Source: Bacteroidota bacterium (GTDB lineage: Bacteria > Bacteroidota > Bacteroidia > Chitinophagales > Chitinophagaceae). From it: a stretch of DNA of 39,755 nucleotides. Both the position numbers and the translations under genes were made by a program. The DNA lies in the NCBI GenBank assembly GCA_005883765.1, contig VBAQ01000010.1, positions 1-39,755 on the forward strand, read 5' to 3'. Each line of letters begins with the position of its first letter. Positions within the stretch are counted from its first letter, which is position 1. The notes under the pieces are model-generated. The model was given only the letters and a program-made list of their open reading frames with translations. It was not told where the DNA came from and made no database searches. This document shows positions 1 to 39,755 of the stretch, piece after piece.

Positions 1-321
1 GTAAGTTTTTTCCCAATTAAAAATTTTGAATTGGGAATGATGAGCAAATATGTAAGCAAACAATATCTGGATAATACGGAAAATGGTGGAAGAAAACTAA
101 ATGCCTATTATGTGCAGGATGCAAGGGCTATCTATACTCTTCATAGAAAGGTTTTGAAGGATGCAAATATCATTTTCCAGGTGAACAATATTTTCAACAA
201 AAAATACGAGCCCAATGGTTACACATATAATTACATTTATGGAGGAGAGCTGATCGTTAACAACTACTATTTCCCGATGGCAGAAACAAATTTCATGATT
301 GCAATAAATTTGAAATTATAA
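1..321 (+). CDS. TonB-dependent receptor, C-terminal end (5' truncated)
   Basis: The reading frame is open from the first base of the window to a TAA at 319-321, so this is the last 106 residues of a gene that starts upstream. The alternating polar/aromatic residues, the motif FQVNNIFNKKYEPNGY and the final strand ending in NLKL are typical of the last beta strands of TonB-dependent outer-membrane receptors; the VxNLFNKxY element is a family hallmark. Such receptors import siderophores, cobalamin or glycans across the outer membrane using TonB energy. The plug domain lies outside the window, so the substrate cannot be inferred. The next gene is convergent. Confidence 0.85.
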   Translation, partial: VSFFPIKNFELGMMSKYVSKQYLDNTENGGRKLNAYYVQDARAIYTLHRKVLKDANIIFQVNNIFNKKYEPNGYTYNYIYGGELIVNNYYFPMAETNFMIAINLKL

Positions 322-365
322 GATTTGCCAGGATATGCCGATGTGACTCGTGCCAACGGGATCAA

Positions 366-1097
366 TCATGCAAATTTTCGCAGGACCCAATTCGGCATCC
401 ATTTCAAAATCCACGCAACGATGGCCCAGCGGCGGGTGATATAAACTTTTCTTTTTTTGTTGTTGATGGCCTTAAAGATCTGGCGTGAAGCTTTTTCAAC
501 AGCAGCTTGCCAAAAACGAATTTTACCCTTTGCCATTTTCGTATTGACGAAGCCTGGTTGAATATCGGTGATGCTTATAGCGATTACCGGGTCTCGTTTT
601 TTTAATCTCACTGATTTGAAATATAAACCTTCCATGTATGTGCTCATAAATGCTTTACTGGCACTATAGGCGGGCGCCTGGCTATTTCCCCTTAAAGAAG
701 CGATCGACGAAATTGCAGCTATTTGACCTCTTCCCTGCTTTACAAAATAATTAAAGGCATAGTTTACAATTTCTACGAAGCCGTTTACATTGGTTTGGGT
801 TGTTTGTTTATCAATTGTCCAGTCAAGTTGGTCACTTATGTTTCCAAATCCGGAATTGTAGATCAGTGTATCGAGTCCTCCTAACTTTTTGATCAATGAT
901 TCAAGGTGGGGAACATTTTCCAACCCCATTACGTCAAAGGGCTCCGTTTCAACCTGCGAAGGGAATTGTTGTTGCAGTTTATCAAGCAAATAACCTCTTC
1001 TTCCCGTAACTCCGACCCGGTCTCCATTTTGGATGTATAATTTTGCGAGCTCAAGGCCAATACCCGATGTTGCCCCGATAATGACAATTCTTTTCAC
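366..1097 (-). CDS. SDR family NAD(P)-dependent oxidoreductase
   Basis: A 243-residue short-chain dehydrogenase/reductase. It has the N-terminal nucleotide-binding glycine motif GATSGIG (about residues 8-14), a TGRR segment after beta-2 that suggests NADP preference (inference), a weak NNAG equivalent reading YNSG, the catalytic Ser in ISSIAS and the YSASK motif (YxxxK). The C-terminal 40 residues are basic and hydrophobic (WAIVAWILKWMPNWVLRKFA), suggesting membrane association, as in SDRs acting on lipid substrates. The start is GTG at 1097; there is no in-frame ATG before the TGA just upstream. The substrate is unknown. It is convergent with the receptor gene. Confidence 0.88.
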   Translation of the reverse strand: MKRIVIIGATSGIGLELAKLYIQNGDRVGVTGRRGYLLDKLQQQFPSQVETEPFDVMGLENVPHLESLIKKLGGLDTLIYNSGFGNISDQLDWTIDKQTTQTNVNGFVEIVNYAFNYFVKQGRGQIAAISSIASLRGNSQAPAYSASKAFMSTYMEGLYFKSVRLKKRDPVIAISITDIQPGFVNTKMAKGKIRFWQAAVEKASRQIFKAINNKKRKVYITRRWAIVAWILKWMPNWVLRKFA

Positions 1098-1237
1098 TTT
1101 ACAGGCTCATTTTCCTTACAAGTTACTGGAAAGCATGACCCCTGGCCAAGAATCATCTTATTCGTTTGATTTTTCAAGCAGGGTTTAAGAATTGGTAATG
1201 TTTTTGAGAAAGATTAATCGATCAGTTGACATTCAAG

Positions 1238-1708
1238 ATGAAAAATTTCCCTTTAAGACGCTGCTTTTTGTATTTAGTAGCTTTTTTGTTTGCACTTATA
1301 AATTCCTGCACTAAATCCAGTGATAAAGATGAGAATGCCTATGTCCTTTTTGGTAATGCCTCCGGTTCACAAGAAGTGCCCCAGGTGGGCACGCAAGCAA
1401 CGGCAAGTTTGGATGGCACCTTTAACATCGATAACCATTCACTTGAATATATAGTCAGCTGGTCGGGCTTATCCGGTAATGTGACAGCTATAAATTTTCA
1501 CGGACCTGCAGGAGTTGGTGGTACGGCAGAAGTGTTAGTAAAGCTTCCTGTCAATATCAATTCTGCTACCGGCAAGGCGTCGGGATCAATCGTCGCGGGG
1601 GACCTGGTGACTGACGATTTGCTGAATGGAAATATTTATTACAACATTAGTACGTTGAATTATCCTAATGGTGAAATCCGTGGCCAGGTAATTGCAATGC
1701 GCGAATAA
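1238..1708 (+). CDS. CHRD domain lipoprotein
   Basis: I place the start at ATG 1238 (156 residues); a TTG 12 bases upstream is possible but adds nothing conserved. The N-terminus is a lipoprotein signal peptide (hydrophobic stretch FLYLVAFLFALINS followed by Cys), so the protein should be exported and lipidated. The rest matches a single CHRD domain, the fold first named in chordin: an opening ASGSQEVP, a central VSWSGLSG and LNGNIYYNISTLNYPNGEIRGQV near the end, the NGEIRGQ motif being diagnostic. The molecular role of bacterial CHRD proteins is not established. The stop lies 21 bp from the end of the convergent MFS gene. Confidence 0.85.
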   Translation: MKNFPLRRCFLYLVAFLFALINSCTKSSDKDENAYVLFGNASGSQEVPQVGTQATASLDGTFNIDNHSLEYIVSWSGLSGNVTAINFHGPAGVGGTAEVLVKLPVNINSATGKASGSIVAGDLVTDDLLNGNIYYNISTLNYPNGEIRGQVIAMRE

Positions 1709-1729
1709 TTGAAGGGTCTCGCACTACTT

Positions 1730-2905
1730 TTATTTCTTTTCTTTTACTAGTCGAAGGAGAAAGATTAACCCGATAATTGGTCCTGGCGCCAACAAAACAA
1801 AAACATGATTGGCTTTTGTCCACGTGTGAAAAACGTAATTGATCAACTGAACGCTTGCGATGGTGATAGCAAATCCAACACTCGTAACCATCGTTAAAGC
1901 CGTGCCCTTGTATTCCGGGATGGCGGTTTGAGCTACCAGTGTAGAGAACTGGGGCGAGTCTGCAATTACAGAAATTCCCCACACGAGCATGATCGATACA
2001 AAAGCGGGAAAGGGTAATTGAAAATAACTAAAGGATGCCAGGCAACATAATCCGGAACAAATCAACGCATAAAAAGCTACACGGCCACTTCCGATTTCTT
2101 GCGACATATAGCCTCCGGCGACGCAGCTCAACCCCCCGATCGCGATGATCATAAATGACCAGGAGGAAATGTTAATTTCATGATCGGTTGAACTATACAG
2201 GGAAATTATTGTCGGTACGAAGGCCCAGAAAGTATACAACTCCCACATATGACCAAAATACCCAAATGCGGCAGCCCGAAAATCCGCCGATCGAAAAATT
2301 TGAAAAATAGCTGACGGCCGAAATTGACCTCCTTCCTTTCGAAACGGTCCCTCGCCCACGAAGAGCAAAATAAGCAGGCCTCCCAGAACTGCGAATAAGG
2401 AGGTAAACAATAAGACCTGTTTCCATGGCAGCGCATACAAATTTGATTTTAATAAATGAGGGAATGCAGTGCCAATGGCTAGTGCACCCACGAGGTAGCC
2501 CAGCGCTTTTCCAAGACCTTTTTCATACCAGTCCGCAGCGATCTTCATTCCTACAGGATAAATACCGGCAAGAAAAAAACCGGTGATAAATCGCAGTACA
2601 AACAGAGTTGCCATATTTTTTGCTAACCAGATAATGGAAACGTTAGCAGCGGCTGCGACCATGCACGAAACAAAAAACACTTTTGACGATGCAAATCTAT
2701 CAGCAATAGAAAAAATTGCAAATACGAGCGTGCCCGCGATGAAACCAAATTGTACTACAGACGTGATGTTGCCCAGGGCATTGCCATGAATATTTAACTC
2801 AAGTTGAATATCCGGCAAAATAGCATTACCGGCAAACCACAATGATGTACCTGCAAACTGGGAAAGCACGATCAGGGGAAGAATATGGGCTGGCCTTTTT
2901 TGCAA
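1730..2905 (-). CDS. MFS transporter
   Basis: A 391-residue protein made almost entirely of hydrophobic segments, consistent with the 12 helices of the major facilitator superfamily. Between helices 2 and 3 the loop reads FSIADRFASSK, a form of the GxxaDrxGrrk motif A. Helix 4 contains VLRFITGFFLAGIYPVGMKIAADW, typical of MFS proteins. The substrate is unknown. The first codon is TTG (2905); no ATG lies upstream in frame, and ATT at 2920 is the only other candidate seen. An AT-rich 14-bp perfect palindrome lies directly before the start. The 3' ends of this gene and the CHRD gene face each other. Confidence 0.85.
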   Translation of the reverse strand: MQKRPAHILPLIVLSQFAGTSLWFAGNAILPDIQLELNIHGNALGNITSVVQFGFIAGTLVFAIFSIADRFASSKVFFVSCMVAAAANVSIIWLAKNMATLFVLRFITGFFLAGIYPVGMKIAADWYEKGLGKALGYLVGALAIGTAFPHLLKSNLYALPWKQVLLFTSLFAVLGGLLILLFVGEGPFRKEGGQFRPSAIFQIFRSADFRAAAFGYFGHMWELYTFWAFVPTIISLYSSTDHEINISSWSFMIIAIGGLSCVAGGYMSQEIGSGRVAFYALICSGLCCLASFSYFQLPFPAFVSIMLVWGISVIADSPQFSTLVAQTAIPEYKGTALTMVTSVGFAITIASVQLINYVFHTWTKANHVFVLLAPGPIIGLIFLLRLVKEKK

Positions 2906-2908
2906 ATG

Positions 2909-2922
2909 ATATTTTAAAATAT
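2909..2922. promoter_or_regulatory. 14-bp perfect AT palindrome before the MFS gene
   Basis: ATATTTTAAAATAT is its own reverse complement and sits four bases upstream of the TTG start of the MFS gene. It could be an operator half-way between the MFS gene and the divergent DUF2846 gene, or chance in AT-rich DNA. No regulator gene is adjacent. Confidence 0.2.
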
Positions 2923-3005
2923 GAAAGTTAGTTTCAGTACTTAACGCAAAGAGGCGAATTTCGGGAACTTTTTAATTTATGCTTTAATCAAAAATTGACA
3001 CCGTT

Positions 3006-3036
3006 TTTGGATAAGAAAATAATATAGTTATTTTTG
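3006..3036 (+). promoter_or_regulatory. Bacteroidota sigma-A promoter, TTTG-N19-TATTTTTG
   Basis: TTTG at 3006-3009 and TATTTTTG at 3029-3036 are separated by exactly 19 bases and match the Bacteroidota consensus (-33 TTTG, -7 TANNTTTG) perfectly. The predicted start is near 3042, about 14 bases before the ATG of the DUF2846 gene. Confidence 0.7.
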
Positions 3037-3055
3037 AAATTAAAATTACACCACC

Positions 3056-3502
3056 ATGAAACTTCTACTAACTGCAATTTTGGTTGCGACAGTTTTCGGC
3101 CTATCGGCAAGAACTTTAAATTCTCCAAAACCCTATGTTGATTCTTCATTCATCTATATCTATCGGGTTGGGCAATTTGCTGGAGCTGGTGCAAATTGGT
3201 CCATATTTGTAGATGAGCAAAAAATTTGTAAGCTGAGTAATAACAAGTTTATAAAAATGCCGGCAAAGCCCGGCAAACATGTGATCTCTGCTAAAATCGG
3301 GGGCGTTGGGATGTTCAAAAAAGAAACCGATGTGGAAATAGAAGTAGAACCCGGTGGTAGTAACTATGTTGCCTGCAATATAAAATCAAGCATTACAAGA
3401 GCCAGGTTGGAAATGATCGAGGTCACCAAGTCATCTGCCAATAAACAAATGGAAAAAATGACGCTGGACAATTGTCAGGAAAGCATTGACCAGGGTAAGT
3501 AG
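3056..3502 (+). CDS. DUF2846-like secreted protein
   Basis: A 148-residue protein with an N-terminal signal peptide (MKLLLTAILVATVFGLSA). The mature part begins with SSFIYIYRVGQFAGAGANWSI, followed by a short beta-rich module: a polar turn with DEQKICKLSNNKF and a PGKHVISAK segment. This arrangement (xxYRxxxxxGxxxxxxVxxdgxxxgxLxnxxyxxxxlxPGxH) is that of DUF2846 proteins, small exported beta-sandwich proteins of unknown function. It is transcribed alone from the strong promoter at 3006-3036. The C-terminal 25 residues are polar and unstructured in appearance. Family assignment is by pattern; function unknown. Confidence 0.75.
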   Translation: MKLLLTAILVATVFGLSARTLNSPKPYVDSSFIYIYRVGQFAGAGANWSIFVDEQKICKLSNNKFIKMPAKPGKHVISAKIGGVGMFKKETDVEIEVEPGGSNYVACNIKSSITRARLEMIEVTKSSANKQMEKMTLDNCQESIDQGK

Positions 3503-3640
3503 TTCAATTCTTTCATACAACGGCCTTACATTTATCGGCTTAATGCATATAGATATTTTGAAGATCTCCCTGTCCCGATAAATCGGTACATCCCTCTTGG
3601 AAGGAGATTACATTGTGACCTGTTCAACACATTGTTGTTC

Positions 3641-3648
3641 TATTTTTG
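3641..3648 (+). promoter_or_regulatory. -7 box TATTTTTG three bases before the ATG
   Basis: A perfect TANNTTTG box ends at 3648 and the ATG of the radical SAM gene begins at 3652. With the usual 5-7 base distance from box to start site, transcription would begin at or inside the start codon, giving a leaderless mRNA. No clean -33 TTTG is present at 19 bases. Confidence 0.5.
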
Positions 3649-3651
3649 AGT

Positions 3652-4596
3652 ATGGTCCATCAAAAACAAGTCAGCTCTGTTCTTAACAAACACAAGCAAC
3701 GCGATAGTTGGTTCCTTACTGAATATTCGGTAAATCCTTACGAAGGCTGCAGTTGTAATTGTCTTTATTGCTACATACGCGGCAGCAAATATGGTGAGAA
3801 CATGGAAGATGGACTCGCCATAAAATCGAATGCCCTTAAAATATTGGAAAAACAATTACTTGCCCGTGCAAAAAAAGGTCAGTACGGATTTGTTGCCGTT
3901 GGTTCAGCGACCGATGCCTATATGCATCATGAGGACAAATGGAAACTGACACAGGGCATGCTGGAGTTATTGTTGAAGTATCGTTTCCCGGTGTTCATCA
4001 GTACCAAGTCCACATCAATTTTAAGAGATGTTGAGCTTTTGAAGCAAATCGATCAAGGTGCCATTCTTCCTGATGATCTGAAAAGGAAATTAAATCGGGG
4101 AGCGATTTTATCGGTTTCGGTTTCATCGATGAATCAGAAAATCACAAACATACTCGAGCCGGGTGCGGCGACTCCCGAGGAACGATTGGAAGTGATGCAT
4201 CAATTAAAACAGCAGGGATTTTTAGCTGGAGTAAATGCTATACCAACGCTGCCATTTTTAAGTGACACAGAAGAGGAACTGGAACGAACTATTTCAGCAG
4301 CAAAAAAACATGGAGCAGATTATATTCTTGTTGGAGGCTTGACTCTCTTCGGGAAGGAGCGAGCAGACAGCAAACCACTATATCTTAATTTTTTAAAAAG
4401 ATACGATCCTGCCCTGCTTCCCGAATATGAAAGATTATACGGGACAAATTTCTTTCCACCAAAGAAATATTTACGCAAGTTGAAGGAGAAATCAGAACTA
4501 CTTTCTCGCAGATACAACATAAGAACAAGTATATTGACCGAGCATGAAGAAACAGCTAACGGAAATCCGGCGAGCACTCAAAGCGAACTCTTCTGA
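3652..4596 (+). CDS. SPL-like radical SAM protein
   Basis: I choose ATG 3652 (314 residues) over the in-frame TTG at 3646, which lies inside the -7 box. Near the N-terminus YEGCSCNCLYCYIR holds the CX3CX2C cysteines that bind the SAM [4Fe-4S] cluster, and the NPYEGCxxxCxYCY context is that of the spore-photoproduct-lyase-like or Rv2578c-like radical SAM family. Later motifs include VAVGSATDAYMHHEDKW, STKSTSILRDVELL and SVSVSSMNQKITNILEPGAATPEERL (ExRxxxPxxRL-like), also typical. The substrate is not known. The 3' end overlaps the AlkD-like gene by 53 bp, so the two are co-expressed; this suggests a nucleic-acid repair role, which is inference. Confidence 0.85.
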   Translation: MVHQKQVSSVLNKHKQRDSWFLTEYSVNPYEGCSCNCLYCYIRGSKYGENMEDGLAIKSNALKILEKQLLARAKKGQYGFVAVGSATDAYMHHEDKWKLTQGMLELLLKYRFPVFISTKSTSILRDVELLKQIDQGAILPDDLKRKLNRGAILSVSVSSMNQKITNILEPGAATPEERLEVMHQLKQQGFLAGVNAIPTLPFLSDTEEELERTISAAKKHGADYILVGGLTLFGKERADSKPLYLNFLKRYDPALLPEYERLYGTNFFPPKKYLRKLKEKSELLSRRYNIRTSILTEHEETANGNPASTQSELF

Positions 4597-5113
4597 AAAT
4601 AACAGGGAGTTCTTCGAGAAAGTAGTGCCCGGCAAACAAAAAATATATGGTGTGAAAACACCCGTCCTGAATGAACTGGCAAAAAAATATAAAACTGGTT
4701 CTTTTGAGCTGGCAGAGGAGCTTTGGGAGTCAGGAGCCCTGGAAGAAAAAATAATTGCTATAAAAATTCTTGAGAAGATCGGTAAATCGGATCCAGACAA
4801 GCTACTCAGGCTATTCAAAGGACTTTCCAAGGAAATTGACAACTGGGCGGTTTGCGATGGATTAGGAATGCAAGTCCTTAGAAGTATTGTCAGAACGCAC
4901 CAGCAACAAATTTTTGACCTCGCAAAGAAATTGAATCACTCAAAAGATCCGTGGCAGCGGAGGTTATCGCTTGTGATGGTTGAATGGTATACCCGGCAGA
5001 CCGAGGCACATGACGAAATCAAAAAGCTAGTAAGAAATCTGGAGAATGACCAGGAATATTATGTAAAGAAAGCCGTAGTGTGGATCGAACGAAATTTTAA
5101 AAAGGGAAAATGA
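4544..5113 (+). CDS. DNA alkylation repair protein, AlkD-like HEAT-repeat glycosylase
   Basis: A 189-residue helical protein. The N-terminus (KQLTEIRRAL, then KQKIYGVKTPVLNELAKKY) and the central DNWAVCDGLG, followed by DPWQRRLSLVMVEWYTR and YYVKKAVVWIERNF, match AlkD/AlkC-type proteins, which excise positively charged N3- and N7-alkylpurines using HEAT-like repeats instead of base flipping. Known family members are about 220-230 residues, so this one is short. The Trp and Asp in DNWAVCD match active-site positions of AlkD (recalled, not checked). The start at 4544 fits the family N-terminus and lies inside the upstream radical SAM gene. Confidence 0.8.
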   Translation: MKKQLTEIRRALKANSSENNREFFEKVVPGKQKIYGVKTPVLNELAKKYKTGSFELAEELWESGALEEKIIAIKILEKIGKSDPDKLLRLFKGLSKEIDNWAVCDGLGMQVLRSIVRTHQQQIFDLAKKLNHSKDPWQRRLSLVMVEWYTRQTEAHDEIKKLVRNLENDQEYYVKKAVVWIERNFKKGK

Positions 5114-5159
5114 ATTATTGCTTAAGACATCGTGATTGAGCGTGATGGCTAATAAAAAT

Positions 5160-5183
5160 AGTCCCGCCGAAGCTGACGGGACT
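5160..5183 (-). terminator. Hairpin terminator between convergent genes
   Basis: AGTCCCG (5160-5166) pairs with CGGGACT (5177-5183) around a 10-base loop. Read on the minus strand the hairpin is followed by ATTTTTATT, so it should end the lipoprotein gene at 5206-6102. On the plus strand only three T follow, so it may work weakly for the AlkD-like gene. Confidence 0.65.
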
Positions 5184-5205
5184 TTCCGACTCACAAACTA
5201 ACTGC

Positions 5206-6102
5206 TTAGGGTAACAAAATAACTCGTTGACTATTTCCATTATTCCAGGTTAGCAAGGCTTTGTTGTCACATTCACCATTGTGCGGAAAACCATAATCAA
5301 GTTTTAATACGCGGTCATTGATCTGGATTTTCAGGGTACCATCGCTTATCCAATGACAAGCCACTTTTTTGATCAGCGGATCCACTATTTCAAGTTTGAT
5401 AACTACTCCATTGTTAACTTCAATTTTTGCCCAACCGGTAATTTCAAATGCATCATCGCGCACAATACGTGTATCCATTCCGGCAATTTGTTTTTTGTAC
5501 TTGAAACTTTCATAGCTATATCCTCTCCCGCTCGGGAAGGTAACTTTGCCACCAACCACTTGCACGGTGAATTTGATGGCCCCATTTTCATTCAGGTTGC
5601 TGATGATCTTGGTGCCCTCGAGGTGAATATGATTAATGTAAAAATTGACGAACGTAATGGTGAGCACAGAACCGGGTTTGCGAATAGGGCCTGTAAGATG
5701 TAGCACTATTTTACCACTACGAAGCTTTCCATCGAGACCCACACAGCTATCACCAAAATCTATAGTTATTGTTTTGGGATAAGTAGTGTCGTTCCGGGTA
5801 ACAGTGATCGTGGCGCAAAGTCCAATGGCCGCACGGAGTTCTGCAAAATCAGGATGATAATCACGATCCATTCGACCAACACTCGCCGTGTTGTCTTCAT
5901 CGGCGGCAGTCATACCCACATCGGTCACATCATCGAAACTTGCATCGGCCTGTGCACTTTCGTCAGAATAGGTAGCTGCTTGTTCCTCGGTAACTGTAGT
6001 TGAATTACTGAGACTTGTTTCCTTTTGACAGGAGAATAAAAATGCTGTGCCCAGGAAGATAAACACAGCAATAATGGTCCGGTTAATTGAAATAATTTTC
6101 AT
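5206..6102 (-). CDS. Lipoprotein of unknown function
   Basis: I start at the ATG at 6102 (298 residues): this puts MKIISINRTIIAVFIFLGTA plus the lipobox FLFSC at the very N-terminus, whereas the 19-residue longer form would bury the signal peptide. After Cys comes a low-complexity acidic/Thr linker (SLSNSTTVTEEQAATYSDESAQ), then a beta-rich domain with TIDFGDSCVGLDGKLRSGKIVLHLTGP, GSVLTITFVNFYINHIHLEGTK and a C-terminal part with DGTLKIQINDRVLKLDYGF. This layout is common in predicted surface lipoproteins of Bacteroidota; I know of no function. It is followed by a hairpin terminator. Confidence 0.75.
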   Translation of the reverse strand: MKIISINRTIIAVFIFLGTAFLFSCQKETSLSNSTTVTEEQAATYSDESAQADASFDDVTDVGMTAADEDNTASVGRMDRDYHPDFAELRAAIGLCATITVTRNDTTYPKTITIDFGDSCVGLDGKLRSGKIVLHLTGPIRKPGSVLTITFVNFYINHIHLEGTKIISNLNENGAIKFTVQVVGGKVTFPSGRGYSYESFKYKKQIAGMDTRIVRDDAFEITGWAKIEVNNGVVIKLEIVDPLIKKVACHWISDGTLKIQINDRVLKLDYGFPHNGECDNKALLTWNNGNSQRVILLP

Positions 6103-6204
6103 GGCTATACTTTTTAGGGTTGTGGATTTATAATCACGTATTTTAAGAACCGGTTGCATGAAAAAAGTTTAAATGCCGGTTAAAAAAATTATTTTCCATT
6201 TTGA

Positions 6205-7122
6205 ATGAAAGAGATCATTGGTTATATCCGTGAATATTTTCGATACTTAGATAAAAAACTTTTGGTACTCTGCACGGTTCAGACAGCAATACTTATTTTT
6301 CTTAACTATCATGACAGGCTCGAATTTCAATTGACTACCAATCAAAGCCTTATCTGGACTCAGTTTGCGGGACATACCATACTTTTTACAACAGCTTTTG
6401 TGTTGCCATATTTTTATTGCTGGCTTATTTTGAAAAAAAAATTTTTCGCGAGTAAACTTTTTATCTTTCTGCTGGTCGTGGGGCCAGTGATCTTTTCTTT
6501 GAAAATGGCATTGCTCACTCGCCTCCCCTTTTCAAACGACCCGAATTGGAATGAATACTGGAACCAGGTCTATTCGTGGCCCGCACGATTACTGATCGTC
6601 GTTAGCATTTTGTTATTATTGTGGGGGATATTTGATAATGACCAACCATTTTATGGGCACGCAACAAAAAATTTCAAATGGAAACCTTATTTGCTGATGT
6701 TGGCATGCATGGTGCCGTTGATCGCTGCAGCCGCCACGCAACCAGATTTTCTTGCCATGTATCCGAAAATAAAATCTGTATTACACCTTGATAACAGTAT
6801 TCACTTAACATGGCTTTATAAATTATTATTTGAGTTGTCATACGGAAGTGATTTTTTTGGCATTGAAATTTTCTTTCGCGGTTTTCTGATCCTTGCCTTC
6901 ATAAAATGGGCGGGCATGGATACTATTCTACCAATGGCTTGTTTCTATTGTACAATTCATTTTGGAAAACCATTGGGTGAATGCATCAGTTCTTATTTCG
7001 GGGGAGTGTTGTTGGGCATAGTTGTCTATAATACCAGGTCAATTTACGGAGGCCTGGTCGTTCACCTGGGACTTGCGTGGTTGATGGAAATCGGGGGATA
7101 TATTGGAAATGCGTCTTACTAG
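6205..7122 (+). CDS. CPBP-like intramembrane protein (degenerate protease motifs)
   Basis: A 305-residue protein with about eight hydrophobic segments. The last third resembles the CPBP/Abi domain: GIEIFFRGF (residues 219-227, motif 1, normally EExxxR, here IExxxR), YCTIH (248-252, motif 2, normally FxxxH) and VVHLGLAWLME (motif 3, normally HxxxN or HxxxD, here HxxxA). CPBP enzymes are intramembrane glutamic endopeptidases, typified by Rce1, and include bacteriocin self-immunity proteins. The second Glu of motif 1, the Arg and both His are present, but the first Glu and the final Asn are not, so activity is uncertain. It is a single gene, followed by an inverted repeat and rnpB. Confidence 0.75.
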   Translation: MKEIIGYIREYFRYLDKKLLVLCTVQTAILIFLNYHDRLEFQLTTNQSLIWTQFAGHTILFTTAFVLPYFYCWLILKKKFFASKLFIFLLVVGPVIFSLKMALLTRLPFSNDPNWNEYWNQVYSWPARLLIVVSILLLLWGIFDNDQPFYGHATKNFKWKPYLLMLACMVPLIAAAATQPDFLAMYPKIKSVLHLDNSIHLTWLYKLLFELSYGSDFFGIEIFFRGFLILAFIKWAGMDTILPMACFYCTIHFGKPLGECISSYFGGVLLGIVVYNTRSIYGGLVVHLGLAWLMEIGGYIGNASY

Positions 7123-7125
7123 AAA

Positions 7126-7198
7126 TTAAAAAGTCAAAATTCAAAATTCAAAAGAAGGCACCTGAATGTGAGTTTACTTTTAAATTTTGACTTTTTAA
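7126..7198. repeat. 16-bp inverted repeat of heptad-type sequence
   Basis: TTAAAAAGTCAAAATT (7126-7141) and its exact reverse complement (7183-7198) flank 41 bases. The left arm belongs to a 7-bp array (units AAAAGTC, AAAATTC, AAAATTC, AAAAGAA). It fills the gap between the CPBP-like gene and the 3' end of rnpB and could terminate transcripts from either side. Confidence 0.7.
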
Positions 7199-7200
7199 GA

Positions 7201-7598
7201 AGCTACAAGCCTGTAAGCCGGATTCTGTTCCCTTCGGTAAACTCAGGGCGCTATCATTTATCTGTCCCGATAATTACTCATCGGGATCAATCTGCCTACC
7301 CACCAACCCGCCTGTCGGCATCGAACGAGCAGTTCTCAAGGGTTGGTCTATGTGGCATTTCAGCATGCAAGGTTTACCCTCGCGATATGTTACCATATCG
7401 GGACGTGAGCTCTTACCTCACGTTTTCACCCTTACCCACCCCTACCCCTCCAAGGAGGGGATGAGTGAGCAGTTATTTTCTGTGGCACTATCTGTTCCCG
7501 ACGAGTCGGGACCCGGCTCTTAACCGGTGCAATGCTCTGTGCTGTCCGGACTTTCCTCCCCAACGATTCGGTCGGGACGATAGCCTGGCTTGTAGCGA
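7201..7598 (-). ncRNA. rnpB: RNase P RNA, bacterial type A
   Basis: Read on the minus strand this is a complete RNase P RNA, the ribozyme that cuts the 5' leader from pre-tRNA. The terminal helix P1 is a perfect 10-bp pairing of GCTACAAGCC (7597-7588) with GGCTTGTAGC (7211-7202). CR-I is visible as GAGGAAAGTCCGGACA (minus strand, about 7558-7543), the P12 hairpin CGTGAGGTAAGAGCTCACG at 7422-7404 after GGGTGAAAA, and CR-V as ACAGAATCCGGCTTA (7229-7215). The length of about 398 nt is normal for type A. The ends are set by P1 and fit the -7 box at 7601-7608. The P9 arm carries a REP-like palindrome. Spurious short ORFs here are not genes. Confidence 0.95.
7430..7468 (-). repeat. REP-like palindrome forming the P9 arm of rnpB
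   Basis: CCCCTCC (7445-7451) pairs with GGAGGGG (7454-7460), flanked on one side by a G-rich tail (minus strand GTAGGGGTGGGT). It occupies the variable P9 helix, just before the conserved GGGTGAAA. I recall similar palindromes as intergenic repeats in many Bacteroidota genomes, but could not check. Confidence 0.5.
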
Positions 7599-7600
7599 CG

Positions 7601-7608
7601 CAAAGTTA
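7601..7608 (-). promoter_or_regulatory. -7 box of rnpB
   Basis: Minus-strand TAACTTTG matches TANNTTTG. Its last base is 3 nt upstream of the first P1 nucleotide, so transcription would start at or very near the mature 5' end. The -33 element is not clear. Confidence 0.55.
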
Positions 7609-7696
7609 ATTCTAATATCTATTTATGATTTTAGGGATGTCGGGTAATTTTAAGAGTAGCCTTTACTCTCAGCGATTTGTGGCCAATTTTTTATGA

Positions 7697-7723
7697 GTAG
7701 CCGACGATTTAAAACCCGGCTAC
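7697..7723 (-). terminator. Possible hairpin downstream of the Smr gene
   Basis: GTAGCCG (7697-7703) pairs with CGGCTAC (7717-7723), 7 bp with a 13-base loop. It lies between the Smr gene and rnpB. No T-run follows on the minus strand, so a termination role is uncertain. A second small hairpin, GAGTA/TACTC, lies near 7650. Confidence 0.35.
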
Positions 7724-7745
7724 CAATGAACTATTTTTATAAATT

Positions 7746-8753
7746 TCAATATTCAAAAAATATTTCAGTAGCCCCATAGCCAAAGGCAGGATGATACTGA
7801 TTAACAAAAGTTTTTACCTCCTTACGATGTTTGAGTTGTTCGTGGATTTCTTCACGCAATCTTCCGGTTCCTATACCGTGTACGACAATTAATGATGGCT
7901 GCATATGAGCTACAGCAAGATCATAATATTTTTCAAAGGTTTTTAATTGCAGGGAAACAATTTCATGGTTGCTGAGACCTCGCCAGTCGTTGGTAATTTT
8001 TTCAATGTGCAGATCAACCACAGAACGGGGTGGTTCTAAATGCCGGCTTGCTTGTGAGGCGTCATAGGCTTTTGAATGCATGAATCCAGTTTCAAGCTTT
8101 TCGTCTACCTCTTTCGCAGGGTATGTTTCGAACAGACGATGAGAGAATATGGCCTCCCCCTTCAGTCTTATCTCTTCAATCTTTGCAAAAAGTTGCCTGG
8201 GTTTCAGCCGTAGCGAGGCTTCATAATGTTCAGCTTTCTCTTTGTGCGGTTGCAGTAAAGAGAATTCAAATTCAAATGTGGGGCTATCATTGAGATTCTC
8301 AAAAGGAATATCATGTAAATAAAAATCCTGGAATGGGAGGATCTCATTTTTCAAGTCAAAATCAGTTTTTCCAAAGTAGTTCAATTTGTAAATAAACCTG
8401 TAGGCCGTGTCACTTCTGTTCAATAAATGAATTTTTAATTCTTCCACGACCTCATCGCCAAACTCATCTGAATCCATAACCGGCAGGAATGTGATCCATA
8501 CTCCGTCCGAGATCTTTTGAGCACTATCTTTTTCTTTTTTTACGTCATCAATATATTTTTTCTCTCTTTTCTTTGAAAATAATTTCTTTTCAGAGAATCG
8601 TTTGAAATAAGGGAAATCAAGCTGGTCAATATAGGCAGGAAACTTTACGCCTCTTACATCAACCATGACCATTTTGTTGTTGATAATGTCGATCACTTCA
8701 CCTTCTTCATTGGAATGAAGAATTAAAACTTTATCACCGATCTGGAATTTCAT
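7746..8753 (-). CDS. DUF2027 and Smr domain protein
   Basis: I start at ATG 8753 (335 residues): the N-terminus is then MKFQIGDKVLILHSNEEGEV, the start of the family, and the upstream open frame is repeat DNA. The first 60 residues are an SH3-like beta module (VIDIINNKMVMVDVRGVKFPAYIDQLD), then a charged linker, then a beta-rich DUF2027 region. The C-terminus is a Smr domain: VDLHIEKIT carries the LDLHG-like element and HGIGTGRLREE (about residues 292-302) is the signature loop. Smr domains are nucleases acting on nucleic acids or stalled mRNA/ribosomes in other proteins; the role of this Bacteroidota architecture is not known. Confidence 0.88.
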   Translation of the reverse strand: MKFQIGDKVLILHSNEEGEVIDIINNKMVMVDVRGVKFPAYIDQLDFPYFKRFSEKKLFSKKREKKYIDDVKKEKDSAQKISDGVWITFLPVMDSDEFGDEVVEELKIHLLNRSDTAYRFIYKLNYFGKTDFDLKNEILPFQDFYLHDIPFENLNDSPTFEFEFSLLQPHKEKAEHYEASLRLKPRQLFAKIEEIRLKGEAIFSHRLFETYPAKEVDEKLETGFMHSKAYDASQASRHLEPPRSVVDLHIEKITNDWRGLSNHEIVSLQLKTFEKYYDLAVAHMQPSLIVVHGIGTGRLREEIHEQLKHRKEVKTFVNQYHPAFGYGATEIFFEY

Positions 8754-8757
8754 AGTG

Positions 8758-8765
8758 CAAAGATA
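8758..8765 (-). promoter_or_regulatory. -7 box four bases before the Smr gene ATG
   Basis: Minus-strand TATCTTTG (8765-8758) is a perfect TANNTTTG box; the ATG starts at 8753. This implies a leaderless transcript. Where the -33 element should be (8785-8788) the DNA is instead a palindromic repeat. Confidence 0.5.
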
Positions 8766-8767
8766 AA

Positions 8768-8802
8768 CCTCACCCTCATTCCCTCTCCGCTTGCGGAGAG
8801 GG
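8768..8802. repeat. REP-like palindrome, copy 1
   Basis: CCCTCTCCGC (8781-8790) and GCGGAGAGGG (8793-8802) form a perfect 10-bp stem with a TT loop. On the minus strand it is followed by the tail AATGAGGGTGAGG. The hairpin-plus-G-rich-tail layout resembles REP elements mobilised by RAYT transposases; no transposase is in the window. Confidence 0.6.
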
Positions 8803-8920
8803 AGGCCAAGCAACAAATCTTCGATCCGCATTTGTACTAACAAATTAACAGTATACCTGTGTTCAACATTTATCAACAATTGATGTGGTAGAACAAAAAG
8901 TTTGGAATTGCAAGGCAGTA

Positions 8921-8983
8921 CCGCTCCTTCTCCATTTGCGGAGAAGGAGCCGGTCCGAAGGACTCCTTGGGAGAGAATGAGGT
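8921..8983. repeat. REP-like palindrome, copy 2 (inverted relative to copy 1)
   Basis: GCTCCTTCTCC (8923-8933) pairs with GGAGAAGGAGC (8940-8950), an 11-bp stem. A second hairpin GTCC/GGAC (8953-8963) follows, then the plus-strand tail GGGAGAGAATGAGGT, similar to the tail of copy 1 on the other strand. Together the two copies look like a BIME-style inverted pair. Confidence 0.6.
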
Positions 8984-9154
8984 AAAGCTGCAAAGAGATA
9001 AGAACGTACAAGTGTCACCGACGCTTCGGTCGGGATGCCGACATTTATCGTAGGCATGCGACGCAATGAACGCTAAATAGAATTGCAAAAGCTGGCCAAC
9101 ATAAATTACCTATTTCTAAAAGCTTTCAAATCTGAACAGTCAACTGCGACCTAA

Positions 9155-9243
9155 GTCTCCCCTTTGCGCTGACGCTGACGCCGTCGGCCATAGCCTATGG
9201 CGCCGGACGAAGCTTTGCGCAAGCGTTAGCGGGACAGGGGGCC
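9155..9243. repeat. GC-rich palindrome cluster at the permease 3' end
   Basis: GCCATAG/CTATGGC (9187-9201, one-base loop) is flanked by two TTTGCGC direct repeats, near 9164 and 9214, and by GCGTTAGCGGGACAGGGGG. The block is much richer in GC than its surroundings. Its right end supplies the last codons and the stop of the permease gene. Confidence 0.5.
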
Positions 9244-10932
9244 TTTTGCAAGCTTGCTGTTCCAACGTCCATAAGTAAAATAGATAACCAGTCCTATTAC
9301 CAGCCAAATCAGAAAGCGATACCAGTTTGTGTGGCTCTCCTGCGACATTAAATAGAAACAACTCAATAAGCCAGACACGGGTATCAATGAAAAATTTTTT
9401 AAGAATGTGTAAATAGAAACAATGATGGCTACAATAAAAAAGACCAGCATGGGTAGTCCTTCTTTTTTGAAAAGTCCTGCGTAGTAACCGGGAAGTTTAA
9501 TATAAATAATGATCATGGCCAGAAGAAGCAAGACTGGAACAATATATTTTCCATTGAAATAAGGCACTTTGAATTTGCTTTCCGGGCGATTAGGCAGTTG
9601 TTCTAGAATGAGCACACCGCCGCATACCAACACAAACGCAAACAGGGTTCCTATGCTTGTGAGTGCAATCACCACATCAAGATTCAGGAACAAAGCCGGT
9701 ATGCCGACCACCAATCCCGTGAGGATAGTAGAGAAGGAAGGCGTCTTGAATTTAGGAAAGATGGGAGGCAGCAGGCCGTCACGACTCATGCTCATCCAAA
9801 TACGCGGTTGGCCCAGCTGGTAAACCAGCAATACCGAAGCGATAACAATAATTGCACTCACAGAAATTACTCCCGCCAGTAAATTACTAAGCCTTAAGTT
9901 CTGGTCCTGGAAAACAAATGCAAGCGGATCGGCAACGTTCAATTTTGCGTAACTGGTCATTCCCGTAAGAACCAGCACCAATACGATGTACAGGCCAGTG
10001 CAAATAAACAAAGTATAAAACATTGCCTTAGGAAGATCGCGCTGAGGATTTTGGCATTCCTCGGCGGTCGTTGAGATCGCATCGAACCCGATATAGGCAA
10101 AAAACACCGCCGATACTCCACTCATGACACCGCTAAATCCATTGGGCATGAATGGGCTCCAATTGCCCGGACTTACATAAAATGCGCCTGCAATAATTAC
10201 CAGGAGAATTATAGCCAGTTTTATCAGCACCATGACATTATTTGCCGTGCGGGATTCACGAATACCTACATACACGATATAGGTGATGAGTACAACGATG
10301 CAGAAGGCTGGCACATCCATGACGAGATGAAAGCTGCCTAGCATGGGTGAGTGCTGCCATGCATTGTAAGTGGTTTGTAAACCCTGGTCTAATGAACTAA
10401 ATGGTGTGCCTTTCGATAGTTCCGTGGATGCGGCGACAAAACCATGATGAGCGGTGAAATAATCAATCGTCATCCATTCAGGGATGTGAATATTAAAGCC
10501 GGCCAATACTCTTACAAAATACTGACTCCATGAAATAGCAACGGCAATGTTTCCGATCGCATATTCCATCAGCAGATCCCAGCCAATGATCCAGGCAAAA
10601 ATTTCTCCGAACGAAACGTAAGAATAAGTGTAAGCGCTTCCGGAAACAGGAATGGTGGATGCAAACTCAGCGTAGCAATAAGCTGCGAAACTGCAGGCCA
10701 GGGCAGTAAATGAGAAGAGCAGAATAACAGCGGGCCCGCCGTGGAAACTCGCGGAACCGATGGCTGTGAAAACACCGGTACCTATTACTGCGGCAATTCC
10801 CAAAAAAGTAAGATCACGAACTTTGAGTACCCTTTTTAGATCAGTGCGGTGTCCTTCGCTATCACTCAATCCTTGCTGTGCGTCGCGTAAAATGGTTGGA
10901 ATGCTCTTTTTGCGGAAAAGTTGATTTGCCAT
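9226..10932 (-). CDS. APC family amino acid permease (cationic amino acid type)
   Basis: A 568-residue protein with about 14 hydrophobic helices. VRDLTFLGIAAVIGTGVFTAIG near residue 40 is the conserved first helix with the GxG substrate-binding break, followed by GGPAVILLFSFTALACSFAAYCYAEFAS; FAYIGFDAISTTAEEC is the helix-6 signature of the APC superfamily, and the overall pattern is that of CAT-type cationic amino acid transporters. The predicted role is proton-coupled uptake or exchange of amino acids; the exact substrate is unknown. The start ATG is at 10932. The last residues (GPLSR) are encoded by a GC-rich repeat, so the native C-terminus may have been altered. Confidence 0.9.
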   Translation of the reverse strand: MANQLFRKKSIPTILRDAQQGLSDSEGHRTDLKRVLKVRDLTFLGIAAVIGTGVFTAIGSASFHGGPAVILLFSFTALACSFAAYCYAEFASTIPVSGSAYTYSYVSFGEIFAWIIGWDLLMEYAIGNIAVAISWSQYFVRVLAGFNIHIPEWMTIDYFTAHHGFVAASTELSKGTPFSSLDQGLQTTYNAWQHSPMLGSFHLVMDVPAFCIVVLITYIVYVGIRESRTANNVMVLIKLAIILLVIIAGAFYVSPGNWSPFMPNGFSGVMSGVSAVFFAYIGFDAISTTAEECQNPQRDLPKAMFYTLFICTGLYIVLVLVLTGMTSYAKLNVADPLAFVFQDQNLRLSNLLAGVISVSAIIVIASVLLVYQLGQPRIWMSMSRDGLLPPIFPKFKTPSFSTILTGLVVGIPALFLNLDVVIALTSIGTLFAFVLVCGGVLILEQLPNRPESKFKVPYFNGKYIVPVLLLLAMIIIYIKLPGYYAGLFKKEGLPMLVFFIVAIIVSIYTFLKNFSLIPVSGLLSCFYLMSQESHTNWYRFLIWLVIGLVIYFTYGRWNSKLAKGPLSR

Positions 10933-11157
10933 TAGCCGGTTTGACGTTCAAAATAGTCAAAAAAATGTATAGACATATTTTTTGCAGTTAATATTTTACT
11001 GTGAAAGATGGACGACTGATAAAAATCAGCAAACAAACAAATAAGGATCATAATGGCACCGTGTGAGGGATTGCATCTTTGCTTTCAGAAAATATATTGA
11101 CATGAAACAACAGCACAAACCCATGTTCCCTCTTACAAACCGTCCATTCAATTTGAT

Positions 11158-11451
11158 TTGTTGAGTAAATTTTTCAAATGGTGTGGCGAACAGGAGAAAA
11201 ACCGCCTGGGATGGCTTGCACTATCACTGGCAGTCCATGGTTGTATAATCACTCCAATTGTTGTACTAACTATCGCCATGACCTCGAATAATTTTCTTTT
11301 ATGGATAGCAGGCATGGCAGCTATGGGAGGAACTTTGGTCGTTAACCTCGCAGCGCAGCCAACAAAAACTACTATACCAACATTTTTTCTAAGCCTTGTG
11401 ATTGATCTTGCGATTGTAATAGCCTGTGTCCTGCCATTAGTTACTCAGTGA
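11158..11451 (+). CDS. Small membrane protein of unknown function
   Basis: A 97-residue protein starting at TTG 11158 or the adjacent TTG 11161; no ATG is available before a TGA at 11098, so the start is uncertain. After a polar N-terminus (SKFFKWCGEQEKNRLGW) come three hydrophobic segments: ALSLAVHGCIITPIVVLTIA, FLLWIAGMAAMGGTLVVNLA and TFFLSLVIDLAIVIACVLPL. Codon use and the clear membrane pattern support a real gene, and its stop lies 11 bp from the convergent polyprenyl synthetase. I do not recognise a family with a known function. Confidence 0.6.
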   Translation: MLSKFFKWCGEQEKNRLGWLALSLAVHGCIITPIVVLTIAMTSNNFLLWIAGMAAMGGTLVVNLAAQPTKTTIPTFFLSLVIDLAIVIACVLPLVTQ

Positions 11452-11462
11452 ATTCTTAGAAG

Positions 11463-12428
11463 TTAGTTCTCCCGGTGGATCAGGAAGTGAGCGAGTTCCA
11501 TCAGCGGCTCCTTTCTTTTGGAAAGTACGGCAACATCTTCAAGATGGTTCAATGCCTCATCGAGGTATCTATTCTTTAGCTGCAGAGCCCATTCATTTAC
11601 CTTGCAATCATGAAACAATTGCAGAACTTTTTGAGTTTTGCCTTCCCCGTTGCCATTTATTAATTTTTTTAGTTCTTTTTTTTGTGAAGCATCTGCAGTC
11701 GCCAGAGCCTGGATAAGAAGAACAGTTTTTTTGTTCGCCTTTATATCGCCGCCCGTTTCCTTGCCAAATTTTTCTGGATCGCCAAAGGCATCCAGGTAAT
11801 CATCCTGGATTTGAAAAGCAATGCCCAGTTTTTTTCCAAATTCGTACAAAAGATTTTGATTTCTTTGCGAGGCTCCGCCCAATATCGAACCAAGCTTCAG
11901 GCTGGCCGCGAGCAGTACAGACGTTTTTAATTCGATCATGTGGAGGTAATCCTCCAGGCTAACATCATCCGCCTTCTCAAAATCCATGTCCAGCTGCTGG
12001 CCCTCACAAACCTCCCTGGCGGTCTTGTTGAATAAACTGATTACGGAATGGATATAAGAAGTATTGATCTCATTCAGATAGTCATACGCAGCAACAAGCA
12101 TTACATCACCGGCCAGGAGCGCTGTGCTTTCTCCAAACTTAGTATGCACTGTCTCATTTCCGCGACGCAAGGGGGCCTTATCCATCATATCATCATGTAT
12201 CAGCGTAAAATTGTGAAAGAGTTCAATGGCAGTCGAAACATGCCAGGCATCAGGATTGATGTCATCGAATAATTCATTTCCCATCAGGCACAATACAGGC
12301 CGGATCCTTTTTCCACCTAACTGCAAAAAATACTCATTGGGACGGTACAAGGAAGATGGCTCAGGAGGAAAATGAGGCCTTTCAAAATGAAGAGCAAATT
12401 TTTGAGATAAGAGTTCAAATGACTGCAT
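11463..12428 (-). CDS. Trans-isoprenyl diphosphate (polyprenyl) synthetase
   Basis: A 321-residue head-to-tail prenyltransferase, which condenses isopentenyl diphosphate with allylic diphosphates. The two Mg-binding aspartate motifs are present: DDMMD (residues 79-83, in LIHDDMMDKAPLRRG) and DDYLD (209-213, in QIQDDYLDAFGDPEKFGKE). GGKRIRP near residue 38 binds the diphosphate. The length fits farnesyl/geranylgeranyl-type enzymes rather than long-chain octaprenyl synthases, but chain length cannot be fixed by eye. It would supply precursors for menaquinone, carotenoids or undecaprenyl carriers. It lies downstream of rnr on the same strand with a 257-bp gap of repeat-type DNA. Confidence 0.92.
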   Translation of the reverse strand: MQSFELLSQKFALHFERPHFPPEPSSLYRPNEYFLQLGGKRIRPVLCLMGNELFDDINPDAWHVSTAIELFHNFTLIHDDMMDKAPLRRGNETVHTKFGESTALLAGDVMLVAAYDYLNEINTSYIHSVISLFNKTAREVCEGQQLDMDFEKADDVSLEDYLHMIELKTSVLLAASLKLGSILGGASQRNQNLLYEFGKKLGIAFQIQDDYLDAFGDPEKFGKETGGDIKANKKTVLLIQALATADASQKKELKKLINGNGEGKTQKVLQLFHDCKVNEWALQLKNRYLDEALNHLEDVAVLSKRKEPLMELAHFLIHREN

Positions 12429-12437
12429 AGCGGTTAA

Positions 12438-12467
12438 GTATGAGGTAGGAAGTAGGAGGTACGATAT
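12438..12467. repeat. Heptad array, units like GAGGTAG / GAAGTAG
   Basis: Successive 7-base units GAGGTAG, GAAGTAG, GAGGTAC and GATATGC lie just upstream of the polyprenyl synthetase start. They are purine-rich on this strand and roughly complementary in style to the array at 12648-12700. Confidence 0.55.
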
Positions 12468-12647
12468 GCCAGTTTTAAAATAAACCGACGCGGCAGCTTC
12501 CGGATTCTTCTACCTAATTCCTATCGTAAGATATGTACAATCTCTTTGTGATTTTAAAAATTCTGATAGCAAGCTCATAGGCTAATTAACACACCAAGAA
12601 AAGTTTTTATTTTATTGGCATTCGAAACTCTTCACTGCAGACGTTAC

Positions 12648-12700
12648 TTTTTGCCTCTTACCTTCGACCTCATGCTTCCGACCTCTTATTTCTTCCTATT
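12648..12700. repeat. Heptad array, units like GACCTCA / TGCTTCC
   Basis: Units TGCCTCT, TACCTTC, GACCTCA, TGCTTCC, GACCTCT and TATTTCT follow each other with a 7-base period and run into the 3' end of rnr, whose last codons encode NRKK. Confidence 0.55.
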
Positions 12701-14680
12701 CTTCCTTCCATCTTTCAGACCGCTTGCAACCACCCACTCATAATCGAGTTGACGTTTGGTAAGGTTCGCGGCCACAACTTTTATCCAGACCTTGTCTCCC
12801 ATCCTGAATTTTCTTCCTGAACGCTGACCCACCAGGCAATAATCATTTTCCACATGGCGGAAGTCATCAAAATCAAGAAGACTGTTCAAGCTGACAAGAC
12901 CCTCGCACTTGTGTTCAACTGTTTCCACCCAAAAACCAAACGAAGCCACTCCACTAATTACTCCTTCAAATTCTTCACCCAAAAAATTCTGCATGTATTC
13001 TACCTGTTTGTATTTATTTGCCGCACGTTCAGCTTCCATGGCGGCTCTTTCTCTTTCACTGCAATGCTTGCACTTTTCTTCCATCTTTTTATCCACACGA
13101 AGTTTATTTTCGATGACCTGGTGCAGCACCCGGTGCACAATCACATCAGGATAACGTCGAATCGGGGAAGTAAAATGACAATAGTTTTCAAATCCCAAAC
13201 CATAATGGCCAATATTTTCGGTGGCATATTTCGCCTTTGCCATAGTGCGAATACCTAATTGTTCCAATACATGTTGCTCTGGTTTGCCATGCACATCCAC
13301 TAACATCTGGTTAAATGATGCGGCGATCGCATCGGGTGAAGAGGTATCGAATTTGTGACCAAACTTTCTCGCAAAAGTGATGAAAGGAATCAATTTTTCT
13401 TCATCGGGATTATCATGCACGCGGTATGGGAAAGGTATGGGTTTATTTTTCAGTTTTATTTTTGAAAGATCACTTGCCACTGTCCTGTTTGCGAGCAACA
13501 TGAATTCCTCGATCAATTGGTGGGCCTCTTTACTCTCTTTTACGATGATCCCAATTGGCTTTTTATTCTCATCAAGTTTAAAACGCACCTCCTGTGATGA
13601 GAAGTTAATGGCTCCGTTTTTAAATCGCTGTTTGCGAAATCTCTGGGCCAGTTGATTGAGGATCAAAATTTCGTCGGAATACAATCCCTCTTCTGTTTCA
13701 ATGATCTCCTGCACTTCTTCATAAGTAAACCGGTGATCGGAATGGATCACAGTTTTGCCCAACCAGTGTTGCTTTACCTGTCCTTTAGGAGTGATTTGAA
13801 AAATTGCAGAAAAAGTAAGACTTTCTTCATGTGGCCTTAACGAGCACAAGACATTTGATATGTGCTCAGGCAACATGGGGTTTACCCTGTCTGGTAAATA
13901 AACCGAAGTTGCTTTCTCATAGGCAGCTTTGTCAAGGGCCGTCTCTTCTTCCACATAATGCGCCACGTCGGCAATGTGTACGCCTATTTCATAATTCCCA
14001 TTTTTTAATACCCGAAACGATAGCGCATCGTCAAAATCCTTTGCATCGATAGGATCGATCGTGAAGGTCAGTATCTCGCGAACATCTTTTCTTCTCCTGA
14101 TCTCTTCGTTTGAAATTTGATCCGGGATTCTCGCTGCTTCTGCCATCACCTCATCACCAAACTCGAGCGGAAAACCATTTTCCATCAAAATTTCCTTCAT
14201 CGCGAGGTCACTGCTGTCTTCTTCGTCCATCACGGAAACTACTTCGCCTACCGGTCGCTTGCCATCTTTTTCCCACTCCAACAGCCGTACAACTACCCTT
14301 TGATTATCTTTTGCTCCATTAAAATTCTGCTTTGGGATGTAAATGTCCGGCATCGGCTTATCCGTTTCAGCAACAAAAAATCCGAAGCCCTCGTTCATTT
14401 CCATTTTGCCCATGAATTCAGTCTGCTTTCGGCGCAAGACCTCGGAGATCACTCCCTGCATTCGCCCCCCGTCTTTTCTTTGCTCTTTGATGCTCACGCG
14501 AACTGTATCGCCATGCAAAGCGGTATTAAAGTCGCCCGGTTTTACTATCACATCCACCGGCAGATTCTCTACCATCACAAAACCCATTCCCGACCGGCTG
14601 ATATCTAATACACCCTGGAGTGTTTCTTCGTGGCTGAAATATCTTTCCTTCTTTTTTTTCTTCGAATTTTTTCTTCCCAT
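12686..14680 (-). CDS. rnr: Ribonuclease R
   Basis: A 664-residue 3'-5' exoribonuclease of the RNB family that degrades structured RNA, rRNA fragments and tmRNA-tagged mRNA. In order: a basic N-terminus (GRKNSKKKKKERYFS), cold-shock-type RNA-binding domains (GDFNTALHGDTVRV, then KMEMNEGFGFFVAETDKPMPDIYIP), the RNB catalytic domain with TIDPIDAKDFDDALSF holding the metal-binding Asp residues, GVHIADVAHYV, YLPDRVNPMLPEHIS, and SPIRRYPDVIVHR, and a C-terminal S1 domain (EEFEGVISGVASFGFWVETVEHKCEG). It is slightly shorter than E. coli RNase R, missing the N-terminal helix-turn-helix. The last codons lie in a heptad array. Confidence 0.95.
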   Translation of the reverse strand: MGRKNSKKKKKERYFSHEETLQGVLDISRSGMGFVMVENLPVDVIVKPGDFNTALHGDTVRVSIKEQRKDGGRMQGVISEVLRRKQTEFMGKMEMNEGFGFFVAETDKPMPDIYIPKQNFNGAKDNQRVVVRLLEWEKDGKRPVGEVVSVMDEEDSSDLAMKEILMENGFPLEFGDEVMAEAARIPDQISNEEIRRRKDVREILTFTIDPIDAKDFDDALSFRVLKNGNYEIGVHIADVAHYVEEETALDKAAYEKATSVYLPDRVNPMLPEHISNVLCSLRPHEESLTFSAIFQITPKGQVKQHWLGKTVIHSDHRFTYEEVQEIIETEEGLYSDEILILNQLAQRFRKQRFKNGAINFSSQEVRFKLDENKKPIGIIVKESKEAHQLIEEFMLLANRTVASDLSKIKLKNKPIPFPYRVHDNPDEEKLIPFITFARKFGHKFDTSSPDAIAASFNQMLVDVHGKPEQHVLEQLGIRTMAKAKYATENIGHYGLGFENYCHFTSPIRRYPDVIVHRVLHQVIENKLRVDKKMEEKCKHCSERERAAMEAERAANKYKQVEYMQNFLGEEFEGVISGVASFGFWVETVEHKCEGLVSLNSLLDFDDFRHVENDYCLVGQRSGRKFRMGDKVWIKVVAANLTKRQLDYEWVVASGLKDGRKNRKK

Positions 14681-14746
14681 GAAATAATTTTTATCACTCC
14701 AATAAGTTACAATGGAGCGTTATCTATCTGTCGCGGCGTGAGGAAA

Positions 14747-15910
14747 TTAGTCTCCCAAAGTGGTTCTGTGGACAGTTGTACCCCCGGTATCAACGGCATC
14801 CCTTCGCGATAATTCTGTGTGTTGGTCTTTCAAAGGGAGTGACTTAAATTCGTCAACGAACTTTACTGTTGATTCAATAAACTTTTCCTTCTCGCCAAAT
14901 AAAAAATAGTGCCGGATTGGGATCACATACATTGGCATTGTGTCCAACTCGGTTTTAAATTTCATCAACCGAATGGCGTCTTTTTCGGTGGTTAAAATAA
15001 TTTTATTGGCCGCGTCAATTTTTTCAAATCTTTTTTCAATATCCCGTAAGTCGTCGATGCTAAAAATATAATGATCACTGAAGGCTATCATGTAATAAGC
15101 GTGGCTCTTTTCCTCCAACAATTTTTTTAGCGGCAGAGGATTAGCAATTCCCGTTACAAGGAGCACTTCAGTCTTTAAATTCAATTGACATGTCGTAAGC
15201 CGGGTGATGTGATACGGCAAACCATACTCAATGGTTGAGAAAAAAATTTGCTGATGTGCTAATGGTCGAATTTCTTTCCGGATCCTGTCCGCCTCGTCCC
15301 TTGACATGTCAGGTTTGCATTTTGTCACCACGATTATATCGGCTCTTTTATAACCCGATTTCAGGTCACGCAAGTCACCAGTTGGCAAATAAAAATCACG
15401 CGTAAATAAATTATTGTAATCAGTAAGCAAAATATTCAGGCCCGCATTGATAGCGCGATGCTGAAAAGCATCATCTAAAATAATAGCCTGGGTTTCGGGC
15501 CTGTCATGCAGCAACTGTGGAATGGCCACCAGCCTTTCTTCGCCTACAGCTACAGGCACATCAGGAAATTTTAAATGGAAGAGCATCGGTTCATCACCAA
15601 TATCTAGCGCGGTTGCATTTTCATTTGCCAAGGCATAACCACTGGTCTTTCGTTTATAACCGCGGCTTAGGGTGGCTATTCGAAATTTGTTTTTCAAATG
15701 CTCTACTAAAAATTCGACCATAGGAGATTTCCCCGTACCTCCAAGTGATAAATTTCCAACGCAAATAATTGGTAGGCCAAAAGACGATGAGCGAAAAATA
15801 TTCTTATCGTAAAAGAAATTGCGCAGCCAGATGATGAACCAGTAAATAATTGCAAATGGCAAGAACAGAATGCGAAAAGATTTCAGAAACCAGTTAGAAA
15901 ACATAAACAT
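14747..15910 (-). CDS. lpxK: Tetraacyldisaccharide 4'-kinase
   Basis: A 387-residue inner-membrane kinase that phosphorylates the lipid A precursor at the 4' position. The N-terminus is a membrane-bound helix (FRILFLPFAIIYWFIIWLRNFFYDK), followed by the P-loop GNLSLGGTGKSP (residues 52-63), TLSRGYKRKT, DEPMLF and ILDDAFQHR, all lpxK signatures. The start at 15910 overlaps the stop of the upstream cyclo-ligase gene by 17 bp; a second ATG at 15904 is equally possible. The last 25 or so residues (from DQHTELSRRDAVDTGG) extend beyond the conserved end and look non-native. Known genes of this kind are essential for lipopolysaccharide. Confidence 0.93.
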   Translation of the reverse strand: MFMFSNWFLKSFRILFLPFAIIYWFIIWLRNFFYDKNIFRSSSFGLPIICVGNLSLGGTGKSPMVEFLVEHLKNKFRIATLSRGYKRKTSGYALANENATALDIGDEPMLFHLKFPDVPVAVGEERLVAIPQLLHDRPETQAIILDDAFQHRAINAGLNILLTDYNNLFTRDFYLPTGDLRDLKSGYKRADIIVVTKCKPDMSRDEADRIRKEIRPLAHQQIFFSTIEYGLPYHITRLTTCQLNLKTEVLLVTGIANPLPLKKLLEEKSHAYYMIAFSDHYIFSIDDLRDIEKRFEKIDAANKIILTTEKDAIRLMKFKTELDTMPMYVIPIRHYFLFGEKEKFIESTVKFVDEFKSLPLKDQHTELSRRDAVDTGGTTVHRTTLGD

Positions 15911-16463
15911 TATTCGGCGTAATACAAAGATTTAAAGGTACGTCAAATTCGTGGGTGCCTTCTATCACGTCAACCGGTTCGAAATAGCAGAAACCTACTT
16001 TCAAACAATCAGGCCGGCATTGTTGAAGATACTTGTCATAAAAACCCTGCCCATAACCGATCCTGTATCCCCGCTTGTCAAAAATAAGCAACGGTACAAA
16101 TACCATATCAATTACAGCTGCATCTGTAAGCGTGCCATCCATGGGCTCATGGATATTCCACGCATTCTTCAAAAAGGCTGTGTCCGCATCCACTTCAACG
16201 GCCTCCATTTCGTTTTTCTGAAAATCAGCTTTGGGATACAAAAACTTTATTGACGGATACTTGAATTCAAGATACCCGCTGAAGAGAGAAGTGTTGGGCT
16301 CCTGGTTTTCTTCAATAGGCCAATAAGAAAGTAAGTGATGGATCTCGGGCAAGTCTACTTTTTGAAACTGGATCAGCATCAGATCATTCGCCTTCACTCT
16401 TTCTGCCTCTGAAAGTTCCTTTCTTTTTCCCTTATAAATCCTCCTGCCTTCTTCTTTTTTCAT
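15894..16463 (-). CDS. 5-formyltetrahydrofolate cyclo-ligase
   Basis: I start at ATG 16463 (189 residues, MKKEEGRRIYKGKRKELS), the usual start for the family; the 16-residue longer version has no support. The enzyme (MTHFS, EC 6.3.3.2) converts 5-formyl-THF to 5,10-methenyl-THF using ATP. The signature RGYRIGYGQGFYDKYL with the Gly-rich phosphate loop is clear, preceded by DMVFVPLLIFDKRG, and the N-terminal RxxYKxKRKxLS helix is typical. It overlaps lpxK by 17 bp and follows rsmD by about 60 bp, in a four-gene operon. Confidence 0.92.
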   Translation of the reverse strand: MKKEEGRRIYKGKRKELSEAERVKANDLMLIQFQKVDLPEIHHLLSYWPIEENQEPNTSLFSGYLEFKYPSIKFLYPKADFQKNEMEAVEVDADTAFLKNAWNIHEPMDGTLTDAAVIDMVFVPLLIFDKRGYRIGYGQGFYDKYLQQCRPDCLKVGFCYFEPVDVIEGTHEFDVPLNLCITPNNVYVF

Positions 16464-16524
16464 GTGATTATAATAATTGAATCGCTCAAATACCAATAAC
16501 GTTATCATCATTTTTCAGCCATTG

Positions 16525-17070
16525 CTACCTTCTATTTTCAATGAATATGGTAAAAACTGTGCTACCGTAATTTCTTTCCGTCTTATAAAACGGAAAATCT
16601 TTGTAATCGTTCCTTGGCGTATGTTCCAGGACAAACCATCCTTTTTCGTTCAATATCCTTTTTTCAAAGATAAGCGCAGGCAGATCATCAATATTTGACA
16701 GCGAATAGGGCGGCCCCGCAAAAATAAAATCAAATTGTTCTGTGCGCTGGTCAATAAATTTAAAAACATCCATTTTTATTATTTTCAAATGTTTCAGTTG
16801 GAGTTGGCTTGCCATTTTTTTAATGAACTCATGCATCTTTGAATCTTTCTCCACAATCGTTTGGTCGGTTGCTCCTCTCGACGCCAGTTCATAACTGATG
16901 CTTCCCGTTCCCCCAAAAAGGTCAAGCGTTTTTAGCTCAGGAATCACCAGATTATTTTCAATGATGTTAAACAGTCCCTCTTTGGCAATGTCGGTGGTGG
17001 GCCTGGTGTAAGGCATCTTGCTTGGTGGATTTATTTTTCTGCCGCCCAATTCTCCCCCTATGATACGCAT
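16525..17070 (-). CDS. rsmD: 16S rRNA (guanine966-N2)-methyltransferase
   Basis: A 181-residue class I SAM methyltransferase with the RsmD N-terminus MRIIGGELGGRKI and RPTTDIAKEGLFNII, then motif I LDLFGGTGSISYE (residues 49-61), the acidic EKDS after beta-2, and the catalytic motif IV, which in most family members reads (D/N)PPY. Here the motif is AGPPY: Gly119 replaces the catalytic Asp (codon GGG, 16716-16714), so activity is questionable. Known RsmD methylates G966 of 16S rRNA in the 30S subunit. The gene overlaps the DUF3822 gene by 13 bp. Confidence 0.88.
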   Translation of the reverse strand: MRIIGGELGGRKINPPSKMPYTRPTTDIAKEGLFNIIENNLVIPELKTLDLFGGTGSISYELASRGATDQTIVEKDSKMHEFIKKMASQLQLKHLKIIKMDVFKFIDQRTEQFDFIFAGPPYSLSNIDDLPALIFEKRILNEKGWFVLEHTPRNDYKDFPFYKTERNYGSTVFTIFIENRR

Positions 17071-17885
17071 GATGCCAGCTTATATAACGATGAAAAAAAA
17101 TGAACAGGGTATTCTTCAAAATCCCCACTCAGCTGAATGTCATTTTCAAGAGATGCAAATTCAATATTCAAAAAATATTGATATAGCTCCTTAAAAACCG
17201 CAGATTGTTTATCGATCAAGCCCGACAACGATACACGAACATCGTTTTGAGAAAGTGAAAACTGCTCACAGATTTTCAGCAGCCAGTACAAAACGTCGCC
17301 TGACCTGGTATAAGAAAAAATCTGCGCGAGCAATAAAGAATTATTTTTCATTGCCACCACGCTGAAGCTGTCGGTTTTGAAATCGATTGCCAGGCTGCCC
17401 CCTTCGTGTTGTTGAATTCCATTTTTTAAAATAACTGAATAGATATGCCAGAAACTTCCGGTTGCAAATCTCCGTTCGAGCAACTGGTGTGTTGCTGCGG
17501 GAACACAATACGCATTATGCAACTGCCAGTCACCAATCGATTCACTTACGAATACCCTTTTATCCTTCTCATACATTGCTTGCAGCATCACCTGCGTTTC
17601 TTCATAGCGATACAACCTTGACGGGATCAAAATATTTTCCGGCATATAATACCCAACGATCGTTTGACGGAATGACTGTCTCAGCTCGGCATGTTCATCC
17701 AGCAGCTTTTGCAAAATATCAACATTATCTTTCTCGTCAGCCGTGTAGTAACCCAATTGCACCATCATTTGATTTGCATAATCAACAATGGCAAAACAGC
17801 AATGCGTTTCGCCGATCTCCATTAGCAAAACCGCCTGGGAAGAATTTAATTCTTCACTGCCTCCTATTCGAAATACTGGCTTCAT
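17058..17885 (-). CDS. DUF3822 family protein
   Basis: I start at ATG 17885 (275 residues, MKPVFRIGG); the longer frame to 17960 translates a heptad array. DUF3822 proteins are confined to Bacteroidota and commonly sit beside rsmD, as here. Visible features are an N-terminal beta-hairpin region (AVLLMEIGETHCCFAIVDYANQMMVQLGYY), then a helical stretch (KLLDEHAELRQSFRQTIVGYY) and a second similar fold after residue 130 (GGSLAIDFKTDSFSVVAMKNNSLLLAQIFSY), giving an ASKHA-like look (actin/hexokinase superfamily), which is an inference from the pattern. Function unknown. Its 3' end overlaps rsmD by 13 bp, so the products are likely used together. Confidence 0.85.
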   Translation of the reverse strand: MKPVFRIGGSEELNSSQAVLLMEIGETHCCFAIVDYANQMMVQLGYYTADEKDNVDILQKLLDEHAELRQSFRQTIVGYYMPENILIPSRLYRYEETQVMLQAMYEKDKRVFVSESIGDWQLHNAYCVPAATHQLLERRFATGSFWHIYSVILKNGIQQHEGGSLAIDFKTDSFSVVAMKNNSLLLAQIFSYTRSGDVLYWLLKICEQFSLSQNDVRVSLSGLIDKQSAVFKELYQYFLNIEFASLENDIQLSGDFEEYPVHFFSSLYKLASCVS

Positions 17886-17901
17886 GGGCGTGCAATAATA
17901 G

Positions 17902-17985
17902 GATAAATCCAAATAACAAATATCAAGTCCCAAATCCCAATAATCATAGCCGCAACCCATAGCCCGTAACTCGAAACCAACTAAC
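17902..17985. repeat. Heptad array before the divergent MATE and DUF3822 genes
   Basis: The gap between 17885 and 18003 contains about eleven degenerate 7-base units, for example AAATAAC, AAATATC, AAGTCCC, AAATCCC, AATAATC, ATAGCCG, CAACCCA, TAGCCCG. It accounts for the spurious N-terminal extension of the DUF3822 frame. No promoter box is evident in it. Confidence 0.65.
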
Positions 17986-18002
17986 TTGCAGCCCCTTTTA
18001 TC

Positions 18003-19352
18003 ATGGCAACAACTAATAGCTTACAAGTTGAAACCTCATATAGGCAAATCATCAAACTCGCCTTACCCATCAGCTTTGCTATCCTCATTCCACAATTCAA
18101 TTTTATTACCACTAATATTTTCCTTGGTCACTACAACCAGCAATCTCTTGCCATTGCCGGGATCACCGGTGTATACTATCTCATTTTCGCCATGATCGGC
18201 TTTGGACTGAACAACGGGTTACAGGCACTGATCTCAAGACGTGCCGGCGAAAATCGTCCTGATGAGATAGGGAAAATTTTCTCGCAGGGAATTTATATTG
18301 CGCTCCTCATCGCTTTGATTGGAATTTCGCTCACGTGGTTTGTTGCACCCGCTATTCTGAAACAGGTCATTCATTCCCACGATACGGCGGCAAAAACGAT
18401 CCATTTTTTAAATATTCGAATCTGCGGATTACCATTTTTATATGTTTATCAAATGCGAAATGCGCTGTTGGTGGGAACCAATCAAAGCAAATACCTCGTG
18501 TTCGGAACCTTAGCCGAAGCAATCGCGAATATATTTTTTGATTACAGCCTCATCTTTGGACATTTTGGTTTCGCGGAAAAAGGGTTTAATGGGGCGGCAA
18601 TAGCTTCAATAATTGCTGAGTTCACCGGCATGTTCGTGATATTTCTCGTGATATGGCAAAAAGGTATCAGCAGGAAATTTTCCCTGTTTAGTCATTTTAC
18701 GTGGAACAAAAAGATCATTAAACAGATCCTTTCCATATCAATACCCTTGATTTTTCAATTGGCCTTCAGCCTAACAAGCTGGGTATTTTTTTATATCCTG
18801 ATCGAGCATCATGGGCAGGAGGCGCTCGCCATTTCAAATATCATGCGAAATGTTTTTGGCTTGATTGGCTGCATTACCTGGGCTTTTGCTGCAACCAGCG
18901 CTGCCATGGTCAGCAATATCATCGGGCAGGGCAAGCATGACCAGGTGCACCCTTTGATCCTAAAAATAATCACCGTCAGCACGGGAGTATCATTTATTAT
19001 ATGCACGCTCATAAATCTTTTTCCGCAAATCCTTCTCTCTGTTTTCGGCCAAAACGAAGGTTTTACCGAACACGCCATACCAGTGGTTCGGGTCGTGACC
19101 ATTGCTATGTTGTTAATGTCATTTTCTACAATATGGTTAAATGCAGTTACTGGCACAGGTAACAGTCGCATGACCTTACTCATTGAAACGGTGACTATCA
19201 CTCTTTACTGCATTTATATTTATTTAGTCCTGGAAAAATTTTTCCTGGCTATTTCTTATGGATGGATGAGTGAATGGCTTTATTGGGTCAGTCTGTTCGT
19301 TTTCTCATGGCTGTACATGCGAAGTGGGAAATGGAAAACAAAAGTGATCTAA
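18003..19352 (+). CDS. MATE family efflux transporter
   Basis: A 449-residue membrane protein with about 12 hydrophobic helices and the two-fold symmetry of multidrug and toxic compound extrusion proteins. The N-terminus (IIKLALPISFAILIPQFNFI) carries the usual LALP motif, GHYNQQSLAIAGITGVYYL matches the helix-2 region, and the second half repeats the pattern (IKQILSISIPLIFQL). Such proteins export drugs or metabolites with Na+ or H+ coupling; substrate unknown. It begins a plus-strand run of five genes (52-bp gap to the TfoX-N gene). The start is ATG 18003. Confidence 0.88.
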   Translation: MATTNSLQVETSYRQIIKLALPISFAILIPQFNFITTNIFLGHYNQQSLAIAGITGVYYLIFAMIGFGLNNGLQALISRRAGENRPDEIGKIFSQGIYIALLIALIGISLTWFVAPAILKQVIHSHDTAAKTIHFLNIRICGLPFLYVYQMRNALLVGTNQSKYLVFGTLAEAIANIFFDYSLIFGHFGFAEKGFNGAAIASIIAEFTGMFVIFLVIWQKGISRKFSLFSHFTWNKKIIKQILSISIPLIFQLAFSLTSWVFFYILIEHHGQEALAISNIMRNVFGLIGCITWAFAATSAAMVSNIIGQGKHDQVHPLILKIITVSTGVSFIICTLINLFPQILLSVFGQNEGFTEHAIPVVRVVTIAMLLMSFSTIWLNAVTGTGNSRMTLLIETVTITLYCIYIYLVLEKFFLAISYGWMSEWLYWVSLFVFSWLYMRSGKWKTKVI

Positions 19353-19404
19353 AATATTCGGGAAGGGCACCAATCAATTATCTTAGCAACGTAAACATTT
19401 TTAT

Positions 19405-19776
19405 ATGGCTTACAACGAACAATTAACCAACAGGGTGCGGGCAGCACTTGCCGCCATTCCAAATGTTGAAGAAAAGAAAATGTTTAGCGGCATCACGTTT
19501 ATGGTAAATGGAAAGATGTGCATCAGCGTAGGCAACGATAGGATAATGTGCCGCGTAGATCCGGCCATTCACGACGACGTAGTAGTAAGAAAAGGTAGTC
19601 GTACAGTGCAAATGAAAGGAAGAGATTATAGAGGTTATATCTATGTGAGCGAAGAAGGAATCAAAACAAAAAAGGACTTTGATTTCTGGATAAACCTTTC
19701 ATTAGAATTTAATAAAAAAGCGAAGGCTTCAAGGCCGACTCAAAAAAAGAGGGTCGCAAAGAAAGGACAAGCCTAG
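19405..19776 (+). CDS. TfoX N-terminal domain protein
   Basis: A 123-residue protein with a single TfoX/Sxy N-terminal domain: YNEQLTNRVRAAL, EEKKMFSGITFMVNGKMCISV (the MFGG-like signature), CRVDPAIHDDVVVRKGSR and GYIYVSEEGIKTKKDFDFWI. It ends with a lysine-rich tail (KKAKASRPTQKKRVAKKG). In gammaproteobacteria TfoX with its C-terminal domain regulates competence; the stand-alone N-domain form is widespread and of unknown function. The basic tail suggests nucleic-acid contact, which is inference. It is 34 bp upstream of the SMP-30 gene. Confidence 0.85.
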   Translation: MAYNEQLTNRVRAALAAIPNVEEKKMFSGITFMVNGKMCISVGNDRIMCRVDPAIHDDVVVRKGSRTVQMKGRDYRGYIYVSEEGIKTKKDFDFWINLSLEFNKKAKASRPTQKKRVAKKGQA

Positions 19777-19810
19777 AATATCCTGCATTATTGATTTTAA
19801 AAGATCTTGT

Positions 19811-20830
19811 ATGGGTCGCCCAATTTTCATCCTGGCCAGTTACCTGTTGGTGATTTCCTGTAATAATAGTGTTTCACATGCACAAGTTGCGAACATGAAA
19901 TATAAAACCATCGGAACGATTGAGCGCATCGACAAGGCGCTTGATAATATTATTAGTCCGAATGCCCAAGCAGAGATCATCGCGGAAGGTTTTGATTGGA
20001 GTGAAGGGCCGGTATGGGTAGAGTCACAAAAAATGCTTTTATTCTCTGATGTTCCTCAAAACATTGTGTATAAGTGGACAGAAGAAAAAGGAAAAGAGAT
20101 TTATCTAACTCCATCAGGGTACACTGATTCAATGAAACGCGCAGGAGAAATGGGATCAAACGGTCTGCTGCTTGATGCATCCGGTCACCTCGTGCTTTGC
20201 CAGCATGGGAACAGGCAGGTGGCAAGGATGGATGCGCCTATTCATGATCCGAAACCCAAGTTTATTTCCATTGCCAACAACTACATGGGAAAAAAATTAA
20301 ACAGTCCAAATGATGCTGTTTACAATAGCGGCGGCGAATTGTTTTTTACTGATCCTCCTTATGGATTGGAGAAGCAATTACAAGATCCCAAGAAAGAAAT
20401 TTCTTTCCAGGGAGTCTTCAAGGTGAAAAAAAACGGTGAAATTATTTTGTTGACTGATACACTTACTCGTCCGAATGGCATTGCATTTTTCTCTGGTGAG
20501 AAAACGCTGATCGTTGCCAATTCTGATCCAGGTAAACCCTGGTGGTACGCGTTTGATCTGAAAAACGATGCATTGTCCAATCCCCGGATCTTTTACAAGG
20601 CGTCGGGATATGACTCGACGGCAAAAGGTTTACCCGATGGATTAAAGATCGACAAAAATGGAACTGTGTTTGCGACAGGTCCAGGCGGCGTCTGGATCTT
20701 TAATAAAGAAGGAAAATTATTAGGAAGGATTAGGCTTACCGCAGCCGCCTCCAATTGCGCCTTTTCTCCTGATCAGAAAACCTTATACATCACGAATGAC
20801 ATGTACGTTCTTCGGGTAAAACTGAAATAA
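19811..20830 (+). CDS. SMP-30/gluconolactonase-like lipoprotein
   Basis: A 339-residue six-bladed beta-propeller of the SMP-30/gluconolactonase/LRE family. It has a signal peptide ending in the lipobox LVISC (near residue 17), so the enzyme is likely periplasmic and membrane-anchored. Family motifs are EGPVWVESQKMLLFSDV, GSNGLLLDASGHLVLCQHGNRQVARMD, KLNSPNDAVYNSGGELFFTDPPYGLE (the metal-binding Asn/Asp), RPNGIAFFSGEKTLIVANSDPGKPW and GLPDGLKIDKNGTVFATGPGGVWIF. Known members hydrolyse sugar lactones in a Ca2+- or Zn2+-dependent way. The precise lactone is not predictable. Confidence 0.9.
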   Translation: MGRPIFILASYLLVISCNNSVSHAQVANMKYKTIGTIERIDKALDNIISPNAQAEIIAEGFDWSEGPVWVESQKMLLFSDVPQNIVYKWTEEKGKEIYLTPSGYTDSMKRAGEMGSNGLLLDASGHLVLCQHGNRQVARMDAPIHDPKPKFISIANNYMGKKLNSPNDAVYNSGGELFFTDPPYGLEKQLQDPKKEISFQGVFKVKKNGEIILLTDTLTRPNGIAFFSGEKTLIVANSDPGKPWWYAFDLKNDALSNPRIFYKASGYDSTAKGLPDGLKIDKNGTVFATGPGGVWIFNKEGKLLGRIRLTAAASNCAFSPDQKTLYITNDMYVLRVKLK

Positions 20831-20871
20831 TCCTCGCAGATCCGTTGAATAATTTATGACGATCAAGTTTC

Positions 20872-20879
20872 TACCTTTG
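20872..20879 (+). promoter_or_regulatory. -7 box TACCTTTG five bases before the ubiD-family gene
   Basis: A perfect TANNTTTG box with its last base five bases before the ATG (20885), implying a leaderless or nearly leaderless transcript. The nearest TTG upstream gives a 24-base spacer, longer than the usual 19. Confidence 0.5.
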
Positions 20880-20884
20880 CTGAC

Positions 20885-22852
20885 ATGGCATATAGAAGTC
20901 TCCAGCATTTTATTGACACATTAGAAAAACTAGGTGAATTAATTCGCATCAACCATTATGTAGATCCTAAACTGGAGATGGCGGAGATCACGGACCGCAT
21001 GAGCAAACAACCCAGCGGCGGCAAGGCTTTGCTTTTTGAAAATACAGGTTACAATTTTCCTGTACTAATGAATGCTTATGGAAGTGAAAAAAGAATGTCC
21101 CTGGCGCTTGGTGTCGAGCACCTGGATGATGTAGCGAAACAAATAGAAGGGCTGTTCAAGTTACTGGCCAGTCCTAAGGAAGGGATCATTGATAAATTGA
21201 AACTGCTTCCCAAACTAAACCAGTTTGCGTCATGGATGCCAAAAATAAAAAGTGGCAGGGGTGAATGTCAACAGGTCATCATGACACAGCCCGATATCAC
21301 AAAACTCCCTGTGATCACATGCTGGCCAAAAGACGGTGGGCCATTTGTGACGCTGCCTGTGATACATACAAAAGATCCAAATACCAATCAGCGCAATGTG
21401 GGCATGTATCGCATGCAGGTATTTGGTCCGACGTTGACGGCCATGCACTGGCACAAGCACAAGGTTTCGGCAAAACATTTCAATGAATACAAGAAGCTCG
21501 GCATAAAAATGCCCGTCGCTGTTGCATTGGGTGGTGATCCTGTGTACGCATATGCCGCCACGGCGCCGCTTCCTGAAAACGTGGATGAATATATGCTCGC
21601 AGGATTTCTGAGAAAAAAAAGTGTTGAGCTTGTAAAGTGTATTACTCAGGAAGGCGTAGAAGTCCCGGCTGATGCGGACTTTGTGATCGAGGGTTTTATT
21701 GACCCCAACGATGAAATGATCTGGGAAGGTCCGTTTGGTGATCACACTGGTTACTATTCTTTGCCTGATTGGTATCCGCGATTTCACATTACAGCCATCA
21801 CTCACAAAAAAGATGCGGTTTATCCTGCCACGATCGTAGGTATTCCCCCGCAGGAAGATGCCTGGTTGGGTAAGGCAACAGAAAGAATTTTTTTAGCGCC
21901 AATAAAAATGACCATGGTTCCTGAAATCGTTGACATGGATATGCCCGTCGAAGGAGTATTCCATAACCTGGTAATCGTAAAAATAAAAAAGGATTTTGCC
22001 GGCCAGGCGCAAAAGGTCATGAATGCCATGTGGGGAGCTGGACAAATGATGTTCAATAAAATTCTCGTGCTGGCAGATGAAAATGTAATCATTCAGGACT
22101 ATGAAGAATTGGCAAGATATGTTTTCAGAAATCTAAATCCTGCCACTGATATTTATTTTTCCCAGGGACCTATGGACGTTTTGGATCATAGCTGTAGCAA
22201 GCTCGGATTCGGAGGTAAAATGTGTCTCGATGGAACGAGAAAGTTTGAGGAGGAAGTTGACGAGAGTTATCAATGGGCAATGGGCAATGGGCAATGGGCA
22301 ATTGAAGAGTTGAAGAAAACATTTTCTGAGGTTCATGCAATTAATATTTCTTTACTCGAAAAAGAAATCCCCTGTCTCATCATTTCAGTTGAGAAGAAAC
22401 GAAAGAGCCATATCAAAGAATTACATGAACAGATCGGTGGGTTACAGGAAATGGAAGGAGTAAAAATGATCTTATATGTAGAGCATACGGTTGATGCCAA
22501 TGATCTGCCGACGGCCTTATGGAGATTCTGCAATAATCTCGATCCAAAACGAGATCACCTTTTGTACAAGAGACAAGGAACAAAGAACAAGGAACAAGGA
22601 ACAGGCAACCAGCAACCGGCAACCAGCAACTATTTCGCCTGTATGGGTTTTGATGGAACTAGGAAAACAAAAGAATTTGACGATTTTCATCGTGAATGGC
22701 CAAACATAATTGTAGCAGATGACCCCACTATCACAGCCGTAGACAAAAAATGGAGTGAGTTAGGAATCGGGGAGTTTATTCCCTCCCCTTCATTAAAATT
22801 CAAGAGCCAGATGTATGGAGAAGAAGCAGCCGTCAATACGATCGGTAACTAA
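20885..22852 (+). CDS. UbiD family decarboxylase
   Basis: A 655-residue prenylated-FMN-dependent decarboxylase; family members of this type act on polyprenyl-hydroxybenzoate or on menaquinone-pathway intermediates. Motifs include YRMQVFGPTLTAMHWHKHK, WEGPFGDHTGYYSLPDWYPRFHI (prFMN-binding loop with the acidic residues), TIVGIPPQEDAWLGKATERIF and PLEEMIWEGPFG-type context. Two in-frame heptad arrays are inserted, near residues 463-473 (WAMGNGQWAIE) and 563-582 (KNKEQGTGNQQPATSN), which makes the protein longer than the roughly 610-620 residues I expect. Both would lie on surface loops if the enzyme is functional. An ATP-grasp gene starts 22 bp downstream. A UbiX flavin prenyltransferase, needed for the cofactor, is not in this window. 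Confidence 0.9.
   Translation: MAYRSLQHFIDTLEKLGELIRINHYVDPKLEMAEITDRMSKQPSGGKALLFENTGYNFPVLMNAYGSEKRMSLALGVEHLDDVAKQIEGLFKLLASPKEGIIDKLKLLPKLNQFASWMPKIKSGRGECQQVIMTQPDITKLPVITCWPKDGGPFVTLPVIHTKDPNTNQRNVGMYRMQVFGPTLTAMHWHKHKVSAKHFNEYKKLGIKMPVAVALGGDPVYAYAATAPLPENVDEYMLAGFLRKKSVELVKCITQEGVEVPADADFVIEGFIDPNDEMIWEGPFGDHTGYYSLPDWYPRFHITAITHKKDAVYPATIVGIPPQEDAWLGKATERIFLAPIKMTMVPEIVDMDMPVEGVFHNLVIVKIKKDFAGQAQKVMNAMWGAGQMMFNKILVLADENVIIQDYEELARYVFRNLNPATDIYFSQGPMDVLDHSCSKLGFGGKMCLDGTRKFEEEVDESYQWAMGNGQWAIEELKKTFSEVHAINISLLEKEIPCLIISVEKKRKSHIKELHEQIGGLQEMEGVKMILYVEHTVDANDLPTALWRFCNNLDPKRDHLLYKRQGTKNKEQGTGNQQPATSNYFACMGFDGTRKTKEFDDFHREWPNIIVADDPTITAVDKKWSELGIGEFIPSPSLKFKSQMYGEEAAVNTIGN
22271..22303. 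repeat. Heptad array (GGGCAAT)4 inside the ubiD-family gene
   Basis: CAATGGG repeated with exact 7-base period, nearly perfect over four units, within the coding frame. The reading frame continues cleanly on both sides. Confidence 0.85.
22571..22631. repeat. Heptad array (GGAACAA / GCAACCA) inside the ubiD-family gene
   Basis: Eight successive 7-base units (GGAACAA, AGAACAA, GGAACAA, GGAACAG, GCAACCA, GCAACCG, GCAACCA, GCAACTA) in frame. Two unit subtypes, GGAACAA and GCAACCA, sit side by side, suggesting stepwise growth. Confidence 0.85.
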
Positions 22853-22874
22853 TAAGTAATAATCATTAGCCTAG

Positions 22875-23918
22875 ATGTCTGAAACAACTATAAATGTATT
22901 AATGACTGGTGGCGGTGCTCCCGGAGCTGCGGGAATTTTGAAATGCCTGCAGTTCAATCCGAGCTTCGAAATTGTCATGGCTGACGCCGATCCCAATGCG
23001 GTTGGCCGTTGGTTACATGCGGAATTTGAGATCATCCCTTATGCGCACGAAAAAAATTTCATTGCGCAAATTCTTTCAATTTGCGAAAAAAGAGGCGTTC
23101 ACATTATACTCCCATTGGTCACAAAAGAACTTATTCCCCTGGCCCACCATAAAAAAGAATTCGAAGAGCTGGGAACAAAAGTTCTGGCATGTAATGTTGA
23201 CTCTTTGGAGATTGCTAATAACAAAAGCCGGCTTTACCAGTTTTTAGAGTGGCGAGGATTAAACGTACCGGCATACAGGGCAGTAGAAACAGTTGATCAA
23301 TTCAAAACTGCTGTTGAAGAATTGGGTTTCCCAACCAGCCGGGTCTGTTTTAAACCATCGATTTCCAATGGAACCAGGGGTTTCCGGGTGGTTGCAAACG
23401 ACATTGATGAGCATGCGTTGTTATTCAATGAAAAACCCAACTCAACCTACATTTCTTTGAGCGACGCTGTTCGCATTCTTTCATCGAGCCCTTTTCCTGA
23501 GTTGCTGGTAACCGAGTATTTGCCGGGTGAAGAATATTCAGTGGATTGCTTGGCCGACCATGGCAGGGTAAAATTGGTAGTCCCAAGACTTCGTAAGAAA
23601 ATGATCTCTGGTATTAGTGTGGAGGGAATATTTGTAAAAGAAGAAACCATCATAGACTATTGCTCGCAAATTATAAAAGAACTGGAGCTCCACGGCAATA
23701 TTGGGATCCAGGTAAAGAAATCAACCGCAGGAAAATTTCTGATAGTTGAAATAAATCCCAGAGTGCAGGGAACCATTGTGGCTGGCCTTGGAGCAGGAAT
23801 AAATCTTCCTGTCTTGGCCATAAAACAGGAATTAGGATTACAGATTTCCGAAGAAGAACTGGAAGTAAGATGGGGCACAAAGTTTTCGCGGTACTGGAGT
23901 GAAGTGTTTTATTCGTGA
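22875..23918 (+). CDS. ATP-grasp domain protein (carboxylate-amine ligase type)
   Basis: A 347-residue protein of the ATP-grasp superfamily. The N-terminal VLMTGGGAPGAAGILKCL is a nucleotide-fold start, followed by a pre-ATP-grasp domain (residues about 1-110), FKPSISNGTRGFRVV (phosphate-binding loop) and a C-terminal ATP-binding region with LLVTEYLPGEEYSVDCLADHG and IQVKKSTAGKFLIVEINPRVQGTIVAGLG, where EINPR carries the Mg-binding Glu and Asn. The architecture resembles carbamoyl-phosphate-synthase-like ligases that join a carboxylate to an amine. Its substrate is unknown. It lies 22 bp after the ubiD-family gene, so the two are probably co-transcribed. The stop lies in a 60-bp tandem repeat. 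Confidence 0.85.
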   Translation: MSETTINVLMTGGGAPGAAGILKCLQFNPSFEIVMADADPNAVGRWLHAEFEIIPYAHEKNFIAQILSICEKRGVHIILPLVTKELIPLAHHKKEFEELGTKVLACNVDSLEIANNKSRLYQFLEWRGLNVPAYRAVETVDQFKTAVEELGFPTSRVCFKPSISNGTRGFRVVANDIDEHALLFNEKPNSTYISLSDAVRILSSSPFPELLVTEYLPGEEYSVDCLADHGRVKLVVPRLRKKMISGISVEGIFVKEETIIDYCSQIIKELELHGNIGIQVKKSTAGKFLIVEINPRVQGTIVAGLGAGINLPVLAIKQELGLQISEEELEVRWGTKFSRYWSEVFYS

Positions 23919-24024
23919 AATGTGAAAGGTCAAACGGAAAAAAGATTTCAGATTTCACATCTCCTGTTTTATTCGTAAGATGTGAAGAGTCAAAAGTGAA
24001 AAAGAGTTTCACATTTCACGTTTC
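23905..24024. repeat. 60-bp imperfect tandem duplication at the ATP-grasp 3' end
   Basis: TGTTTTATTCGT recurs at 23905 and 23965 with similar following sequence (ATGTGAA, GTCAAA, AAAAAGA, TTTCACAT), a 60-bp period. The first copy includes the last codons and stop of the ATP-grasp gene (VFYS then TGA). Confidence 0.75.
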
Positions 24025-24041
24025 ACGTTTCACGTTTGACG
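24005..24041. repeat. Heptad array TTTCACG
   Basis: TTTCACA, TTTCACG, TTTCACG, TTTCACG, TTTGACG in succession, period 7, in the region between the ATP-grasp gene and the rplT terminator. Confidence 0.8.
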
Positions 24042-24078
24042 GTGATCGCAAAGGACCGCACTCATAGGACAATAAAAA

Positions 24079-24108
24079 ACCGTTCCGATACGGGAGGTAT
24101 GGAACGGT
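24079..24108 (-). terminator. Rho-independent terminator of the rpmI-rplT operon
   Basis: ACCGTTCC (24079-24086) pairs with GGAACGGT (24101-24108) around a 14-base loop. On the minus strand the stem is followed by a T-run (TTTTTTATT), so it should end the ribosomal protein operon. Confidence 0.85.
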
Positions 24109-24132
24109 GGTTGTTCTCTCGAATAAAGCAAG

Positions 24133-24477
24133 CTATTTGACCTCGGCTACCAGGTTTTTAAAAGTTTCAGGATTGTTCATAGCAATATCAGCCAGCACCT
24201 TGCGATCCAGGTCAATCCCTTTTTCGTTCAATTTGTGAATGAATTCAGAATACGTTAAACCTTCGGCCCGAACGGCGGCATTGATACGGGCAATCCACAA
24301 CTGGCGGTAATTTCTTTTTTTCAATTTGCGACCCACATACATATAGGTCATTCCCTTTTCCACAACATTTTTGGCGACTGTGTAAACGTTTTTACGCTTG
24401 CCATAAAAACCTTTCGCTTGTTTTAGTATTTTTTTTCTACGTGCCTTGGATGCAACAGAATTTTTTGAACGCGGCAT
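24133..24477 (-). CDS. rplT: 50S ribosomal protein L20
   Basis: A 114-residue L20: basic N-terminal arm ([29 protein letters not shown]) then a globular C-terminal part ([33 protein letters not shown]). It binds 23S rRNA early in 50S assembly. It follows rpmI on the minus strand, separated by a gap of about 95 bp made entirely of heptad units. A terminator lies 25 bp downstream of the stop. In most bacteria infC precedes rpmI; here it is absent. Confidence 0.97.
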
Positions 24478-24483
24478 ATCTGA

Positions 24484-24580
24484 ATGATTTTAGATTTTAG
24501 AATTTAAATTTGTGATTTGAGATTGTGAAGTACGATTCCGACTTCAGACTTCATACATCTTACCTCATCCATCTACCTCA
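24484..24580. repeat. Heptad array filling the rplT-rpmI gap
   Basis: Fourteen or so 7-base units run without break: ATTTTAG twice, AATTTAA, ATTTGTG, ATTTGAG, ATTGTGA, AGTACGA, TTCCGAC, TTCAGAC, TTCATAC, ATCTTAC, CTCATCC, ATCTACC, TCAGTCT. It reaches into the last codons of rpmI. Confidence 0.75.
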
Positions 24581-24770
24581 GTCTCAATAGGCGCCTTACA
24601 AAATCCAAATTGGCTTTTGATACGCTGCCATCTTTCCGCAGATTGCGCTTACGTTTTTTTGATTTTTTTGTGAGGATGTGACGTTTGAAACTCTTTTGAT
24701 GAGTGATCTTTCCCGTGCCAGTCACTTTAAACCTTTTTTTTGCACTGGAGTTTGTTTTTACTTTAGGCAT
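24573..24770 (-). CDS. rpmI: 50S ribosomal protein L35
   Basis: A 65-residue L35: [22 protein letters not shown] and [18 protein letters not shown] are the family signatures. It is the first gene of the rpmI-rplT operon, with its own promoter at 24899-24929 and a leader of about 120 nt. The last codons (LRLR) partly overlap the heptad array. Confidence 0.95.
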
Positions 24771-24893
24771 ATTACCTATTTTTTTAATTACACCCTTGAG
24801 GCGTTCCTGACCAGCCAGGACCCTTGTTGAACCTCTTCAGGCAATGCTTAATTCTTTCGATAAATTCAAATTGAAAGAACTATCTCCCTGGAG
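24771..24893 (-). other. Structured 5' leader of rpmI-rplT, possible autoregulatory element
   Basis: Minus-strand leader of about 120 nt. Visible hairpins: TTCTTTC paired with GAAAGAA, TCCTG paired with CAGGA, and an enclosing GAGG/CCTC pairing. Ribosomal protein operons are often controlled by the product (L20 in several phyla) binding such a leader. Whether this is one is an inference. Confidence 0.35.
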
Positions 24894-24898
24894 GGGCG

Positions 24899-24929
24899 CA
24901 AAGATATAAGTTTTTAGCTAAGGAACAAA
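24899..24929 (-). promoter_or_regulatory. Promoter of rpmI-rplT, TTTG-N19-TATCTTTG
   Basis: On the minus strand TTTG (24929-24926) and TATCTTTG (24906-24899) are separated by exactly 19 bases, a perfect Bacteroidota promoter. The predicted start is near 24893. Confidence 0.75.
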
Positions 24930-24981
24930 AGAGTTCAAAAGCTTCAGATGTCCCAAAAGTTGAACAGTTTTACCCTTAGCC

Positions 24982-24997
24982 TTTAAAACGTTTTAAA
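24982..24997. repeat. 16-bp perfect palindrome upstream of recF
   Basis: TTTAAAACGTTTTAAA is self-complementary. It lies 35 bp before the recF start, in the intergenic region shared with rpmI, and is followed by a 9-bp tandem repeat (AAACCTTTG twice). It might be an operator; no regulator is known. Confidence 0.3.
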
Positions 24998-25031
24998 CCT
25001 TTGAAACCTTTGGAAGACTATCTTGCAAACC

Positions 25032-26147
25032 ATGCTTAGGCTCTATAGTATTTCGTTGGTCCAGTTCAAAAATTACCAGAACCGATCCATTCAATTTAAC
25101 GAGAGAATAGTTGGAATTTCCGGCCCCAATGGCATTGGAAAAACTAATCTCCTCGATGCCATTCATTATCTCTGTTTTACCAAGAGCTATTTTACCAGGA
25201 TAGATGGAAATAATATTTCGCAAGGCTATGATGGCTTCAGATTGGAAGGCCAATTTGAAGTCTGGGATAAACCTGAAAAGGCAATTTGCATCCTCAGGGA
25301 AACGGGGAAAAAAGAATTTTCCGTCAATGACCAATTGTATGAAAAATTTTCACGGCATATTGGCCACTATCCATGTGTGATCATTGCACCGGACGATATA
25401 CAGATCATTACGGGCGGCAGCGAAGAAAGGCGAAGATTCATGGATACGCTGCTCTCCCAATTGGATGCAGTGTATCTCCAACAACTGATCAATTACAATA
25501 AAGTTCTGCAACAACGAAATTCTTTGTTACGATCTTTTGCAGACACCGGCAGCAAAGATCTCTCGCTTCTAAGCGTGCTTGATGAACAACTGGTAAAACC
25601 CGGACAGGGAATATTTGAAAGGAGAAAGGAGTTCCTCATTGCATTTTTGCCCCGGGCAAAACAGTTCTATATTGAAATTGCAAAGTCGACCAGCCGCCGC
25701 CCAGCGTCCTCCACTGCGGAAAATATCAATCTTTTCTACACTAGCGAGCTCCTCCAGGCATCGTTTGCTGAGTTACTCAACCTAAACCAATCGAAGGATA
25801 TCATGCTAATGCGGACAACCTCTGGGGTGCATAAGGATGAACTCGAGTTCACGTTAAATGAACAACCATTCAAAAATATGGCCTCCCAGGGTCAAAGAAA
25901 AAGCTTGCTGTTTGCATTGAAGCTGGCAGAAATGGAAGCATTGAAAAATGAAAAGGGATTTGCACCCATTCTGATGCTTGACGATGTTTTTGAAAAACTG
26001 GATGAAGAAAGAATTGTTAACCTGCTGCAGACCGTTTGTGTAGAAAATGACGGACAAGTGTTTATTACCGATACAAGCAGTGAGCGGCTGGTCCAACATC
26101 TCACACCATTGAAAAAGCCTTTCCAGTTAATTGACTTGACAAATTAA
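25032..26147 (+). CDS. recF: DNA replication and repair protein RecF
   Basis: A 371-residue SMC-like ATPase; I use ATG 25032 rather than the TTG at 25023. MLRLYSISLVQFKNYQ is the typical RecF start. GPNGIGKT (residues 31-38) is the Walker A motif, MASQGQRKSLLFALKLAE carries the ABC signature, and ILMLDDVFEKLDEER is Walker B with the D-loop. RecF with RecO and RecR loads RecA at gaps and stalled forks. The DUF721/DciA-like gene follows on the same strand. Confidence 0.96.
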   Translation: MLRLYSISLVQFKNYQNRSIQFNERIVGISGPNGIGKTNLLDAIHYLCFTKSYFTRIDGNNISQGYDGFRLEGQFEVWDKPEKAICILRETGKKEFSVNDQLYEKFSRHIGHYPCVIIAPDDIQIITGGSEERRRFMDTLLSQLDAVYLQQLINYNKVLQQRNSLLRSFADTGSKDLSLLSVLDEQLVKPGQGIFERRKEFLIAFLPRAKQFYIEIAKSTSRRPASSTAENINLFYTSELLQASFAELLNLNQSKDIMLMRTTSGVHKDELEFTLNEQPFKNMASQGQRKSLLFALKLAEMEALKNEKGFAPILMLDDVFEKLDEERIVNLLQTVCVENDGQVFITDTSSERLVQHLTPLKKPFQLIDLTN

Positions 26148-26210
26148 AGGACAAAAATTACGATTCATTCTTCTACGGATTAACTACATTTATCCGGATA
26201 TTTAACCATC

Positions 26211-26246
26211 AATTTTGACTTTTGACTCTTGACTTTTGAATTTCTT
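26211..26246. repeat. Heptad array TTTTGAC before the DUF721 gene
   Basis: TTTTGAC, TTTTGAC, TCTTGAC, TTTTGAA, TTTCTTA with 7-base period, ending at the ATG of the DUF721 gene (26247). The in-frame upstream TTG at 26229 is part of this array and unlikely to be the start. Confidence 0.75.
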
Positions 26247-26528
26247 ATGAGCGAGTATTCAATGCGTGATGCGATAAAAAAATTTCTTGAGCAAAGTAAC
26301 ATCAGGAGTGGAGTACAGGCGCTACAGATCGAAGAGGTGTGGGAACAAATCATGGGAAAAACAATAGCCCGGTATACCGATAAGCTGAGAATAATGAATG
26401 ATACATTGTTTATCACTACGCAGGTAGCTCCATTAAAACAGGAATTAATCTTTCAGAAAGAGAAAATCATCCAGCGTGTGAACGAAGCGCTGGGACAAAA
26501 AGTGATCAATAAGATCGTTGTGCAGTAA
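26247..26528 (+). CDS. DUF721 (DciA-like) protein
   Basis: I start at ATG 26247 (93 residues). The sequence MRDAIKKFLEQSNIRSGVQALQIEEVWEQIMGKTIARYTDKLRI and the following beta-hairpin (DTLFITTQVAPLKQELIFQKEKII) match DUF721, the family of DciA, a replicative helicase-associated protein. In Bacteroidota this gene is found next to recF, as here. Function in this phylum is inferred. The stop TAA (26526-26528) directly abuts the stop of the convergent CBS gene (26529), with no base between. Confidence 0.85.
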   Translation: MSEYSMRDAIKKFLEQSNIRSGVQALQIEEVWEQIMGKTIARYTDKLRIMNDTLFITTQVAPLKQELIFQKEKIIQRVNEALGQKVINKIVVQ

Positions 26529-26966
26529 TCAGGCGAAAGTGTAGGATTGGTCCTCCTCCGGGTCAAATATGTCCAGACGGTTTTCTACCACCTCGCAAAT
26601 TATGTCATCAGAGGAAACAATTCCTTTAAAATTAAACCCCTCAAAAACAGGCAAAAATCTTACGTTGTGCTGATGCATTGTGCGCATACATTTTTCAACC
26701 GTATCATCAGTGGTTACAACTGGTAATCTTGTATTCATTATTTCCTTAACGGAAGTCTTTTGCAGAGGCTTTCTTCCGAAGACCACCCTGGTGGCAATAT
26801 CGTGATCGCTGATGATGCCCAGGAATCTTTCGTCATCGTTGATCACAACGAGGTAGTCTACGTTTTCACAACGCATCTGTTGCAAAGCGTCGATCACGGA
26901 TGAGCCAGGGGATACAGTGTGGAAGTGGGGTTCCCTTCGATTTAAAATGGACGTGATCTTTTCCAT
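26529..26966 (-). CDS. CBS domain protein
   Basis: I prefer ATG 26966 (145 residues, MEKITSILNRREPHF); the first ATG at 26990 adds MACQKSKT, encoded by repeat-like DNA. Two CBS motifs in tandem: DALQQMRCENVDYLVVINDDERFLGIISDHDIATRVV and CMRTMHQHNVRFLPVFEGFNFKGIVSSDDII. CBS pairs bind adenosine nucleotides and usually regulate partner domains; here they form the whole protein. It is convergent and abutting with the DUF721 gene. Confidence 0.85.
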   Translation of the reverse strand: MEKITSILNRREPHFHTVSPGSSVIDALQQMRCENVDYLVVINDDERFLGIISDHDIATRVVFGRKPLQKTSVKEIMNTRLPVVTTDDTVEKCMRTMHQHNVRFLPVFEGFNFKGIVSSDDIICEVVENRLDIFDPEEDQSYTFA

Positions 26967-27148
26967 GGTTTTGGACTTTTGACAAGCCATCGTTGATAGC
27001 GAGCGGTTAAAAAATAAAACTATCTAATTTCTCCAGGGGCTGTAATCTTAAAAACAATCTAAATAGCAGTTGGTGAGGACTGGTAGTTTACTTCAATTTA
27101 CAAAAATTAAACCATTTGGAACCTGATGTGCAAAAAGTTTTTTAAAAA

Positions 27149-28213
27149 TTACTGGAGCGTGACTCGGGGATCAACAATACCATACATAATATCAGCAAGA
27201 ATATTTATAAGTATAAAAAAGGTTGCGGTTACAAGCACCGATCCCATCACAACAGGAAAGTCAAGCTTTTCCAGGGCATCCACTGTGACCTTGCCGATCC
27301 CTTTCCATCCAAAAATATATTCAACAAAAAAAGCACCGGCGAGTAGCTCAGCAAACCACCCAGTGATGGCTGTAATAACCGGGTTTAATGCATTTCGCAA
27401 AGCATGTTTCCACACAACAAGCGACCCTGACAGGCCCTTTGCGTACGCAGTGCGGATGTAATCTTGATCAAGCACGTCGAGCATGGCGCTTCGGGTCAAC
27501 TGAGTAATGATTGACAAGGGTCGAATGCCAAGGGTGATGGCCGGCAATATCAAATTTTTCAATGCAAGATGCCTTTGACCCGTTACTTCATCAATATCAA
27601 ACCAATTGCCTGTAATGTGAAGACCGGTCCATGAGCTCAGCACGAAACCAAATAAATAAGCAATAATGATCCCCATAAAGAAGGATGGCGCCGAAATGCC
27701 TACAATGCTGGCAAAAACCGATGAAGTATCAATCCAACTATTCTGTTTTATGGCCGCAAGTACTCCCAGCGGGATACCGATGACAACGGCGATCAGCATG
27801 GCGGCAAAGGCCAGCAGCAAAGTTCCCGGCAATGCTTCCATGAGAATTGTTCCAACGTCTTTTTTTGATTGATAAGACCGGCGCAAATAGGGCACCTTTA
27901 ATCCCACGCGATAGTTGTTGCGTTCCTCCTTTGACCCGATAAAAATACCTCTTAGATCTTTCATTTCTATATCGTCATTACTGTAAATACTAATTGGAGA
28001 AACATCATTGAGATAAAAAATAAACTGTTTCCATTTTGGCTGATCCAAATAAAGCTCCCTGCGAATATTTGCCCGCGTTGTCGCATCTCCAGTTTGACCC
28101 ATCACTAGCCTGGAAGGATCGCCAAACCCCTGGAATAAAAAAAATACGAGCACGACCACGCCGATCAGGACGAGGAATCCATATAGAATTTTTCGTGCGA
28201 TGTATTTTAACAT
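27149..28213 (-). CDS. ABC transporter permease (DppB/OppB type)
   Basis: A 354-residue integral membrane protein with the N-terminal MLKYIARKILYGFLVLIGVVVLVFFLF and the BPD_transp_1 domain after about residue 120. The EAA motif reads RTAYAKGLSGSLVVWKHALRNALNPVIT, typical of dipeptide/oligopeptide permeases. Residues about 50-115 form an unusual soluble insert. No ATPase, second permease or binding protein is adjacent, so the rest of the transporter must lie elsewhere. It follows the DoxX gene by 33 bp on the same strand. Confidence 0.88.
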   Translation of the reverse strand: MLKYIARKILYGFLVLIGVVVLVFFLFQGFGDPSRLVMGQTGDATTRANIRRELYLDQPKWKQFIFYLNDVSPISIYSNDDIEMKDLRGIFIGSKEERNNYRVGLKVPYLRRSYQSKKDVGTILMEALPGTLLLAFAAMLIAVVIGIPLGVLAAIKQNSWIDTSSVFASIVGISAPSFFMGIIIAYLFGFVLSSWTGLHITGNWFDIDEVTGQRHLALKNLILPAITLGIRPLSIITQLTRSAMLDVLDQDYIRTAYAKGLSGSLVVWKHALRNALNPVITAITGWFAELLAGAFFVEYIFGWKGIGKVTVDALEKLDFPVVMGSVLVTATFFILINILADIMYGIVDPRVTLQ

Positions 28214-28246
28214 GATGCCTGGTCTCCTGTCGGTGCTGATTTCAGA

Positions 28247-29413
28247 TCATGGCAAATATTTTACTGCCTCGGCCATTCTCTTATAACTCCATTTATTTAC
28301 TACAGTCCCTTCTTTTAATAAATAGAGGCAGGGATTTGTCCTGGCTGCTGTACGAATAGCAGTAAAATCGCATTCAAGTACCTGGATCCGGGCAAAAGGT
28401 GTTTTGCTTAATGCAATTTTTGCTTCATTCGTCGAGGCCGTCACTATGTATGCCGGAATTCCTTTCCGGTCTGCTGCTACTTTAATTTTTTCAAAATCCT
28501 TCTGCCAGTATTTGACGGGTGTAGAAAAATTTTCACAGAACAACAAAAAACAATACGGTTCCGATAAAATGATATCCGTAGAATCTTCTCCCGCTGAAGT
28601 CCTCAAAACAAAACCCTTGATAGGCGGTTCGTTGTTTTTGCCCTTACGAACTACTTTGTCATACCGTGTGATAAACTTATAGGGCGGTACTTTAAAGTCA
28701 GCAGGAAATTTATCGGCAGTAAACTCTATCTTCTTGCCATCTTTTTCATAAACGAACGTAATGATCGTGCTGTCCGGAATGGCATTAACAGGCATTTTTC
28801 TTTTTTCTGAGATATTATTTCCTATTTTAAACGGAAGGCAATCGGCAAAAGGTAAATAATTTAAAACATACCATTGAAGACCAAAACTCAATACAGTCGC
28901 CAGGGTCAGCACGATAAAATTGGTTGTGGCTGAAAAATAAGGGCTGATCTTTTTTCTGTTGACGAAAAGAAAGATAATGAGAATGGTTAAAGCAATATCT
29001 TTTAAAAAAGAAGTTCCTGGCGAAAGCGGCAGGCAATCACCAAAACACCCACAATTGGTAAACTTTCCTGAGTAAAACGCATAGCCAGTCAGGAAGGTGA
29101 AGAAAATAGTCAACAACAATAACAACCAGCTAAACACCTTCATTCTCCAGCCCAGCAATAGTGCCACCCCTGCGATGATTTCAAATGAAATTAGAAACAC
29201 AGAAAGAGACAAAGAATGATCGTGCAAAAACTGGAAAAGATTAATGAGGAGATTACTAAAGAAGACCGAGCTTTTCTCCAGGTCGCTATTCCAGATCTCG
29301 AAAAACTCTTTCATTTTATAGCTAAGGCTCAGTGGATCGTTGGCTTTTACCAGTCCTGAAAAAATGAAAAGAATACCAACAAGGATTCTTACAGTGTTTA
29401 CGACAATTCTCAT
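28247..29413 (-). CDS. DoxX/BT_3928 family membrane protein
   Basis: I start at ATG 29413 (388 residues, MRIVVNTVRILVGILFIFSGLVKANDPL), the usual start; the longer frame runs into the divergent folP region. Four transmembrane helices form a DoxX/MauE-like domain in the first 170 residues (FSGLVKANDP, FEIIAGVALLLGW, then NCGCFGDCLPLSP with the Cys motif), followed by a soluble thioredoxin-like C-terminal half (ILSEPYCFLLFCENF, ending NPCLYLLKEGTVVNKWSYKRM). The Cys-rich loop and the thioredoxin fold suggest disulfide or redox chemistry at the inner membrane; unproven. It is divergent from folP. Confidence 0.85.
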   Translation of the reverse strand: MRIVVNTVRILVGILFIFSGLVKANDPLSLSYKMKEFFEIWNSDLEKSSVFFSNLLINLFQFLHDHSLSLSVFLISFEIIAGVALLLGWRMKVFSWLLLLLTIFFTFLTGYAFYSGKFTNCGCFGDCLPLSPGTSFLKDIALTILIIFLFVNRKKISPYFSATTNFIVLTLATVLSFGLQWYVLNYLPFADCLPFKIGNNISEKRKMPVNAIPDSTIITFVYEKDGKKIEFTADKFPADFKVPPYKFITRYDKVVRKGKNNEPPIKGFVLRTSAGEDSTDIILSEPYCFLLFCENFSTPVKYWQKDFEKIKVAADRKGIPAYIVTASTNEAKIALSKTPFARIQVLECDFTAIRTAARTNPCLYLLKEGTVVNKWSYKRMAEAVKYLP

Positions 29414-29516
29414 TTGATGTAGATGCGACAGTGATATGAATGATCGATTTTTCCCTCTGCCTCCATACTTCCCGCTTGTAGTTATCTTTAGCTTCAAAAA
29501 TAATGAACTAGTTCTA

Positions 29517-30359
29517 ATGTTTACTTTAAACTGCAAAGGAAAGCTGTTTCTGATTGATAAGCCGGTGGTGATGGGAATTATCAACACCGCGCCTGATTCA
29601 TTTTACGAAGGAAGCAGGTATTTGAGTCGGGATAAGATCGTGGAGCGAGCAGAAAAAATGATAGCAGAACATGTAGACATTATTGACATTGGAGGCCAGA
29701 GCACCAGGCCAGGCAGTAAGCCTATCTCTCAAGATGAAGAATTAAAGAGAGTGATCGAGGGAATTGATGGAATATGCAGAAATTTCCCTGCCGCACTTAT
29801 CTCAATTGACACTTATTATTCCAGGATCGCAAAAGAAGCGGTTCGAGCGGGAGCAAGTATTGTGAACGACATCAGCGGCGGAACGATCGACAAGGAAATG
29901 TTGTCTGTGGTCGCTGAATTAAATGTACCCTACATTGCCATGCATATGAAAGGAACTCCCGAAACCATGCAACAGCATGCCACCTATGACAATGTGACCA
30001 GCGAAGTGATCGATTTTTTTATTCAGAAAAAAAGTGAATGTACGAGAGCCGGTATCCATGATTTAATTATTGATCCCGGTTTTGGTTTTGCAAAGACAAG
30101 AGACCACAACTTTCAATTGCTAAGAGACCTTGGCATATTTAAAATCATCGGATCTCCAATACTTGTTGGCGTTTCCAGAAAATCATCTATCTATAAAACA
30201 CTTGGAGTTTCAGCTGAGGAAGCATTAAACGGTACGACTGTTCTAAATACCATCGCATTGATGAATGGGGCAAATATTTTGAGAGTCCATGATGTAAAAG
30301 AAGCGAAGCAAGCCGTGACATTGTGTTCTTTGATCGCTGGAGATCATAAGGAATTTTAG
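29517..30359 (+). CDS. folP: Dihydropteroate synthase
   Basis: I start at ATG 29517 (280 residues, MFTLNCKGKLFLIDKPVVMGI), where the family begins; a 27-residue longer frame has no similarity I can see. The enzyme joins p-aminobenzoate to dihydropterin diphosphate in folate synthesis and is the sulfonamide target. Motifs: MGIINTAPDSFYEGSRY (usually NVTPDSF), IIDIGGQSTRPGS, IVNDISGG, DPGFGFAK, GVSRKSSIYKTLG and the C-terminal RVHDVKEAKQAV. All catalytic blocks are present. The NTAPDSF spelling in the first loop is unusual but conservative. Confidence 0.93.
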   Translation: MFTLNCKGKLFLIDKPVVMGIINTAPDSFYEGSRYLSRDKIVERAEKMIAEHVDIIDIGGQSTRPGSKPISQDEELKRVIEGIDGICRNFPAALISIDTYYSRIAKEAVRAGASIVNDISGGTIDKEMLSVVAELNVPYIAMHMKGTPETMQQHATYDNVTSEVIDFFIQKKSECTRAGIHDLIIDPGFGFAKTRDHNFQLLRDLGIFKIIGSPILVGVSRKSSIYKTLGVSAEEALNGTTVLNTIALMNGANILRVHDVKEAKQAVTLCSLIAGDHKEF

Positions 30360-30755
30360 GACATTGCATCGACAAGTAGAGGGCTTGATGGCCCGGGAAA
30401 GCGACGTCGAGAATTTCAGCCTTTCACAAAAAATAAAAAGCAACCTAAACAGATTGCTCTCTAATCACACATCAAATCGAAAGTCGTTTGAATATGCGCT
30501 CAATGTTTAACCTTAGCTTTCGAAAGGGTGGAGTATATGGTGGGATAGTACTGATTGTGGCTTTTTTTCAAGAGGGACAGTAGGGGATCGAAACGGACGT
30601 TGGATTAAAAACGGAGCCGATCCTACGATCGTCAAGTTTATGAATATAACAGGGCCTGCAAAGTACATTCTATCATAAGCCCTTCAAAGTTCGGAAAATT
30701 TATTGTTTAAACAAGCATTTCTTTAGTTGAGTCATAACAAGTTTGTTTACGCTTT
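30360..30755. other. Gene-poor region with an unrecognised ORF fragment
   Basis: This 396-base gap has no complete gene. An open plus-strand stretch of 53 codons (30517-30678) encodes a Gly/Trp-rich peptide (IWWDSTDCGFF, then DRNGRWIKNG) that looks protein-like but has no start codon and begins right after a TAG. It may be the relic of a lost gene or chance. No terminator hairpin with a clear T-run was found. Confidence 0.3.
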
Positions 30756-31730
30756 CTAGTGGACTGGGTTCGGTTTTACATCCATGATCTCCACATCAAA
30801 AATCATAGCGTCAAAAGGTTTGAACGGCGAGCCGGGCCTTACATTTCTGCCATAAGCAAGAAAACCGGGAACGAATAATGTGCCTGTGCCCCCTTTCCTG
30901 AATAATTTTATTCCTTCATCCCAACCTTGAATTACCTTGCTCTGACCCAGTGGAAAAGTGTAGGTACCTGATTCAAAAACGCTGTCCGTTGCCAGGATCT
31001 TACCTGTATATTTTACCGTTACAGAATCACCAACATTGGCCGCTGATCCGTTGCCTTGTTGTTTTACAAGGACAAATGTTCCCTTCCCGGTTTTCTGAGC
31101 GTTGATCTTTTTTGTTTTGAGATAGTTTTCCATAGCGCTAAGTTCCCGATCGACCTCGCCGGATTTTCTCAACTCTTCTTCTTCTTTCTCCTCTTGCTCC
31201 TTTCTTAACTTTTGTTGTTTGGCCATCTGTTCCTGCATCTCCTTTTGCTGCCTGGGCATATCCCTTTTCATTTCCGCTTCATAATCTTTTTGAACAAGAC
31301 TGTCATTTGTAAAAACATTGACTATTTTGATGGTGAAAATAATTCTGTCGCCCTTTTTTGCGGATGGTGGAAGTTGCATCTGCAGGCCCCTGTTCAATAA
31401 GGAATCTACCATTTGCACCACTACAGCACTATCTCCTTTTCGTACGAGCGGCAATATTTCAGAAGGAGAATAAGCCACCACTGCTGACGTATCAACTCTT
31501 GTGAAAAAAGGCATCTTACCAAAAGTGCTCTGCAAAACAGAATCATTTAATTTTTGCACAAAATGAAGTTTGATAACGTTTCCCGGCTTGGCTATGGGAT
31601 CTGAACTATTCCCCTTCTTTATGATCTTGTATAGTAAACCGCTTTTTGTTTTGTTATAATCCACATTGCTACAGCTCGTCATTGAGACAACCGCCGCTAA
31701 AACGGCTAATAAAAAATACTTGTGTTTCAT
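30756..31730 (-). CDS. FKBP-type peptidyl-prolyl isomerase lipoprotein
   Basis: I use ATG 31730 (324 residues), which puts MKHKYFLLAVLAAVVSMTSC, a lipoprotein signal, at the N-terminus; a GTG start nine bases upstream is possible. The mature protein has two FKBP-like domains: a degenerate one (residues about 35-140, GNVIKLHFVQKLNDSVLQSTF and PPSAKKGDRIIFTIKIV), a charged coiled-coil linker (EMQEQMAKQQKLRKEQEEK), and a canonical C-terminal domain (VTVKYTGKIL, FPLGQSKVIQGWDEGIKLFRKG, FVPGFLAYG, FDVEIMDV). It probably folds exported proteins. It begins 12 bp after the nrnA-like gene. Confidence 0.9.
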   Translation of the reverse strand: MKHKYFLLAVLAAVVSMTSCSNVDYNKTKSGLLYKIIKKGNSSDPIAKPGNVIKLHFVQKLNDSVLQSTFGKMPFFTRVDTSAVVAYSPSEILPLVRKGDSAVVVQMVDSLLNRGLQMQLPPSAKKGDRIIFTIKIVNVFTNDSLVQKDYEAEMKRDMPRQQKEMQEQMAKQQKLRKEQEEKEEEELRKSGEVDRELSAMENYLKTKKINAQKTGKGTFVLVKQQGNGSAANVGDSVTVKYTGKILATDSVFESGTYTFPLGQSKVIQGWDEGIKLFRKGGTGTLFVPGFLAYGRNVRPGSPFKPFDAMIFDVEIMDVKPNPVH

Positions 31731-31742
31731 GTTTATCACGAT

Positions 31743-32750
31743 TTATTGTAATTGAGCTTCATTTTCTTTCATCGCTCGTTTAAATTTTTTTACTGTTTCG
31801 GGCAGGGGATCGCTGCTTCGGCCACCTGAAGCATTAAAATGCCCGCCTCCTTCGAAATATTTACGCGCAAAAGTATTGCAGTCAAAATCGCCTTTGCTTC
31901 GAAAACTCCATTTTCTTTCTTCATCTCTGTCGATCACCAATGCCACCAATTTTATCCCTTGAATTGACATTGGGTAATTGACGAGACCTTCGGTGTCACC
32001 GGTTTTAATATTGTATTTCAAGAGGTCAGACTTTGGTATAGCAATCAGTGCGGTGTTGTATTCATAGAAAATTTCCATCCTGTTCAGCAGAACATTGCCT
32101 ACGAACCGAAGACGATTTTCTAAAAAGTTGTCGTATAGAGCTTCGTGTACGGGAGTGTGGAGAAGCCCTTTGTCTTTCAAGTCCGCCACCAGTCTGTGCA
32201 CATTAGCAGATACACTGGGAAAACGGAATGACCCCGTGTCTGCAACAACACCTGCATAAATGCATTCAGCAACTTCAGTATTTATTTTATCCTTATAGCC
32301 GGAAGCTAATATGAAATCATAGATCATCTCACAGGTTGAGCTTCTGGTTATATCGCTGATACCGTAATCAAAACTTTTCTCGTCTGGTGCTTCATGATGA
32401 TCGATCAAAATTTTTACACAATTAAGTGAAGCCAACCTGGGACCAAGGCCTTTTGTGCGATCGAAGTGGTTGTAGTCAAGACAGAACAACCATTCTGCTT
32501 TGTCCAATACAGCGTCGGCCTTCTGCCTTTGCAATTCATAATCCAAAACTTTTTTTGCTCCGGGCATCCAGTTAACCCAGCTCGCCCAATTCGTGGGGGA
32601 TATTACGGTGACCTGGTGACCAAATTGGATTAAGAAATTGCATAGGCCAAGTGATGAGCCCATAGCGTCTGCATCCGGCTTCTGATGAGTTGTAATAGCT
32701 ATATTGGTGGGTTTATCAAGCAACGGAAATATCTCCTGAATGGGCCGCAT
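31743..32750 (-). CDS. DHH family phosphoesterase (NrnA-like)
   Basis: A 335-residue DHH/DHHA1 protein: ITTHQKPDADAMGSSLGL (first Asp/His metal motif), LDYNHFDR, LIDHHEAPD (the DHH motif), VADTGSFRFPS and the C-terminal GGGHFNASGGRSSDPL of DHHA1. This is the layout of NrnA/bifunctional oligoribonuclease and pAp phosphatase, which recycles nanoRNAs and 3'-phosphoadenosine 5'-phosphate; some relatives hydrolyse cyclic dinucleotides. It is the first gene of a two-gene unit with the FKBP gene. The -7 box TACTTTTG lies 10 nt before its ATG. Confidence 0.92.
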   Translation of the reverse strand: MRPIQEIFPLLDKPTNIAITTHQKPDADAMGSSLGLCNFLIQFGHQVTVISPTNWASWVNWMPGAKKVLDYELQRQKADAVLDKAEWLFCLDYNHFDRTKGLGPRLASLNCVKILIDHHEAPDEKSFDYGISDITRSSTCEMIYDFILASGYKDKINTEVAECIYAGVVADTGSFRFPSVSANVHRLVADLKDKGLLHTPVHEALYDNFLENRLRFVGNVLLNRMEIFYEYNTALIAIPKSDLLKYNIKTGDTEGLVNYPMSIQGIKLVALVIDRDEERKWSFRSKGDFDCNTFARKYFEGGGHFNASGGRSSDPLPETVKKFKRAMKENEAQLQ

Positions 32751-32760
32751 AAAATGGCTG

Positions 32761-32768
32761 CAAAAGTA
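32761..32768 (-). promoter_or_regulatory. -7 box of the nrnA-like gene
   Basis: Minus-strand TACTTTTG matches TANNTTTG. Its last base is 10 nt upstream of the ATG at 32750. The -33 element is not visible. Confidence 0.45.
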
Positions 32769-32874
32769 GGGAAATCGGTTCAGAGTCGGGAGTTCTGCGA
32801 CACCAGTCTAAAAGTTATTGCTCATCATTGCAATTTGAACTTTCAACGAAGGCGCACAACTCCTGACTTTCGAC

Positions 32875-32882
32875 TACATTTG
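32875..32882 (+). promoter_or_regulatory. -7 box of ndk
   Basis: TACATTTG matches TANNTTTG and lies 17 bases before the ndk ATG (32900), giving a short leader of about 10-12 nt. The -33 element is not clear. Confidence 0.5.
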
Positions 32883-32899
32883 CGGCGCAAAATAATTTT

Positions 32900-33316
32900 A
32901 TGAGCAGGCAAACTTTTACAATGATCAAACCGGATGCAATGAAAAATGGGCACGCGGGTGCGATCATTGACCGTTTCATTCAAGAGGGATTTCGAATTGT
33001 AGCTATGAAAATGACGAAGCTTTCCGCCGACAAAGCGGGCGAGTTTTATGCGATCCATAAAGAAAGGGGTTTTTACGGAGAGCTGGTTGAGTTTATGAGC
33101 AGTGGACCTATCATAGCCGCGATCCTGGAAAAGGAAAATGCTGTCAGTGCATTTCGGGATCTGATCGGTGCAACGAACCCCGCCCAGGCCGCAGAAGGAT
33201 CAATCCGAAAACTCTATGCTACTTCGGTTGGTGAAAATGCTGTGCATGGGAGCGACAGTAACGAGAACGCAAAAATTGAATGCGACTTCTTTTTCAGTAG
33301 CCTGGAAAGATTCTGA
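32900..33316 (+). CDS. ndk: Nucleoside diphosphate kinase
   Basis: A 138-residue NDK, which moves the gamma phosphate between nucleotides through a phospho-histidine. [21 protein letters not shown] is the family start (KPDA), and [12 protein letters not shown] carries the active-site His116. [23 protein letters not shown] is also typical. The length is normal. It is convergent with the two-repeat protein gene, with only 5 bp between the stop codons. Confidence 0.97.
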
Positions 33317-33321
33317 AAATT

Positions 33322-34287
33322 TCAATCCTTATTGTACCAGAAAGTATAATAATTCAGATGTCCAATGAAATCGGGACTGTCGTCGTCTGTGTCATCTATT
33401 GACTTGGTAACAGCCACGTCCATACGCAGGTCATATTTGCCTGCGGACAGATTCAATTCATCATAAGGCATAAAAACTTGCAAATCGGTGTAGACCGTGG
33501 TCTCGCAGCACGGCGTGAGCTTTTTATAAGTGATAAGATCGCCAAACAGATTAGAATAATCATTGTCGTTCCTTGACGACATATAATTGTATTGGTCACC
33601 TTCTTTTCTTTCGAAGGTAATGAGCATATAGCCATCCACTCCCTTCATTTGTTTCACCGTGAAATTTACATGAATGCGCATGCCTTTTGATCCATTTTCA
33701 AATGCGTCAAAGTCCACCCACATTTTTTCAAGACTGGCGCTGCCATTGGTTAAAGAATTTCCTGCTTTTGTGTATTCAAAATTATACTTAGTGAGTTTGG
33801 AAATAGCCCCACCCTGTTTGTAAATCAATTTTACATCCATGGTTAGATTATACTTGCCCGGATCGAGATCCAATTCACTGTACGGCATGAACAACTGAAG
33901 GTCGTCATACACAGCCGGGTTATATTGCGGCTTGATGCTTTTGTAAACTGCCACATCTCCATCAGTGCTGTTGTACCTGCTATTTTTATCCTTTAATGTA
34001 GTGGCCGCTTCATTATTATATTCAAAATATATAGCCACATAAGCATCCATGCCCAGCATTTCGTAAGCAGTAAATTTAACGTGGATCCGTATGCCCTTGC
34101 TTCCTTCTTCGACAACATCATAGTCCACCCAAATTTTTTCAAAACTAGCCCGGGGGTCTGCAATAACAATATTGTGGGGTGATGCACAAGACTCACGTTG
34201 CTGTATCGTGTGGTATGCCTTGGCGATGGTTGGAACAAAAAAAGGGAAAATAAAAGCGAGTGTAGTGGCCTGGATAATTTTTTTCAT
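33322..34287 (-). CDS. Secreted two-repeat protein, unknown function
   Basis: I start at ATG 34287 (321 residues); the six-base longer form starts with TTG. A signal peptide (MKKIIQATTLAFIFPFFVPTIAKA) is followed by two copies of a roughly 130-residue module. Each begins ASFEKIWVDYDVVEEGSKG or ASLEKMWVDFDAFENGSKG, continues RIHVKF or RIHVNF, then about 60 residues later LFMPYSELDLDPGKYNL or FMPYDELNLSAGKYDL, and ends with an aromatic strand (KYNFEYTK, LNYYTFWYNKD). The repeats align over their length but are clearly diverged. Similar modules accompany other extracellular Bacteroidota proteins as far as I recall. Function unknown. Confidence 0.75.
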   Translation of the reverse strand: MKKIIQATTLAFIFPFFVPTIAKAYHTIQQRESCASPHNIVIADPRASFEKIWVDYDVVEEGSKGIRIHVKFTAYEMLGMDAYVAIYFEYNNEAATTLKDKNSRYNSTDGDVAVYKSIKPQYNPAVYDDLQLFMPYSELDLDPGKYNLTMDVKLIYKQGGAISKLTKYNFEYTKAGNSLTNGSASLEKMWVDFDAFENGSKGMRIHVNFTVKQMKGVDGYMLITFERKEGDQYNYMSSRNDNDYSNLFGDLITYKKLTPCCETTVYTDLQVFMPYDELNLSAGKYDLRMDVAVTKSIDDTDDDSPDFIGHLNYYTFWYNKD

Positions 34288-34437
34288 TTTCAAAATTTTA
34301 GGTTCGGAAAATCAAAGAAATTTTTAAAGCTGACGCTAAATAGAAATCTCCTTCCTCAATATAAGAATTTAAAAAAATTATCGCAAGAGAATGACGTTAG
34401 ACCTGCAAAAAATTCTTTCTTGGCGACTTAGCTGCGT

Positions 34438-35339
34438 TCAGATCTGGTTTGTTCTTTTGATCTTATTCGGTACCGGCTTAACGGTGTAGCCGGCCTGTCG
34501 TAGTAAATTGATCACGCCTTTATCTCCCGGCAAATGACCTGCTCCTACTGCTATAACAACTGCCTTATCCGGCATAATGCCCTTCAACTTTTCAACCCAA
34601 TTTTGATTTCGGTTGTACAACAATATATCGGTGAAATTTGAAATGCCCATATCTGTGGTCTTGGTGAGCTCTTCCAGCTTGGAAAGATCCTGGTCCTTGT
34701 AAGCCTGCAGTAGTTTGTCATATTCCTTATTATCAGTTTGTCCTTTATCAGCATCATCAACATATTTTACCAGCTGCATCGCTTGCATTTTATAAGGAAT
34801 CGTGTCAAATATGCTCATTTGATAAGCCATCGTTTCGAGCCCTCTAACATTTTTACCGTGACGTTTCGCTTCTTTCATGATCACTTCTTCCATCGCCTCG
34901 GGTGTTTTACACTCTGTGCCATTTTCCATTAACATGGATGCGGCAAGAAGGGGCTTATAGGTTTCTAAGATCGAAAATGGCAGCAACGTACCCTTGTCTT
35001 CAAAATATTTTGATAATCCTCTTTATCCAGAAGGTCGGCCAGCGTCGTGTCATCACGCATCTTCATTTTCCGCACCACGCCCAGCATTTCAAACAGATTA
35101 TCCATGTCTACCTCAAAATACACAGCTTCGGTATTTTGAATGGCGTTTTTCAGGCTGTCGCTTAAAAGTGCGTCGTCAGAACAGATCATGTGAATGGTTC
35201 CAAACAGGTACGACGGCTTTTGCAAACCGTTTCCGCTTATCTGCCACAGCAACGTCTTGAAATCGTTCTTGCTTTTTTCCTGTGATAACGGCGCGAGTGA
35301 TGTGATGGCTACCAACAAACCAAGGCTCCATTTCTTCAT
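34438..35339 (-). pseudogene. TraB/GumN family protein, frameshifted
   Basis: Two frames together make one TraB/GumN protein of about 300 residues. The 5' part (from ATG 35339) has a signal peptide, then LLWQISGNGLQKPSYLFGTIHMICSDDALLSDS with the conserved GTIHM. The 3' part continues KYFEDKGTLLPFSILETYKPLLAASML, RGLETMAYQMSIFDTIPYK and the C-terminal VGAGHLPGDKGVINLLRQAGY. The break lies at a run of four A (minus strand; 35008-35011): adding one A gives DYQKYFEDKG and restores the frame. It is either a recent mutation, polymerase slippage used in expression, or a sequencing error. The family is thought to be of protease/hydrolase type (erythromycin-esterase-like); function in bacteria is unclear. 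Confidence 0.85.
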
Positions 35340-35519
35340 TTCCAAAGATTTTATGCAAATTACTAAGATGCTTATTTGTGAAAAAATCACAAATGATGCC
35401 GGATTTGCGTTACCCTTTCAGCAGAAAAGAGAAATGCTGTAGGAATCAGATCGCCCGGACAATCCCAGGAATACCAGCCAGGTCGTCAAAAATTTTCCTT
35501 CAAGAAAATATCAAACAAT

Positions 35520-35527
35520 TACATTTG
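35520..35527 (+). promoter_or_regulatory. -7 box TACATTTG upstream of arginine decarboxylase
   Basis: A perfect TANNTTTG box 44 bases before the ATG at 35572. A -33 TTTG at 19 bases is absent (TTTTC is present). The leader would be about 40 nt. Confidence 0.4.
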
Positions 35528-35571
35528 TTCCCGTTAATAAATCGCCTCCCGGTTAACCCATTATCTCATCA

Positions 35572-36969
35572 ATGACAAACTCTTATTACGACCTTGTACA
35601 ACAAACTTTCAATTTTCCCCAGGAAGGTTTTGATGTAAAAGACGGTTACCTGCAATTCAATGGTGTAGACGTAAAGGCATTAATAGACAAATACGGCACC
35701 CCGCTGAAGCTAAGTTATCTCCCCAAAATAGGGATGCAGATCAAGAAGGCTAAACAGATGTTTGCCACTGCTTTCAAAAAACACAAATATGAAGCAGAAT
35801 ATTTTTATTGCTATTGTACCAAGAGTTCACACTTCAGCTATGTAGTTGAGGAGGCCCTCAAACACGAGATCCACATTGAGACGTCTTATGCCTACGACAT
35901 CGACATCATTAAAAAGTTATACGATAAAAAAAAGGTTTCAAAAGATATCCAGATAATTTGTAACGGATACAAGCAAAAAGCATATACCAGGAGGATCGCC
36001 AATCTGTTGAACTCCGGTTTTACCAATGTAATTCCCATCCTCGACAACAAAGAAGAGCTGAGGGAATATGCTAAAGCTGTGAGGGTGCCTTTTAAATTGG
36101 GTATCCGCATGGCTGCAGAAGAAGAGCCCACGTTTCCATTTTACACATCTCGTCTTGGTATCAGGGCAAAAGATATCCTCGAGTTTTATGTCGACAGGAT
36201 AGAAGGTTATGAAAGTAAGTTTCAGCTTAAAATGCTTCACATCTTTTTGAACAAGGGAATCAAGGACGATATTTATTATTGGAGTGAACTGAATAAGATA
36301 ATCAACCTCTATTGCCAGCTGAGGAAGATATGCCCGGAATTAGATTCCATAAACATCGGTGGCGGGTTTCCCATCAAACACTCCCTGGCTTTCGAATATG
36401 ACTACCAATTCATAATCAATGAAATCGTCGGAAACATAAAATCAGCTTGCAAGAAGGCAAAGGTGCCCATGCCTGATATCTATACTGAATTTGGCAGCTA
36501 TACCGTTGGAGAAAGCATGGCCCATATTTACAGCGTGATCGGACAAAAAATGCAAAATGATCGAGAGATATGGTATATGATCGATTCGTCGTTTATTACA
36601 ACGCTGCCTGATACCTGGGGCATCGGTGAAAGATTTCTTCTTCTTCCCATAAATAAATGGGATGCAGACTATCAGCGCGTGGTATTAGGAGGTATCACAT
36701 GTGACAGTCACGACTATTACGACTCAGAAGAACATATCAATGAAGTTTTTCTTCCCAAGATCAATAACGGCGAGCCTTTGTATGTAGGATTTTTTCATAC
36801 GGGAGCGTACCAGGATCAGATCAGTGGCTACGGTGGCATCAAGCACTGCCTGATCCCTTCGCCTAAACATGTTCTTATTGGCTATGACAAAAGCGGGAAA
36901 GTAGTCGATTGGCTGTATGCGAAAGAGCAAACAGCTCAAAGTATGTTAAAAATTCTTGGATATCTATAA
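35572..36969 (+). CDS. Arginine decarboxylase (PLP type, group IV fold III)
   Basis: A 465-residue fold-III PLP-dependent decarboxylase in the form usual for Bacteroidota. YFYCYCTKSSHFSYVVEEAL holds the PLP lysine (Lys84), ETSYAYDI follows, GIRMAAEEEPTFPFYTSRLGI and LHIFLNKGIKDD belong to the barrel, INIGGGFPIKHSL is the glycine loop binding the phosphate, and YTEFGSYTVGESMAHIYSVIG is in the C-terminal beta domain. It converts arginine to agmatine, the first step in polyamine synthesis. It could act on another basic amino acid. A hairpin follows the stop. Confidence 0.88.
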   Translation: MTNSYYDLVQQTFNFPQEGFDVKDGYLQFNGVDVKALIDKYGTPLKLSYLPKIGMQIKKAKQMFATAFKKHKYEAEYFYCYCTKSSHFSYVVEEALKHEIHIETSYAYDIDIIKKLYDKKKVSKDIQIICNGYKQKAYTRRIANLLNSGFTNVIPILDNKEELREYAKAVRVPFKLGIRMAAEEEPTFPFYTSRLGIRAKDILEFYVDRIEGYESKFQLKMLHIFLNKGIKDDIYYWSELNKIINLYCQLRKICPELDSINIGGGFPIKHSLAFEYDYQFIINEIVGNIKSACKKAKVPMPDIYTEFGSYTVGESMAHIYSVIGQKMQNDREIWYMIDSSFITTLPDTWGIGERFLLLPINKWDADYQRVVLGGITCDSHDYYDSEEHINEVFLPKINNGEPLYVGFFHTGAYQDQISGYGGIKHCLIPSPKHVLIGYDKSGKVVDWLYAKEQTAQSMLKILGYL

Positions 36970-36972
36970 AAA

Positions 36973-37032
36973 AGCCCTTGTGCTGAGGGATGGATCTGTG
37001 AACCGGCCACTAAATCATTGCAGCAAAGGGCT
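36973..37032. terminator. Long hairpin between convergent genes
   Basis: AGCCCTTGTGCTG (36973-36985) pairs with CAGCAAAGGGCT (37021-37032), 12 bp with one bulged G and a 35-base loop. On the minus strand it is followed by a T-run, so it may end the small lipoprotein gene and the decarboxylase gene alike. Confidence 0.6.
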
Positions 37033-37039
37033 GGATGAA

Positions 37040-37372
37040 TTAATAACGATAACGTTTTCCGTGCCTGCTATAGGATCTGTTCCATTCTCTGTACTGGTCT
37101 CTGTCGTACTGAACTCTTCCCAGGTAAGACCTGTCAAGATAATACCTGTTGTCATAACCTCTCCAATACATATAACCCTCAGGGCTTCGATAATAATAGC
37201 GGCCGTCCGAATACCTGTTCACATATATTCCAGGGCCGGGATTTACAATTAATGAAAATGAAGCGGAATTTCGACGCGGATAGTATGAATATTCGCGGCT
37301 AGGCCCGCAACCTGCAAGTACAGCTACAAATGCGAGTAGAATTGCCGCTTGCATAATTCTGATCTTTTTCAT
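37040..37372 (-). CDS. Small Tyr/Arg-rich lipoprotein
   Basis: A 110-residue protein with a lipoprotein signal ending in LAGC (MQAAILLAFVAVLAGC). The mature part is rich in Tyr, Arg and Asp (REYSYYPRRNSASF, DGRYYYRSPEGYMYWRGYDNRYYLD), a pattern seen in small surface proteins of Bacteroidota. No known domain. It is likely anchored in the inner or outer membrane. The start is ATG 37372. Confidence 0.7.
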   Translation of the reverse strand: MKKIRIMQAAILLAFVAVLAGCGPSREYSYYPRRNSASFSLIVNPGPGIYVNRYSDGRYYYRSPEGYMYWRGYDNRYYLDRSYLGRVQYDRDQYREWNRSYSRHGKRYRY

Positions 37373-37435
37373 AACGATCGATTTTATATTTATTAAGACA
37401 ATTAACTTGCCGGAAAATCTTACACTGCTTTTAAT

Positions 37436-37894
37436 ATGAAAACAATTTTAATATTGACATTGACAATCCTGCTAATGACTAACAGCATAGACGCCCAAAA
37501 AACGGCAGACTCTGTTAAAGCAGTGGTAAAACAACTGTTTGATGGCATGAAAAATTCAGATGCTGCAAGCATTCGAAGCGCCTTTGCCGATAGCGCCATC
37601 TTGCAAACGATTGGAAGAAATGCCAAAGGAGATGTGCGGGTTCAGAATGAAAATATAGCTGATTTTGCAGAGTCGATCAGCCAGCTTAAAAAAGGAGCGG
37701 CCGACGAGCAAATCGTATTTGAATCAATAAAAATAGATGGGCCCCTGGCGATCGTTTGGGCGCCTTACAAATTTTATTTTAATGGCAAATTCAGTCATTG
37801 TGGTGTAGATTCTTTTCAACTCGTCTTCATAAATGGCCAGTGGAGAATTCAATATTTAATTGATACAAGAAGAAAACAACCTTGTGATCAGTAA
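37436..37894 (+). CDS. NTF2-like (SnoaL-type) secreted protein
   Basis: A 152-residue protein with a signal peptide (MKTILILTLTILLMTNSIDAQ). The rest has the NTF2-like cone fold pattern: helix VKAVVKQLFDGMKNSDAASIRSAFADSAILQTIG, then NENIADFAESISQL, and beta strands IKIDGPLAIVWAPYKFYFNGKFSHCGVDSFQLVFINGQWRI. Such small proteins are binding or enzyme scaffolds of varied role; here it is exported. Function unknown. It is divergent from the small lipoprotein gene. Confidence 0.8.
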   Translation: MKTILILTLTILLMTNSIDAQKTADSVKAVVKQLFDGMKNSDAASIRSAFADSAILQTIGRNAKGDVRVQNENIADFAESISQLKKGAADEQIVFESIKIDGPLAIVWAPYKFYFNGKFSHCGVDSFQLVFINGQWRIQYLIDTRRKQPCDQ

Positions 37895-37909
37895 TATTAA
37901 AATAAAAAA

Positions 37910-37935
37910 CCCTCCAAGGATAGAAATCCGGAGGG
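37910..37935 (-). terminator. Terminator of the Hsp20 gene
   Basis: CCCTCC (37910-37915) pairs with GGAGGG (37930-37935), with an inner GGAT/ATCC pairing. On the minus strand it is followed by TTTTTTATT, the normal layout for a factor-independent terminator of the Hsp20 gene. Confidence 0.75.
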
Positions 37936-37982
37936 GTATAAACCAAAACCAACTGCTTATGAGAAATTCTTCGACAAATAAA

Positions 37983-38420
37983 TTACTGTACTGAAATTTC
38001 TTTTGTTGAAGCTTTGACTTCCACTTTCCTGGGAAGGTTTAATGTTAAAACACCATTAACATATTTTGCTTCAATTTTTTCTGCATCAATTTTTTCATCC
38101 AAAGTAAAAGAGCGTTTGAATGAGCGGTAATGGTATTCCTTACGGATTTGCTTTTCGCTTTCTTCTTTTACTTCATTTTTCTTTTCTGCTGAAATGGTAA
38201 GAACGCTTTTTTCGAGATTGATATTGAAATCATTTTTTTCGAAACCGGGAGCCACCACTTCAAGCTGAGAAGCTTCTTTAGTTTCCCTGATGTTTACCGG
38301 TACAAAGTTTTTCAAACTTGACCCGAAGTCATCCTTGAACAATGTTGGAATATCGTTAAAGAAATTTTCCAACAGGTTAAATCCGTTTGTTGGCCTGTTA
38401 TTAAATTTTACAACTGTCAT
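37983..38420 (-). CDS. Hsp20/alpha-crystallin family small heat shock protein
   Basis: A 145-residue small heat shock protein. The alpha-crystallin domain starts with FVPVNIRETKEASQLEVVAPGFEKNDFNINLEKSVLTISAEK and ends with YVNGVLTLNLPRK, the conserved GVLTL motif before the C-terminal IxV-like tail (KEISVQ). The N-terminal part is short, with FFNDIPTLFKDDF. It holds unfolded proteins ready for refolding by DnaK. A stress-dependent promoter is expected, but I could not find a clear box upstream. Confidence 0.92.
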   Translation of the reverse strand: MTVVKFNNRPTNGFNLLENFFNDIPTLFKDDFGSSLKNFVPVNIRETKEASQLEVVAPGFEKNDFNINLEKSVLTISAEKKNEVKEESEKQIRKEYHYRSFKRSFTLDEKIDAEKIEAKYVNGVLTLNLPRKVEVKASTKEISVQ

Positions 38421-38613
38421 AGCTGTTTTGTTTTATTAGTTAATTATTTTTTTGCAGTTTAACATTAGTTTTCAAATCCTGTACCACTAAGGTTTTGCCC
38501 ACTTTTTCCTGACGATTGGTTACTAATCGTAGCTCCAGTGCGCCATAATTTCAGAATAGAGTAACTGCAGCCTGTCACTCTTGCGAAATGATGCCTTGCT
38601 GAACTTTTTCATT

Positions 38614-38621
38614 TATTTTTG
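38614..38621 (+). promoter_or_regulatory. -7 box TATTTTTG upstream of the bacilliredoxin gene
   Basis: A perfect TANNTTTG box 45 bases before the ATG at 38667. A TTG lies at 38596-38598, but the spacer is only 15 bases. Confidence 0.35.
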
Positions 38622-38666
38622 CGTTTTATAATTTTCAACTTAAAGCATCAAATAAATAAACAGACT

Positions 38667-39083
38667 ATGTATCCCGCAGAAATCGTATTACCCATGAAAG
38701 AAGAGCTTACCGACAATGGCTTTACAGAATTGCTGTCAGCAACGGATGTAGACACACAATTAAGTAAGCAAGGAACTACGCTGGTTATGATCAACTCGGT
38801 GTGCGGCTGTTCAGCCGGCAGTGCTCGTCCGGGTCTTCTAATGGCAGTTGCCAATACCCAGAAAAAGCCGGACTATCTTACGACTAGTTTTGCTGGCTTC
38901 GATGACGAAGCTATCAGAAAAATTCGCGAGCACTTACTTCCTTATCCGCCCTCCTCGCCGTCAATAGCTTTATTTAAAAATGGTCAGCTAGTTCATTTTA
39001 TTGAACGTCACCAAATAGAAGGAAGACCGGCGCAGGTGATTGCCCACAATCTGATTAATGCGTTTGATCAATATTGCAATTGA
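38667..39083 (+). CDS. Bacilliredoxin, BrxA/BrxB family
   Basis: I start at ATG 38667 (138 residues, MYPAEIVLPMKEELTDNGF); the 16-residue extension to 38619 overlaps the -7 box. The CGC motif in VMINSVCGCSAGSARPG identifies the YphP/YqiW bacilliredoxin family, which removes bacillithiol from proteins or reduces protein disulfides in Firmicutes. In Bacteroidota, bacillithiol is also made by some members, so the role is plausible but not proved. A terminator hairpin follows. Confidence 0.9.
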   Translation: MYPAEIVLPMKEELTDNGFTELLSATDVDTQLSKQGTTLVMINSVCGCSAGSARPGLLMAVANTQKKPDYLTTSFAGFDDEAIRKIREHLLPYPPSSPSIALFKNGQLVHFIERHQIEGRPAQVIAHNLINAFDQYCN

Positions 39084-39110
39084 TCGCGCTGCTTTCCCGA
39101 TTTCATTTGT

Positions 39111-39133
39111 GCGCCTCTCTTTCCGAGAGGCGC
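39111..39133 (+). terminator. Terminator of the bacilliredoxin gene
   Basis: GCGCCTCTC (39111-39119) pairs with GAGAGGCGC (39125-39133), a 9-bp stem with a five-base loop, followed by CTTAATTAAT. The T-run is modest. Confidence 0.75.
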
Positions 39134-39218
39134 CTTAATTAATGGAGAAATCATTGATTAATTTCATAACATTGCCCCCTGTAAATCCCGAATAGAAACC
39201 AAAATCTGAAAATCACAG

Positions 39219-39755
39219 ATGTATCCCAACCTGTACTACGCATTTAAAGATTTATTCAATATAGACTGGAAGCCGCTTCGTTTCATTAACTCATTTGGTT
39301 TTTTTGTTGCGCTATCCTTTATTCTTGCGGCTATCACATTGGCGAGCGAATTGAGGAGAAAAGGAAAAGAAGGGTTATTACATCCCACTGAAATAAATGT
39401 GGTGGTTGGCAAGCCCGCCAGCTTAACTGAGCTTTTGTTGAATTTTATACTGGGATTCATTTTGGGTTATAAAATTTTGGCATTATTCATCATGGACAGT
39501 TCCGTTACAAGTGATCCGCAGGCTTTTATTTTCTCGGGACTGGGCAGTTGGCCTGCGGGTATCATTTTAGGACTTTTATTTGCCGGGGTAAAATGGTGGG
39601 AAAAAAACAAGCAAAAATTACCAAAACCTGAGCTTAGAAAAATTCGTTTCTGGCCTCATGATCGCGTCGGAGAAATAACAATCATTGCCTTGATATTCGG
39701 ATTGCTTGGAGCAAAACTGTTTGACATTTTTGAAAACTGGAATGACTTTTTAAAA
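39219..39755 (+). CDS. Lgt-like prolipoprotein diacylglyceryl transferase family protein (3' truncated)
   Basis: The frame is open from ATG 39219 to the window end, 179 residues with no stop. It starts MYPNLYYAFKDLF and has hydrophobic helices around SFGFFVALSFILAAITLASEL, LNFILGFILGYKILALFI and FSGLGSWPAGIILGLLFAGVKWW, then WPHDRVGEITIIALIFGLLGAKLFDIFENW, a stretch conserved in the Lgt-like family of Bacteroidota. Known Lgt transfers diacylglycerol from phosphatidylglycerol to the lipobox cysteine. Whether this divergent form does so is not known. Its 3' end lies beyond the window. Confidence 0.8.
   Translation, partial: MYPNLYYAFKDLFNIDWKPLRFINSFGFFVALSFILAAITLASELRRKGKEGLLHPTEINVVVGKPASLTELLLNFILGFILGYKILALFIMDSSVTSDPQAFIFSGLGSWPAGIILGLLFAGVKWWEKNKQKLPKPELRKIRFWPHDRVGEITIIALIFGLLGAKLFDIFENWNDFLK

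Follow-up and report, generated by a model that had tools for sequence, protein, structure and literature searches.

A glycine at the start of motif IV in an RsmD ortholog of the Bacteroidota and its interchange with aspartate among related bacteria

Genes and features of the locus

The window, that is, the whole stretch of DNA that was analysed (39,755 nucleotides of contig VBAQ01000010.1 from a Bacteroidota bacterium), contained an rsmD gene that was preceded by a gene of the DUF3822 family and followed by an ORF for 5-formyltetrahydrofolate cyclo-ligase (Table 1). The true start of the cyclo-ligase is probably located downstream of its first ATG, since the family match begins at residue 19. 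The rsmD ORF was intact, and in a profile search it was the sole full-length match to PF03602 in the genome. The five other PF03602 matches of the genome were partial and scored between 22.8 and 41.2 bits.

Table 1. Positions of the rsmD gene, its residues of interest and the neighbouring genes in the window
Feature	Position	Strand	Remark
rsmD ortholog	16525..17070	-	181 aa + stop; PF03602; nearest solved structures are RsmD proteins
Gly119 codon GGG	16714..16716	-	first residue of motif IV (GPPY, not DPPY)
Pro152 codon CCA	16615..16617	-	in the loop that follows strand beta-5 (EHTPRN); coupling with Gly119
Asp128 codon GAT	16687..16689	-	weaker second coupling with Gly119
AdoMet-binding motif I, DLFGGTGS	16900..16923	-	residues 50-57
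DUF3822 gene	17058..17960	-	PF12864; upstream of rsmD, 13-base overlap
5-formyltetrahydrofolate cyclo-ligase ORF	15894..16511	-	

The ORF of rsmD reads ...QFDFIFAGPPYSLSNIDDLP..., where residue 119 is encoded by the GGG codon. The motif IV context was FIFAGPPY, the GPPY nucleus being formed by residues 119-122. The sequence-only reading had placed a Gly (AGPPY) at the start of motif IV, which was borne out by the translation of the ORF, and it was also right that the change from Asp to GGG needs two base changes. The codons of Gly119 found among 213 loci, the window copy being counted once, were GGA (40), GGC (32), GGT (27), and GGG (14). As the relatives use all four Gly codons, a change from GAY to GGY would take one substitution, with silent drift afterwards, and silent change goes on while residue 119 stays Gly. 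The same reading had allowed for a corrected base call that restores Asp. This did not hold, because Gly was found in 203 other distinct proteins among the 336 compared and was written with four different codons. Nothing was found in favour of a sequencing or assembly error, and a miscall at residue 119 is excluded in practice. A paralog that takes over from the Gly-type RsmD was also rejected, as the genome contained only one full-length RsmD.

Family membership and predicted structure

The window protein scored 127.8 bits with PF03602, for which the cut-off is 24, and the match covered residues 1-176 of the protein and positions 1-181 of the 182 of the profile. Its best NCBIfam match was TIGR00095, the equivalog model of RsmD, with 103.2 bits, which is below the cut-off of 117.5. 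Three Asp-type RsmD proteins of Chitinophaga and the like (100, 103.8, and 104.1 bits) and two other Gly-type proteins (94.7 and 93.3 bits) were also below this cut-off, whereas four Asp-type proteins from outside the order scored above it (118.8-136.4 bits). The low score is therefore explained by the divergence of the lineage and not by the Gly alone, since lineage members of both types fall short.

AlphaFold predicted nearly the same elements for the window protein (pLDDT 93.9) and for an Asp-type relative from Chitinophaga (94.0), with the helix behind motif IV starting at residue 129 in the former and at 127 in the latter. In the model of the window protein, strand 113-118 runs straight into motif IV, and strand 140-150 ends shortly before residue 152. 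We take these two strands to adjoin in this fold, the loops that follow both of them lining the catalytic pocket. The six best structural matches were 6m1c and 3p9n (RsmD of M. tuberculosis), 1ws6, 2fpo (YhhF of E. coli), 2fhp, and 2ift, with Z values of 22.1-26.6. The best of them, 6m1c, superposed with 1.6 A over 176 residues (Z 26.6), and the fold was likewise that of E. coli 2fpo_D (Z 24.6).

The protein thus resembles RsmD/YhhF, the 16S m2G966 methyltransferase (b3465 in E. coli, Rv2966c in M. tuberculosis), in its full-length family match, the N-terminal RPTTD, motif I, the PP[YF] of motif IV, and the G966 target. It differs from the E. coli enzyme, to which it is 26% identical, by the Gly at the start of motif IV and by Pro152 in the beta-5 loop. 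As GPPY breaks the motif IV rule (D/N)PP(Y/F), we call the protein a variant and an ortholog of RsmD rather than a canonical RsmD; the window protein is an RsmD ortholog with a variant motif IV.

Distribution of Gly119 and Asp119

Among 336 non-identical RsmD proteins of the phylum, the window protein included, residue 119 was Gly in 204 and Asp in 132 and no other residue was found; the rows were sampled for lineages and Asp cases and the genomes were partly picked by pattern matches, so that 204:132 is not a frequency. All Gly rows came from the order of the window or from named close relatives, where 43 rows contained Asp. The remaining 89 Asp rows, from outside the order, were without any Gly relative beside them. 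A first phylum-wide alignment of 213 rows had contained 113 Gly and 100 Asp. Among near relatives, 31 tblastn matches, two of them the window's own, contained GPPY in all but one case. At 80 named genome loci, all from close relatives, 74 Gly and 6 Asp were found, and all six Asp cases were named Chitinophaga species (C. dinghuensis, C. eiseniae, C. ginsengisegetis, C. polysaccharea, C. solisilvae, and C. hostae). On the aligned proteins, Gly119 is neither a private loss nor a base-call error but a residue common to a group of related bacteria. The sequence-only reading had looked to relatives that share the Gly and have proven methylation. The sequence part of this stands, Gly being common in relatives, and for the other part no methylation data for Gly-type organisms were found in literature searches of openly licensed papers, most subscription papers lying outside them.

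Rows were dropped where the tblastn match was weaker than E 1e-8 or the protein was identical to another (345 were reduced to 335, plus the window), and two loci of the window itself (L001, L007) and one of E. coli (L241) were also removed. Of 30 Asp-pattern loci that were fetched, 17 were full-length RsmD; four pieces at Asp-pattern matches (L387-L390) yielded no row. When the patterns were run on 396 genomes of the order, 44 Asp and 175 Gly matches were obtained; these were rejected as frequencies, because the patterns need Phe or Leu at residue 115. A match to rsmD was present in 37 of 39 genomes, including the window's own. Genomes without such a match numbered 2 of 39, 4 of 158, and 2 of 80 in the sets searched; regions from the set of 158 were mainly one per genus, plus the loci given.

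Four class-level genomes listed as 100% complete (G085, G108, G112, and G182) were without an RsmD match at E 0.001. A further genome, G147, belongs to the same family (f23) as three of these four and contained a marginal RsmD match only (4.3e-4). Loss or strong divergence of rsmD is possible in these five genomes.

Interchange of the two residues on the tree

The tree of the 336 rows was built without columns 119, 123-129, and 151-156. The best tree contained 16 changes between Gly and Asp, at least five of which were forced by well-supported (starred) branches; most of the 16 sit on weakly supported branches, and the count cannot separate gains from losses. In a careful tree of 46 rows, the Asp rows of Chitinophaga and the like were placed in two separate groups within the Gly type. 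Three changes were obtained throughout the 5-95% bootstrap range of this tree, and Gly as one clade was rejected (p-AU 0.020). The Asp-type Chitinophaga proteins were 65-68% identical to the window protein and nested among the Gly-type Chitinophaga. Judged from these trees, Gly119 and Asp119 have replaced each other repeatedly, with two returns to Asp nested in Chitinophaga.

The proteins at L250 and L251 (genomes G468 and G508, genus code g7) represent a second, separate return to Asp among genomes like those of Chitinophaga, with Arg at residue 152.

Coupling of residue 119 with Pro152

Pro152 was present in 192 of the 204 Gly rows vs 3 of the 132 Asp rows. It was first spotted by eye in an alignment of 17 rows, and all columns were scanned afterwards. 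The scan for co-change with Gly119 covered 346 residue codings over 181 positions and used 16 phylogenetically independent pairs. Pro152 changed in the same direction as Gly119 in 14.3 of these pairs and in the opposite direction in 0.0, and ranked first after residue 119 itself, the next best net value being 9.1. It was followed by Asp128 (9.2 same, 0.1 opposite) and Thr171 (9.2 same, 0.2 opposite). In the five starred pairs alone the values for Pro152 were 4.5 vs 0.0, five pairs being too few for a sign test to reach 0.05. The 12 Gly rows without Pro152 contained Gln (6), His (2), and Ser, Ala, Lys, or Asn (1 each). The coupling between Gly119 and Pro152 is thus strong but not absolute. The Asp-type Chitinophaga species differed in this region as well: residue 124 is Met, residue 125 is acidic, and Asp119 is accompanied by Gln, Asn, or Arg at residue 152.

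Asp128 was considered as a replacement carboxylate and rejected, or left as secondary at most. It was present in 156 of the 204 Gly rows and missing in 48, and was coupled in only 9.2 of the 16 pairs.

The many changes between Gly and Asp within one order might suggest neutral drift, in which the Asp is dispensable for transfer to the N2 of guanine and either residue works anywhere. We regard this as very improbable, since Asn, Ser, Ala, and Glu would then be expected beside the two residues found, the Asp rows outside the order have no neighbouring Gly relative, and the co-change with Pro152 goes one way.

Selection and retained residues of the active site

Ten close pairs of rsmD genes (8 Gly-Gly and 2 Asp-Asp) had dN values of 0.012-0.159. 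The dS values were 0.33-1.50 in seven pairs and saturated in three Gly-Gly pairs. In the computable pairs (5 Gly-Gly and 2 Asp-Asp) dN/dS was about 0.02-0.06 and was equally low in both types. From these ratios, rsmD is under strong purifying selection.

All 204 Gly-type rows contained invariant R23, P24, T25, D50, F52, G54, G56, E61, S64, and R65, and also F117, P120, P121, Y122, and E149. Residue 74 was Glu or Asp in 204 of 204 rows, and residue 101 was Asp or Glu in 203 of 204. As D50, F52, G54, G56, P120, P121, and Y122 are fixed, neither the cofactor motif core nor the remainder of motif IV has been lost.

These data bear on the main rival explanation, in which the Gly-type RsmD has lost all or nearly all catalysis but persists because it serves 30S assembly, still binding AdoMet and helix 31, a role that Pro152 would stabilise. 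Related amino-methyltransferases become inactive when they lose the motif IV Asp, as described for mutants in PMC3814359. In addition, disruption of the genes for m2G966 and m5C967 is described in PMC6259748 as causing no significant change in growth rate, but a lower competitive fitness. However, the motif I core is invariant in every Gly-type row, the Gly-Gly pairs are constrained as strongly as the Asp-Asp pairs, and the returns to Asp imply a site that was otherwise still fit for use. We therefore consider a dead assembly factor unlikely, although it deserves to be taken seriously.

The 16S rRNA target

The 16S rRNA of the genome itself (contig 401, locus L225) and of all six relatives aligned has a G at the position numbered 966 in E. 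coli. Loss of the target was thus rejected. At position 967 an A was found in six of the seven aligned 16S sequences, including that of the window's genome, the exception being a C in G038, a genome of the order with an Asp-type RsmD; 16S was located in 11 of 39 genomes, a helix-31 pattern matched in 3 of 30, and none of the sequences compared came from an Asp-type Chitinophaga. The E. coli position 967 is a C, which is methylated there as m5C967. The A967 was also present in a class-level genome with an Asp-type RsmD (G154). A tie between Gly119 and base 967 found no support, as A967 occurs with the Gly type and with this Asp-type genome and C967 occurs in the Asp-type G038.

The A967 of the window's genome, where E. 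coli has C967, would agree with an altered reaction, in which the pocket opened by the Gly permits a second methyl group (m2,2G966) or the methylation of another nucleotide of helix 31. A small motif IV residue does accompany dimethylation in enzymes of the KsgA/Erm type, where, according to PMC3814359, it replaces the first proline. In the Gly-type rows, unlike KsgA/Erm, both prolines and the Tyr are fixed, G966 is unchanged, and A967 is shared with the Asp-type genome G154. An altered reaction is therefore held to be quite improbable.

Proposed mechanism and meaning

Amino-methyltransferases are identified by the pattern (N/D)PP(Y/F/W), whose first residue is regarded as catalytic, as stated in PMC3814359. 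The same paper describes that the target amino group in DPPY enzymes is held by the acid together with the first proline's carbonyl, and that the D164A mutation abolishes the activity of RlmJ, as do the equivalent mutations in EcoDam and EcoRV (PMC3814359). The DPPY amino-methyltransferases RlmJ, EcoDam, and T4Dam belong, on this account, to the same class of motif IV chemistry as RsmD. The residue that is essential by mutation in RlmJ, EcoDam, and EcoRV is thus naturally absent in the window protein, and an acid-free site would not be expected to work well, since the Asp mutants of these enzymes are dead.

The explanation that we prefer, and hold to be reasonably probable, is a compensated RsmD ortholog in which the acid contact has been replaced and which would very probably still methylate the N2 of G966 in 16S rRNA. 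Activity of the Gly-type enzyme is suggested by its conservation, the coupling, and the reversibility of the change. The sequence-only reading had offered two branches, either that G966 methylation is lost or that another residue is used, and the second is better supported by motif I, the selection on the gene, Pro152, and the returns to Asp.

In this compensated ortholog, the motif IV Asp would have been replaced by Gly at least once within the order of the window, and the lost side-chain contact would be compensated by a rebuilt wall of the adjoining pocket. The rebuilt wall would consist of the loop after strand beta-5 with Pro152 (EH[TN]P) and the altered segment after PPY. Pro152 may shape or stiffen this loop in such a way that the contact otherwise made by the carboxylate is taken over by a group of residues 150-154, either from the backbone or from a side chain. 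The target amino group would then probably be held by the backbone carbonyls of the motif IV Gly and Pro together with a group of the 150-154 loop, and by no carboxylate. The lineages that regained Asp, two of them in Chitinophaga, are without the proline; as they lost Pro152, the two arrangements would be alternative solutions within one fold.

A wider proposal is that the RsmD of this order may transfer methyl to an exocyclic amino group without an acid or amide side chain in motif IV by a second design, formed by Gly119 and the Pro152 loop, and that the family has switched to and fro several times between this and the Asp design. We put this forward tentatively, with a little less than even confidence. 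In searches of titles and the starts of abstracts of the openly licensed literature, most subscription papers lying outside, no mention was found of GPPY together with a methyltransferase or of a Gly motif IV in RsmD. We rate the Gly-type RsmD as a new variant within a known enzyme family.

A large natural clade in which the Asp was lost, the cofactor site and the remaining residues of the motif were kept, a specific partner residue is seen, and returns occurred amounts to a ready-made mutational experiment. It is also a caution that a methyltransferase is not to be called dead from motif IV alone. The RsmD of C. dinghuensis (Asp) and those of two Gly-type Chitinophaga (L076 and L016) were 70-74% identical and differed at residue 119, and the role of this residue is therefore directly testable.

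The DUF3822 neighbour

The DUF3822 gene was found in 16 of the 19 genomes searched, among them genomes of the Gly and of the Asp type, and its coordinates placed it directly before rsmD in all 16. Its presence does not explain the switch between Gly and Asp, since it precedes rsmD in genomes of both types. The DUF3822 protein might act together with RsmD in this group.
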